The translations under genes and the position numbers were made by a program. 34,006 nt of DNA from positions 1-34,006 of the IMG/VR virus record IMGVR_UViG_3300044614_000743. The stretch is one strand, 5' to 3'. The DNA is from a virus. Within the stretch, counting starts at the first letter, position 1, and every line of letters begins with the position of its first letter. Below, piece by piece: positions 1 to 34,006 of the stretch. The notes below the pieces were generated by a model. The model made no database searches and was not told where the DNA came from. It saw only the letters and a list, made by a program, of their open reading frames with translations.

Positions 1-989
1 TAGGTGTGTTAGGCGATGCTTCTGGAAATTCTACTTTGTATAATGCTGCTAATACTAATATGTTGTTCTCAACAAATGCCACCGAGCGAATGAGAATAAC
101 AAGTGGTGGCAATGTAGGTATAGGTACAACTTCCCCGGCAGAGAAATTAGACCTACAAGGAACTATGAATATGAATGGAGCAAGTGGAACTTACTTGCAA
201 GTTCAATATAATGGTGCTAATAGAGGATATTTAGGAACTGCCAATGCAACAATAGCAAGTGGGGCTACTACTGATTTAGGATTATCTGCAACATCTAATT
301 TGGTTTTTGGAACAGGTGGCTCATTAACCGAGCGAATGAGAATAACAAGTGGGGGGGAATTATTAATAAACACCACCACAGATGCAGGTAACTTTAAACT
401 ACAAGTAAATGGTGCTATTTATTCTACAAATGGTACTTCCGAAAATATATGGATGAATGATGGTGTAAGTTCATCTTCCCTTCAACAGGCAAGCAATATA
501 TTTTTTATAAACTCAAATGCTTCAAGTGCTACTCACGGTAGTATAGTTTTTAGAAGTAGTAGTGCTTATACAGAAAGAATGAGAATAACAAATTCTGGAG
601 AAGTTTACATAGCAGGAACAACTGACCAAGGTGCATATAACTTACAAGTAAATGGTACGGGTGTTTGGGGAGCAGGTGCTTATGTGAATGGTTCTGATAG
701 TGCCTTAAAGCAGAATATACAACCTTTGGATAATAGCCTTGATTTAGTAAAACAAATGAAGCCTGTTACCTATACTTACAAAGAATCTTATTCTAAAGAT
801 ACTTCAGTACAAACAGGTTTTATTGCACAAGATTTACAAATACTACTAAAAGACAAAAATTATTTAAATGGTATTGTAAAAGATGGCACTTATTTGAGTG
901 TTGCTTATCAAAACTTAATACCACTTTTAGTTAAAGCAATACAAGAGCAACAAATTGAAATCGAAAACCTTAAAAAACAAATAAAATGA
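1..989 (+). CDS. Tail fibre protein, C-terminal part with S74 self-cleaving chaperone domain (gene continues from 34006)
   Basis: C-terminal third of a receptor-binding fibre. The frame is open at base 1 and is continuous with the ORF that runs off base 34006: one T from the right end plus TA from the left end makes a Leu codon with no stop. It carries three imperfect repeats beginning ERMRIT (near residues 27, 110 and 190 counted from the GTG at base 6), typical of trimeric beta-structured fibres. The last ~110 residues match the peptidase S74 / intramolecular chaperone family: GSDSALKQNI holds the Ser-Lys dyad (Ser codon 693-695, Lys five residues on), and the end is a helix (LVKAIQEQQIEIENLKKQ). 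In this family the domain helps the fibre trimerise and then cuts itself off before the Ser. The stop overlaps the next gene by 4 nt. Confidence 0.85.
   Translation, partial: GVLGDASGNSTLYNAANTNMLFSTNATERMRITSGGNVGIGTTSPAEKLDLQGTMNMNGASGTYLQVQYNGANRGYLGTANATIASGATTDLGLSATSNLVFGTGGSLTERMRITSGGELLINTTTDAGNFKLQVNGAIYSTNGTSENIWMNDGVSSSSLQQASNIFFINSNASSATHGSIVFRSSSAYTERMRITNSGEVYIAGTTDQGAYNLQVNGTGVWGAGAYVNGSDSALKQNIQPLDNSLDLVKQMKPVTYTYKESYSKDTSVQTGFIAQDLQILLKDKNYLNGIVKDGTYLSVAYQNLIPLLVKAIQEQQIEIENLKKQIK
81..353 (+). repeat. Direct repeat pair inside the fibre gene
   Basis: A near-identical 27-base segment starting accgagcgaatgag occurs at 81-107 and 327-353, encoding TERMRITSGG. A diverged third copy starts near 570. 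These are coding repeats of the fibre shaft and could recombine. Confidence 0.7.
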
Positions 990-1321
990 TAACTTACAAT
1001 TGGATCATTGAATCCTTAGATGTAGCCCCACAAGAGGGTAACTTACAAGATGTCGTTACAGTAGTACACTGGCGCAGAAAAGGTACAGAAGTAGTAAATG
1101 ATAAAACCTACACAGCGGAGGTTTATTCTACCTACAACTGCCCTTCTCCTTCCCCTACTGACTTTACCGCTTATCCTGATTTAACACAGGCACAAGTAGA
1201 GGGTTGGTTGGATGCAGGACTTGATGTAACTTCGATAGACGCAAATATTGCGACTCAAATCGAGCAACAAATTAATCCTCCAATTATCACGCCTCCATTA
1301 CCTTGGAATCAAACAATCTAA
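986..1321 (+). CDS. Conserved small phage protein next to the tail fibre
   Basis: 111-residue soluble protein with an acidic middle and a Pro-rich C-terminus (NPPIITPPLPW). It resembles small proteins often found beside fibre genes in phages and cyanophages (DUF7936-like, recalled rather than searched), starting with a short beta segment (TYNWIIESLDVAP) and a VVHWRRKGTE core. The ATG overlaps the fibre stop (ATGA), so it is probably translated with the fibre. It may be a virion-associated or fibre-accessory protein, but its function is unknown. Confidence 0.75.
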   Translation: MITYNWIIESLDVAPQEGNLQDVVTVVHWRRKGTEVVNDKTYTAEVYSTYNCPSPSPTDFTAYPDLTQAQVEGWLDAGLDVTSIDANIATQIEQQINPPIITPPLPWNQTI

Positions 1322-1323
1322 AT

Positions 1324-1518
1324 ATGAAAAAGCTACTATTAATTGCAGCAATTGGACTAATGTCCTTTACCACTCAGGAGCCTAAGACTTACACTATTAC
1401 CTTAACAGCAGAGGAGACTCAAATTGTTTTCGCTGCCTTGGGTGAGTTACCAGCTAAGACTACTGAAGGGATTAGGGCTAAAATTGCTCAACAAGTAACA
1501 GAACAAAACAAAAAGTAA
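1324..1518 (+). CDS. Small protein with N-terminal signal or anchor segment
   Basis: 64 residues. A Lys-Lys start followed by a hydrophobic run (LLLIAAIGLMSF) looks like a signal peptide or membrane anchor; there is no lipobox Cys. The rest (ITLTAEETQIVFAALGELPA) resembles a small helical protein that I know from Bacteroidota phages as a conserved hypothetical, usually without the signal. An upstream TTG at 1303 would extend it by seven residues, but the ATG at 1324 directly precedes the signal-like sequence and is preferred. The stop overlaps the next ATG (TAATG). Function unknown. Confidence 0.7.
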   Translation: MKKLLLIAAIGLMSFTTQEPKTYTITLTAEETQIVFAALGELPAKTTEGIRAKIAQQVTEQNKK

Positions 1519-1730
1519 TGAATTGGGAAATGTTTGTAGTTGGTCAGGGATTGGTCCTGGCTGGTGCAATTATCAAAATTTGGAATGATAGCGAGGTTAA
1601 GATTGCTCGCATACAAGAAAGACTGTCGAGTGCAGAGGATAAGGATACTATTCTATTCAAAAAATTAGATCACATTTCCGAGCAACTAACAGAACTGTCT
1701 ATTAATTTATCTAAAAAACAAGACAAATGA
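1518..1730 (+). CDS. Small membrane-anchored coiled-coil protein of the lysis block
   Basis: 70 residues: one N-terminal hydrophobic segment (about residues 6-22, VVGQGLVLAGAIIKIW) followed by a charged helix predicted to form a coiled coil (about 30-65). This shape is common for proteins encoded just before holins and may modulate or assist the holin, but no family was recognised with certainty. It overlaps both neighbours by a few bases, so it belongs to the lysis operon. The role is inferred from shape and position only. Confidence 0.7.
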   Translation: MNWEMFVVGQGLVLAGAIIKIWNDSEVKIARIQERLSSAEDKDTILFKKLDHISEQLTELSINLSKKQDK

Positions 1731-1951
1731 GTAACTTTCTAAACTTGAATGTTGATGACCTTGTAAAAGGTTTTATTGTGGCTTTCCTATCTACAGCTTT
1801 AACTGGGTTAATTTCTACTTTAGACTCAGGTGCTTTACCTACTCTTGCTGAGTTAAAGAGTGCTGGAATTGTAGGATTAACAGCAGGAATTTCCTATCTG
1901 TTAAAGAACTTACTGACTAATAGTCAAGGGGTTGTACTTAAAAAGGACTAA
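1727..1951 (+). CDS. Putative holin
   Basis: 74 residues with two hydrophobic segments (about 13-33, VKGFIVAFLSTALTGLISTL, and 46-63, AGIVGLTAGISYLLKNLL), a short hinge and a Lys-Lys-Asp tail. Size, two-helix layout and position immediately upstream of a spanin-like gene and a signal-less GH24 endolysin all fit a class II holin, which forms holes in the inner membrane to release the endolysin. It overlaps the upstream stop by 4 nt and shares one base with the next start. Holins are too diverse to assign by motif, so the call rests on topology and context. Confidence 0.65.
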   Translation: MSNFLNLNVDDLVKGFIVAFLSTALTGLISTLDSGALPTLAELKSAGIVGLTAGISYLLKNLLTNSQGVVLKKD

Positions 1952-2460
1952 TGAGGTTCTTAGTTATCTTACTAATTTTATCAAGCTGCAATCCGGTAAG
2001 ACAGCTTAACAGGGCAGAGGCTCGCTTGGCTGAGGCTGGGCGGCTTCCTGCTATTTGTGCTGATAGGTTTCCAATTAAGGATACTACCTATATCAAAGAT
2101 ACCTTAATTCGCATAGATACTTTATTATCAGGTGAGTACATCTTTGATACCCTTAGGGTTAACGATACTTTATACAAAATTGAGTATAAACCCTTAGAGA
2201 TTATTAAGACAAAACTCTTAACTAAAGTTATTAAGGTAGAGGATAGGGCTAAGGTAGAGGCTTTAAGCACCCGTGTGAGCCAATTAGAGGCTAATAGAGG
2301 CACTTTAATCTCTGAGTTGGCTGAATATAAGGATAAGGCTAAATACCGGTTAAATTGGCTTATTTTACTCATTTGTGGCATATTAGGGTTTACCATTAGA
2401 AAACCTTTAATTAAGTTAGTCAAATGGCACTTAACACCATACAACAATTTGAAGGGTTAA
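1951..2460 (+). CDS. Probable unimolecular spanin (outer-membrane disruption at lysis)
   Basis: 169 residues with an unusual bipolar layout. An N-terminal lipoprotein signal has a lipobox LSSC (Cys13); a long periplasmic part follows, with a probable coiled coil at about 98-128; near the C-terminus is a single transmembrane helix (about 134-149, LNWLILLICGILGFTI) followed by basic residues (RKPLIKLVK), which by the positive-inside rule lie in the cytoplasm. A lipid anchor at one end and an inner-membrane helix at the other is the definition of a u-spanin (as in phage T1), which fuses the inner and outer membranes. It lies between holin and endolysin, and its 3' end overlaps the endolysin by 37 nt. 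No sequence homology to known spanins was recognised. Confidence 0.65.
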   Translation: MRFLVILLILSSCNPVRQLNRAEARLAEAGRLPAICADRFPIKDTTYIKDTLIRIDTLLSGEYIFDTLRVNDTLYKIEYKPLEIIKTKLLTKVIKVEDRAKVEALSTRVSQLEANRGTLISELAEYKDKAKYRLNWLILLICGILGFTIRKPLIKLVKWHLTPYNNLKG

Positions 2461-2855
2461 AACTCAAAGCATACAAAGACTCAGTAGGAATTTGGACCAT
2501 AGGCTTTGGAAACATTTTTAACTTAGACACTGGCAATCCTATTAAGGAAGGGGATGAGATAACCCAAGAGACAGCCGACAGGTGGCTAAAAATAGAGGTG
2601 GATCAGTTACAGGCCAAAATGCAAAAGGTCATAACTGTTCCCCTAACCGACAATCAACTTACGGCTATTACCTCTTTAGTCTATAACATAGGCTTTGGGG
2701 CTTTTAAGAGGTCAACTCTTTTAAGGTTACTAAATGCTGGGGCTACTAAAGAAGAAGTAGCCAAGCAATTCCTAAGATGGAACAAAGCAGGTGGTAAGGA
2801 AATACAAGGTCTTACCAATCGCAGAAAGGCAGAATACAATCTATTTTTAAAATAA
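2424..2855 (+). CDS. Endolysin, GH24 lysozyme (T4/P22 type)
   Basis: 143-residue muramidase that cleaves the MurNAc-GlcNAc bond of peptidoglycan. The catalytic signature E-x8-D-x5-T is intact (Glu10, Asp19, Thr25 in FEGLKLKAYKDSVGIWTIGF). Further family features are the LTDNQLTAITSLVYNIGFGAF helix region and the GLTNRRKAEYNLF C-terminus. Length is normal for the family. There is no signal peptide or SAR anchor, so export should depend on the holin encoded at 1727-1951. The ATG lies inside the end of the spanin gene, a compact arrangement common in lysis cassettes. Confidence 0.95.
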   Translation: MALNTIQQFEGLKLKAYKDSVGIWTIGFGNIFNLDTGNPIKEGDEITQETADRWLKIEVDQLQAKMQKVITVPLTDNQLTAITSLVYNIGFGAFKRSTLLRLLNAGATKEEVAKQFLRWNKAGGKEIQGLTNRRKAEYNLFLK

Positions 2856-2863
2856 TTTTTCTT

Positions 2864-2998
2864 ATGAGAATTTTACTATTAATTTTAGTATTCAATTTAT
2901 CAGCCTGCACCATTCAGAAAGTTTATACTGATGGTAAAGTAGTAAAGGACTCTTTAAAGGTTAAGGTCGCTGGCTTTGAGATTAAAAAAGCTAACTAA
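2864..2998 (+). CDS. Very small putative lipoprotein
   Basis: 44 residues: signal LLLILVFNLSAC with a lipobox LSAC (Cys15), then a short basic and hydrophobic tail rich in Lys and Val. It starts 9 bases after the endolysin stop, and its stop overlaps the ATG of the phosphoesterase gene by one base (TAATG), so it is set in the operon like a real gene. Candidate roles are a lysis accessory (small outer-membrane partner) or a superinfection-exclusion lipoprotein. Neither is shown by the sequence. Confidence 0.65.
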   Translation: MRILLLILVFNLSACTIQKVYTDGKVVKDSLKVKVAGFEIKKAN

Positions 2999-3972
2999 TG
3001 ACCAAAATCTCCGTTGTTCGGGAGTATCGTGATAGATACCCTGACTTCCCTAATTTAAAATTGGCAAGAATTATCTATGCTGAGAACAAAGAGTTGTTTT
3101 CTTCAGTAGAGGCAATCCGTACTGCTATAAGAACAATTCAAGGGCAAGCAGGTAAGACTAATAGTGGGATAATAAAAACACATAGTCAAGGTCCAAGACC
3201 TTTTAATCCTTACAAACTACCTGAATCAGATGAGTCAACCTTTGAGCCTTACATAATCAAAGCTAAAAGGATATTAGGCTTATTTGATATCCACGCACCT
3301 TATCACTCTATTGGAGCCTTAACAGCAGCCTTAGACTATGCTAAAAAGGAAAAACCTGATGCTGTTGTTTTAGGAGGTGACCTTTTTGACTTCCACGGTC
3401 TCAGTAGATTCTTAAGAGACCCAAGAAAAAAAGACTTTGCAACAGAACTTTCTATTGGTTGCCAGGTAATAGAGGTCATTCAAAAGACTTTAAACTGTCA
3501 GATATATTTTAAGTTCGGTAACCACGACGAAAGATATCAGCATTATCTATGGCAGAAGTTAGGTGAGCTAAATGGAGTAGAGGACTTTGAGTTAGAGAAT
3601 CTAATTAAGAAAAGAGTCACAGGTATTAAATTTATTACCGATAAGCGGATAATAAAGGCTAATGACTTAAATATTGTTCACGGCCACGAATTTGCTTCCT
3701 CTATTATCAGTCCGGTAAACATAGCAAGAGGGCTTTATTTAAGGGCTAAGGCTAACACTATCTGTGGACATCACCATAGGTCATCAGAACATACTGAACA
3801 GAATATAGAGGGTAAGATTGTCACAACTTGGTCTGTTGGATGCCTTTCAGAACTCCATCCACAATATATGCCGATAAATTCTTGGAATCACGGGTTCTGT
3901 ATGGTAGATTTACACGGTTCCAAAGAGTTCGAGGTAAGGAATAAAAGAATTTGGAAAGGTCAAATCTTATGA
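2998..3972 (+). CDS. Calcineurin-like metallophosphoesterase
   Basis: 324 residues with all blocks of the binuclear metallophosphoesterase fold in order: DIH (Asp97, His99), GGDLFDFH (Asp128), GNHDE (174-178), HGH (228-230) and GHHH (257-260). An N-terminal ~85-residue extension (EYRDRYPDFPNLKLARIIY) looks like a small helical, possibly DNA-binding region. Related proteins are common in Bacteroidota phages and in this family hydrolyse phosphodiesters of nucleic acids or nucleotides; the substrate here is unknown. It sits downstream of the lysis genes at the end of the late operon, overlapping the small lipoprotein stop. Confidence 0.88.
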   Translation: MTKISVVREYRDRYPDFPNLKLARIIYAENKELFSSVEAIRTAIRTIQGQAGKTNSGIIKTHSQGPRPFNPYKLPESDESTFEPYIIKAKRILGLFDIHAPYHSIGALTAALDYAKKEKPDAVVLGGDLFDFHGLSRFLRDPRKKDFATELSIGCQVIEVIQKTLNCQIYFKFGNHDERYQHYLWQKLGELNGVEDFELENLIKKRVTGIKFITDKRIIKANDLNIVHGHEFASSIISPVNIARGLYLRAKANTICGHHHRSSEHTEQNIEGKIVTTWSVGCLSELHPQYMPINSWNHGFCMVDLHGSKEFEVRNKRIWKGQIL

Positions 3973-4163
3973 GTCATAAAAACACACCCATAGTGAAAAA
4001 GAAGTTAGTAGAGTTGCTGAAGGAGTTACCTGTTATTGAGAGACTAAATATATTAGAACCACTTTGCGAATTATATAGAGCTGAATCAAGACAAGAGGTA
4101 GAAAAAGATGTAAGAGAATGGACCAAAAAGAAGGGATTACCGAGGATCAAGACGGACTATTAG
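3969..4163 (+). CDS. Small hypothetical protein
   Basis: 64-residue, strongly charged, mostly helical protein (KKKLVELLKELPVIERLNILEPL). The ATG at 3969 overlaps the phosphoesterase stop (ATGA) and is preferred to an in-frame start 18 bases upstream. Its last 46 bases overlap the next gene. No family recognised. The LLKELPVIERLNIL amphipathic helix suggests a small regulatory or adaptor protein, without firm support. Confidence 0.65.
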   Translation: MSHKNTPIVKKKLVELLKELPVIERLNILEPLCELYRAESRQEVEKDVREWTKKKGLPRIKTDY

Positions 4164-4369
4164 TATTAAGTCCTTACGAGGATATCCAAGCAGCTTTACA
4201 GGCTGTTGGGGTTATAGAAGATTTGGACCCTGTCCTAATGGATAGCCAGCAGGCTGAAATGGTCAAGCAGATTAGATTAATGGCTTTAAAAATAACTTAC
4301 CAAGCATTATGGGAAATATACGAAGCCAATCTATATGCCTCCGAAAATAACCAATCCCCACACAGTTGA
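4118..4369 (+). CDS. Small acidic hypothetical protein
   Basis: 83-residue acidic protein, mainly helical in its second half (QAEMVKQIRLMALKITYQALWEIYEANL). It overlaps both neighbours in other frames (46 bases upstream, 35 downstream), continuing the packed style of this operon. No family or motif recognised. Confidence 0.6.
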   Translation: MDQKEGITEDQDGLLVLSPYEDIQAALQAVGVIEDLDPVLMDSQQAEMVKQIRLMALKITYQALWEIYEANLYASENNQSPHS

Positions 4370-4595
4370 ACATAGAAAGTTAGGCAGGGAGCAGGCTTGG
4401 GGGCTTGCGTGGGTAAATGACAATAAGATAACTATAGATCCCACTCTTACTGGCTACAGATATTTACTCTACTTACTACACGAACATTTCCACCTAAAAC
4501 ATCCTGATTGGTCAGAGACTAAAGTCAGAAAGGAATCATCTAAGACTGCTCGGTTTCTATGGCAAATGGGGTTTCGTCTTGTGGAGTTGAAATAA
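4335..4595 (+). CDS. Small HExxH metalloprotease-like protein
   Basis: 86 residues. The core ITIDPTLTGYRYLLYLLHEHFHLKHPDWSE contains HEHFH, a fit to the zinc-binding HExxH motif (His50, Glu51, His54), followed by a second His and an acidic run that could supply the third ligand. I recall similar tiny proteins with the shape 'idprL.G...L..liHE.lH.lfPd.se..V' from other phages, of unknown function. It is the last gene of the rightward late operon; its 3' end overlaps the 3' end of the opposing gene by 56 bases. Confidence 0.65.
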   Translation: MPPKITNPHTVEHRKLGREQAWGLAWVNDNKITIDPTLTGYRYLLYLLHEHFHLKHPDWSETKVRKESSKTARFLWQMGFRLVELK

Positions 4596-4824
4596 AGGTT
4601 CGGTCATAATACTCTTCTCCAAACTTTACAGATGATTGTAATTGTTCTTCATCTTCTCCCCATAAAATTCCAATAGATGCGGCAGTTATTATCTGCTCCT
4701 TCTCCATTTGTTTGGCTTGTTCAACTAATGAATCTAAATCTTTCCAAGTTATATCACAAACTTGAGGGTCTCCATAGCTTTCTAATTCTTTAGCTAACCA
4801 CTCTATTGCGGTTTGTTGTGCCAT
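4540..4824 (-). CDS. Member of a five-copy small protein family (copy 1)
   Basis: 94 residues. It shares the layout of four other genes here (4826-5056, 12344-12562, 13728-13952, 14208-14450): a start like M.QTAIEWLAKEL, a central block QAKQMEKEQIITA, and a Tyr-Tyr near the end (EEYYDRTF). Such proteins are frequent hypotheticals in Bacteroidota phages. This copy has an extra tail after YYDRTF (about 18 residues) that runs into the 3' end of the opposing gene. Function unknown; the conserved EKEQII block suggests a binding helix. Confidence 0.7.
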   Translation of the reverse strand: MAQQTAIEWLAKELESYGDPQVCDITWKDLDSLVEQAKQMEKEQIITAASIGILWGEDEEQLQSSVKFGEEYYDRTFISTPQDETPFAIETEQS

Positions 4825-4825
4825 A

Positions 4826-5056
4826 TTATTTATTATAAGTTTGGTTGTAATACTTTTTAGCTTCCTCTACCCCACCGACTAAATCAGCCTCGTAGTAAGC
4901 CTCTATAATTTGCATACGCTCAACCATTTTAGCGTCATAAATCATCTCTTTCATTCTGTGTTTAAATTCCTCAAAGTCACATTCATTATCTGCTATTTGT
5001 TCAAGTAATACAGTAAGGTCTTTTACAAAAAAATCAATTGCTGTGTTTTGTGCCAT
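4826..5056 (-). CDS. Member of the five-copy small protein family (copy 2)
   Basis: 76-residue diverged member: start MAQNTAIDFFVKDL, central DAKMVERMQIIEAYYEADL, and the conserved end AKKYYNQTYNK. It follows the upstream small gene closely and is separated from copy 1 by a single base, so the two were probably made by tandem duplication. Function unknown. Confidence 0.7.
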   Translation of the reverse strand: MAQNTAIDFFVKDLTVLLEQIADNECDFEEFKHRMKEMIYDAKMVERMQIIEAYYEADLVGGVEEAKKYYNQTYNK

Positions 5057-5066
5057 AGTTTTTAAT

Positions 5067-5351
5067 TTAAAATAGGTTACCTAAGATATACATATTTTTA
5101 CATAACTGAATCCTATCCTCTTTGCTTTTATCTGCAAAATGTTTGTTAATCTCATCCCATAAGTCTTTTTTCTCATCTTTACTAAGTGTTTCTATGGGTA
5201 GAAAATCATTATATATAACAGATAATGATTCTTTTATAGGATAGTTATAAAGGCTCATTTTTAAGATTAATAAAAGATTATCATAGGATTGCTTAGCAAT
5301 TCGCACGTGTAGGCTTATTACTTCGTAATATAAGGTTCTACTCTTTGTCAT
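5067..5351 (-). CDS. Hypothetical protein
   Basis: 94 residues, mostly helical and rich in Lys, Leu and Tyr. No membrane segment or motif recognised. It lies in the minus-strand cluster of small genes, ten bases before copy 2 of the paralogous family, and its start overlaps the end of a 27-residue membrane peptide gene by 14 bases. Confidence 0.6.
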   Translation of the reverse strand: MTKSRTLYYEVISLHVRIAKQSYDNLLLILKMSLYNYPIKESLSVIYNDFLPIETLSKDEKKDLWDEINKHFADKSKEDRIQLCKNMYILGNLF

Positions 5352-5421
5352 CTACCCATTGTTTTACATAACAAATAACATATCCCCATACTGCTCCTCC
5401 AATAAAAGCTATTAGTATCAT
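5338..5421 (-). CDS. 27-residue membrane peptide
   Basis: MILIAFIGGAVWGYVICYV then a charged tail KQWVDDKE: one transmembrane helix and little else. The ATG overlaps the stop of the upstream gene exactly (ATGA), and its own end overlaps the next start, which argues for translation despite the tiny size. A second 27-residue membrane peptide with the same ATGA coupling lies at 17081-17164. Function unknown. Confidence 0.55.
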   Translation of the reverse strand: MILIAFIGGAVWGYVICYVKQWVDDKE

Positions 5422-5945
5422 AGTCTTATTATCATTTGATTTAACCAAGTAAAGTCTTTGCCTATATTAGTCATAAAGTCAAAGGTTAGCATTACACACC
5501 CACACCTACATTTGTAATTATCCTCCCCATAAGCATCCCTAAGTATCTGAATGTCCTCTTTAGAGAAGTTTCTAAGCAGTTTTTGGGTTTTCATAAAGTC
5601 ATACCACTTACCCATATCCTCAAACTTTACAGACTCAAATTTGGTCTGATATTGCTTTAAGAGGTGGTCAAGCTTCTCTAATTCTGTGGTAGGTTCTTTA
5701 ATCAACTTAGGTTCTCTATAGCCTGTGTCAGTCTTTTGTAGGTTATGCCTTTCTTTGTTGTTCATGGCCCATCTATTTAATCTTCTACCTAAATCCCAGG
5801 TTTTCTCTTGTTCATATCTCATTTTAGTATTACTCTTATTGGGTTCTGACCAATAATCATAGAACTCTTGTTTCATCTGAGGACTAAAGGAGAATGGTTC
5901 TAACTCTCTCTTAAAGTCTGCTGATCTCATTTCAATACTTTTCAT
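5418..5945 (-). CDS. Putative replication-associated protein
   Basis: 175 residues. The segment EFYDYWSEPNKSNTKMRYEQ followed by KTWDLGRRLNRWAMNN is a block that I associate with the C-terminal part of phage replisome-organiser or DnaD-like proteins in Bacteroidota, so a role in replication is plausible but rests on memory of that motif only. The C-terminal part has clustered cysteines (KCRCGCVML) that could bind metal. It is the first gene of the second minus-strand cluster. The ATG at 5945 is followed by a second Met at residue 6; either may be used. Confidence 0.6.
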   Translation of the reverse strand: MKSIEMRSADFKRELEPFSFSPQMKQEFYDYWSEPNKSNTKMRYEQEKTWDLGRRLNRWAMNNKERHNLQKTDTGYREPKLIKEPTTELEKLDHLLKQYQTKFESVKFEDMGKWYDFMKTQKLLRNFSKEDIQILRDAYGEDNYKCRCGCVMLTFDFMTNIGKDFTWLNQMIIRL

Positions 5946-6169
5946 AATCTTATCTTTAATTACATACCAAGGGTATTATAGCATCTACCCTGATAGGGTT
6001 TATACTACTTTGACAAGCTGGATAGTGATTGCATCTTCAATTTAGTTATCTAAATAGTCAATTTATTCAATAAAACTATAAAGACCCCAACACAAACTAA
6101 ATTTAAGCCTAAAAAAGTCTGTTTTTCTTAGGCAAAATCACTCACAGGTCTTTCCGAGGTGTTTCTCGT
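5946..6169. other. Intergenic region between two minus-strand clusters
   Basis: No convincing gene. It holds two small inverted repeats. ACCCT-GAT-AGGGT at 5987-5999, just upstream of the 5945 gene, could be an operator. A larger hairpin at 6107-6133 has arms GCCTAA / TTAGGC and four inner A-T pairs around one mismatch. No clear TAnnTTTG promoter for the 5945 gene was found here. Confidence 0.5.
6107..6133. repeat. Inverted repeat, hairpin candidate
   Basis: Arms GCCTAAAAAA and TTTTTCTTAGGC pair over about 10 bp with one mismatch around the loop GTCTG. There is no T-run right after it on either strand, so a terminator is doubtful. It could be a protein-binding site or an RNA hairpin in the leader of the 5945 gene. 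Confidence 0.5.
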
Positions 6170-6367
6170 ATGCTAAAAGTTACGGTTGTCCTTGTTGCCA
6201 TTGCCGCTTACCTGTATGGAGTAAAAACTCATCCAACTTATAAAGAGCTTGAGTTGATTGGCTTTGTCAGGCCCTTGGGTCAATATGTTTCACAACACCC
6301 AAATAAAAAACCTGCAGAGGATTGGCGATCGCAGCCGCACCCCTACAGGTTAGTATATCTTTTCTAA
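6170..6367 (+). CDS. Possible small membrane protein, opposing a candidate antisense RNA
   Basis: 65-residue ORF with a hydrophobic N-terminus (LKVTVVLVAIAAYLYGVK, about residues 2-19) and a polar, Pro/His-rich tail. It is the only plus-strand ORF among minus-strand genes, and no plus-strand promoter is evident. Its codons look coding-like. Its last 63 bases lie antisense to the candidate small RNA at 6305-6398. It may be a small membrane toxin-like protein paired with that RNA, or a chance ORF. Confidence 0.4.
   Translation: MLKVTVVLVAIAAYLYGVKTHPTYKELELIGFVRPLGQYVSQHPNKKPAEDWRSQPHPYRLVYLF
6305..6351 (-). terminator. Strong intrinsic terminator
   Basis: On the minus strand AACCTGTAGGGG pairs with CCTCTGCAGGTT (12 bp, two G-T wobbles) around a 19-base loop and is followed directly by six Ts. 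It would end the transcript begun at the 6404-6435 promoter after about 94 nt. Confidence 0.7.
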
Positions 6368-6398
6368 ACAAAGCACTTAAAAAGTGGCGATCCTTTGT
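6305..6398 (-). ncRNA. Candidate structured small RNA with its own promoter and terminator
   Basis: Minus-strand transcript predicted to start about 6398, just after a TATATTTG box, and to end in a U-run at 6310-6305. Hairpin 1 (6398-6368) pairs ACAAAG with CUUUGU and, inside, CACUU with AAGUG, with a six-base bulge GAUCGC. Hairpin 2 (6351-6309) is a 12-bp stem with two G-U pairs. Its 19-base loop contains GCGAUC, which is complementary to the bulge of hairpin 1, allowing a loop-bulge contact. No known RNA family was recognised. It could instead be an attenuated leader of the downstream minus-strand operon (first gene at 5945). Confidence 0.55.
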
Positions 6399-6403
6399 CA
6401 TAA

Positions 6404-6435
6404 CAAATATAAGGAATTAATTTGACAATTCCAAA
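6404..6435 (-). promoter_or_regulatory. Bacteroidota-type promoter
   Basis: Minus strand: TTTG (6435-6432), 20-base spacer, TATATTTG (6411-6404). This matches the known Bacteroidota consensus TTTG / TAnnTTTG with a spacer of about 17-23. It lies just past the stop of the 6449 gene and points at the small RNA. Confidence 0.65.
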
Positions 6436-6448
6436 CTTTTTTATATAA

Positions 6449-6865
6449 CTAATGTGGAATAGGTGTCATTCTGATAAAGTGTGTGTCCATAATTCTAATC
6501 ATATCTGTCCTGAAATTCAATGAGTTAGCAATCTCATTAACCTTATCCCAATAAGATAAAAATATTTTATCCTCTGTTTCAAAATAATCTTTAACCTTTC
6601 TTTTTGAGTAGCTTATTGTGGTATGGTCTGCATAGCCAACTAAAGGGCCAAGTACATCTTGCGGAATGTTAGTATAAAGTAACAGATAGTAAGATAAAGC
6701 CATCCTTAAACAACTTAAATCAACTTTAATCTTTTGATCGTTTATAACCATTTTAGTTAATCTTACTGGTCTTTTTTCTCTTTTGTTGTATAAACCTTTT
6801 GATTCGATTTGGTAAAACAGACATACTTTATCTATTAGTTGCTGAGATTGTTCTACTGTGTTCAT
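6449..6865 (-). CDS. DnaA domain IV-like replication protein
   Basis: 138 residues. Positions about 55-95 (LRMALSYYLLLYTNIPQDVL, then GPLVGYADHTTISYSKRKV) resemble DnaA domain IV, including the DHTT signature of the helix that reads DnaA boxes. The AAA+ domain is absent, so this is a stand-alone DNA-binding domain with short flanks. Phages of this phylum often encode such proteins near their replication genes, and it may bind the phage origin or compete with host DnaA. It is the last gene of the 9405-to-6449 operon and overlaps the upstream gene by 4 nt. Confidence 0.75.
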   Translation of the reverse strand: MNTVEQSQQLIDKVCLFYQIESKGLYNKREKRPVRLTKMVINDQKIKVDLSCLRMALSYYLLLYTNIPQDVLGPLVGYADHTTISYSKRKVKDYFETEDKIFLSYWDKVNEIANSLNFRTDMIRIMDTHFIRMTPIPH

Positions 6866-7056
6866 TGACTTAATTTATATGCTGCAAATGTTTTATCGTT
6901 GATTGTTACATAGTCAGTCCAAATAGTATGACCATCTTTTCTTAAATCAGCTATCCTGGCTGCTAATCGTAAACAACCAAACATTTGTAATGCTTCTAAA
7001 GCTGTAAGTCTATTACCTAATTTAAGGTATTCGTAAATTTGCTGTGCTTGTGTCAT
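6862..7056 (-). CDS. Small winged-helix (HTH) protein
   Basis: 64 residues: QQIYEYLKLGNRLTALEALQ followed by MFGCLRLAARIADLRKDGH, then a short beta wing (IWTDYVTIN) and AAYKL. This is the compact winged-helix phage protein in which a helix 'tALeAl..fGc.RLaaRI.dLr..Gh' reads DNA. Likely a DNA-binding accessory of replication or a regulator; its target is unknown. It overlaps both neighbours by 4 nt (ATGA), so translation is probably coupled. Confidence 0.75.
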   Translation of the reverse strand: MTQAQQIYEYLKLGNRLTALEALQMFGCLRLAARIADLRKDGHTIWTDYVTINDKTFAAYKLSQ

Positions 7057-7274
7057 CTTTCATTTTTTAGTGGTGAATAGAGGTGGGTAAACTTTTCAAA
7101 TGAATAGTCAAAGCCGTGTCTTTCTAACTTATCGCATACCCATTGAAAGTCATCCTCAAAATGGTGTATGGCGTGCTGTGGGAAAAGAGTAGTCCTAATA
7201 ATAGGATCTTTCTTCGAGACAATCCCTATAAATTGATTGCCCCATTTAAAACGGTAAGTGGTTATCAGTTCCAT
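7053..7274 (-). CDS. Hypothetical protein
   Basis: 73 residues with many aromatic residues and His (FPQHAIHHFEDDFQWVCDKL). No family recognised. Its start lies 29 bases inside the NinG gene and its stop overlaps the next ATG, so it is embedded in the replication and recombination operon. Confidence 0.6.
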   Translation of the reverse strand: MELITTYRFKWGNQFIGIVSKKDPIIRTTLFPQHAIHHFEDDFQWVCDKLERHGFDYSFEKFTHLYSPLKNER

Positions 7275-7662
7275 TAATTTTAGAATTTAATGTGTAAGTT
7301 TTTACAATATGGTTTAGTGTCGTTCTATCCCATTTGCAAACATCATTTCTCATTCTTTCTAATATTTCAACCTTCTTTATGCCAATCTTTTTAATTAGAT
7401 TTTTTCTATAACCAATTAAATGAAATTCATCAAAGCCATTGCATCTTATACATTCTCCGTTAACATTATTTTCATTAAACCTTAGAGCAGAGCCTCCCTT
7501 CACTGGTACATAGTGTCCTGCGTTCATTTGTTCTACAGGTAAAGTCCTAAAACATGAAATGCACGTAAAGTAACCATCTTTAGAGTCTCTATGTCGTATC
7601 CAAGCATTGAATACCTTTTGGGCTTTGGCTATGAGTTTCGGAAGGGTAAGGCTCTTACTCAT
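7246..7662 (-). CDS. ninG: NinG-like recombination protein (HNH-type)
   Basis: 138 residues matching the lambda NinG (Rap) family, which acts on recombination junctions. The metal-binding FTCISC pair is followed by NAGHYVPVKGGSALRFNENN and by GECIRCNGFDEFHLIGYRKN. Lambda NinG is longer; this is the shorter form common in Bacteroidota phages. The C-terminus is HLPF, similar to the DLPF end of the protein encoded at 7996-8256. It overlaps the upstream gene by 4 nt and sits with a putative annealing protein, which fits a phage recombination module. Confidence 0.85.
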   Translation of the reverse strand: MSKSLTLPKLIAKAQKVFNAWIRHRDSKDGYFTCISCFRTLPVEQMNAGHYVPVKGGSALRFNENNVNGECIRCNGFDEFHLIGYRKNLIKKIGIKKVEILERMRNDVCKWDRTTLNHIVKTYTLNSKINGTDNHLPF

Positions 7663-8030
7663 AAGTTAAGTTCTGCTTTTTTATAAGATATAATAGTCCT
7701 AATTCCGTCTAATTGGTGCGTAGCTGCTGCGTTGATTCTATCGGCCCAGTTAACTAAATAATTGATATTCTTAGCACCACTACCTACAAACTTATTAACT
7801 AAACTAGGAGACAATTTTTTGTCCAACTCTTGCTCCATAGCTTCTATAAGTCCAGTGTTAATAATATCATCTTGTATATATTTAGCCCTAGCCAATATCT
7901 GACCTGATTTGGCAACTAAGATGTTTAAATACTCAATCCTATCTATTAACTCCTGTGGTTCAAGTCCAGCAGGGGTTTCTAGGAAAGTTTGCATCTTAGA
8001 AAGGGAGGTCTCCAATTCCGTTATCGTCAT
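7659..8030 (-). CDS. Hypothetical helical protein of the recombination operon
   Basis: 123 residues, almost entirely helical, with heptad-like patterns (TELETSLSKMQTFLETPAGL; RIEYLNILVAKSGQILARAK). No motif recognised. Between the SSB-tip protein and NinG, with ATGA coupling to NinG, it probably takes part in DNA metabolism, but this is inferred from position only. Confidence 0.65.
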   Translation of the reverse strand: MTITELETSLSKMQTFLETPAGLEPQELIDRIEYLNILVAKSGQILARAKYIQDDIINTGLIEAMEQELDKKLSPSLVNKFVGSGAKNINYLVNWADRINAAATHQLDGIRTIISYKKAELNL

Positions 8031-8256
8031 TTTTAGGTTTATAAGTGTCTACAATAGTATTCCATCCTTTACCATCTTTTCTTTCAGTAATGGCTAGCTT
8101 TAGCTGCTTCTGATCTTTGTAGTCAGTCATTGCTTCAGGATTAGCTTTAAGCCATTCAAATAACTCTTTTGGGTTAATAATCAATTGACCTTTTACAAAA
8201 GAGGGCGCTCCATCTTTAGGTGGGAATACGCGGACACCTTGTGGGAATTTTGTCAT
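7996..8256 (-). CDS. Small protein with SSB-like C-terminal tip (DLPF)
   Basis: 86 residues. The core (GVRVFPPKDGAPSFVKGQLI followed by INPKELFEWLK and LKLAITERKDGKGW) resembles small phage proteins that often lie next to annealing proteins. The end, DDNGIGDLPF, is like the acidic tip of bacterial SSB (DDDIPF), which recruits replication and repair enzymes. It may be a minimal ssDNA-binding protein or a protein that mimics the SSB tip. An OB fold cannot be confirmed by eye. It overlaps the 8030 gene by 35 bases and is separated by one base from the upstream gene. Confidence 0.65.
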   Translation of the reverse strand: MTKFPQGVRVFPPKDGAPSFVKGQLIINPKELFEWLKANPEAMTDYKDQKQLKLAITERKDGKGWNTIVDTYKPKNDDNGIGDLPF

Positions 8257-8257
8257 T

Positions 8258-8731
8258 TTACTTTAAATTTACTGTTATGGTTGTAGTTGATGTTTTATTG
8301 GGGGGATATAAAGTGATAACTTCATCTTCTAGTAAAGTTTCTACTCCTGTAGTTGGTATAGCCTTTAAATACTTTTCTCTTGCTTTGACTTCATCTTCTA
8401 AAACCGTAAGCTGAGCCTTAAGCTTATTATACACAGGATCATTACAAACTGAATAGTCATACTTTACGCCCATCTCTTTAACCTCAAACTTTGCATTGTA
8501 ATGGTCAAATGTCTTACCATACTTTGCAGCTTCATCTAAAGTCATTGATTTATACTCTGCATCACCTGTGATATTTTTAATAATATCCTCCATACACTTA
8601 ACCTGGTAATGTACCTTTAAAGGATCTGATAGTCCGTCTTTTATCCCTTTTATGACACTTTGAGCAAAATCTTGCCTTTCAGCTTTTGTAGTCTCAAATA
8701 GACTTAAATCGGTGGTGGTGATTAGGTTCAT
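8258..8731 (-). CDS. Hypothetical coiled-coil protein beside the recombinase
   Basis: 157 residues, with a helical middle (DPVYNKLKAQLTVLEDEVKA) and a Thr-rich basic C-terminus (NKTSTTTITV). I recall proteins like this next to annealing-protein genes in Bacteroidota phages; their function is unknown to me. The ATG overlaps the stop of the 9405 gene (ATGA), so it is co-translated. It could be a partner of the recombinase. Confidence 0.65.
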   Translation of the reverse strand: MNLITTTDLSLFETTKAERQDFAQSVIKGIKDGLSDPLKVHYQVKCMEDIIKNITGDAEYKSMTLDEAAKYGKTFDHYNAKFEVKEMGVKYDYSVCNDPVYNKLKAQLTVLEDEVKAREKYLKAIPTTGVETLLEDEVITLYPPNKTSTTTITVNLK

Positions 8732-9405
8732 TTTATAGTCTTTTTAATGTGTTTAGAAATATCTTTTTGTGATGGATTAGGAATGTGGTCGAGTGTTTTT
8801 TGCACTGATTCTAATCTAAACTGAATTGCTTGATATCTTTTATAATCAACACAGGTTTCAATAGTAGTTAAAGCAATTTCTTTGTCAGCATCATCTAAGG
8901 TTGAATTAAATACTAAATCTCTTAGTATCTTTCTCTCATCCTCTGTGGGGCCATCAGGTTCTCTATTAAAATCCATTTCCTCGGCAGGGGTTGCAGAAAA
9001 TCCTGATGCACGCATTAGCCATCCTAAAATGTTTCTAAATGCTTTACCTGTAGCCCTTGTCTGAGCCATTGAGCATATAGCATATTCATCCCACATTCTT
9101 TTGTTTCCTTCTTTGTTAGAACAAATTGCTATACCCTTGCTGATTATCGAACCATCAACAATCTTAATGATGTTCACGGTAGCTAAATACTTAATCTCGC
9201 CATCTGTGCTTACATTCTCTACAGATTGAATAACGGGTACAAGGCCAAGCTGTGAGCCTGCAAATTGCCATGACTCCACTAACGGGTATTCCTTGCCTTT
9301 GATGTTTACGGTCAACCTTTGCTCTTTTACGAACCGTTGCAATTCGGCAGCAAGCTGCAATGTTTGTGCAGGCTTACTTAAATCGTACTGGATTAATTCT
9401 GACAT
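8728..9405 (-). CDS. Putative ssDNA-annealing recombinase (Erf/Rad52-like)
   Basis: 225 residues from the ATG at 9405; a longer frame from a TTG at 9444 is less likely because the MSELIQYDLSKP start is protein-like. The hallmark is the block WDEYAICSMAQTRATGKAFR followed by NILGWLMRASGFSATPAEEM, similar to the central region of phage annealing proteins of the Erf/Sak type, where 'sMAQTRA..KAfRn' is conserved. It is first in an operon with a DLPF-tipped protein and NinG, the usual surroundings of a phage recombinase. The exact family is uncertain. Confidence 0.65.
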   Translation of the reverse strand: MSELIQYDLSKPAQTLQLAAELQRFVKEQRLTVNIKGKEYPLVESWQFAGSQLGLVPVIQSVENVSTDGEIKYLATVNIIKIVDGSIISKGIAICSNKEGNKRMWDEYAICSMAQTRATGKAFRNILGWLMRASGFSATPAEEMDFNREPDGPTEDERKILRDLVFNSTLDDADKEIALTTIETCVDYKRYQAIQFRLESVQKTLDHIPNPSQKDISKHIKKTIK

Positions 9406-9508
9406 TTTGTGGTGTTTAATAAAGAATAAATGTATTTGATCCAATCATTAAAATTATCAATAGGTTTTTCGGGATAAATCGTGCGCATATATTTAATTTA
9501 AGTGTTTT

Positions 9509-9538
9509 AAAAAGGCCCCCGAGTAGAAACCCAGGGGG
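9509..9538 (-). terminator. Intrinsic terminator after the 9825-9565 gene
   Basis: On the minus strand CCCCC (9538-9534) pairs with GGGGG (9520-9516) across a 13-base loop and is followed by CC and TTTTT. It lies 27 bases past the stop at 9565 and would separate that gene from the recombination operon, or attenuate read-through into it. Confidence 0.65.
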
Positions 9539-9564
9539 TATTAACCAAATGCTTATGAGAAAAA

Positions 9565-9825
9565 CTATTTAAATTCGGTTGGTAAATTAAAATTCTGTCT
9601 GATTATTTTCTTTGATTCGTTATAAGCATAATCTGCACCTGCTTGAAATAATAGGAAAGCAGCTATGTTCATAAAATCAGGATTGATATCAAAAGATATC
9701 TCGCATCCTTTATCTGTTTCTTTTACCTCTACAGGCACATTTAGTGTTTTACTAATGTGGGAGGCTTTTTCTGCATCTGAAAAGAAGGTTACTTTCATTG
9801 TTAAATCGTTTAGGTTATTAATCAT
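9565..9825 (-). CDS. Hypothetical protein, divergent from the sugar cassette
   Basis: 86 residues from ATG 9825 (a GTG two codons upstream is less likely). It is alpha/beta in character: MKVTFFSDAEKASHISKTL, then PVEVKETDKGCEISFDI and a hydrophobic helix (MNIAAFLLFQAGADYAY). No family recognised. It is a single-gene unit between a TATATTTG box 8 bases upstream and a strong terminator downstream, so it is likely transcribed early and alone. It could be a small regulator, without direct support. Confidence 0.65.
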   Translation of the reverse strand: MINNLNDLTMKVTFFSDAEKASHISKTLNVPVEVKETDKGCEISFDINPDFMNIAAFLLFQAGADYAYNESKKIIRQNFNLPTEFK

Positions 9826-9833
9826 TGACACAG

Positions 9834-9841
9834 CAAATATA
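9834..9841 (-). promoter_or_regulatory. TATATTTG -7 box for the leftward gene
   Basis: Minus strand TATATTTG fits TAnnTTTG and ends 8 bases before the ATG at 9825, implying a very short or absent leader. A TTTG lies only 11 bases upstream (9856-9853), closer than the usual spacer, so the upstream element is imperfect. Confidence 0.5.
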
Positions 9842-9889
9842 ATACTTATTCACAAATAAAAAAATATTTTTTATAATTATTTTTATGCA

Positions 9890-9897
9890 TATATTTG
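9890..9897 (+). promoter_or_regulatory. TATATTTG -7 box for the rightward operon
   Basis: TATATTTG ends 4 bases before the ATG at 9902. Transcription should begin at about that ATG, giving a leaderless message. No upstream TTTG was found; the region upstream is a T/A run. Confidence 0.5.
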
Positions 9898-9901
9898 CAT
9901 C

Positions 9902-10111
9902 ATGGAAAAACTTAAACCAGGTAGGAAGCCACTTCCTGCCGAACAGAAGCGACATTTAGTGGCAGCCTTTCTTACAAAACAACAGAAAGAATTGATTATC
10001 AGTGCTTATGGAAGCCTAAGCAATGCGGTTAGAATGGAAATTCTTACAAAACTCATGCAAAATGGACATAGTAATAGCACTGGGGACGGGCAGCCGATGG
10101 ATGGACAATGA
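9902..10111 (+). CDS. Small basic putative DNA-binding protein
   Basis: 69 residues. KLKPGRKPLPAEQKRHLVAA followed by FLTKQQKELIISAYGSLSNA resembles small phage proteins with an AT-hook-like GRKP start and a ribbon-helix-helix-like body (a beta strand, then two helices). It is the first gene of the rightward operon, directly behind its own promoter, and may regulate the divergent promoters. Its last 50 bases overlap the next gene. The RHH call is tentative. Confidence 0.6.
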   Translation: MEKLKPGRKPLPAEQKRHLVAAFLTKQQKELIISAYGSLSNAVRMEILTKLMQNGHSNSTGDGQPMDGQ

Positions 10112-10751
10112 GCTGAAATATGCTCTCAGGTCAATAGAGGCTTATTTAGAGGGGTTTGACGGAAAGGTAGTCTTAGTAGGTGAGAAGCCTAAATGGATCA
10201 CTAATGTCCACTATATTCCTTTAGAGGACGTTCCGGGTAGAAAAAACTTTAGCATATTCCAAAAGATACTTACAGGATCTGATCACACCGATTCTGATGA
10301 CTTTATATTTTGGAATGACGACCATTTCTTGCTGAAGCCATTACACGTTAAAGACTTTAAATTTTGGTACGATAGTGACTGTCATTATTATGCTCATAAA
10401 TCTACTGGGCTTTATAAAAAAGCTATAACTAACACTAATAATTTGCCAGGCAAGAATAATTACTATACTGATATTCACACGCCTATTATTTACAACAAAC
10501 ACAGATTTGCTAAACTGATGCAGTTGCCCTGGAACCAAGAGTTTGTAATTAAATCAGCCTATACTAAAAATGAGGATGGTCCATTTGAAAGAATGGAGGA
10601 CTTAAAAGTTAATAGGCTATATCATTTGCACGAATGGATTGGTAGAGTGCATAACAAACTATTCCTATCGATTGGTTCTTATGCAGTAGATAATCAATTT
10701 AAAGTCTTTATTGATCAACTTTATCCAAATAAATCACGTTGGGAAAAATGA
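10062..10751 (+). CDS. Stealth-like glycosyl- or sugar-phosphate transferase
   Basis: 229 residues from ATG 10062. The N-terminus (MDIVIALGTGSRWMDNELKY followed by ALRSIEAYL) and the block FIFWNDDHFLLKPL (about 81-94) match the shape of conserved regions 1 and 2 of Stealth proteins, which transfer hexose-1-phosphates in capsule synthesis; the paired Asp residues probably bind metal. The later Stealth regions are not evident, so this may be a shorter GT-A relative. It overlaps the next gene by 4 nt (ATGA) and heads a group of three transferases. A GTG/TTG-type extension upstream would run into the preceding gene. Confidence 0.7.
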   Translation: MDIVIALGTGSRWMDNELKYALRSIEAYLEGFDGKVVLVGEKPKWITNVHYIPLEDVPGRKNFSIFQKILTGSDHTDSDDFIFWNDDHFLLKPLHVKDFKFWYDSDCHYYAHKSTGLYKKAITNTNNLPGKNNYYTDIHTPIIYNKHRFAKLMQLPWNQEFVIKSAYTKNEDGPFERMEDLKVNRLYHLHEWIGRVHNKLFLSIGSYAVDNQFKVFIDQLYPNKSRWEK

Positions 10752-11719
10752 GAATATTTATCCAAAGTCCAAACATTAATTCACCTCACGGTGGAATAAG
10801 AGTTATTAATGAATGGGCAAATAGATTGCAAGATTTAGGGCATAGAGTTGTTTTATACAATCAAGCTGGTGCATTAAGATGCACTTTGCAAGAGATAAAA
10901 TGTAAGATTGTAAACACTACTAACCTAATAAACAGATCAGATGTATTGATAGTAACAAGTCCTCACGGTGCTTTTCTTTTAGATAAAGATGTACCTAAGA
11001 AGTTTGTATTCCTACAAATGTTAGAGCATCTTTTCAATCCAACCAATGCAAAGTTTTTCAATAATGCTATAGCCTTATATAAAACCCATCACCCAATTAT
11101 CTCAATCAGTCAATGGAATATAAGAGTATTACAACATCAATTCCATAGAACAGCACCTATTCATTATGTAGGCAATGGTATTAATTTAAATGACTTTCCA
11201 ATATCTTATAAGGCTAAAGATTATAAGACAATTTTATTAGAATCACCTGAGCCTACTAATTACACAAAAGACACAGAAAAAATTGCTATCCAAGTGGCTA
11301 AGATTTTAAAGGAAAGAGGTTACATTATAAAAGGTTTTGGGCTAAAAGAGCCTAAGGACAAGATATTTGATGAATTCGTATTAAAGCCTGACCTAAAAAC
11401 AATGAATAGACTTTATGAGGAGGCAACACTACTTATAAAAGCTACTAAATATGATGCAAGGTCCACAGCTCCTTTAGAAGCTGGCACAAAAGGAACAGTC
11501 ACAATAAGAGCTATTACAGAGGGTGATGATGACCTAAATGAAACTAACTCATTTAAAGTAGGTTATTCAGTAGATAAACTTTATGATGCCACAATGTTTG
11601 CTTTGTCAAATCAAAATGAGTTAAATAAAAGAGCAAATACTATCAGGTCCTATGTCCAAATATATACTTGGGATTATTGGATAAATAAAATAAATGAAAT
11701 ATTATGTCAAAAGTCTTAA
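10748..11719 (+). CDS. Glycosyltransferase, GT-B fold (GT4-like)
   Basis: 323 residues. The N-terminal MRIFIQSPNINSPHGGIRVI followed by NEWANRLQDLGHRVVLYN is the classical start of GT4 enzymes (donor-domain glycine pair in GGIR). The second half has a Rossmann-like region (KTILLESPEP; YIIKGFGLKEP) and the block APLEAGTKGTVTI, where GT4 enzymes carry their conserved acidic loop. The typical E-x7-E pair is not clear, so it may be a diverged member. It probably adds a sugar to a host glycan or a phage component. The ATG overlaps the upstream stop; the 3' end overlaps the next gene by 16 bases. Confidence 0.75.
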   Translation: MRIFIQSPNINSPHGGIRVINEWANRLQDLGHRVVLYNQAGALRCTLQEIKCKIVNTTNLINRSDVLIVTSPHGAFLLDKDVPKKFVFLQMLEHLFNPTNAKFFNNAIALYKTHHPIISISQWNIRVLQHQFHRTAPIHYVGNGINLNDFPISYKAKDYKTILLESPEPTNYTKDTEKIAIQVAKILKERGYIIKGFGLKEPKDKIFDEFVLKPDLKTMNRLYEEATLLIKATKYDARSTAPLEAGTKGTVTIRAITEGDDDLNETNSFKVGYSVDKLYDATMFALSNQNELNKRANTIRSYVQIYTWDYWINKINEILCQKS

Positions 11720-12336
11720 TTGTTCTTTTAGAATACTACGAGCCTGACTTTCAAGAGACTGTCAAATGTGTAGAAGCTACAGACTTGCCATTTGAGGTAG
11801 TAAGTAGAGATGGAGTAGGTAATATGTCAAGAGCCTACAATTCAATACTTATGGACCCCTTATGGAAAGCAGATTATTTATGGTTTGTGTCTAACATAAC
11901 CTTTGATCCTGAGTTACCACATAAGTTAGCTTATGAAATGGCCAAAGGGGAATGGGCGGCATTACACCCAGCAATGCCATCTTCTGACCATAAATTTCAA
12001 TGGCCAATAAAAGATTTTCAAGGCACAAAAGAAACACCATTTGTAGAGTGGACAGCTCCAATGGTTAATGCTGAGGTATTTAGCGACAACCCATTAGATG
12101 AAATGCTTGCTTATTATTATATGGACCTTGATTGGTGTCATAGGGTTAGAGAAAAAGGATATAAAGTAGGTGTCCATTATGGCACACAAATTGGCCACAC
12201 ATATTTAAGAAACAAAGAAGGGCATCCTATCGGTCAGCTAAGAAAGCAGCTAAGGAATTACTGGACCCCTATCAGTCAAAGGCACATGCTGCAAAAATGG
12301 GGTAAAGACTGGCAACAAAAACTTTGGCCTAAATAA
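11704..12336 (+). CDS. Glycosyltransferase-like protein, GT-A fold (GT2-like)
   Basis: 210 residues. MSKVLIVLLEYYEPDFQETV is followed by GNMSRAYNSIL, DYLWFVSNITFDPELP (a DxD-like position is replaced by VSN) and, near the C-terminus, DLDWCHRVREKGYKVGVHYG, which matches the conserved GT2 'DlDwc.R....GYk' segment. It acts with the two transferases before it, probably on the same glycan. The missing clear DxD makes metal dependence or activity uncertain. Confidence 0.7.
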   Translation: MSKVLIVLLEYYEPDFQETVKCVEATDLPFEVVSRDGVGNMSRAYNSILMDPLWKADYLWFVSNITFDPELPHKLAYEMAKGEWAALHPAMPSSDHKFQWPIKDFQGTKETPFVEWTAPMVNAEVFSDNPLDEMLAYYYMDLDWCHRVREKGYKVGVHYGTQIGHTYLRNKEGHPIGQLRKQLRNYWTPISQRHMLQKWGKDWQQKLWPK

Positions 12337-12343
12337 ATAAACC

Positions 12344-12562
12344 ATGAAGCAAACAGCAGTAGAATGGCTTATTGAGCAGCTTAAAAAAAATGAAAATATA
12401 AGATGGAGGGGTGCTCCTGTTTCAGAACTAACAGAACAAGCCAAGGCAATGGAGAAAGAGCAGATAATAGATGCTCATTTATCTGGATTGTTACGACCTC
12501 TTGAAATGGAAGCAACTAAACAAGCAGAACAATATTACATAGAAATCTATAAAAACAAATAA
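12344..12562 (+). CDS. Member of the five-copy small protein family (copy 3)
   Basis: 72 residues: start MKQTAVEWLIEQLKK, central ELTEQAKAMEKEQIIDA, end AEQYYIEIYKNK. It is the clearest match to the family consensus. It lies 8 bases after the last glycosyltransferase. The C-terminal KNK and stop are encoded by AAAAACAAATAA, a sequence that also forms part of the repeated start boxes downstream. Confidence 0.75.
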   Translation: MKQTAVEWLIEQLKKNENIRWRGAPVSELTEQAKAMEKEQIIDAHLSGLLRPLEMEATKQAEQYYIEIYKNK

Positions 12563-12597
12563 AACCTTATGGTGTATAGGTCAACCAAATAATTAAA

Positions 12598-12777
12598 GTG
12601 AAAACACAAACAAAAACAGTAGAAGAGATTACTAATGGGGCAGAATGCCCATTCCCAATCGGTGTAATTCCAAATAATATGGGAATCAATCTTGTCAGTG
12701 TAGATAGCATAACTTGGACTAGACAAGATGATGGTCAATTAGTAAACGTAACAATCAACTTTAAACCAACAAAATAA
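12598..12777 (+). CDS. Small hypothetical protein (GTG start)
   Basis: 59 residues from a GTG; no ATG is available before the in-frame stop at 12577. The sequence (ECPFPIGVIPNNMGINLVSV followed by DSITWTRQDDGQLVNVTINF) is beta-rich and coding-like, but no family is recognised. It sits between family copy 3 and a short coiled-coil gene in the same direction. Confidence 0.55.
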   Translation: MKTQTKTVEEITNGAECPFPIGVIPNNMGINLVSVDSITWTRQDDGQLVNVTINFKPTK

Positions 12778-12782
12778 ATAAA

Positions 12783-12926
12783 ATGGAAAAAGAAGTATTA
12801 ATCACAAAACTTGACGAGCAATTAGAGATTATTGCAGGCAGAATTTATGAATTAGAAATGGCTCTCGAAAAGGAAAGAAAAAAGTTTGTAGTAGTTCGTG
12901 AATGTCAAGATTATTTAAAAGCTTAA
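12783..12926 (+). CDS. 47-residue coiled-coil protein
   Basis: A short, highly charged helical protein (TKLDEQLEIIAGRIYELEMA followed by LEKERKKFVVV). The heptad pattern suggests a coiled coil. It starts 5 bases after the upstream stop. Function unknown; such micro-proteins are common in phage accessory stretches. Confidence 0.55.
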   Translation: MEKEVLITKLDEQLEIIAGRIYELEMALEKERKKFVVVRECQDYLKA

Positions 12927-12934
12927 TTCTAAAC

Positions 12935-12957
12935 GGGAAGCTGTGACAGAGCTTCCC
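12935..12957. repeat. Perfect 8-bp inverted repeat between two small genes
   Basis: GGGAAGCT, seven-base loop GTGACAG, AGCTTCCC. It starts 8 bases after the stop of the coiled-coil gene and ends 14 bases before the next ATG. There is no T-run, so it is more likely an RNA processing or stabilising hairpin or a weak terminator. Confidence 0.6.
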
Positions 12958-12971
12958 ATTAAACTTAAACT

Positions 12972-13133
12972 ATGAAAACATTAAAAGTTATTAAACTCAT
13001 TACAGATGTTGTACTTATACTTGTAATAATATTTACAGGTGTACAGTTATACGAGTATTTTGCTATTAAGAGTATAAATGATAGACACGAGAAATTTTTA
13101 AAGTCCCAACAGTTTCATAAAATAAATCCTTAA
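12972..13133 (+). CDS. 53-residue membrane protein
   Basis: One transmembrane helix (about residues 8-27, KLITDVVLILVIIFTGVQLY) followed by a basic tail (SINDRHEKFLKSQQF). No signal peptidase site is evident. It lies in the run of tiny genes between the glycosyltransferases and the methyltransferase. Function unknown. Confidence 0.55.
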   Translation: MKTLKVIKLITDVVLILVIIFTGVQLYEYFAIKSINDRHEKFLKSQQFHKINP

Positions 13134-13153
13134 TAAACATTAAAACATATAGT

Positions 13154-13369
13154 ATGAAAAAAGATAAAGAATACCTTGAAAGAGTAGACAAATATTCAGA
13201 TGATATATTAAAAAATGTATTTAGCAAAGGAGAAAATGAAGAGATTTCAAAAGATGATGAAAACCAAATAGAAGAAAATTGTAAATGTAATATTTTAGGT
13301 TTTGTTTTATTAGCCATATCATCGTATATCGTAGTAAACCTTGTCATTCACGTATTTACTTTACTTTAA
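13154..13369 (+). CDS. Small tail-anchored membrane protein
   Basis: 71 residues: a charged N-terminal two-thirds (KKDKEYLERVDKYSDDILKN), a Cys pair (NCKCN) and one C-terminal transmembrane helix (GFVLLAISSYIVVNLVIHVF). This orientation suggests a cytoplasmic domain held at the inner membrane. No family recognised. The stop lies within 16 bases of the next ATG, inside the first copy of the repeated start box. Confidence 0.6.
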   Translation: MKKDKEYLERVDKYSDDILKNVFSKGENEEISKDDENQIEENCKCNILGFVLLAISSYIVVNLVIHVFTLL

Positions 13370-13393
13370 TTAAAAACAAATAATATGACAGCA
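13369..13393 (+). repeat. Repeated translation-start box, copy 1
   Basis: 25-base sequence ATTAAAAACAAATAAT + ATGACAGCA, spanning the ATG of the 13385 gene. Exact copies lie at 13712-13736 and 14192-14216. The A-rich part fits the way Bacteroidota start translation without a Shine-Dalgarno sequence. Confidence 0.75.
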
Positions 13394-13726
13394 TTTAAAA
13401 CATATAGAAAAACAGCAACAGTTCAAGCTAAACTATTTGAAGAAGGAGATGAAGATGGATTTATAAGTAGGTATTACAACGATGAAGATGTTGATGAGGA
13501 TGGTTGCATACACACTTCTGGTCTTATTGGTGAACACGAAATCAAAGTACCATATGTATCTACACTTGAAAATCAAAGACATATGAGTCACGGTTTTGGT
13601 AGAGAATATCTGTGTGTTGGAGTAAAAGGTGAAAGATGGCTTGTTGATAAAGATATTTTTGAAGCAACTTATGAGATTGTGCAGGAAAGTCCTGACACAT
13701 CTTCCCCTAACATTAAAAACAAATAA
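13385..13726 (+). CDS. Conserved phage hypothetical (PGDYG-like region)
   Basis: 113 residues. An acidic N-terminal half (EEGDEDGFISRYYNDEDVDE) is followed by a block IKVPYVSTLENQRHMSHGFG leading to REYLCVGVKGERWLVDKDIF and EATYEIV, which resembles the small PGDYG-type domain seen in many phages ('GdyivvG.kGE.W.v...iFe.tYe'). Function unknown. The final residues NIKNK are encoded by the next copy of the repeated start box, so the C-terminus may be a by-product of that element. Confidence 0.65.
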   Translation: MTAFKTYRKTATVQAKLFEEGDEDGFISRYYNDEDVDEDGCIHTSGLIGEHEIKVPYVSTLENQRHMSHGFGREYLCVGVKGERWLVDKDIFEATYEIVQESPDTSSPNIKNK

Positions 13727-13736
13727 TATGACAGCA
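13712..13736 (+). repeat. Repeated translation-start box, copy 2
   Basis: Exact copy of the 25-base box at 13369-13393, here covering the end of the 13385 gene and the ATG at 13728. The identity to copy 3 extends upstream with one mismatch (13701-13711) and downstream to 13742. Confidence 0.75.
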
Positions 13737-13952
13737 GTAGAATATATACAACAAGAATTCTTGAAAAAACTAACTGATGAGAATTATAACATATCATTTG
13801 ATGAAATTATTGAAAAAGCCAAAGCAATGAATAAAGAACAGATAATTGATGCTCACATAGAAGGGCAACGAGTTTTTGATAAACACGACCATACACAGTG
13901 GACAAATGACCAAGCAGAACAATACTACAACGAAACCTATAAAAACAAATAA
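13728..13952 (+). CDS. Member of the five-copy small protein family (copy 4)
   Basis: 74 residues from ATG 13728: start MTAVEYIQQEFLKKL, central IEKAKAMNKEQIIDAHIEGQ, end AEQYYNETYKNK. It begins one base after the preceding stop, within start box copy 2, and is one of the two members that share an identical initiation region. Function unknown. Confidence 0.75.
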   Translation: MTAVEYIQQEFLKKLTDENYNISFDEIIEKAKAMNKEQIIDAHIEGQRVFDKHDHTQWTNDQAEQYYNETYKNK

Positions 13953-13954
13953 AT

Positions 13955-14206
13955 ATGGCAAAGATTACTTTAACAAACAAAGAAAATGGATTTACTAAAG
14001 TTATTGAAGTTAGCTACAACACAGCAAATGATGTTTATCATTGTTTGGATAAATATTATTGGCAAAAAGACACAAAATTAAAAGGTCTTGAAATTAGAGA
14101 TATAGATGACAATATAACTTTTGTAAGCACTAATGGAATAACCGAATTTACCATTGATGGCTCATTTGTTACAATTGAATATTCCCTTAACATTAAAAAC
14201 AAATAA
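13955..14206 (+). CDS. Hypothetical beta-rich protein
   Basis: 83 residues, probably mostly beta strands (KITLTNKENGFTKVIEVSYN; ITEFTIDGSFVTIEYSL). No family recognised. It lies between family copies 4 and 5 and ends, like the 13385 protein, in NIKNK because the repeated start box covers its stop. The arrangement suggests that a unit of (other gene + start box + family member) was duplicated. Confidence 0.6.
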   Translation: MAKITLTNKENGFTKVIEVSYNTANDVYHCLDKYYWQKDTKLKGLEIRDIDDNITFVSTNGITEFTIDGSFVTIEYSLNIKNK

Positions 14207-14216
14207 TATGACAGCA
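14192..14216 (+). repeat. Repeated translation-start box, copy 3
   Basis: Third exact copy of the 25-base box, exactly 480 bases after copy 2, covering the end of the 13955 gene and the ATG at 14208. Confidence 0.75.
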
Positions 14217-14450
14217 GTAGAATGGTTACTGTATCACTTTGATGAGATATACCATATTAAAAAAAAGTTTCTGCCATCTGATTGGGAGTTTCTTGAAGAA
14301 ACATCAAAAGCAATGGATAAGCAACAAAAGAAGGATGATTTTAATGCGGGATATAGACAAGCAGAAGAAGATAATGGAATTGATGGAGTTATAGACATTA
14401 GCGAATTCAATAATGCAGAACAATACTACAACGAAACATATAAAAAATGA
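14208..14450 (+). CDS. Member of the five-copy small protein family (copy 5)
   Basis: 80 residues from ATG 14208: start MTAVEWLLYHFDEI, central ETSKAMDKQQKKDDFNAGYR (the EKEQII block is changed to DKQQKKD), end AEQYYNETYKK. The end is nearly identical to copy 4 while the middle has diverged. The stop overlaps the methyltransferase ATG (ATGA). Confidence 0.75.
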   Translation: MTAVEWLLYHFDEIYHIKKKFLPSDWEFLEETSKAMDKQQKKDDFNAGYRQAEEDNGIDGVIDISEFNNAEQYYNETYKK

Positions 14451-15073
14451 CAACTTTAGAACTACATGGCATTTACCATGAACTAGCCTTTTGGCAGCAA
14501 TTTGTAAAGACAGACCGATTCCTTAGCGGATGGGTTAAAAAAGTAAAGACACCTGAACTACACCAAGAAACAGTAGATTTTATTAAAAGTGTTCCACACG
14601 AAACTGTATTGGATGTAGGATCAGGAGTAGTCTCTATTCTCAATGGCTTAGTAAATGTTAGGGCTGTGGACCCATTAGGAGACCTTTACAGGCTTGTGTT
14701 TGATTATGAAAGACATAAGCTAGCTCCACCAATGGCCTTTCCTGCTGAGGAATTACCCTTTAAAAATGACTACGAAATAGTTCACATAAGTAATGCAATT
14801 GACCACACCCAAGATCCTGTAAAGGCTTTTAGTTCGTTATATAAATCAGTCAAACCTGGAGGTTATTTAATAATTCAAGGTTTTGAGAATGAGGCAACAC
14901 ACGAAAATTGGCAAGGCTTTCATCAGCACGATATTTATTGTGATGAAAATTCAATTAAAATAAGATATAAAGAAAATATTTATACTACCATAGATGAAAA
15001 CCCTTATAAACTAATTAGAAAGCAACTAGGAGATAAAACTTGGTTTATTTATATAGTACAAAAACCTAAATAA
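14447..15073 (+). CDS. SAM-dependent methyltransferase (class I, Methyltransf_11-like)
   Basis: 208 residues. Motif I is VLDVGSG (54-60), the acidic residue after strand 2 is in AVDPLGD (Asp75), and VHISNAIDHTQDPVKAFSSL followed by YKSVKPGGYLIIQGF are the canonical motif IV and post-motif regions. Family members methylate small molecules, sugars or lipids. Its place between glycosyltransferases and a sugar-phosphatase-like gene suggests methylation of a glycan, though a nucleic-acid target cannot be excluded (no DPPY-type motif is present). The ATG overlaps the upstream stop; the stop overlaps the next ATG. Confidence 0.8.
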   Translation: MTTLELHGIYHELAFWQQFVKTDRFLSGWVKKVKTPELHQETVDFIKSVPHETVLDVGSGVVSILNGLVNVRAVDPLGDLYRLVFDYERHKLAPPMAFPAEELPFKNDYEIVHISNAIDHTQDPVKAFSSLYKSVKPGGYLIIQGFENEATHENWQGFHQHDIYCDENSIKIRYKENIYTTIDENPYKLIRKQLGDKTWFIYIVQKPK

Positions 15074-15504
15074 TGACAATTTGCGTAGATGTAGATGGCG
15101 TTCTTACGGATGGTAAGATATGGGTAAACCATCAAGGGGAAATAATTAAGTCATTCAATAACAAAGACTTAGGAGCCATTAAGGAACTTATTTCCATGGG
15201 ATTCGAGGTGCATATTGTCACGGCCTCCTCATGGCCAGGTGCAGATCATTACCTAAGAAGGTCGGGTGCTGAGATGACAATACTTAGAAACAAAGAATTA
15301 ATCCCTTTTGATTATCAGATTGCTATAGGGGATTCATCATGGGATACCCCTATGTTTCAAAAGGCTAGATATTGTTTTTGCCCATCAGACGCTAGTGAAG
15401 AAGTAAAGTCTTTAGATGGTATGCACATTCTAAAGTGCAAAGGTGGTCAAGGTGTTATGTTAGAGATGGTTAGGATACTATCTGACTGGAATAGCAAATT
15501 GTAA
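15073..15504 (+). CDS. HAD-superfamily phosphatase, KdsC-like
   Basis: 143 residues with the full C0-type HAD set: DVDGVLTDG (nucleophile Asp6, acid Asp8), Thr50 in IVTASS, Lys74, and GDSSWD (Asp87, Asp91). The small size without a cap domain, the start DVDGVLTDGKIWV and the C-terminal ASEEVKS plus KGGQGVMLEMVR closely follow KdsC (KDO-8-phosphate phosphatase) and related acylneuraminate-9-phosphate phosphatases. The substrate is probably a sugar phosphate. It is the last gene of the plus-strand cassette, followed at once by the repeat array. A role in making or recycling a sugar for the upstream transferases is inferred. Confidence 0.8.
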   Translation: MTICVDVDGVLTDGKIWVNHQGEIIKSFNNKDLGAIKELISMGFEVHIVTASSWPGADHYLRRSGAEMTILRNKELIPFDYQIAIGDSSWDTPMFQKARYCFCPSDASEEVKSLDGMHILKCKGGQGVMLEMVRILSDWNSKL

Positions 15505-15720
15505 TTTCCACGGCTGGTATTTCCACTGCCCCTTTTTAATTTCCACGGGGTATATATTTCCACGGGTGGTAAAAATTCCATCGGCTACCCAATAAAAATT
15601 CCATCGGCCCCTTACTAAAAATTCCACTGGCTACCTGATAAAAATTCCACTGGCGGGGTATGGAAAAAATTCCACTGGCCCCCTTGTGCATTTCCACGGC
15701 CCCCCTTGACATTTCTACGG
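15503..15720. repeat. Iteron-like array of eleven direct repeats
   Basis: Eleven same-direction copies of a motif close to (A)ATTCCACTGGC or ATTTCCACGGC. TTCCA begins at 15506, 15521, 15541, 15558, 15576, 15599, 15622, 15645, 15670, 15692 and 15713 (TTCTA in the last). Spacing is 15-25 bp, and 21-25 bp over the last six steps, about two helical turns. Each copy is preceded by A/T and followed by a G/C block. Frames do not stay in phase, so it is not coding. It lies between converging operons, so a promoter role is unlikely. An origin or a binding array for a replication or partition protein fits best. Confidence 0.8.
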
Positions 15721-15882
15721 TAGGGGTAAACGCTTAGTGCATAAGTGTAAGTACTTAGTTTTGCCTAGTTCAGCCCGTTAGGGCGCTTACTTAATATGTT
15801 TGCTTTTTTAGTTCATTAGTAGCTATTTAAAGGGCTAAAAAAATAAGTTAAGGAAAGGACAAGGATAAAAAAAATAGGCCCT
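15721..15882. other. AT-rich non-coding stretch beside the repeat array
   Basis: No gene seen. It contains a short hairpin GCCC-GTTA-GGGC (15773-15784), with a T-run only about 20 bases later, and A-rich tracts near 15840-15880. Adjacent to an iteron-like array, such AT-rich DNA could serve as an unwinding region, but nothing in it proves this. Confidence 0.45.
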
Positions 15883-15903
15883 AAAAAAAGGCCCTAAGGC
15901 CTT
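15883..15903 (-). terminator. Intrinsic terminator of the leftward accessory operon
   Basis: Minus strand: AAGGCC, loop TTAG, GGCCTT, then a T-run, starting 4 bases after the stop at 15907. A second GGGCC/T-run follows at once, perhaps reinforcing it. Confidence 0.75.
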
Positions 15904-15906
15904 ATA

Positions 15907-16143
15907 TTATCTTGAAGCAATAAATTTGACGATATTAACGATATTATTTTTATATCGTGAATCATAAGTATTGACTAATTGATCGTAAAAAGACTCGGAA
16001 ACGCCTTCAAAAGTTCCTGAGCGGCCTTCGTTAATCTTTAAAATGTTCCCCTCAGCTTTAATAGTCCTGTCAAGCCCAGGCCAAAGAGAAAGGGTAACAA
16101 ATTGCCCGCTCATAGCTTCTAAATGTTCAATAATGTGGTTCAT
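15907..16143 (-). CDS. Hypothetical protein
   Basis: 78 residues: MNHIIEHLEAMSGQFVTLSL, then IKAEGNILKINEGRSGTFEG and a basic C-terminus (YKNNIVNIVKFIASR). The middle looks like a small beta barrel; no family recognised. It is the last gene of the leftward accessory operon, between a compact inverted repeat upstream and a strong terminator downstream. Confidence 0.65.
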   Translation of the reverse strand: MNHIIEHLEAMSGQFVTLSLWPGLDRTIKAEGNILKINEGRSGTFEGVSESFYDQLVNTYDSRYKNNIVNIVKFIASR

Positions 16144-16155
16144 AAATGTATTTTT

Positions 16156-16197
16156 GGTTAATACGGACCTAGAAAGGCCCGTTTCGGGTATTCAACC
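16156..16197. repeat. Structured inverted repeat between two leftward genes
   Basis: GGTTAATAC (16156-16164) pairs with GTATT-C-AACC (16188-16197), 9 bp with one bulge. Inside lies CCCG-TTT-CGGG, whose last G is shared with the outer arm. It fills most of the 58-base gap between the 16202 stop and the 16143 start, so in RNA it would be an intercistronic hairpin or a weak terminator. Confidence 0.5.
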
Positions 16198-16201
16198 CTC
16201 A

Positions 16202-17065
16202 TCAGTTAACCTGAGCAAAAAAGTTGTCGGCAATTGGCCAGTTAATGACGTGGCAACCTATTTTAATCGTTTCGGGGTTATTGTCAATAAGTGTAAAGCC
16301 ATCAATCTTTTCCCCTTTACAATTTTCACCGTTTTTTAGTTTATTGTATAACCTTTTGGCAGCTTCTAAGCTAACCCTGGCCCCTTTTGTGGTTTGTATT
16401 TCGGTACCGTCACTGGTTAGTCTAAAATGCACGGGTATGTTGTATAAAGTACCGTGAAATTCACCGATAAGCCATTTTTTAAGGTTGTCATGCTGTTTAA
16501 TTAGCTCTTTTGCCTTTTTTTCCTCATCCCTTTGCTTTTCTGTGTCCTTGATATATTGGTATTTTTTTTCAGCTTCGCCCCAGTTTGGAAAATCAGAAAC
16601 AGAAACGGGCAAAAGATTAAATAAAGCCGCAATATTGTTAATATCGTCGAATTTGTTTTTAGCGTCAATAAAATGATAAAAGTTTGAACGGGCCGTTAAC
16701 TGTTTGTTAATCAAGTCATTGGTCTGTTTTTTTAATTCGTCAACTATAGCGCTGATATCCTCAACCCTAATAAATTGACGTCCACAAGACCTAACAAAAG
16801 GCACTTTAAATACTTCTATCCCATCAGGAATTGAACGCCAAACGTGGCTAGTATGTTTTGCTGTTGTATTACTGTAGCCGTTAGAATTGACAAAACAAAC
16901 CTGTTCGCCGTCCTCAGTAGTTAAAAACCGGGCAATTTCATAATGAGGCCCATAAGAATAAATAACAGGCCCATCGAAATACATTGAACTACCGCGGCCC
17001 TCAGGTTGTAATTGGTTTGCCCAGGCGTGACAAAGTGCGGGGTTTGAACTAAATACTTTTCTCAT
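16202..17065 (-). CDS. Conserved phage protein of unknown function (DUF8033-like N-terminal region)
   Basis: 287 residues. The first ~110 (HAWANQLQPEGRGSSMYFDG; PVIYSYGPHYEIARFLT; CFVNSNGYSNTTAKHTSHVW; RSIPDGIEVFKVPF) resemble a region found in many phage proteins of unknown function, with conserved YSYG.HY and NS.GYS..TakH motifs. A long charged helix follows (about 165-200, EKKYQYIKDTEKQRDEEKKA), then a C-terminal beta-rich domain (FHGTLYNIPVHFRLTSDGTE). Recent protein-family names for the first part are recalled, not checked. It is the main gene of the leftward accessory operon. Confidence 0.65.
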   Translation of the reverse strand: MRKVFSSNPALCHAWANQLQPEGRGSSMYFDGPVIYSYGPHYEIARFLTTEDGEQVCFVNSNGYSNTTAKHTSHVWRSIPDGIEVFKVPFVRSCGRQFIRVEDISAIVDELKKQTNDLINKQLTARSNFYHFIDAKNKFDDINNIAALFNLLPVSVSDFPNWGEAEKKYQYIKDTEKQRDEEKKAKELIKQHDNLKKWLIGEFHGTLYNIPVHFRLTSDGTEIQTTKGARVSLEAAKRLYNKLKNGENCKGEKIDGFTLIDNNPETIKIGCHVINWPIADNFFAQVN

Positions 17066-17080
17066 AATCGTTGATTTTAA

Positions 17081-17164
17081 TTATTTACAAAATTGATCTT
17101 GCAAAAGGCCAACTAAATAACAGACGGCCATAAGTACAAATAAAAGGGTTAATAACTGTTTCAT
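17081..17164 (-). CDS. 27-residue membrane peptide
   Basis: MKQLLTLLFVLMAVCYLVGL with tail LQDQFCK: one membrane helix or an uncleaved signal. Its ATG overlaps the stop of the 17481 gene exactly (ATGA). It has the same length and coupling as the peptide at 5338-5421, but no sequence identity is obvious. Function unknown. Confidence 0.5.
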   Translation of the reverse strand: MKQLLTLLFVLMAVCYLVGLLQDQFCK

Positions 17165-17481
17165 TTTATTTTATTTTTTAGTTGATTAATTACGTATTCC
17201 TCAAGATCAAAGACTTTTGAAATTGCCAACTGTTCAGCCTGTTCCTCAGTTTTGTTGCTTTTGCGCTTGCATTCAATTAAAAGTTGCTTAATACCTGAAA
17301 AAGCCGAATAAGATTCAATAATAATACCGTCCGCCCTCCTTTCAACCTGGACAGGGGTAACGCTTAAGTAATAACCGCGCGCCTCATTACGGCTAGTGAA
17401 ATAATTCATGCCGCCCTTGTGGTAATAAGTACAGCTTTTTAACTCGTAATTAGTGCCCTCGATTTTTGTGTAGTTTTTCAT
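17161..17481 (-). CDS. Hypothetical protein
   Basis: 106 residues: alpha/beta, with GYYLSVTPVQVERRADGIII followed by ESYSAFSGIKQLLIECKRKS and a Lys-rich C-terminal helix. I have seen this pattern ('gYYLsvtPv....' plus 'a.sG.k.ll.e..R.s') in other phage hypotheticals, but no function is known to me. It is part of the leftward operon driven by the 17629-17661 promoter. Confidence 0.65.
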   Translation of the reverse strand: MKNYTKIEGTNYELKSCTYYHKGGMNYFTSRNEARGYYLSVTPVQVERRADGIIIESYSAFSGIKQLLIECKRKSNKTEEQAEQLAISKVFDLEEYVINQLKNKIK

Positions 17482-17492
17482 AAATAGTTAAA

Positions 17493-17600
17493 TTAAATGT
17501 TAGATGATAAAATAGTATAGCCATTGCTGATACTAAAAAAGTCACGGAAATACCAGCGAATAGAGACAGTTACTTTGCGGAGTGTGTTAGCTTTTTTCAT
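17493..17600 (-). CDS. Possible 35-residue basic peptide, first in the leftward operon
   Basis: MKKANTLRKVTVSIRWYFRD plus FFSISNGYTILSSNI. It starts about 23 bases after the likely transcription start of a good promoter and ends 11 bases before the next gene. No family is recognised; it could be a leader peptide or only untranslated leader. Confidence 0.4.
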   Translation of the reverse strand: MKKANTLRKVTVSIRWYFRDFFSISNGYTILSSNI

Positions 17601-17628
17601 GTTGTTAAATGTTTGGTTAATTAATAAT

Positions 17629-17661
17629 CAAATATACATACATGTTAAATAGGATTCCAAA
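17629..17661 (-). promoter_or_regulatory. Bacteroidota-type promoter of the leftward accessory operon
   Basis: Minus strand: TTTG (17661-17658), 21-base spacer, TATATTTG (17636-17629), a full match to TTTG / TAnnTTTG. It reads toward the 17600-to-15907 genes. Confidence 0.7.
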
Positions 17662-17691
17662 TAAATATACATATTTTTTTAAAAATAGGGG

Positions 17692-17719
17692 TTTGTTTCT
17701 CTGTGTATAAGTATATTTC
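17692..17719 (+). promoter_or_regulatory. Possible promoter of the late (packaging) operon
   Basis: TTTG (17692-17695), 16-base spacer, TATATTTC (17712-17719), one mismatch from TAnnTTTG. The start would fall near 17724, about 84 bases before the terminase gene. Confidence 0.4.
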
Positions 17720-17723
17720 ATTA

Positions 17724-17742
17724 ATACTAAAAAATTTAGTAT
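17724..17742. promoter_or_regulatory. Palindrome at the predicted late transcription start
   Basis: ATACTAAA, spacer AAA, TTTAGTAT: a perfect 8-bp inverted repeat placed right at the likely +1 of the late operon. A dimeric repressor or activator site is a reasonable guess. Confidence 0.5.
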
Positions 17743-17807
17743 ATTGTGCTAAGAATTAAGGCGGAGAATTACAATAACAAGCATAGAAACACGAAAATAA
17801 CAGGCAC

Positions 17808-18218
17808 TTGCCAATACCTCCCGAGCATACTAAATGGAAGCCTGGTCAGTCAGGGAACCCGAACGGAAGACCAAAGAAGCTCCCGGACCTGGACAAGTTG
17901 ATGGCTGAGGTTCTAGGACCGAATAAGAACGGGCGTGACGGCATGGAAGTTATTATCGAGGCCATGCTTAAGAAAGCCGCCAAAGGTGATGTAAAGGCCG
18001 CCGAATTGCTTTTGAATCGTGGATACGGGAAGGCCAAGCAGTTTATATCAATGAACCATGAGGGGGGCGTTAATATAGTATTCGAACAGGCAACAGCACA
18101 ACCACAGCATGAAGAATATCAAGATCAAGTTTACGGAAGTATTCAGGAAGAATCGGGAAGCATACGATCTGAGGACCTACCGAGTAATTGCGAACCAGGG
18201 GAGCACCCGATCGGGTAA
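17808..18218 (+). CDS. Terminase small subunit (DUF5681-type)
   Basis: 136 residues from a TTG; no ATG or GTG occurs before the in-frame stop at 17784. The N-terminal TKWKPGQSGNPNGRPKKLPD is the DUF5681 signature found at the start of many phage small terminases. The next part (LDKLMAEVLG; AMLKKAAKGDVKAAELLLNR; GYGKAKQ) is helical and fits the DNA-recognition and oligomer core. It binds the packaging site and hands DNA to the large subunit. The last 36 codons overlap the start of the large subunit in another frame, so this Gln/Glu/Ser-rich tail may be a by-product of the overlap. Confidence 0.8.
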   Translation: MPIPPEHTKWKPGQSGNPNGRPKKLPDLDKLMAEVLGPNKNGRDGMEVIIEAMLKKAAKGDVKAAELLLNRGYGKAKQFISMNHEGGVNIVFEQATAQPQHEEYQDQVYGSIQEESGSIRSEDLPSNCEPGEHPIG

Positions 18219-19272
18219 AACCTATTCGATAGCTCAGTTATTAGCTCTTTACATACCGCATAAGGAAAAAGTAAGTATCTCAATCGTCAGCCCTTCATTA
18301 CCCCACTTGAAAAGGGGAGCGAGGCGGGACGTTCTTGAAATACTGGAAAAGGCCGAGCTGTATTCGGATGACGCCTTCAATAAGACCGACAATATATATA
18401 ATTTCCCAAACGGAAGTTATATAGAGTTTTTCGGGGCTGAGGATGCCGGAAAGGTTAGAGGGCCGGGTAGGGATATTCTATATATAAACGAGGCCAACCT
18501 ACTCAGTCAATCGATATACCAACAATTAGCTTTTAGAACGCGTAAGACGATATTCCTAGACTTCAATCCAGTGGATGAATCTTCATGGGTTTATGATGTA
18601 GCCGATAAGGAAGGGAACTTATTAATCCACTCTACTTACAAGGATAACCCCTTTCTACCGAAGGAGCAAGTTAACGAGATTGAAAGCCTGAAGGAAGCGG
18701 ATGCGAATCTTTGGAAGGTTTACGGGTTAGGCGAAAGGGGAACGAGTCAGGAAATAATCTACACACACTGGAAGCAAGGCGAATTTCCTGAAGGTTGTGA
18801 GGTTGTGTACGGGTTGGACTTTGGTTATTCGGTCCCAACGGCAATGGTTAAGGTTGGCTTTAAAGAGGGCAAGACTTATGTCGAGGAAATGATATACCAA
18901 ACCAAGCTAACTACTAGCGATCTAGCGGAACGATTAAAGGACTTAGGGATAAGCAATTACGTTGAAATTTTTTGCGATAATGCCGAACCTAAGACAATAG
19001 AGGAGTTGACGAGGGCCGGCTTTAATGCGAAGCCCGCTTCTAAAGACGTTTACGCTGGAATACAAAAGGTTAAGAGTCAACCGCTTATAATTAGTCCTTC
19101 GAGTGTTAACCTGATTAAAGAGATTAGGTCATACAGATGGAAGGTTGATAAGGATGGCAAGATTCATCAGAACGAGGAGCCTGTAAAAATGTGGGATCAC
19201 TTGTGTGACGCTATGCGGTACGCTATTTATACAAAATTAAATAAGCCGAGATTCGAGGTCTTGGCGTGGTAA
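18109..19272 (+). CDS. terL: Terminase large subunit
   Basis: 387-residue packaging motor and nuclease. Walker A GSTRSGKT (31-38), Walker B-like DILYINEAN (122-130, catalytic Glu128), coupling region LDFNPVDESSWVYD (150-163). The RNase H-like nuclease half has LDFGY (Asp237), IFCDNAEP (Asp290) and WDHLCDAMRY (Asp363, Asp367). It is complete but rather short for the family. The start at MKNIKIKFTEVFRKN is preferred because it gives the family's normal N-terminus, even though it lies 110 bases inside the small-subunit gene. Codon use looks richer in G and C than in the portal gene that follows. Confidence 0.93.
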   Translation: MKNIKIKFTEVFRKNREAYDLRTYRVIANQGSTRSGKTYSIAQLLALYIPHKEKVSISIVSPSLPHLKRGARRDVLEILEKAELYSDDAFNKTDNIYNFPNGSYIEFFGAEDAGKVRGPGRDILYINEANLLSQSIYQQLAFRTRKTIFLDFNPVDESSWVYDVADKEGNLLIHSTYKDNPFLPKEQVNEIESLKEADANLWKVYGLGERGTSQEIIYTHWKQGEFPEGCEVVYGLDFGYSVPTAMVKVGFKEGKTYVEEMIYQTKLTTSDLAERLKDLGISNYVEIFCDNAEPKTIEELTRAGFNAKPASKDVYAGIQKVKSQPLIISPSSVNLIKEIRSYRWKVDKDGKIHQNEEPVKMWDHLCDAMRYAIYTKLNKPRFEVLAW

Positions 19273-19273
19273 T

Positions 19274-20728
19274 ATGGGTAAAATACAAGATGCTTGGAAT
19301 GTGTTAAGAGGTAAGGCTTTACCCTTAATGAATGTTGGTCAGCCTTTTGCTTCATATACAATGATGGGGGGAACCTATGTTGGTATTGCTGACAATAGAA
19401 AGAATTACATTATTGACGGATATCAGGTTAATGATATCATTTACACAGCTGTTACCTTAATTACGGATAAGGTTAGGCTCCCTGAATGGCAGGCCTATAA
19501 GATAGTGGATGAGGAGGCTTTCAAGTCTTATGAGGGTTTGATGAGGAAAAAAGACTTAAGCACTCAGGACTATAAAAAAGCAATTGGATATAAGAAGAAA
19601 GCCTTAGAACCTGTTTATGTTGACAGACTCAGTGAGCTTTTAAGATATCCTAACGAATACGAGACTTTCCAAGACCTTGTTAGTAACTCAACAGGATGGA
19701 AGCTAATCACGGGCGGTAGGACTGTTTGGGCTGAGATGTTACAACTAGGAGCTAATCAGGGCAAGCCTTTTCAGTTGCATAATTTACCCTATCAGGAAAT
19801 TAGCATTATTGCTAGTACTAACAGGTTTCCGATTATCGAGGAGGCTTATGTAATGACTAACCTTTCGGACGCTTTCTTTCCTAAGGCTCAAGTATTGCAT
19901 GATAAGTATCAGAATTACGACTGGGACGTTAACGGGGCGCATTTATACGGCATGAGTCCATTGAAAGCCGCTCTTAGAAGGTTAAGTCGGTCAAACTCAG
20001 CTATCAAGGCATCAGCCGCAATGCTTGAGAATCAAGGTGTTAAGGGTGTCCTCTATGTTGATGATCCTAGAATCTTAAACGGAGGTGCTGATATTCAAGA
20101 TACTAGAAAGCAAGTAGAAGCTGTTAAAAGTAAACTTGTAGGCAAAGGTGAGTGGGTAGGTTCAGACAACTGGGGCCGTATTGGTGTGAGTGGGTACAAA
20201 ATGGGATGGCAAGAGGTTGGGCTTAGTCCTGTTGATCTTTCTATCATAGAATCAGAGAAGTGGGATTTGAAGCGATTTGCAGCCGTTTATGGGGTTCCTA
20301 GTCAATTGATAGGTGATGCTGAGACTTCAACCTATAACAACGTCAGAGAGGCTGAAAAGGCCCTTACAGCACGTTGTGCGATTCCTGCCCTTGTTGCCTT
20401 TAGAAACCACTTTAATCGTAAGCTACAAACAGACTGGGGATATAAAGGACAGAATGTTTATGTTGACTTTGATCATACTGTCTTTACTGAACTAGCTGAG
20501 GATGTAGCTGAGAAGAGTACTTGGATTAAAGACCTTAAGACTTTAAGCCCGAATGAACAGAGAATGCACTTAGGACTTGAAAGAATAGACAACCCATTAT
20601 TTGATGAGCCTTGGATTACTACTCAGGACGGTATGCCTTTAAGTGAGTATGATGTAGAGGAGCCTGATGAGGAAGTAAGCTCAGATGATATGGATGACAT
20701 GGAGGATACTGACGAAGTAGATGATTGA
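19274..20728 (+). CDS. Portal protein (HK97-like)
   Basis: 484 residues; forms the dodecameric DNA gate at one capsid vertex. Family-like features are YQVNDIIYTAVTLITDKV near the start, the LYGMSPLKAALRRLSRSNSA region, GVKGVLY, and the late block VDLSIIESEKWDLKRFAAVY followed by GVPSQLIGDAETSTYNNVRE. The C-terminus is very acidic (EEPDEEVSSDDMDDMEDTDE). It starts 1 base after terL. Confidence 0.92.
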   Translation: MGKIQDAWNVLRGKALPLMNVGQPFASYTMMGGTYVGIADNRKNYIIDGYQVNDIIYTAVTLITDKVRLPEWQAYKIVDEEAFKSYEGLMRKKDLSTQDYKKAIGYKKKALEPVYVDRLSELLRYPNEYETFQDLVSNSTGWKLITGGRTVWAEMLQLGANQGKPFQLHNLPYQEISIIASTNRFPIIEEAYVMTNLSDAFFPKAQVLHDKYQNYDWDVNGAHLYGMSPLKAALRRLSRSNSAIKASAAMLENQGVKGVLYVDDPRILNGGADIQDTRKQVEAVKSKLVGKGEWVGSDNWGRIGVSGYKMGWQEVGLSPVDLSIIESEKWDLKRFAAVYGVPSQLIGDAETSTYNNVREAEKALTARCAIPALVAFRNHFNRKLQTDWGYKGQNVYVDFDHTVFTELAEDVAEKSTWIKDLKTLSPNEQRMHLGLERIDNPLFDEPWITTQDGMPLSEYDVEEPDEEVSSDDMDDMEDTDEVDD

Positions 20729-20915
20729 GATGATAATTAAACAGACTTATCCAATTTGTAAAAAGGAGAAGTGCTGTGCGATATATAAAGCTAAGATGGA
20801 TGCCAAAAGAGAGGCACTAAGACAAAGATTGATGAATGACAGATCAGGAAAGGAAATTATTAGCAAAGGAGAACGCGAGACAGAATCTCAAGTTCGAGAA
20901 GAAGCACTTTCCTAG
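20721..20915 (+). CDS. Small Cys-containing hypothetical protein
   Basis: 64 residues: PICKKEKCCAIYKAKMDAKR, then a charged helix. It starts inside the last codons of the portal gene (an ATG at 20730 is an alternative) and overlaps the next gene by 80 bases. The CxxxxCC cluster and otherwise coding-like first half suggest a real small gene filling the gap; the second half lies in another frame of the head protein and may be only overlap. Confidence 0.45.
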   Translation: MIEMIIKQTYPICKKEKCCAIYKAKMDAKREALRQRLMNDRSGKEIISKGERETESQVREEALS

Positions 20916-21639
20916 AGTCAAAAAGCAACTTGACAAAGTTGTTAGTTCTTTGATAGGTACTATAAAAAGAGAAGGAGTCAATGAGGCTGTAGTTCTTTTG
21001 CGCACTCAGTTATGGAGTGATAAACTTTATAAGCCGTTACAAGATATCTACAAGCAAGTAGGTGTTTATCATGCTAACGAAACTTATAAGAGAATACGTC
21101 AAGAGATAGGCGAAAAGAGTAGAAGTGAGACTTGGGTGCAATACATTCTAGGCGAACTCAATAGAACGTTAGTTCAATTTGGAATAGTTAAAACTTCTGA
21201 AACCCTTAGAAACCACATGCTAGTAGTAATTGAGAAAGCAATTAAAAAAGGCAAGACTCAAGATGAACTGATTGAGATATTAACTAAGTCAGGATTTACT
21301 AGTATGCAGGCTTTAAGGATAGTTAGAACTGAAGTAGGAAGGGCAGCTAATACGGGAGTAAAGGCAGCCGCACTAGGTTTTAATTATGAGATGGTTAAGG
21401 AGTGGATTGCATTTCAAGATTCTAGAACTAGGGGATTTAGACCTAAGCAACCAAAAGACCACTATCACATGGACGGGCAGGTTGTAGACTTCTTTGAAAA
21501 CTTTACAGATCCTAGAAGCGGAGAACAGATAGAATATCCTCTTGCTCCTGAAGGTTCACCAGGAATGGTGATAAATTGTAGATGTAGTTATGTTATAGTA
21601 CCTAAAAGAGATTCAAGAGGTAGACTAATCAGAAGATAA
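20836..21639 (+). CDS. Head morphogenesis protein (Mu F / SPP1 gp7 family)
   Basis: 267 residues. The N-terminal half is helical. The C-terminal Mu F-type domain shows LRIVRTEVGRAANTGVKAAA, WIAFQDSRTRGF, HYHMDGQVV and the family hallmark PGMVINCRCSYVIVP. These minor head proteins bind portal and capsid during prohead assembly and may be injected with the DNA. The position between portal and protease is standard. Confidence 0.9.
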   Translation: MTDQERKLLAKENARQNLKFEKKHFPRVKKQLDKVVSSLIGTIKREGVNEAVVLLRTQLWSDKLYKPLQDIYKQVGVYHANETYKRIRQEIGEKSRSETWVQYILGELNRTLVQFGIVKTSETLRNHMLVVIEKAIKKGKTQDELIEILTKSGFTSMQALRIVRTEVGRAANTGVKAAALGFNYEMVKEWIAFQDSRTRGFRPKQPKDHYHMDGQVVDFFENFTDPRSGEQIEYPLAPEGSPGMVINCRCSYVIVPKRDSRGRLIRR

Positions 21640-21641
21640 CG

Positions 21642-21650
21642 GGAGGTGAT
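21642..21650 (+). promoter_or_regulatory. Exceptionally strong Shine-Dalgarno sequence
   Basis: GGAGGTGAT is fully complementary to the usual 16S rRNA 3' tail (ATCACCTCC), 7 bases from GGAGG to the GTG at 21654. It stands out because other genes here lack Shine-Dalgarno sequences, and it supports the GTG as the start of the protease gene. Confidence 0.65.
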
Positions 21651-21653
21651 TAG

Positions 21654-22499
21654 GTGGCAATAGCCAATACTGCGGAAAATGAAATAAGAACCAGACCTAA
21701 CCCTCCCAACATGATAAAAACTATGAAAAGATATTTTGAACAAAAACTGATAGCAGACTCAGTAAGAGATGTATCAGAAACTTCACGTAAAGTGAAAGTG
21801 GCTATTAGCCAAATGGGTTCTAAGGACTTTGATAATGATGTCATTGACCACGGAGCTTACAACAAGACTATGGCTGAAAGAGGTCCTAAGGGTGCTAATC
21901 TTATTTGGCACTTAACAGACCACAACCCAAGCCTAAAGTCAGCCATTGGCAAATTCTCTGAGTTGTATGTTGAGGATAATTACTTAGTAGGAATTACTAA
22001 TGTACCGAACACAACTTGGGGCAATGATGTTTTAGAGTTCTACAAGTCAGGTCATATTAACCAGCACTCTGTAGGGTTTAGAACTATTAAGGCTGAAGCA
22101 CAACAGAAAGGACAAGCAGAGGAGTATAACCTAATCAAGGAAATACTTTTGTTTGAAGGTTCTGCTGTACTATGGGGAGCCAACCCAAACACACCAACTC
22201 TAACAGTAGGCAAAGGCCTAACTAAGGAGGAAATCACAAATCAACACGAAAAGCTAAGCAAAGAGCTAGGTCTTTTAATCAAGAGTCTCAAAGATGGTAG
22301 ATTTACTGATGAGGCTTTTGAGTTTATCGAGATTCGCTTTGCACAAGTAAACGAAGCAATTAAGTCACTCTTATCTACTGAGGCCACTCCTATTGTGGAG
22401 CAACCCGCTGAAGCAGTTGCAGAAACTAAGGAGCCGGTTATTGATGTAAGTGACCTTAAGCATACATTGAACAATTTTATTTACAAATTAAATTCCTAA
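21654..22499 (+). CDS. Prohead protease with C-terminal scaffold-like extension (HK97 S78-type)
   Basis: 281 residues. The protease part (about 25-180) has the family pattern: FDNDVIDHGAYNKTMAERGP, LIWHLTDHNPSLKSAIGKFS (catalytic His, probably His90) and NQHSVGFRTI (catalytic Ser139). The C-terminal ~90 residues are helical and acidic and could act as scaffold, since no separate scaffolding gene is seen. The GTG at 21654 is chosen for its strong Shine-Dalgarno; ATGs at residues 20 and 24 (about 21711 and 21723) are alternatives because recognisable similarity starts at KRYFEQ. Confidence 0.88.
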   Translation: MAIANTAENEIRTRPNPPNMIKTMKRYFEQKLIADSVRDVSETSRKVKVAISQMGSKDFDNDVIDHGAYNKTMAERGPKGANLIWHLTDHNPSLKSAIGKFSELYVEDNYLVGITNVPNTTWGNDVLEFYKSGHINQHSVGFRTIKAEAQQKGQAEEYNLIKEILLFEGSAVLWGANPNTPTLTVGKGLTKEEITNQHEKLSKELGLLIKSLKDGRFTDEAFEFIEIRFAQVNEAIKSLLSTEATPIVEQPAEAVAETKEPVIDVSDLKHTLNNFIYKLNS

Positions 22500-22502
22500 A
22501 AA

Positions 22503-23642
22503 GTGGAAGAATTAAAATCAATTGAGGCCTCAGTAAAATCTGCTACTGAGTCTGTTGAAAAAATGAAAGCGGCTAATGAAGCTGCTATTGCAGATGTTAA
22601 AACACAAGTGGCTGAAGTAAAGGCTGCTGTAGTTACTATGGATGAGGCTGCTAAGAAAAATCAAGCTGCCCTTGACCAAATGATTGCTGAGAAGGCTGCT
22701 AAGACTGTAAACAACAAAAATAAGTCTTTCGGTGACGCTTTCTCTGAGCAAATTGCTGAGGCATTTGATTCTAAGCAAGCTGAAATCAATGAGTTCCAGC
22801 GTAACAAAAATGCTAAGTTGAGTATTGACCTCAAAGCTGTAGGTACAATGACAACTTCTGCTAACCTTTCAGGTGATGGTGTTGCTACTTACAACACTCG
22901 CCAAGGTTTAGTACCTGCTCAGAAAGTAAATTTTCGTGACCTTATCCCAACTGCTGTAAGTCCTACAGGATTGTATGTGACTTATCGTGAGACAGGAACT
23001 GAAGGTTCTATCGGTATCCAAACTGAAGGTAACCTAAAGTCTCAGATTGACTATGACCTTACAGAGGTTAAAGTTGTTTCTGACTACATTGCTGGTTTTG
23101 CTCGTTTCTCTAAGCAGATGATGTTCCAACTTCCTTTCTTGCAGAACACTTTGCAGCGTATGTTGCTCCGTGACTTCTACAAAAAAGAGAATAGCACTTT
23201 CTTCTCTGCTGTTAGCTCTGCTGCAACAGGTAGCACAACAACTGCTGCTTCTGTAGATGCTGAGCAATTAGTAGATTGGATTGCTAATCAATTGGATGCA
23301 AACTTCGAGGCTTCTTTTGCCTTAGTATCTTATGCTCAATGGGCTGACTTGTTAAAGACTAAGCCTACTGACTACTCTGTACCTGGTGGTGTTATCATTG
23401 ATCCTAACGGAAACATCCGTATTGCAGGTGTACCTGTAATTGGTGCTTCTTGGGTTACAAACGATAAGGCTCTTATCCTGGATGCTTCTTACCTTGAAAG
23501 AGTTGAGACTGAAGGATTGCGTGTTGAGTTCTCTTACGAGGACAGCGACAACTTCCAGCGTAACTTGGTAACTGCTCGTGTTGAGTGTTTTGAGGACATC
23601 AACATTATGAGAACAGATGCCTTGATTTACGGATCATTCTAA
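22503..23642 (+). CDS. Major capsid protein (HK97 fold)
   Basis: 379 residues from a GTG three bases after the protease stop. The first ~100 residues are a charged coiled coil (KSIEASVKSATESVEKMKAA and on), matching the HK97 delta domain removed by the protease. The rest has capsid-like features: TYNTRQGLVPAQKVNFRDLI, the E-loop region around GTEGSIGIQTEG, and near the end the P-domain/A-loop segment (GNIRIAGVPVIGASWVTNDK). Codon choice is more regular (GCT, GGT, CGT) than elsewhere, as expected for the most abundant virion protein. A strong terminator follows. Confidence 0.93.
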   Translation: MEELKSIEASVKSATESVEKMKAANEAAIADVKTQVAEVKAAVVTMDEAAKKNQAALDQMIAEKAAKTVNNKNKSFGDAFSEQIAEAFDSKQAEINEFQRNKNAKLSIDLKAVGTMTTSANLSGDGVATYNTRQGLVPAQKVNFRDLIPTAVSPTGLYVTYRETGTEGSIGIQTEGNLKSQIDYDLTEVKVVSDYIAGFARFSKQMMFQLPFLQNTLQRMLLRDFYKKENSTFFSAVSSAATGSTTTAASVDAEQLVDWIANQLDANFEASFALVSYAQWADLLKTKPTDYSVPGGVIIDPNGNIRIAGVPVIGASWVTNDKALILDASYLERVETEGLRVEFSYEDSDNFQRNLVTARVECFEDINIMRTDALIYGSF

Positions 23643-23663
23643 GCTGTGGTTGATGTGGTGATA

Positions 23664-23693
23664 GGGGGCTGGTTTCGGCCCGCCCCTTTTTTT
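23664..23693 (+). terminator. Intrinsic terminator after the major capsid gene
   Basis: GGGGC (23665-23669) pairs with GCCCC (23682-23686), with two inner G-C pairs and a six-base loop, followed by seven Ts. It would lower expression of the tail genes relative to the capsid. Confidence 0.8.
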
Positions 23694-23704
23694 AAATAAA
23701 TCTT

Positions 23705-24271
23705 ATGTTGTATAACTTACTGATAGATTGGGAAGATCAGACTGAGGAGTCAGGTATAACTGAGCCTTTAACTATTCAAGAGGTAAAGAATTATCTCAGA
23801 TTAGAGGGTTTTATTGACAATTCCGAGTCAATATCCTCTGACTTTGATGATGATGACGTTATTATTGAAACTCTAATCAGATCAGCAAGAGAAAGAATGG
23901 AGGAGTACACAGGTTTAAGTTTAATTACTAAAACTTGGGAGATAGAATTTACCAACCTTTGTGGTAACTTTGATATTCCTTTTGGTCCTGTAAATACTAT
24001 TATTTACTTAAGGGATGATGAGGGCGACTCTATCAGCACAGATGACTTTGATATATCTTTTAATGGTAGGATTTTAAAATATCCTAACTATGAGAATATG
24101 ACAATGAAGTATGAGGCTGGTTATACAAACATACCTAAAGGTTTAAAAGATGCACTCTATAAAGAGGTGGCATATCGTTATATTAACAGAGGTGATGAGA
24201 ATGTTGATGGATTAAGTAGAGAAGCTATTAACATAGCATCTATTTACAAAACCGCTAATTGGATAGGATGA
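23705..24271 (+). CDS. Head-tail connector (gp6-like adaptor)
   Basis: 188 residues. TIQEVKNYLRLEG, an acidic loop, then IIETLIRSARERMEEYTGLS and, near the end, GLKDALYKEVAYRYINRGDE fit the HK97 gp6 / phage gp6-like connector family, which forms a ring under the portal. A mid-protein beta region (WEIEFTNLCGNFDIPFGPVN) is also typical of the PhiE125 gp8-like variants. Position right after the capsid gene supports this. Confidence 0.82.
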   Translation: MLYNLLIDWEDQTEESGITEPLTIQEVKNYLRLEGFIDNSESISSDFDDDDVIIETLIRSARERMEEYTGLSLITKTWEIEFTNLCGNFDIPFGPVNTIIYLRDDEGDSISTDDFDISFNGRILKYPNYENMTMKYEAGYTNIPKGLKDALYKEVAYRYINRGDENVDGLSREAINIASIYKTANWIG

Positions 24272-24591
24272 TAGGAAATCTAAAACCAATAAAACTCTTA
24301 AAGTACACGCAAACCATTGACGCTGATGGGGATGCTACTGAAACTGTAGCTGAAACCTATAAGATGTGGGCTGAAGTGACTGATGGAGGTGGTGGTAGAT
24401 CACAAGCTGATGGTAAAACTGATATGTCAGGTTCTAAGACATTTAAGATACCATTTAGAGGCTATAATATTACTCCTGATTATAGGATTGAATATTTTGG
24501 TCAAACTTATTCTATTAGTAGCGTAACTAGAACTGGAGAAAAAAGATTTTATTGGGAAATTTCTGCAACTTCAATTTTTGAGCTTGATTAG
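24268..24591 (+). CDS. Head closure / head-tail joining protein
   Basis: 107 residues from ATG 24268 (ATGA overlap with the connector stop). Beta-rich: LLKYTQTIDADGDATETVAE followed by TYKMWAEVTDGGG, then DYRIEYFGQTYSISSVTRTG. The 'W.A.V' strand with a later 'R...g..y.I..v' segment is the pattern of SPP1 gp16-like stoppers. They plug the portal channel and receive the tail. Confidence 0.78.
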   Translation: MIGNLKPIKLLKYTQTIDADGDATETVAETYKMWAEVTDGGGGRSQADGKTDMSGSKTFKIPFRGYNITPDYRIEYFGQTYSISSVTRTGEKRFYWEISATSIFELD

Positions 24592-25144
24592 AGCGCAACT
24601 TATAGGATTGGAAGAATTTAAATTAGCATTTGACACTGCTTCAAAACAAATGAAGCAAAGAGTTGATGATGCTACAAGAGAAACTGCTCAAATATTTGCT
24701 ACTAAGGCATATTCTGAAGTAATAGGACAAGATTCTGTTTTTACTTTTGAATTAGCTAAAAGTATAAGAGTTGAACCCGAAGGATTTGCTAGTTATTCTG
24801 TTGTTGCTAAAGCACCTTATGCTGGTTTTGTTGAATTTGGAACAAAAAAAAGGTATAAACCACAAGTAGGTTATGATTCTGTTGCAGCTTTATTTAAAGG
24901 ACAAAAACCTGTAAATAAATATGGTAGTCTTTTTGATGCAATATATGCATGGGTAAAAAAGAAAAATATAGGTAAAAAAGAAAACAAAAGGCAAACTAAA
25001 AATGAGAAAAAAGATATAGCTTGGGCTATAACAATGGATATTGCAAAAAATGGAAGAAAAGCAAAACCATTCTTTTTTAAAAATGTAGTTCCTGTATCTG
25101 TAATATTACAAAGAAGATTAAAAGATATATTTAATGCCTTTTAA
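24578..25144 (+). CDS. Tail completion protein (HK97 gp10 family)
   Basis: 188 residues with the family core: the N-terminal helix region LIGLEEFKLAFDTASKQMKQ, a long helix with FATKAYSEV, AKAPYAGFVEFGTKKRYKP (the diagnostic Y...VEFGT block), and C-terminal PFFFKNV. Between these lies a Lys-rich insertion (KKKNIGKKENKRQTKNEKKD). The start is a TTG at 24578 or 24584; no ATG occurs before the conserved region. Overlaps the upstream gene by 14 bases. Confidence 0.82.
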   Translation: MSLIRAQLIGLEEFKLAFDTASKQMKQRVDDATRETAQIFATKAYSEVIGQDSVFTFELAKSIRVEPEGFASYSVVAKAPYAGFVEFGTKKRYKPQVGYDSVAALFKGQKPVNKYGSLFDAIYAWVKKKNIGKKENKRQTKNEKKDIAWAITMDIAKNGRKAKPFFFKNVVPVSVILQRRLKDIFNAF

Positions 25145-25559
25145 AACAGCATTATACGATTTAAAAACAGAATGGTATAAAACCTTAGAAGGTACTATAA
25201 GTGTGCCTGTCTATAAAGATGCTGTACCTATTACAGAAAACGGTAATCATGTATTAATTCGTTCTGAGGGTAGCAATCAAACAGATTTAAACAATAGTGC
25301 ATTTTTCCAATCAGCAGTAATTATAGTAGATATACTGACTAAATTTGCCACACTAGCTAATAGCAAAGTGGCATATCAAATTGCACAAGAAATATATGAT
25401 GAGGTTATACTAAGTCCTAATTCATTTGGGATTTCAATTCCTGATCATCAAATTACACAAATAACAATACAATCAGAAACAGAGCTTTACGAAGATGATG
25501 GTTCTGAGAAGATTTATAGATATATTATTAGATACGAGCATTTTATTAATCAAAATTAA
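25134..25559 (+). CDS. Tail terminator-like protein
   Basis: 141 residues, alpha/beta: LYDLKTEWYKTLEGTISVPV at the start, then SAVIIVDILTKFATL, a helix VAYQIAQEIYDEVIL, and a beta C-terminus ending IIRYEHFINQ. This matches the order of elements in tail terminators (lambda U, SPP1 gp17-like), which cap the tail tube. Its place between the gp10-like gene and the tail tube gene agrees. Overlaps the previous gene by 11 bases. Confidence 0.72.
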   Translation: MPFKTALYDLKTEWYKTLEGTISVPVYKDAVPITENGNHVLIRSEGSNQTDLNNSAFFQSAVIIVDILTKFATLANSKVAYQIAQEIYDEVILSPNSFGISIPDHQITQITIQSETELYEDDGSEKIYRYIIRYEHFINQN

Positions 25560-25570
25560 ATACAAAACAA

Positions 25571-25996
25571 ATGGCAGATGCTACAACAATCTCGGGCAGT
25601 GTGATGTTTATCGAATACTCAGACACACCGAGTGGCGCAAGAAAGTCGGCTGTTTGCCAGAGTGAGGGATCATTCGATGGCAGCCGCAACGTAGTTAGTG
25701 ATGAAACTAACTGTGGAACTTTAAAAACATTAGGACCTCAAAACAACCGTTTGACTTTAAACGCAGTTGTTGACACAATTCCTGATGCAAATGAGGCTTC
25801 CTACAATGATTTCCAAACTCTTTATGCTAACAATACTAAAAAGTATTGGCATTTAACTGATTCAGCTGAGACTATCTATCATGGTGGTTATGGTTGGATT
25901 GCATCTCTTGGTCAGCAGAATACAAGCGGTCAAACTGCTAAGTTCACTATGACTATTGAGATTGAGGGAGACATTGACACTGAACCTGCAAGCTAA
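25571..25996 (+). CDS. Major tail tube protein
   Basis: 141 residues, beta-rich, with GSVMFIEYSDTPSGARKSAV followed by CQSEGSFDGSRNVVSDETNC, GNN-type loops, and a C-terminal TAKFTMTIEIEGDID strand as in TP901-1/lambda-type tube proteins. The position directly before the frameshifted tail-assembly chaperone pair is diagnostic. Polymerises to form the tail tube. Confidence 0.8.
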   Translation: MADATTISGSVMFIEYSDTPSGARKSAVCQSEGSFDGSRNVVSDETNCGTLKTLGPQNNRLTLNAVVDTIPDANEASYNDFQTLYANNTKKYWHLTDSAETIYHGGYGWIASLGQQNTSGQTAKFTMTIEIEGDIDTEPAS

Positions 25997-26001
25997 TAAC
26001 T

Positions 26002-26349
26002 ATGAAACAAATCACACATACAATCAACGGCAAACAAATAACACTGGATTTCGGAAAGATGTGGTTTTCCAAATATTATGGTGAAGCCACATCATCCAAT
26101 CCATTGTTAATGAATGAATTAATCGATAAGCCAAATAGTCAATTCACTTTTATTTGTGGATTAATTTATGGTGGTGTAAACTGCTATAATAAAACAAATA
26201 AAATAAATGAGTTTCTAACATTAGAACAAACTGAAGATTTGGTTGGTTCTATGACACAAGAAGAAGCTGCAGAATTGATTAATAAATTTGTTGATACCAA
26301 TTCATCCAAAGAACAGGGGGAAGTAAATCCCCAGGTGGCAAACCCTTAA
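26002..26349 (+). CDS. Tail assembly chaperone, short form (lambda gpG analogue)
   Basis: 115 residues: a small beta start (MKQITHTINGKQITLDFGKM), a helical middle (EFLTLEQTEDLVGSMTQEEA) and a short tail. In siphoviruses the gene between tail tube and tape measure encodes two chaperones linked by a programmed frameshift; the short form coats the tape measure. The stop at 26347-26349 lies inside the predicted stem-loop that would stimulate frameshifting. Confidence 0.78.
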   Translation: MKQITHTINGKQITLDFGKMWFSKYYGEATSSNPLLMNELIDKPNSQFTFICGLIYGGVNCYNKTNKINEFLTLEQTEDLVGSMTQEEAAELINKFVDTNSSKEQGEVNPQVANP

Positions 26350-26355
26350 CCTGGG
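26316..26355 (+). promoter_or_regulatory. -1 ribosomal frameshift signal
   Basis: Slip sequence G GGG GAA (26316-26322), with the P-site Gly codon able to re-pair perfectly in the -1 frame, then 7 bases, then a stem CCCAGGT (26330-26336) / ACCTGGG (26349-26355) with a 12-base loop. After the slip the -1 frame reads GGSKSPGGKPLTWDEM and on without stop. The heptamer is not of the ideal X XXY YYZ type: the A-site tRNA-Glu would rely on a U-G wobble. Confidence 0.7.
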
Positions 26356-26669
26356 ATGAAATGAGGTCGGAAGCATTCGGTCAAATTGGCCTACTTCCGC
26401 ATGAGTTTTATGATCTTGAATTTGATGAATATATCTTATTAAGAAACGGATATATTGATAAAGTTAAGACTGAATCTGTATTGCTGAGATTTCAAACTGC
26501 CTTAATATGCGAAACATTAGTAGGCAAAGGGAATGGAGTTCGGTTTGTAATGGATGCTTGGCAATTAGAATCTAAAGAAGAAATAACGCAAGATCAAATA
26601 AAAACCTTGCTGAAGGCGAAAAGAGAAAAGGATGCTTTAAAAAGGCTTAAACAGAAAGATAATGGCTGA
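26317..26669 (+). CDS. Tail assembly chaperone, T-domain made by -1 frameshift (lambda gpGT analogue)
   Basis: Read mainly as an extension of the 26002 gene: the fusion would be about 222 residues. The extension is KPLTWDEMRSEAFGQIGLLP followed by HEFYDLEFDEYILLRNGY and ends in a Lys-rich helix (KRLKQKDNG). The coding-like sequence upstream of the first possible ATG (26361) supports the fusion, although separate initiation at 26361 is possible. The T-domain is expected to contact the tail tube protein. The stop overlaps the tape-measure start by 8 bases. Confidence 0.75.
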
Positions 26670-28692
26670 ATTAAAAGTTAAAATAACCGCTGATGTAGCT
26701 TCTGCCACTGCTGGTATGAGCGCAGTAGAACAAAGAACAAAGCAGTTAGAAGCCAATATAGCCAAACTTCAATCTGTTATAGGAAATACAACTAGTCAGC
26801 AAAAACTAGTATCTGCTTTAAATGCACTAAAGCAACAGCAGACTGAATTAAATAGAGTATCTCAGTTTACAAAAGATAAACAAGGACAACTTGCAAGTAC
26901 AACAAACCAGGCTACTTTTGCTATGGGAAACTTTGCAAGAGTTGTGCAGGATGCTCCTTATGGTATTAGAGGTGTTGCAAATAACATTGATCCTCTAATA
27001 GAATCATTTACAAGATTAAAATTACAAACAGGTAGTACTGGAGGTGCTTTTAAAGCAATGTTAACTACACTTGCTGGCCCTACTGGTATACTTTTGGCTG
27101 TATCCACTGCTACATCATTATTAGTTGCTTTTGGAGATAAAATATTTAGCGCTAAAAAAGATGTAGATGAATTAAATATATCATTATTAAATCTTAATGA
27201 TAGTTTTGACGGAATAGATAATGTATTAAAGAATTTTAAAGATGAATTAAACTTTAATACTGAATTAAGTAAACTAAATCAGCAAGTTGCTGGTGTTAGT
27301 AATTCAACAATAGATTTAAACGAAGCACAAAGTAAAGTAGGTAATAGTGCTAAATATATTAATTTATTAAATTATTATATTGGTAGTCTTGAAGAAGGTT
27401 ATAAGAATACAACAAAAGAAGCTAATGATTTTTTAGATGCCGTTAAAGGCATAGGACAGGCAACCACAGGAACAGGTTTACAGGATTTACAAGCTGGAAC
27501 CGTTAATCTTGAAAAACCTACTAGTGCAATAGCAAAAGCTGCGAATAAAGAATTAGTAGCACTCTATGAAAATTTCCAATTAACCGGAAAAATTAATCTC
27601 GAATTTACTAAAAATTTAAGTACAGAAGATCAAAAAAGATTTTCTTTAATTGCTGCTAATGCTGAAAAATATACAAATCTTGTTGAATTAAGAACAGGCG
27701 CTTTAAGAGATTCTGCTATAGCGCAACAACAATTAAATGATTTAATTAATAGGCAAGAATTTGAAGCCTATGAGAAAGGAATAGAAATTAGACGAAAGCA
27801 ATATGAGGAATTTAAAAAGTTAGATTTACGAAACAGAAGATCAATTTTTGAATCAATAAATTTATTTAAACCAGCCGAATCTGATTCAACTTTTAGAGAT
27901 ACTTTAAATAATATTAAAAAGATTCAAGAGGCTTATTTAGATTTAACAAAGAAAAGAGAATTAAGATTAGATGTTATAAATAGAAATATTGTTATTACAT
28001 TAACTCCACAGTTAAAAACAACAGAATTACCAAAATCATTTGAAACCGATCTTAATAAAATAAAAAAGAAGATCACCGATAGTTTAAGTCCAGACGCAAA
28101 GAAAAATCAAGAAGCATTACAAGAAGTAGAAGAAAAATATAAAGAATACTCTAATAATATCATAAATATAGTTAAAGATATTAGACTCGAGGGTATATCT
28201 ACTATAGGTGCTGCACTTGGTGAAGCATTGGTTACAGGTGATATGAATAATTCATTTATGTCATTTGCTAATATTTTAGCATCAGGATTGGAAGCTATCG
28301 GTAAAGAATTGATTAAAATAGGATTATTAAGTGAAGTAGTACAGGAGGCTTTAAAAACATTATTTACACCTATTGGTGGCCCATTGGCAATTGCTGCAGG
28401 AGTTGGGTTAATCGCAGCTGCTACTGCATTAAGAGCAAGTTTATCACAAGGAGTTGGAGCAAGAGCATTAGGAGGTCCTGTAAGTGGTGGTAGTCCATAT
28501 ATAGTGGGTGAAAGAGGCCCTGAGTTATTTGTGCCAGCAGTAAGTGGTGGGATAGTTCCAAATAATCAAGTTGGTTCATTTATGGGTGGTGGAATGGGTA
28601 ATAGTGGTGGTAGAAGTTCGGTACTTAGAGGTCAAGATATTTTACTAGCTTACGCTAGAACACAAAGAAGTCAAATAAGAGTTAATGGGTAG
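26662..28692 (+). CDS. Tape measure protein
   Basis: 676 residues, largely helical. The N-terminal third is Gln/Lys-rich coiled coil (SAVEQRTKQLEANIAKLQSV), then FARVVQDAPYGIRGVANNID, a hydrophobic stretch (about 130-155, TLAGPTGILLAVSTATSLLV), more coiled coil, a second hydrophobic region near 570-590 (GPLAIAAGVGLIAAATALRA) and a Gly-rich end with ALGGPVSGGSPYIVGERGPE, very typical of tape measures. It sets tail length; at the usual ~1.5 angstrom per residue a tail of roughly 100 nm is expected. Base use is notably AT-rich compared with the head genes. Confidence 0.9.
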   Translation: MAELKVKITADVASATAGMSAVEQRTKQLEANIAKLQSVIGNTTSQQKLVSALNALKQQQTELNRVSQFTKDKQGQLASTTNQATFAMGNFARVVQDAPYGIRGVANNIDPLIESFTRLKLQTGSTGGAFKAMLTTLAGPTGILLAVSTATSLLVAFGDKIFSAKKDVDELNISLLNLNDSFDGIDNVLKNFKDELNFNTELSKLNQQVAGVSNSTIDLNEAQSKVGNSAKYINLLNYYIGSLEEGYKNTTKEANDFLDAVKGIGQATTGTGLQDLQAGTVNLEKPTSAIAKAANKELVALYENFQLTGKINLEFTKNLSTEDQKRFSLIAANAEKYTNLVELRTGALRDSAIAQQQLNDLINRQEFEAYEKGIEIRRKQYEEFKKLDLRNRRSIFESINLFKPAESDSTFRDTLNNIKKIQEAYLDLTKKRELRLDVINRNIVITLTPQLKTTELPKSFETDLNKIKKKITDSLSPDAKKNQEALQEVEEKYKEYSNNIINIVKDIRLEGISTIGAALGEALVTGDMNNSFMSFANILASGLEAIGKELIKIGLLSEVVQEALKTLFTPIGGPLAIAAGVGLIAAATALRASLSQGVGARALGGPVSGGSPYIVGERGPELFVPAVSGGIVPNNQVGSFMGGGMGNSGGRSSVLRGQDILLAYARTQRSQIRVNG

Positions 28693-31327
28693 TATATATA
28701 AAGGTTCTTTTGTTAACACACAAGTTGATTATACGGACAATAGTCCGAATGAGCAGACTTTTTATGTAACTATAACAGATTTAAGTACTACTGAACTTGA
28801 ATACGGTTTATCGTTTTTAGCTGTGCCTATAGGTGGTGGTCAGCAATCCATGACTGTTAATTGGGCTGGCTTACCAATAGATACTACAAGTTTAATAATA
28901 GGTTATTCCTTAGCTGGGGTTGGTAGTTATACAGATATTACAGTAAATAACCCAGCGCCTACAGATTTTTATACTTGGAATGTGGCTGTTGGTAATTATG
29001 ACATTAGAATACAAGTAGTGAGGTCAGCGGGGCCAACTGAAACATATTACATATATTATTTAGAGTATCAATTAGAAATGTCTGAGGCTCCTATTGTTTT
29101 ACAGACAGTAGATAATTCAGAAGATAAGTTTACACCAATTAAAAGTAAAAGTTGCACTATAAGTGTATTTACTAATGATGATGTAAATGCTATGACATTT
29201 GCTGGGGGTGGGGATACTCAATATAAAGTAGAAGTAGCTGTAAATGCTGAATCTCAAATAATATATACAGGTTGGTTGTCATTATCAGATTTAGGTCAGA
29301 CATTCCAGCCTGATCCTAATGTATTGACATTAACGGCTACAGATGGTATAGCATTTTTAGATAGTGTGCCTCTTACAGATAATCATGGTAGCTACTTACA
29401 AGGTCCGCATCCTTTAATTAAATACATAGCTTGGGCGTTACAAAAGACAGGTATTGAGTTAGAGATTTGGGTGCAGATGAATTTACTAGAGGTAAACTCT
29501 ATATATGATTATCCTGAGTATCACTTTTATAATACCGTATTCTTAGATGCTCAGACATTTGAGGCTGACTTAGGTGAGTTAGAGGATTGTTATACTGTAT
29601 TAAAAAAGATATTAGGCGAATTTTGTGAGATAAGCCAACAGAAGAATGTGTGGTTTATTAAGTCTATAGATGAGGCTAATTATGCTCAGTTTAGGATTTG
29701 TAGATTTGATTATAATGGTAACCCTGTAGATTACATTACAGAGCTTTATGCAAAAGATATTGGGGCTGATAGCGATTACTATACTATGGCCTTTATGAAT
29801 GATGATGCTAGACTTTCTTTACAAAGACCTTATAAGTCTGTAATACATAAGTTTGATTACAACTATCCGGCTGAGATTGTTCAAAATATAGACTTTGAAA
29901 AGGGAATTGCTACAACTGAGCCTGATCCTACTGCTCCAACAAGCACAGGAATTTACAACCCTCAGGGGTGGACTCTTGCTAGGGCTAGTGATGGCACAAG
30001 TGGGATATGGTTAGACCTTTATAAACAAGCAGGTGCAAGAGGTGAGATAATTAAGGAGTTTGAGTATGGCTATGAGAAGGACCGCTATATGGTGGTTGAA
30101 CACGAAGATGTAGCCGGTGATGACTTTATCCATTATGTTAAGTCAACTCCTTTCTATGTGCAAAAAGGGGATAGATTAAATATATCTGTTGATGTAGGAC
30201 AAAATGTTAATTTAAACATTATAAACCCAGTACATGTATGGCTTGAATCGGATACTTCATATTATACATGGCAATTAGATACTACCTCTTTAACTCCTGA
30301 AGGTGACCCAATAATAAATCAATGGGTTGCAAAACCAAAACCTTTAACTGCTGCAATAGCGGATAATCCATTTACTCAAATGTGGAGATTGCAGTTAGAT
30401 TCTGCATTAGATCCTGAGGATGAGTTACCAAAATATACATCTATACAAGGTGAGATTGATGTACCTGCTGATGGAAAAATTTGGGTAAGGCTTTGTGTTA
30501 ACTCCAATATTTTTGCCCCTTTATTCTTCTCTAATTTAAATATAGACATTACTCCAAGAGTCAATGGCTCTTATCAAAAATATACAGGTCAGCAACATAC
30601 CTCTGAGCAAGATATAGACACATTAGCAATAAGAGAGGAGTCAGTATCTATGTCTGATGCCCCGAGAATAGAGATGAAAGGGTCTATGTTAAGAAGGTTG
30701 ATTGGAGATACATTATATACAGGAAATGCAGCCTTTGAAACAGGCAATGGTGTAACTTTGGATGGCTTTTTGACACCTATTTTTAATGTGGATGACTATA
30801 TAAGAATCATAAACACCACAAATAACAATGGCACATTTAGGATAGTAGCAACCAACTATTCTTTTGTTACTAATAAGACAGTATTGGAATTTGATGAGGC
30901 CACTGTTTTTGAAGTAGATGCAAGTACAACTATTCAGGCTTATATGTATGAATTAACTGAAAACTTTTATGACTCTATAGATTATCCTGGCGGCGGTGCG
31001 CCTCAATCTGCTCAGTTACCTTATGGCCAACATCAGAATCAAGCTGTATGGAATCAATATAATAGGGTATTTAGTATATTTGAAGCTACTATCGATGGTT
31101 TAGATACTGATACTGTAGACAATCTAGGACTTCCTGATTTGCCTGATTTAATGCACATGTATAGGCAAAATGATACTCACCCTGCAACTTATAATAAGCA
31201 GTTTAAGTGTTTACATTACGAGCAAGATACAGATAATTGTGAGTGGAGTATTTATATGATTGAGGTAGGAGACGGCTCAATACCTAAGTCTTATGATGGC
31301 CATACATTTAAATATTTTCAGAAATGA
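28685..31327 (+). CDS. Large tail hub / tip protein
   Basis: 880 residues. A beta-rich N-terminal domain (about 1-130) precedes a region I know from Bacteroidota phage tail proteins: FTPIKSKSCTISVFTNDD, IIYTGWLSLSDLGQTFQPDP, TLTATDGIAFLDSVPL, LIKYIAWALQKTGIELEI, and YTVLKKILGEFCEISQQKNV. It resembles tail hub proteins that close the tail tip. The C-terminal half is beta-rich with many aromatic residues and could bind carbohydrates. Overlaps the tape-measure stop by 8 bases. Host contact is inferred from position. Confidence 0.78.
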   Translation: MGSIYKGSFVNTQVDYTDNSPNEQTFYVTITDLSTTELEYGLSFLAVPIGGGQQSMTVNWAGLPIDTTSLIIGYSLAGVGSYTDITVNNPAPTDFYTWNVAVGNYDIRIQVVRSAGPTETYYIYYLEYQLEMSEAPIVLQTVDNSEDKFTPIKSKSCTISVFTNDDVNAMTFAGGGDTQYKVEVAVNAESQIIYTGWLSLSDLGQTFQPDPNVLTLTATDGIAFLDSVPLTDNHGSYLQGPHPLIKYIAWALQKTGIELEIWVQMNLLEVNSIYDYPEYHFYNTVFLDAQTFEADLGELEDCYTVLKKILGEFCEISQQKNVWFIKSIDEANYAQFRICRFDYNGNPVDYITELYAKDIGADSDYYTMAFMNDDARLSLQRPYKSVIHKFDYNYPAEIVQNIDFEKGIATTEPDPTAPTSTGIYNPQGWTLARASDGTSGIWLDLYKQAGARGEIIKEFEYGYEKDRYMVVEHEDVAGDDFIHYVKSTPFYVQKGDRLNISVDVGQNVNLNIINPVHVWLESDTSYYTWQLDTTSLTPEGDPIINQWVAKPKPLTAAIADNPFTQMWRLQLDSALDPEDELPKYTSIQGEIDVPADGKIWVRLCVNSNIFAPLFFSNLNIDITPRVNGSYQKYTGQQHTSEQDIDTLAIREESVSMSDAPRIEMKGSMLRRLIGDTLYTGNAAFETGNGVTLDGFLTPIFNVDDYIRIINTTNNNGTFRIVATNYSFVTNKTVLEFDEATVFEVDASTTIQAYMYELTENFYDSIDYPGGGAPQSAQLPYGQHQNQAVWNQYNRVFSIFEATIDGLDTDTVDNLGLPDLPDLMHMYRQNDTHPATYNKQFKCLHYEQDTDNCEWSIYMIEVGDGSIPKSYDGHTFKYFQK

Positions 31328-32031
31328 ACGACGGTAAAGTAGTAAAAGGTACGAATATGATTGCTTCCATTTTAGTTAATGGAAACTATCGCCCTGTGTT
31401 TTGTGCTAAGTCTTGCTCATTTGAGATGACTAATGAGATTATTAATAGGACCTCAGTTAATGATGGGCTATTTACTAAAAGACGGATAAGAAGAACTGAG
31501 TGGTCGGGTTCTGCATCAGGGGTATTGGTTACGAATGATACCAGCGAAAGATATTCTCCTTTTTACTTAATGCAACAATCTGTAAGAAGGGCGGCTTTAA
31601 ACTGGCAATTTGAGTTTACTAACTTAGATGGAGATGTTAGAACTATTGAGGGTGAGGCTTTAATTCAAAACTTACCTATCAGCGGTGATGTGCAGAGTTT
31701 TGTACAATGTACCGTAAATATTATCGGAACGGGTGCCTTTACAATGGATGAGGTGCCATCAAGTCCTCCCTCAGATGAGAATGTCGACTCTGACTATTGG
31801 ACTACTACTTCAGGACAGAATCAAATTAGTGGTCTGTCTGTAGGTGGTAAGAGTTTGATTGGAAAAGAGATTTTGGCTATTGCAAGAGAGGGAACTGTAT
31901 ATGATCCTATTACCACGGGAAGTCCATCAAATAGGACTGCGCTATTTAATAGTGCATTGGGTAGGATTACATTTGATTCAAACATACCTTTTAATCCAAA
32001 CGAGACTGTTTGGGCAATGTGGAAAGACTAA
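31324..32031 (+). CDS. Tail tube-like distal tail protein
   Basis: 235 residues. The first ~140 (MIASILVNGNYRPVFCAKSC, SFEMTNEIINRTSV, RTEWSGSASGVLV, ALNWQFEFTNLDGD, RTIEGEALIQNLPISGDVQS) have the order of elements of TP901-1-type tail tube proteins. The last ~90 form a separate domain (SDYWTTTSGQNQISGLSVGG and on). A second tube-like fold after the hub gene suggests a ring or collar in the tail tip rather than the main tube. Starts with an ATGA overlap. Confidence 0.68.
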   Translation: MNDGKVVKGTNMIASILVNGNYRPVFCAKSCSFEMTNEIINRTSVNDGLFTKRRIRRTEWSGSASGVLVTNDTSERYSPFYLMQQSVRRAALNWQFEFTNLDGDVRTIEGEALIQNLPISGDVQSFVQCTVNIIGTGAFTMDEVPSSPPSDENVDSDYWTTTSGQNQISGLSVGGKSLIGKEILAIAREGTVYDPITTGSPSNRTALFNSALGRITFDSNIPFNPNETVWAMWKD

Positions 32032-32282
32032 TGGTAGTAAAAAAAACATATTACCCTTTAGAAGGGTTTACGGGTGTGACGGATGCGGCTATTGCTTATA
32101 CAAAGATTTTAATGCTTAGTCGTGAGGGGAATGTTATGAATAGAACATTAGACAATGGTGTTTTAATTAGTGGGGGTTTATGGTATCAGTATTTTCCGTC
32201 AACGGGAACTATTATGCTTAATCCTCAGCAACCAATTAATCAAGGCGAATCTATAAATATAGTATATGAAACAAATCCTTAA
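32031..32282 (+). CDS. Small tail-tip hypothetical protein
   Basis: 83 residues from ATG 32031 (TAATG overlap with the upstream stop; an in-frame GTG-type start 21 bases earlier is less likely). Beta-rich: VVKKTYYPLEGFTGVTDAAI, GGLWYQYFPSTGTIMLNPQQ, and a C-terminal strand ESINIVYET. Its length and pattern resemble the C-terminal domain of the preceding protein (both have residues like 'G.i.f...p.npnEtv...y'), hinting at a duplicated module. Probably structural. Confidence 0.65.
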   Translation: MVVKKTYYPLEGFTGVTDAAIAYTKILMLSREGNVMNRTLDNGVLISGGLWYQYFPSTGTIMLNPQQPINQGESINIVYETNP

Positions 32283-34006
32283 ACTGGTTTTTTTGCTTGT
32301 ATTAGGGCAGACAGCTTTAGCACAGGCTCCAAGTAATTACACAAACATCAATGGGCGGTATCGGTGGATTGCTGGTATGTTTGACTCTACCTTTCACATT
32401 CCTAAAGGGGCTACCCCATCATTAAGAACAGGGGGTTCAACTAATGCTGGCGGTTTGTTTTATAATACTGCAGATTCAAGTGTTTACACTTATACTGGAA
32501 CTCAGTGGATTAAAGTAAGAGGTTCTTTAAACCCTTCAGATACGACTAATAAATATGTCACTCAGGTTTATAAGAAAAATGCCTCTGATTCTGTTTTTTA
32601 TGTAAAAGGTGGGAATCATATTTGGGCATTTAACGATAGTACAGGCTCACCTGGTGGTGGAGGAGGTGGTAAGGTTTACTACTTCAATGGTGGAGTTAAT
32701 ATGGGTACTATTGGTGGTATTCAAATGTATGAGTTAGGTGATACTGCTAACACAGGGGCTGCTGCTAACTTTACAAGGTCAACTACAGGAAATATTGCCA
32801 ACTTTATTACTGATCCGGGAAAGCCTGGACTTGTGCAGATTCCTGCTGGTGTTTGGAGTGTAGATGCTTGGCTAAGTGAGACAGGTGGTGGTTCAAATCA
32901 CGCTGAGATATGGATTGAGGTGGAAAAGTGGGATGGTTCTACTATTACTACTATTGCTACTTCACCCATAGAACAAATTACTGAAGGGGCTACCCCTAAT
33001 TTATATAGTTGGTCTGTTACTATTCCTACAACAACTTTGGCTATTACAGATCGGATAGTCATTCAATTTTATATCTCAAATACAAATGGTAAGACTGTTA
33101 CTTTATATACTCAGAATGGATATGTGGGTGAGGTTCATACAACCTTTACTACAGGTATTGGTGCGATAAATGGGTTAACTGCTCCTGCTCAGTATTTAGT
33201 AACAGGAACCTCAGGAACAGACTTTAATATTAATTCGGCTACTGCTACCCATACTTTTAACCTACCAACAGCCTCAGCGACTAATAGGGGTGCTTTAAGT
33301 TCTGCTGATTGGACAATTTTTAACAATAAGATTGGTCCTTCAGATACAGCCTCAATGCTTTCTCCTTATTTGAGAAAGGCTGACACTACAGCTATGTTAA
33401 ACCCATACTTTCGTTTGGCGGGAGTAGGCCTTAAGAATACCGGTCAGACAGTTTATGCTGATACATTATTATTATCCACTCGTGCTTGGAGACAGAAGGG
33501 TATTGATTCTGTAGCTTCTTTAATTACGGGCGGGTATGTGCCTAACTCAAGGACTATCACTATTAACGGGACTACACAGGATTTATCAGCCAATAGGACT
33601 TATAATGTAGGAACAGTTACGAGTGTAGCGACTAATACGGGTACAGGTATTACAGGGGGTACTTTTACAACTTCGGGAACTATAGCTGCTGATACTTTAC
33701 TTTTAAGTACAAGGGCTTGGAGACAGAAAGGGGTGGATTCAGTAGCCTCTTTGATTAATACAAGAATATCAGGCACTACCAACTACATACCCAAGTTTAC
33801 TTCTTCATCTGCAATAGGGAATAGTGTTATTTATGACCAATCTGGTTTAATAGGAATTAACACTACAACTCCTGGTAGTTATAATGCCAATGCTTACAAT
33901 TTAGTTGTAGGTGGAACATCAGATGCAGGAATTACAATATTTGGAAATTCTGCTGAAGGTTCAAGCAATTTATATTTAGCTGATGGAACAACAGGAGACC
34001 AAGCAT
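32266..34006 (+). CDS. Tail fibre protein, N-terminal part with signal peptide-like start (continues at base 1)
   Basis: First 580 residues of an approximately 909-residue fibre. The ATG at 32266 overlaps the previous stop by 17 bases. The N-terminus (MKQILKLVFLLVLGQTALAQ) is a textbook Sec signal peptide with an AxA-like cleavage site. Next come NYTNINGRYRWIAGMFDSTF, a Gly-rich linker (SPGGGGGGK), a C1q/jelly-roll-like section (about 145-300) and repeats containing STRAWRQKG(I/V)DSVASLI. The frame runs off base 34006 and joins the S74-terminated ORF at base 1 in frame. An internal Met at residue 38 would give a version without the signal. Confidence 0.85.
   Translation, partial: MKQILKLVFLLVLGQTALAQAPSNYTNINGRYRWIAGMFDSTFHIPKGATPSLRTGGSTNAGGLFYNTADSSVYTYTGTQWIKVRGSLNPSDTTNKYVTQVYKKNASDSVFYVKGGNHIWAFNDSTGSPGGGGGGKVYYFNGGVNMGTIGGIQMYELGDTANTGAAANFTRSTTGNIANFITDPGKPGLVQIPAGVWSVDAWLSETGGGSNHAEIWIEVEKWDGSTITTIATSPIEQITEGATPNLYSWSVTIPTTTLAITDRIVIQFYISNTNGKTVTLYTQNGYVGEVHTTFTTGIGAINGLTAPAQYLVTGTSGTDFNINSATATHTFNLPTASATNRGALSSADWTIFNNKIGPSDTASMLSPYLRKADTTAMLNPYFRLAGVGLKNTGQTVYADTLLLSTRAWRQKGIDSVASLITGGYVPNSRTITINGTTQDLSANRTYNVGTVTSVATNTGTGITGGTFTTSGTIAADTLLLSTRAWRQKGVDSVASLINTRISGTTNYIPKFTSSSAIGNSVIYDQSGLIGINTTTPGSYNANAYNLVVGGTSDAGITIFGNSAEGSSNLYLADGTTGDQA
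33457..33756 (+). repeat. 23-codon repeat pair inside the fibre gene
   Basis: 33457-33525 and 33688-33756 both encode ADTLLLSTRAWRQKG(I/V) DSVASLI and are 231 bases (77 codons) apart. The DNA has diverged at silent positions while the protein is nearly unchanged, so selection keeps this shaft segment. Confidence 0.75.

Follow-up and report, generated by a model that had tools for sequence, protein, structure and literature searches.

Two small open reading frames (ORFs) lie in different frames between the tail genes of this phage, and the question that they raise is whether they are translated separately or are joined by ribosomes that change frame before the first of them ends. Comparison with the junctions of related phages points firmly to the second answer. 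The site is, with high confidence, a −1 programmed ribosomal frameshift site of the lambda G/GT type, and the phage very probably makes a small amount of a longer tail chaperone by −1 slippage. A first-pass annotation of this DNA had already suggested that the two tail chaperone genes are joined by a −1 frameshift, and the comparative evidence supports that suggestion for a pair of the G/GT type, with heptamer, spacer and stem found in 87 of 87 junctions. The slip sequence and this kind of switch are already known; what is new is the phage group in which they occur, the covariation evidence and a possible pseudoknot.

Genes and geometry of the junction

The window, by which is meant the whole of the 34,006-base virus record analyzed (36% G+C), encodes a terminase large subunit, a portal protein, a Mu F-like protein and an HK97-type capsid protein, as evidenced by Pfam matches. 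The best-covered matches of the portal protein are Cellulophaga phages at ∼29% identity, with Vibrio-named records making up 85 of the 111 that matched, and the best matches of the tape measure protein are Cellulophaga phage phi10:1 and Flavobacterium phage 11b, with Salinibacter accounting for 182 of 200 records. The host of the phage is likely to be Bacteroidota-like, as far as sequence similarity indicates. No tRNA genes were detected in the window. Elsewhere in the record, two ORFs at 10023–11719 weakly match the Stealth CR2 and glycosyltransferase family 4 models, under the curated cut-offs, and are possibly sugar-modifying genes, and an ORF at 6–989 with a Peptidase_S74 (chaperone of endosialidase) domain is possibly part of a tail fiber.

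The major tail protein gene (25571–25996; PHROG 1407, E = 8.4e-06) and the tape measure protein gene (26662–28692; PHROG 1538, E = 9e-16) flank both small ORFs (26002–26349 and, in the −1 frame, 26295–26669), and all of these features are on the + strand, as are those that follow. The upstream, G-like ORF (26002–26349, zero frame) encodes a predicted tail assembly chaperone of 115 aa, with relatives at 62 loci, and its 3′ end reads CAG GGG GAA GTA AAT CCC CAG GTG GCA AAC CCT TAA. The slip heptamer G GGG GAA (26316–26322), which falls across the zero-frame codons CAG GGG GAA, is separated by a 7-nt spacer (26323–26329) from a stem whose 5′ arm CCCAGGT (26330–26336) and 3′ arm ACCTGGG (26349–26355) pair perfectly over 7 bp around a 12-nt loop, and the zero-frame stop TAA (26347–26349) takes up the end of that loop and the first base of the 3′ arm. 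In the −1 frame, a TGA at 26292 is followed by the T-like ORF, which is open from 26295 to 26669, with conserved coding from the slip site at 26316 onward and a predicted fusion product of 222 aa. The ATG at 26361–26363, mechanically listed as a start, is the sole ATG, GTG or TTG of this frame as far as 40 codons beyond the slip site and is read here as an internal codon. The layout is that of a G/GT-type pair, with two small ORFs between tail genes, the second of them in the −1 frame and lacking a conserved start. The first-pass annotation had described the heptamer, a 7-base gap, a perfect 7-bp stem over the zero-frame stop and a −1 frame open ahead of any start codon, and all are present, the first ATG, GTG or TTG after 26295 being that at 26361.

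There are three copies of GGGGGAA on the + strand of the window (353, 19367 and 26316), and only the copy at 26316 is followed by a perfect 7-bp stem (loop of 3–15 nt) starting 5–9 nt downstream. As a chance level, 226 of 33,946 window positions are followed by a perfect 7-bp stem at such a distance, and conservation in 87 of 87 junctions is far stronger evidence than this estimate from the window.

Under the proposed mechanism, most ribosomes would read the upstream gene to its TAA, and the short, 115-aa chaperone would result. A smaller share of them, paused by the hairpin (or pseudoknot) 7 nt downstream while GGG occupies the P site and GAA the A site, would slip by −1. The Gly-tRNA would re-pair perfectly on GGG, and the Glu-tRNA would do so on GGA by means of a middle-position G:U pair. 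Reading in the −1 frame would then yield the 222-aa fusion, ...KEQGE-SKSPGGKPLTWDE..., which, by analogy with lambda, would link tape measure and tail tube subunits in tail assembly. The sequences themselves show the geometry and its conservation, the covariation in the stem and the want of a conserved start codon, and from these we infer the frameshift, its frequency and the movement of these tRNAs.

The chaperone function of the pair is likewise a prediction. It follows mainly from gene order, to which are added family matches that are weak or distant and a moderate likeness of fold. The model of the G-like protein, made with a 24-sequence alignment, has a mean pLDDT of 69 and matched four BFVD entries named tail assembly chaperone at Foldseek probabilities of 0.97–0.99; others of that name matched at 0.20–0.75, alongside several entries named tail tube protein and many that are unnamed, and none of all these matches had E ≤ 0.001. 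Among the matches is the 139-aa protein S0A451 of Cellulophaga phage phi18:2 (probability 0.99), which has the length of gp54, the upstream small ORF of that phage, and is likened to it by length alone. A Foldseek search of the PDB with the same model gave no match. The model of the T-like protein has a mean pLDDT of 64, and its ORF matched PHROG 16333 at E = 0.1 only. When the T proteins of the window and of contig L346, an outlier considered below, were used to search a phage collection, no match was found. A search for the host gave a sole match in bacterial genome contigs (L175), which was rejected, since the similarity is confined to a short part of a different bacterial protein whose surroundings are not those of a chaperone gene.

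Conservation, covariation and folding of the signal

A search of viral contigs with the T-like protein gave 90 relatives, of which the best 80 were used, and a search with the G-like protein gave 62 loci, mainly on contigs already found with the T-like protein; searches with distant members or with the alignment added mainly L145–L149, L167 and L174. The 87 junctions compared are those of the window, L002–L081, L145–L149 and L174, leaving aside L167, which has the same element, and the contigs found only through the G-like protein, of which those bearing the pattern enter the pattern scan described below.

The heptamer is GGGGGAA in 86 of these junctions and GGGGGAG in one, and a Watson-Crick stem starts exactly 7 nt past it in all 87 (7 bp in 65, 6 bp in 22), with a spacer of variable sequence. 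The base before the GGG codon is G in 87 of 87, even though the codon that it closes encodes Gln, Glu, Pro, Met or Thr (CAG in 69, CCG in 7, GAG in 5, ATG in 3 and ACG in 3); elsewhere in these genes, Gln is encoded by CAG in 19% of cases, Thr by ACG in 7% and Gly by GGG in 13%. Counted from the start of the heptamer, the zero-frame stop lies at +31 in 59 of 81 junctions, at +28 in 1 and at +10 in 21. At +31 and +28 it falls within the stem-loop, and at +10 it falls ahead of the stem, so that non-shifting ribosomes would terminate there before melting it. The contigs L006, L012 and L048, each with its stop at 2469–2471, are among those with the stop ahead of the stem.

In hairpin-stimulated −1 frameshift signals, the stem is expected 5–9 nt downstream. 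The junctions studied here agree with this class in their 7-nt spacer (87 of 87) and in having a compensatory pair, with one of the seven pairs varying. That pair is the fifth, which is A-U in 57 and G-C in 30 of the 87 junctions, with no other pair observed. On a tree of the 61 distinct sequences among 86 junctions (L174, which is truncated, was dropped), built with the signal left out, pair 5 underwent at least four coupled two-sided switches. In a shuffle test on 20 chosen elements of equal length (14 A-U and 6 G-C), none of 500 shuffles matched the observed values for paired cells, for cells with a change on either side of the pair at once or for the covariation score, and two of the five measures were not above the shuffles, namely pairs with two-sided change (452/500) and further pair types (500/500). 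Sliding the 3′ arm by +1 left the covariation score unchanged (0.126), but only 57.1% of cells were then paired. The other six stem pairs are invariant among the 20 sequences, the covariation thus resting on one pair. An automatic consensus fold of the first alignment had given 6 pairs and no compensatory change, the stem being truncated because the aligner wrongly put a 3-nt gap, which belongs to the group with shorter loops, into the 5′ arm. A pattern scan of viral contigs, with both bases of pair 5 left free and the rest of a six-pair core fixed, found 92 stretches, and among their 32 distinct elements pair 5 is A-U in 17 and G-C in 15.

Codon use was compared in 56 distinct pairs of G and T nucleotide sequences from the window and the 80 loci (L145–L149 are not in this set), in columns where ≥90% agree in a degenerate amino acid. 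Among these columns of the −1 frame, a single codon is used in 5 of 9 within codons 1–18, vs. 0 of 52 within codons 19–111, and the codons at the signal are GGG, GGA, CCA, AAA and AGG. Single-codon use is also seen in 4 of 45 conserved columns of the G gene upstream of the signal, so that such columns are not unique to the signal in that gene.

In the free RNA (26316–26380), the G-run preferentially pairs with CCCC, and the fold is no better than that of shuffled sequences (z = 0.62; 148 of 200 shuffles equaled or bettered it). When the slip site is omitted, to represent a ribosome sitting on it, the window has the 7-bp stem (stem 1) as its minimum-energy fold at −12.6 kcal/mol, a stability that is not unusual (z = −1.03, with 31 of 200 shuffles at least as good). 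Six sequences were folded in this way. The window and L149 have stem 1 as their minimum-energy fold, those of L145 and L346 include it, that of L012 adds two inner pairs to it, and in L004 an alternative fold is better by 0.7 kcal/mol. The fold of L346 is clearly below its shuffles (z = −4.0), those of the others lying at z = −0.83 to −1.87. The predicted fold of L346 also has a second hairpin, of 9 bp, directly after the first stem (1569–1590). Rfam gave no match in 26200–26500.

It is possible, judging from the base pairing available, that the signal is an H-type pseudoknot, in which a candidate stem 2 would pair CCTTA (26344–26348) with TGAGG (26362–26366). The loop CCT is present in 87 of 87 junctions, and the AGG at 26364–26366, which is past both the stop and the stem, lies at a constant distance from stem 1 in all of them. 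This codon is AGG in 56 of 56 sequences, whereas the other four conserved Arg columns vary. Among the 20 equal-length sequences, 94% of stem 2 cells are paired, one pair is broken in 6 of 20, and no two-sided change was observed. In those six, CCT is found one base further on, so the pairing of stem 2 would have to slide. The candidate stem 2 and the loop CCT are absent in L346.

Other ways of reading the junction

The alternative that survives best is a variant of the preferred explanation, still −1 and ribosomal, in which the P-site Gly-tRNA alone slips from GGG to GGG with the A site unfilled. The junction peptide would then be ...EQGG-SK and not ...EQGE-SK, and the second codon of the heptamer would not matter. 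On base-pairing grounds this is attractive, since Gly re-pairing is perfect and Glu on GGA needs a middle-position G:U, yet all 87 junctions have either GAA or GAG as the A-site codon, and L346 has GAG, though neighboring residues vary, and tRNA-Glu could re-pair on GGA by base pairing where tRNA-Asp could not. Whilst the conserved A-site Glu could also be explained by a conserved Glu in the short protein, slippage of the P-site tRNA alone is considered rather unlikely.

It could also be that the downstream gene is translated alone from the ATG at 26361, by internal initiation or coupled re-initiation, and that no fusion is made. This ATG is 11 nt past the zero-frame stop in the window, as such a reading would have it, but across the 87 junctions the codon is ATG in 68, ATA in 12, TTA in 5 and TTG in 2, and an independent start at this position was rejected, since a start codon is not consistently kept there (19 of 87 are not ATG). 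L004, L007 and L023 are among the relatives whose −1 frame lacks any ATG, GTG or TTG as far as 40 codons beyond the slip site; P6, L11, W13 and D14 of that frame, which are ahead of the ATG, are invariant in 24 aligned members; and the codon-level constraint on the slip site and stem also argues against a lone start. Initiation only at 26361 is the outcome that the first-pass annotation had set against its own reading, and the ATA, TTA or TTG at this codon in 19 of 87 junctions speaks against it, leaving this explanation very improbable.

G-runs can serve as Shine-Dalgarno sequences for near-cognate starts (PMC4066793). A start driven in this way between the slip site and the −1-frame Trp codon was rejected, as this interval holds no ATG, GTG, TTG, ATA, ATT or ATC in the 87 junctions. 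CTG occurs there 31 times, and there may be a weak CTG start in the junctions that bear it; the window itself has none of these start codons, CTG included, between the slip site and the Trp codon.

Slippage of RNA polymerase on the G-run, restoring the frame, is very improbable. There is a homopolymer at the junction, and three named Bacteroidota phages have 8–9 A there. Transcriptional slippage generally takes a run longer than five G, however, and a stem that covaries should have no effect, from its downstream position, on a polymerase that has not yet left the run. That a sequencing or assembly error has split one gene can be dismissed as having a negligible chance, given that the two-frame layout recurs in 80 of 80 relatives examined, with the stop at +31, +28 or +10.

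Precedents and related phages

The slip sequence of lambda is G GGA AAG, and that of the preferred −1 frameshift here is G GGG GAA. In both, the genes overlap and the second is in the −1 frame, and in lambda the fusion is the minor product, described as binding the tape measure through its G part and the major tail protein through its T part (PMC5009743). In the phage group of the window, a conserved 6–7 bp stem lies 7 nt downstream of the heptamer.

The first-pass annotation had called the slip site non-standard. This holds against the canonical X XXY YYZ pattern, since the second codon, GAA, is not YYZ, but GGGGGAA has already been reported in phages (PMC10885494; PMC5506516). In the account of PRFect, the 'fivetwo' motif, a name that we read as five identical and then two identical bases, is GGGGGAA across all of about a thousand fivetwo motifs of the SEA-PHAGES data (PMC10885494). 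The heptamer, the gene type and the G:U re-pairing idea are the same here, with GGGGGAA at the tail chaperone overlap in 86 of 87 junctions, and the explanation first offered for this site, of Gly re-pairing and a wobble for Glu, agrees with the proposal of the PRFect authors that the Glu anticodon re-pairs on GGA through G:U (PMC10885494). The frameshifts annotated there are stated as not experimentally tested, and the data are described as biased to high GC (PMC10885494), in contrast to the window, with its 36% G+C and its portal matches to Bacteroidota phages.

Corynephage phi16 is described as having a putative −1 site GGGGGAA in its tail assembly genes together with a proposed H-type pseudoknot (PMC5506516), and it thus resembles the window, by description, in heptamer, direction of slippage, gene type and candidate pseudoknot; a proposed internal Shine-Dalgarno GAGG is a feature of phi16 (PMC5506516). 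In PMC3091744, the GGGGGAA string appears only in a ribosome-binding-site table, and the heptamers described as tested in Escherichia coli in PMC4066793 are of the X_XXZ_ZZN class, which excludes G_GGG_GAA. Experimental proof for the GGGGGAA heptamer was not found in the literature searched, and there was no report of a GGGGGAA-type site in Bacteroidetes/Flavobacterium phages among the literature matches listed by a limited search.

The SEA-PHAGES data are of actinobacteriophages. The junctions compared here come from phages far from those in which the heptamer was catalogued, and the selection seen on comparing them supports the view that G GGG GAR truly acts as a frameshift heptamer and is more than a convention of annotators. 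Should the A-site tRNA indeed re-pair by a middle-position G:U, the X XXY YYZ rule would be too narrow for phage annotation. Annotators can, in addition, join the two separately listed ORFs in related uncultivated phages.

Contig L346, which was found by the pattern scan, has a T-like protein that is distantly similar to that of the window (hhalign probability 76%, E = 2.3e-5) and that matches PHROG 16333 (E = 2.5e-19). Its junction, GGGGGAG-N7-CCCAGG...CCTGGG, is located where two small ORFs meet, and an 863-aa ORF follows these immediately, in a similar gene layout. In its sequence this outlier appears to support the signal. The sole further relatives of L346 that were found, L363 and L364 (45 and 44% identity), have AAAAAAAG (seven A and a G; 1461–1468 in both) in place of GGGGGAG, with the second ORF in the −1 frame. 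This shows that G-run and A-run sites occur in related chaperone pairs. In a more tentative reading, which could well prove wrong, a compact H-type pseudoknot (the loop CCU with the downstream AGG, 3–5 bp, in a sliding register) would drive tandem slippage in which the tRNA of the A site forms a middle-position G:U pair. The lineage would be one with A-run sites in its named relatives, and G GGG GAR-N7-CCCARG/CYTGGG would perhaps have been reached more than once, as in L346.

Those named relatives are phi10:1, phi18:2 and 11b. In them, as in the window, two small ORFs that differ in frame come directly before the tape measure gene, but the junction has an A-run and not a G-run. Their T-like proteins match PHROG 16333, to which the window protein comes no closer than the E value given above. 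Phage phi10:1 (L256) has 8 A at 3676–3683 and a second ORF in the +1/−2 frame, phi18:2 (L258) has a 9-A run at 24521–24529 in the same +1/−2 layout, and 11b (L257) has a 9-A run at 3653–3661 in a −1 layout. Given these runs and frame layouts, another slip mode is likely in the three phages, and the junctions of phi18:2 and 11b suggest transcriptional slippage or some such other mode. In phi10:1, the G-like ORF (3303–3689 of L256) is open and has no CDS annotated, falling in the gap gp084–gp086.
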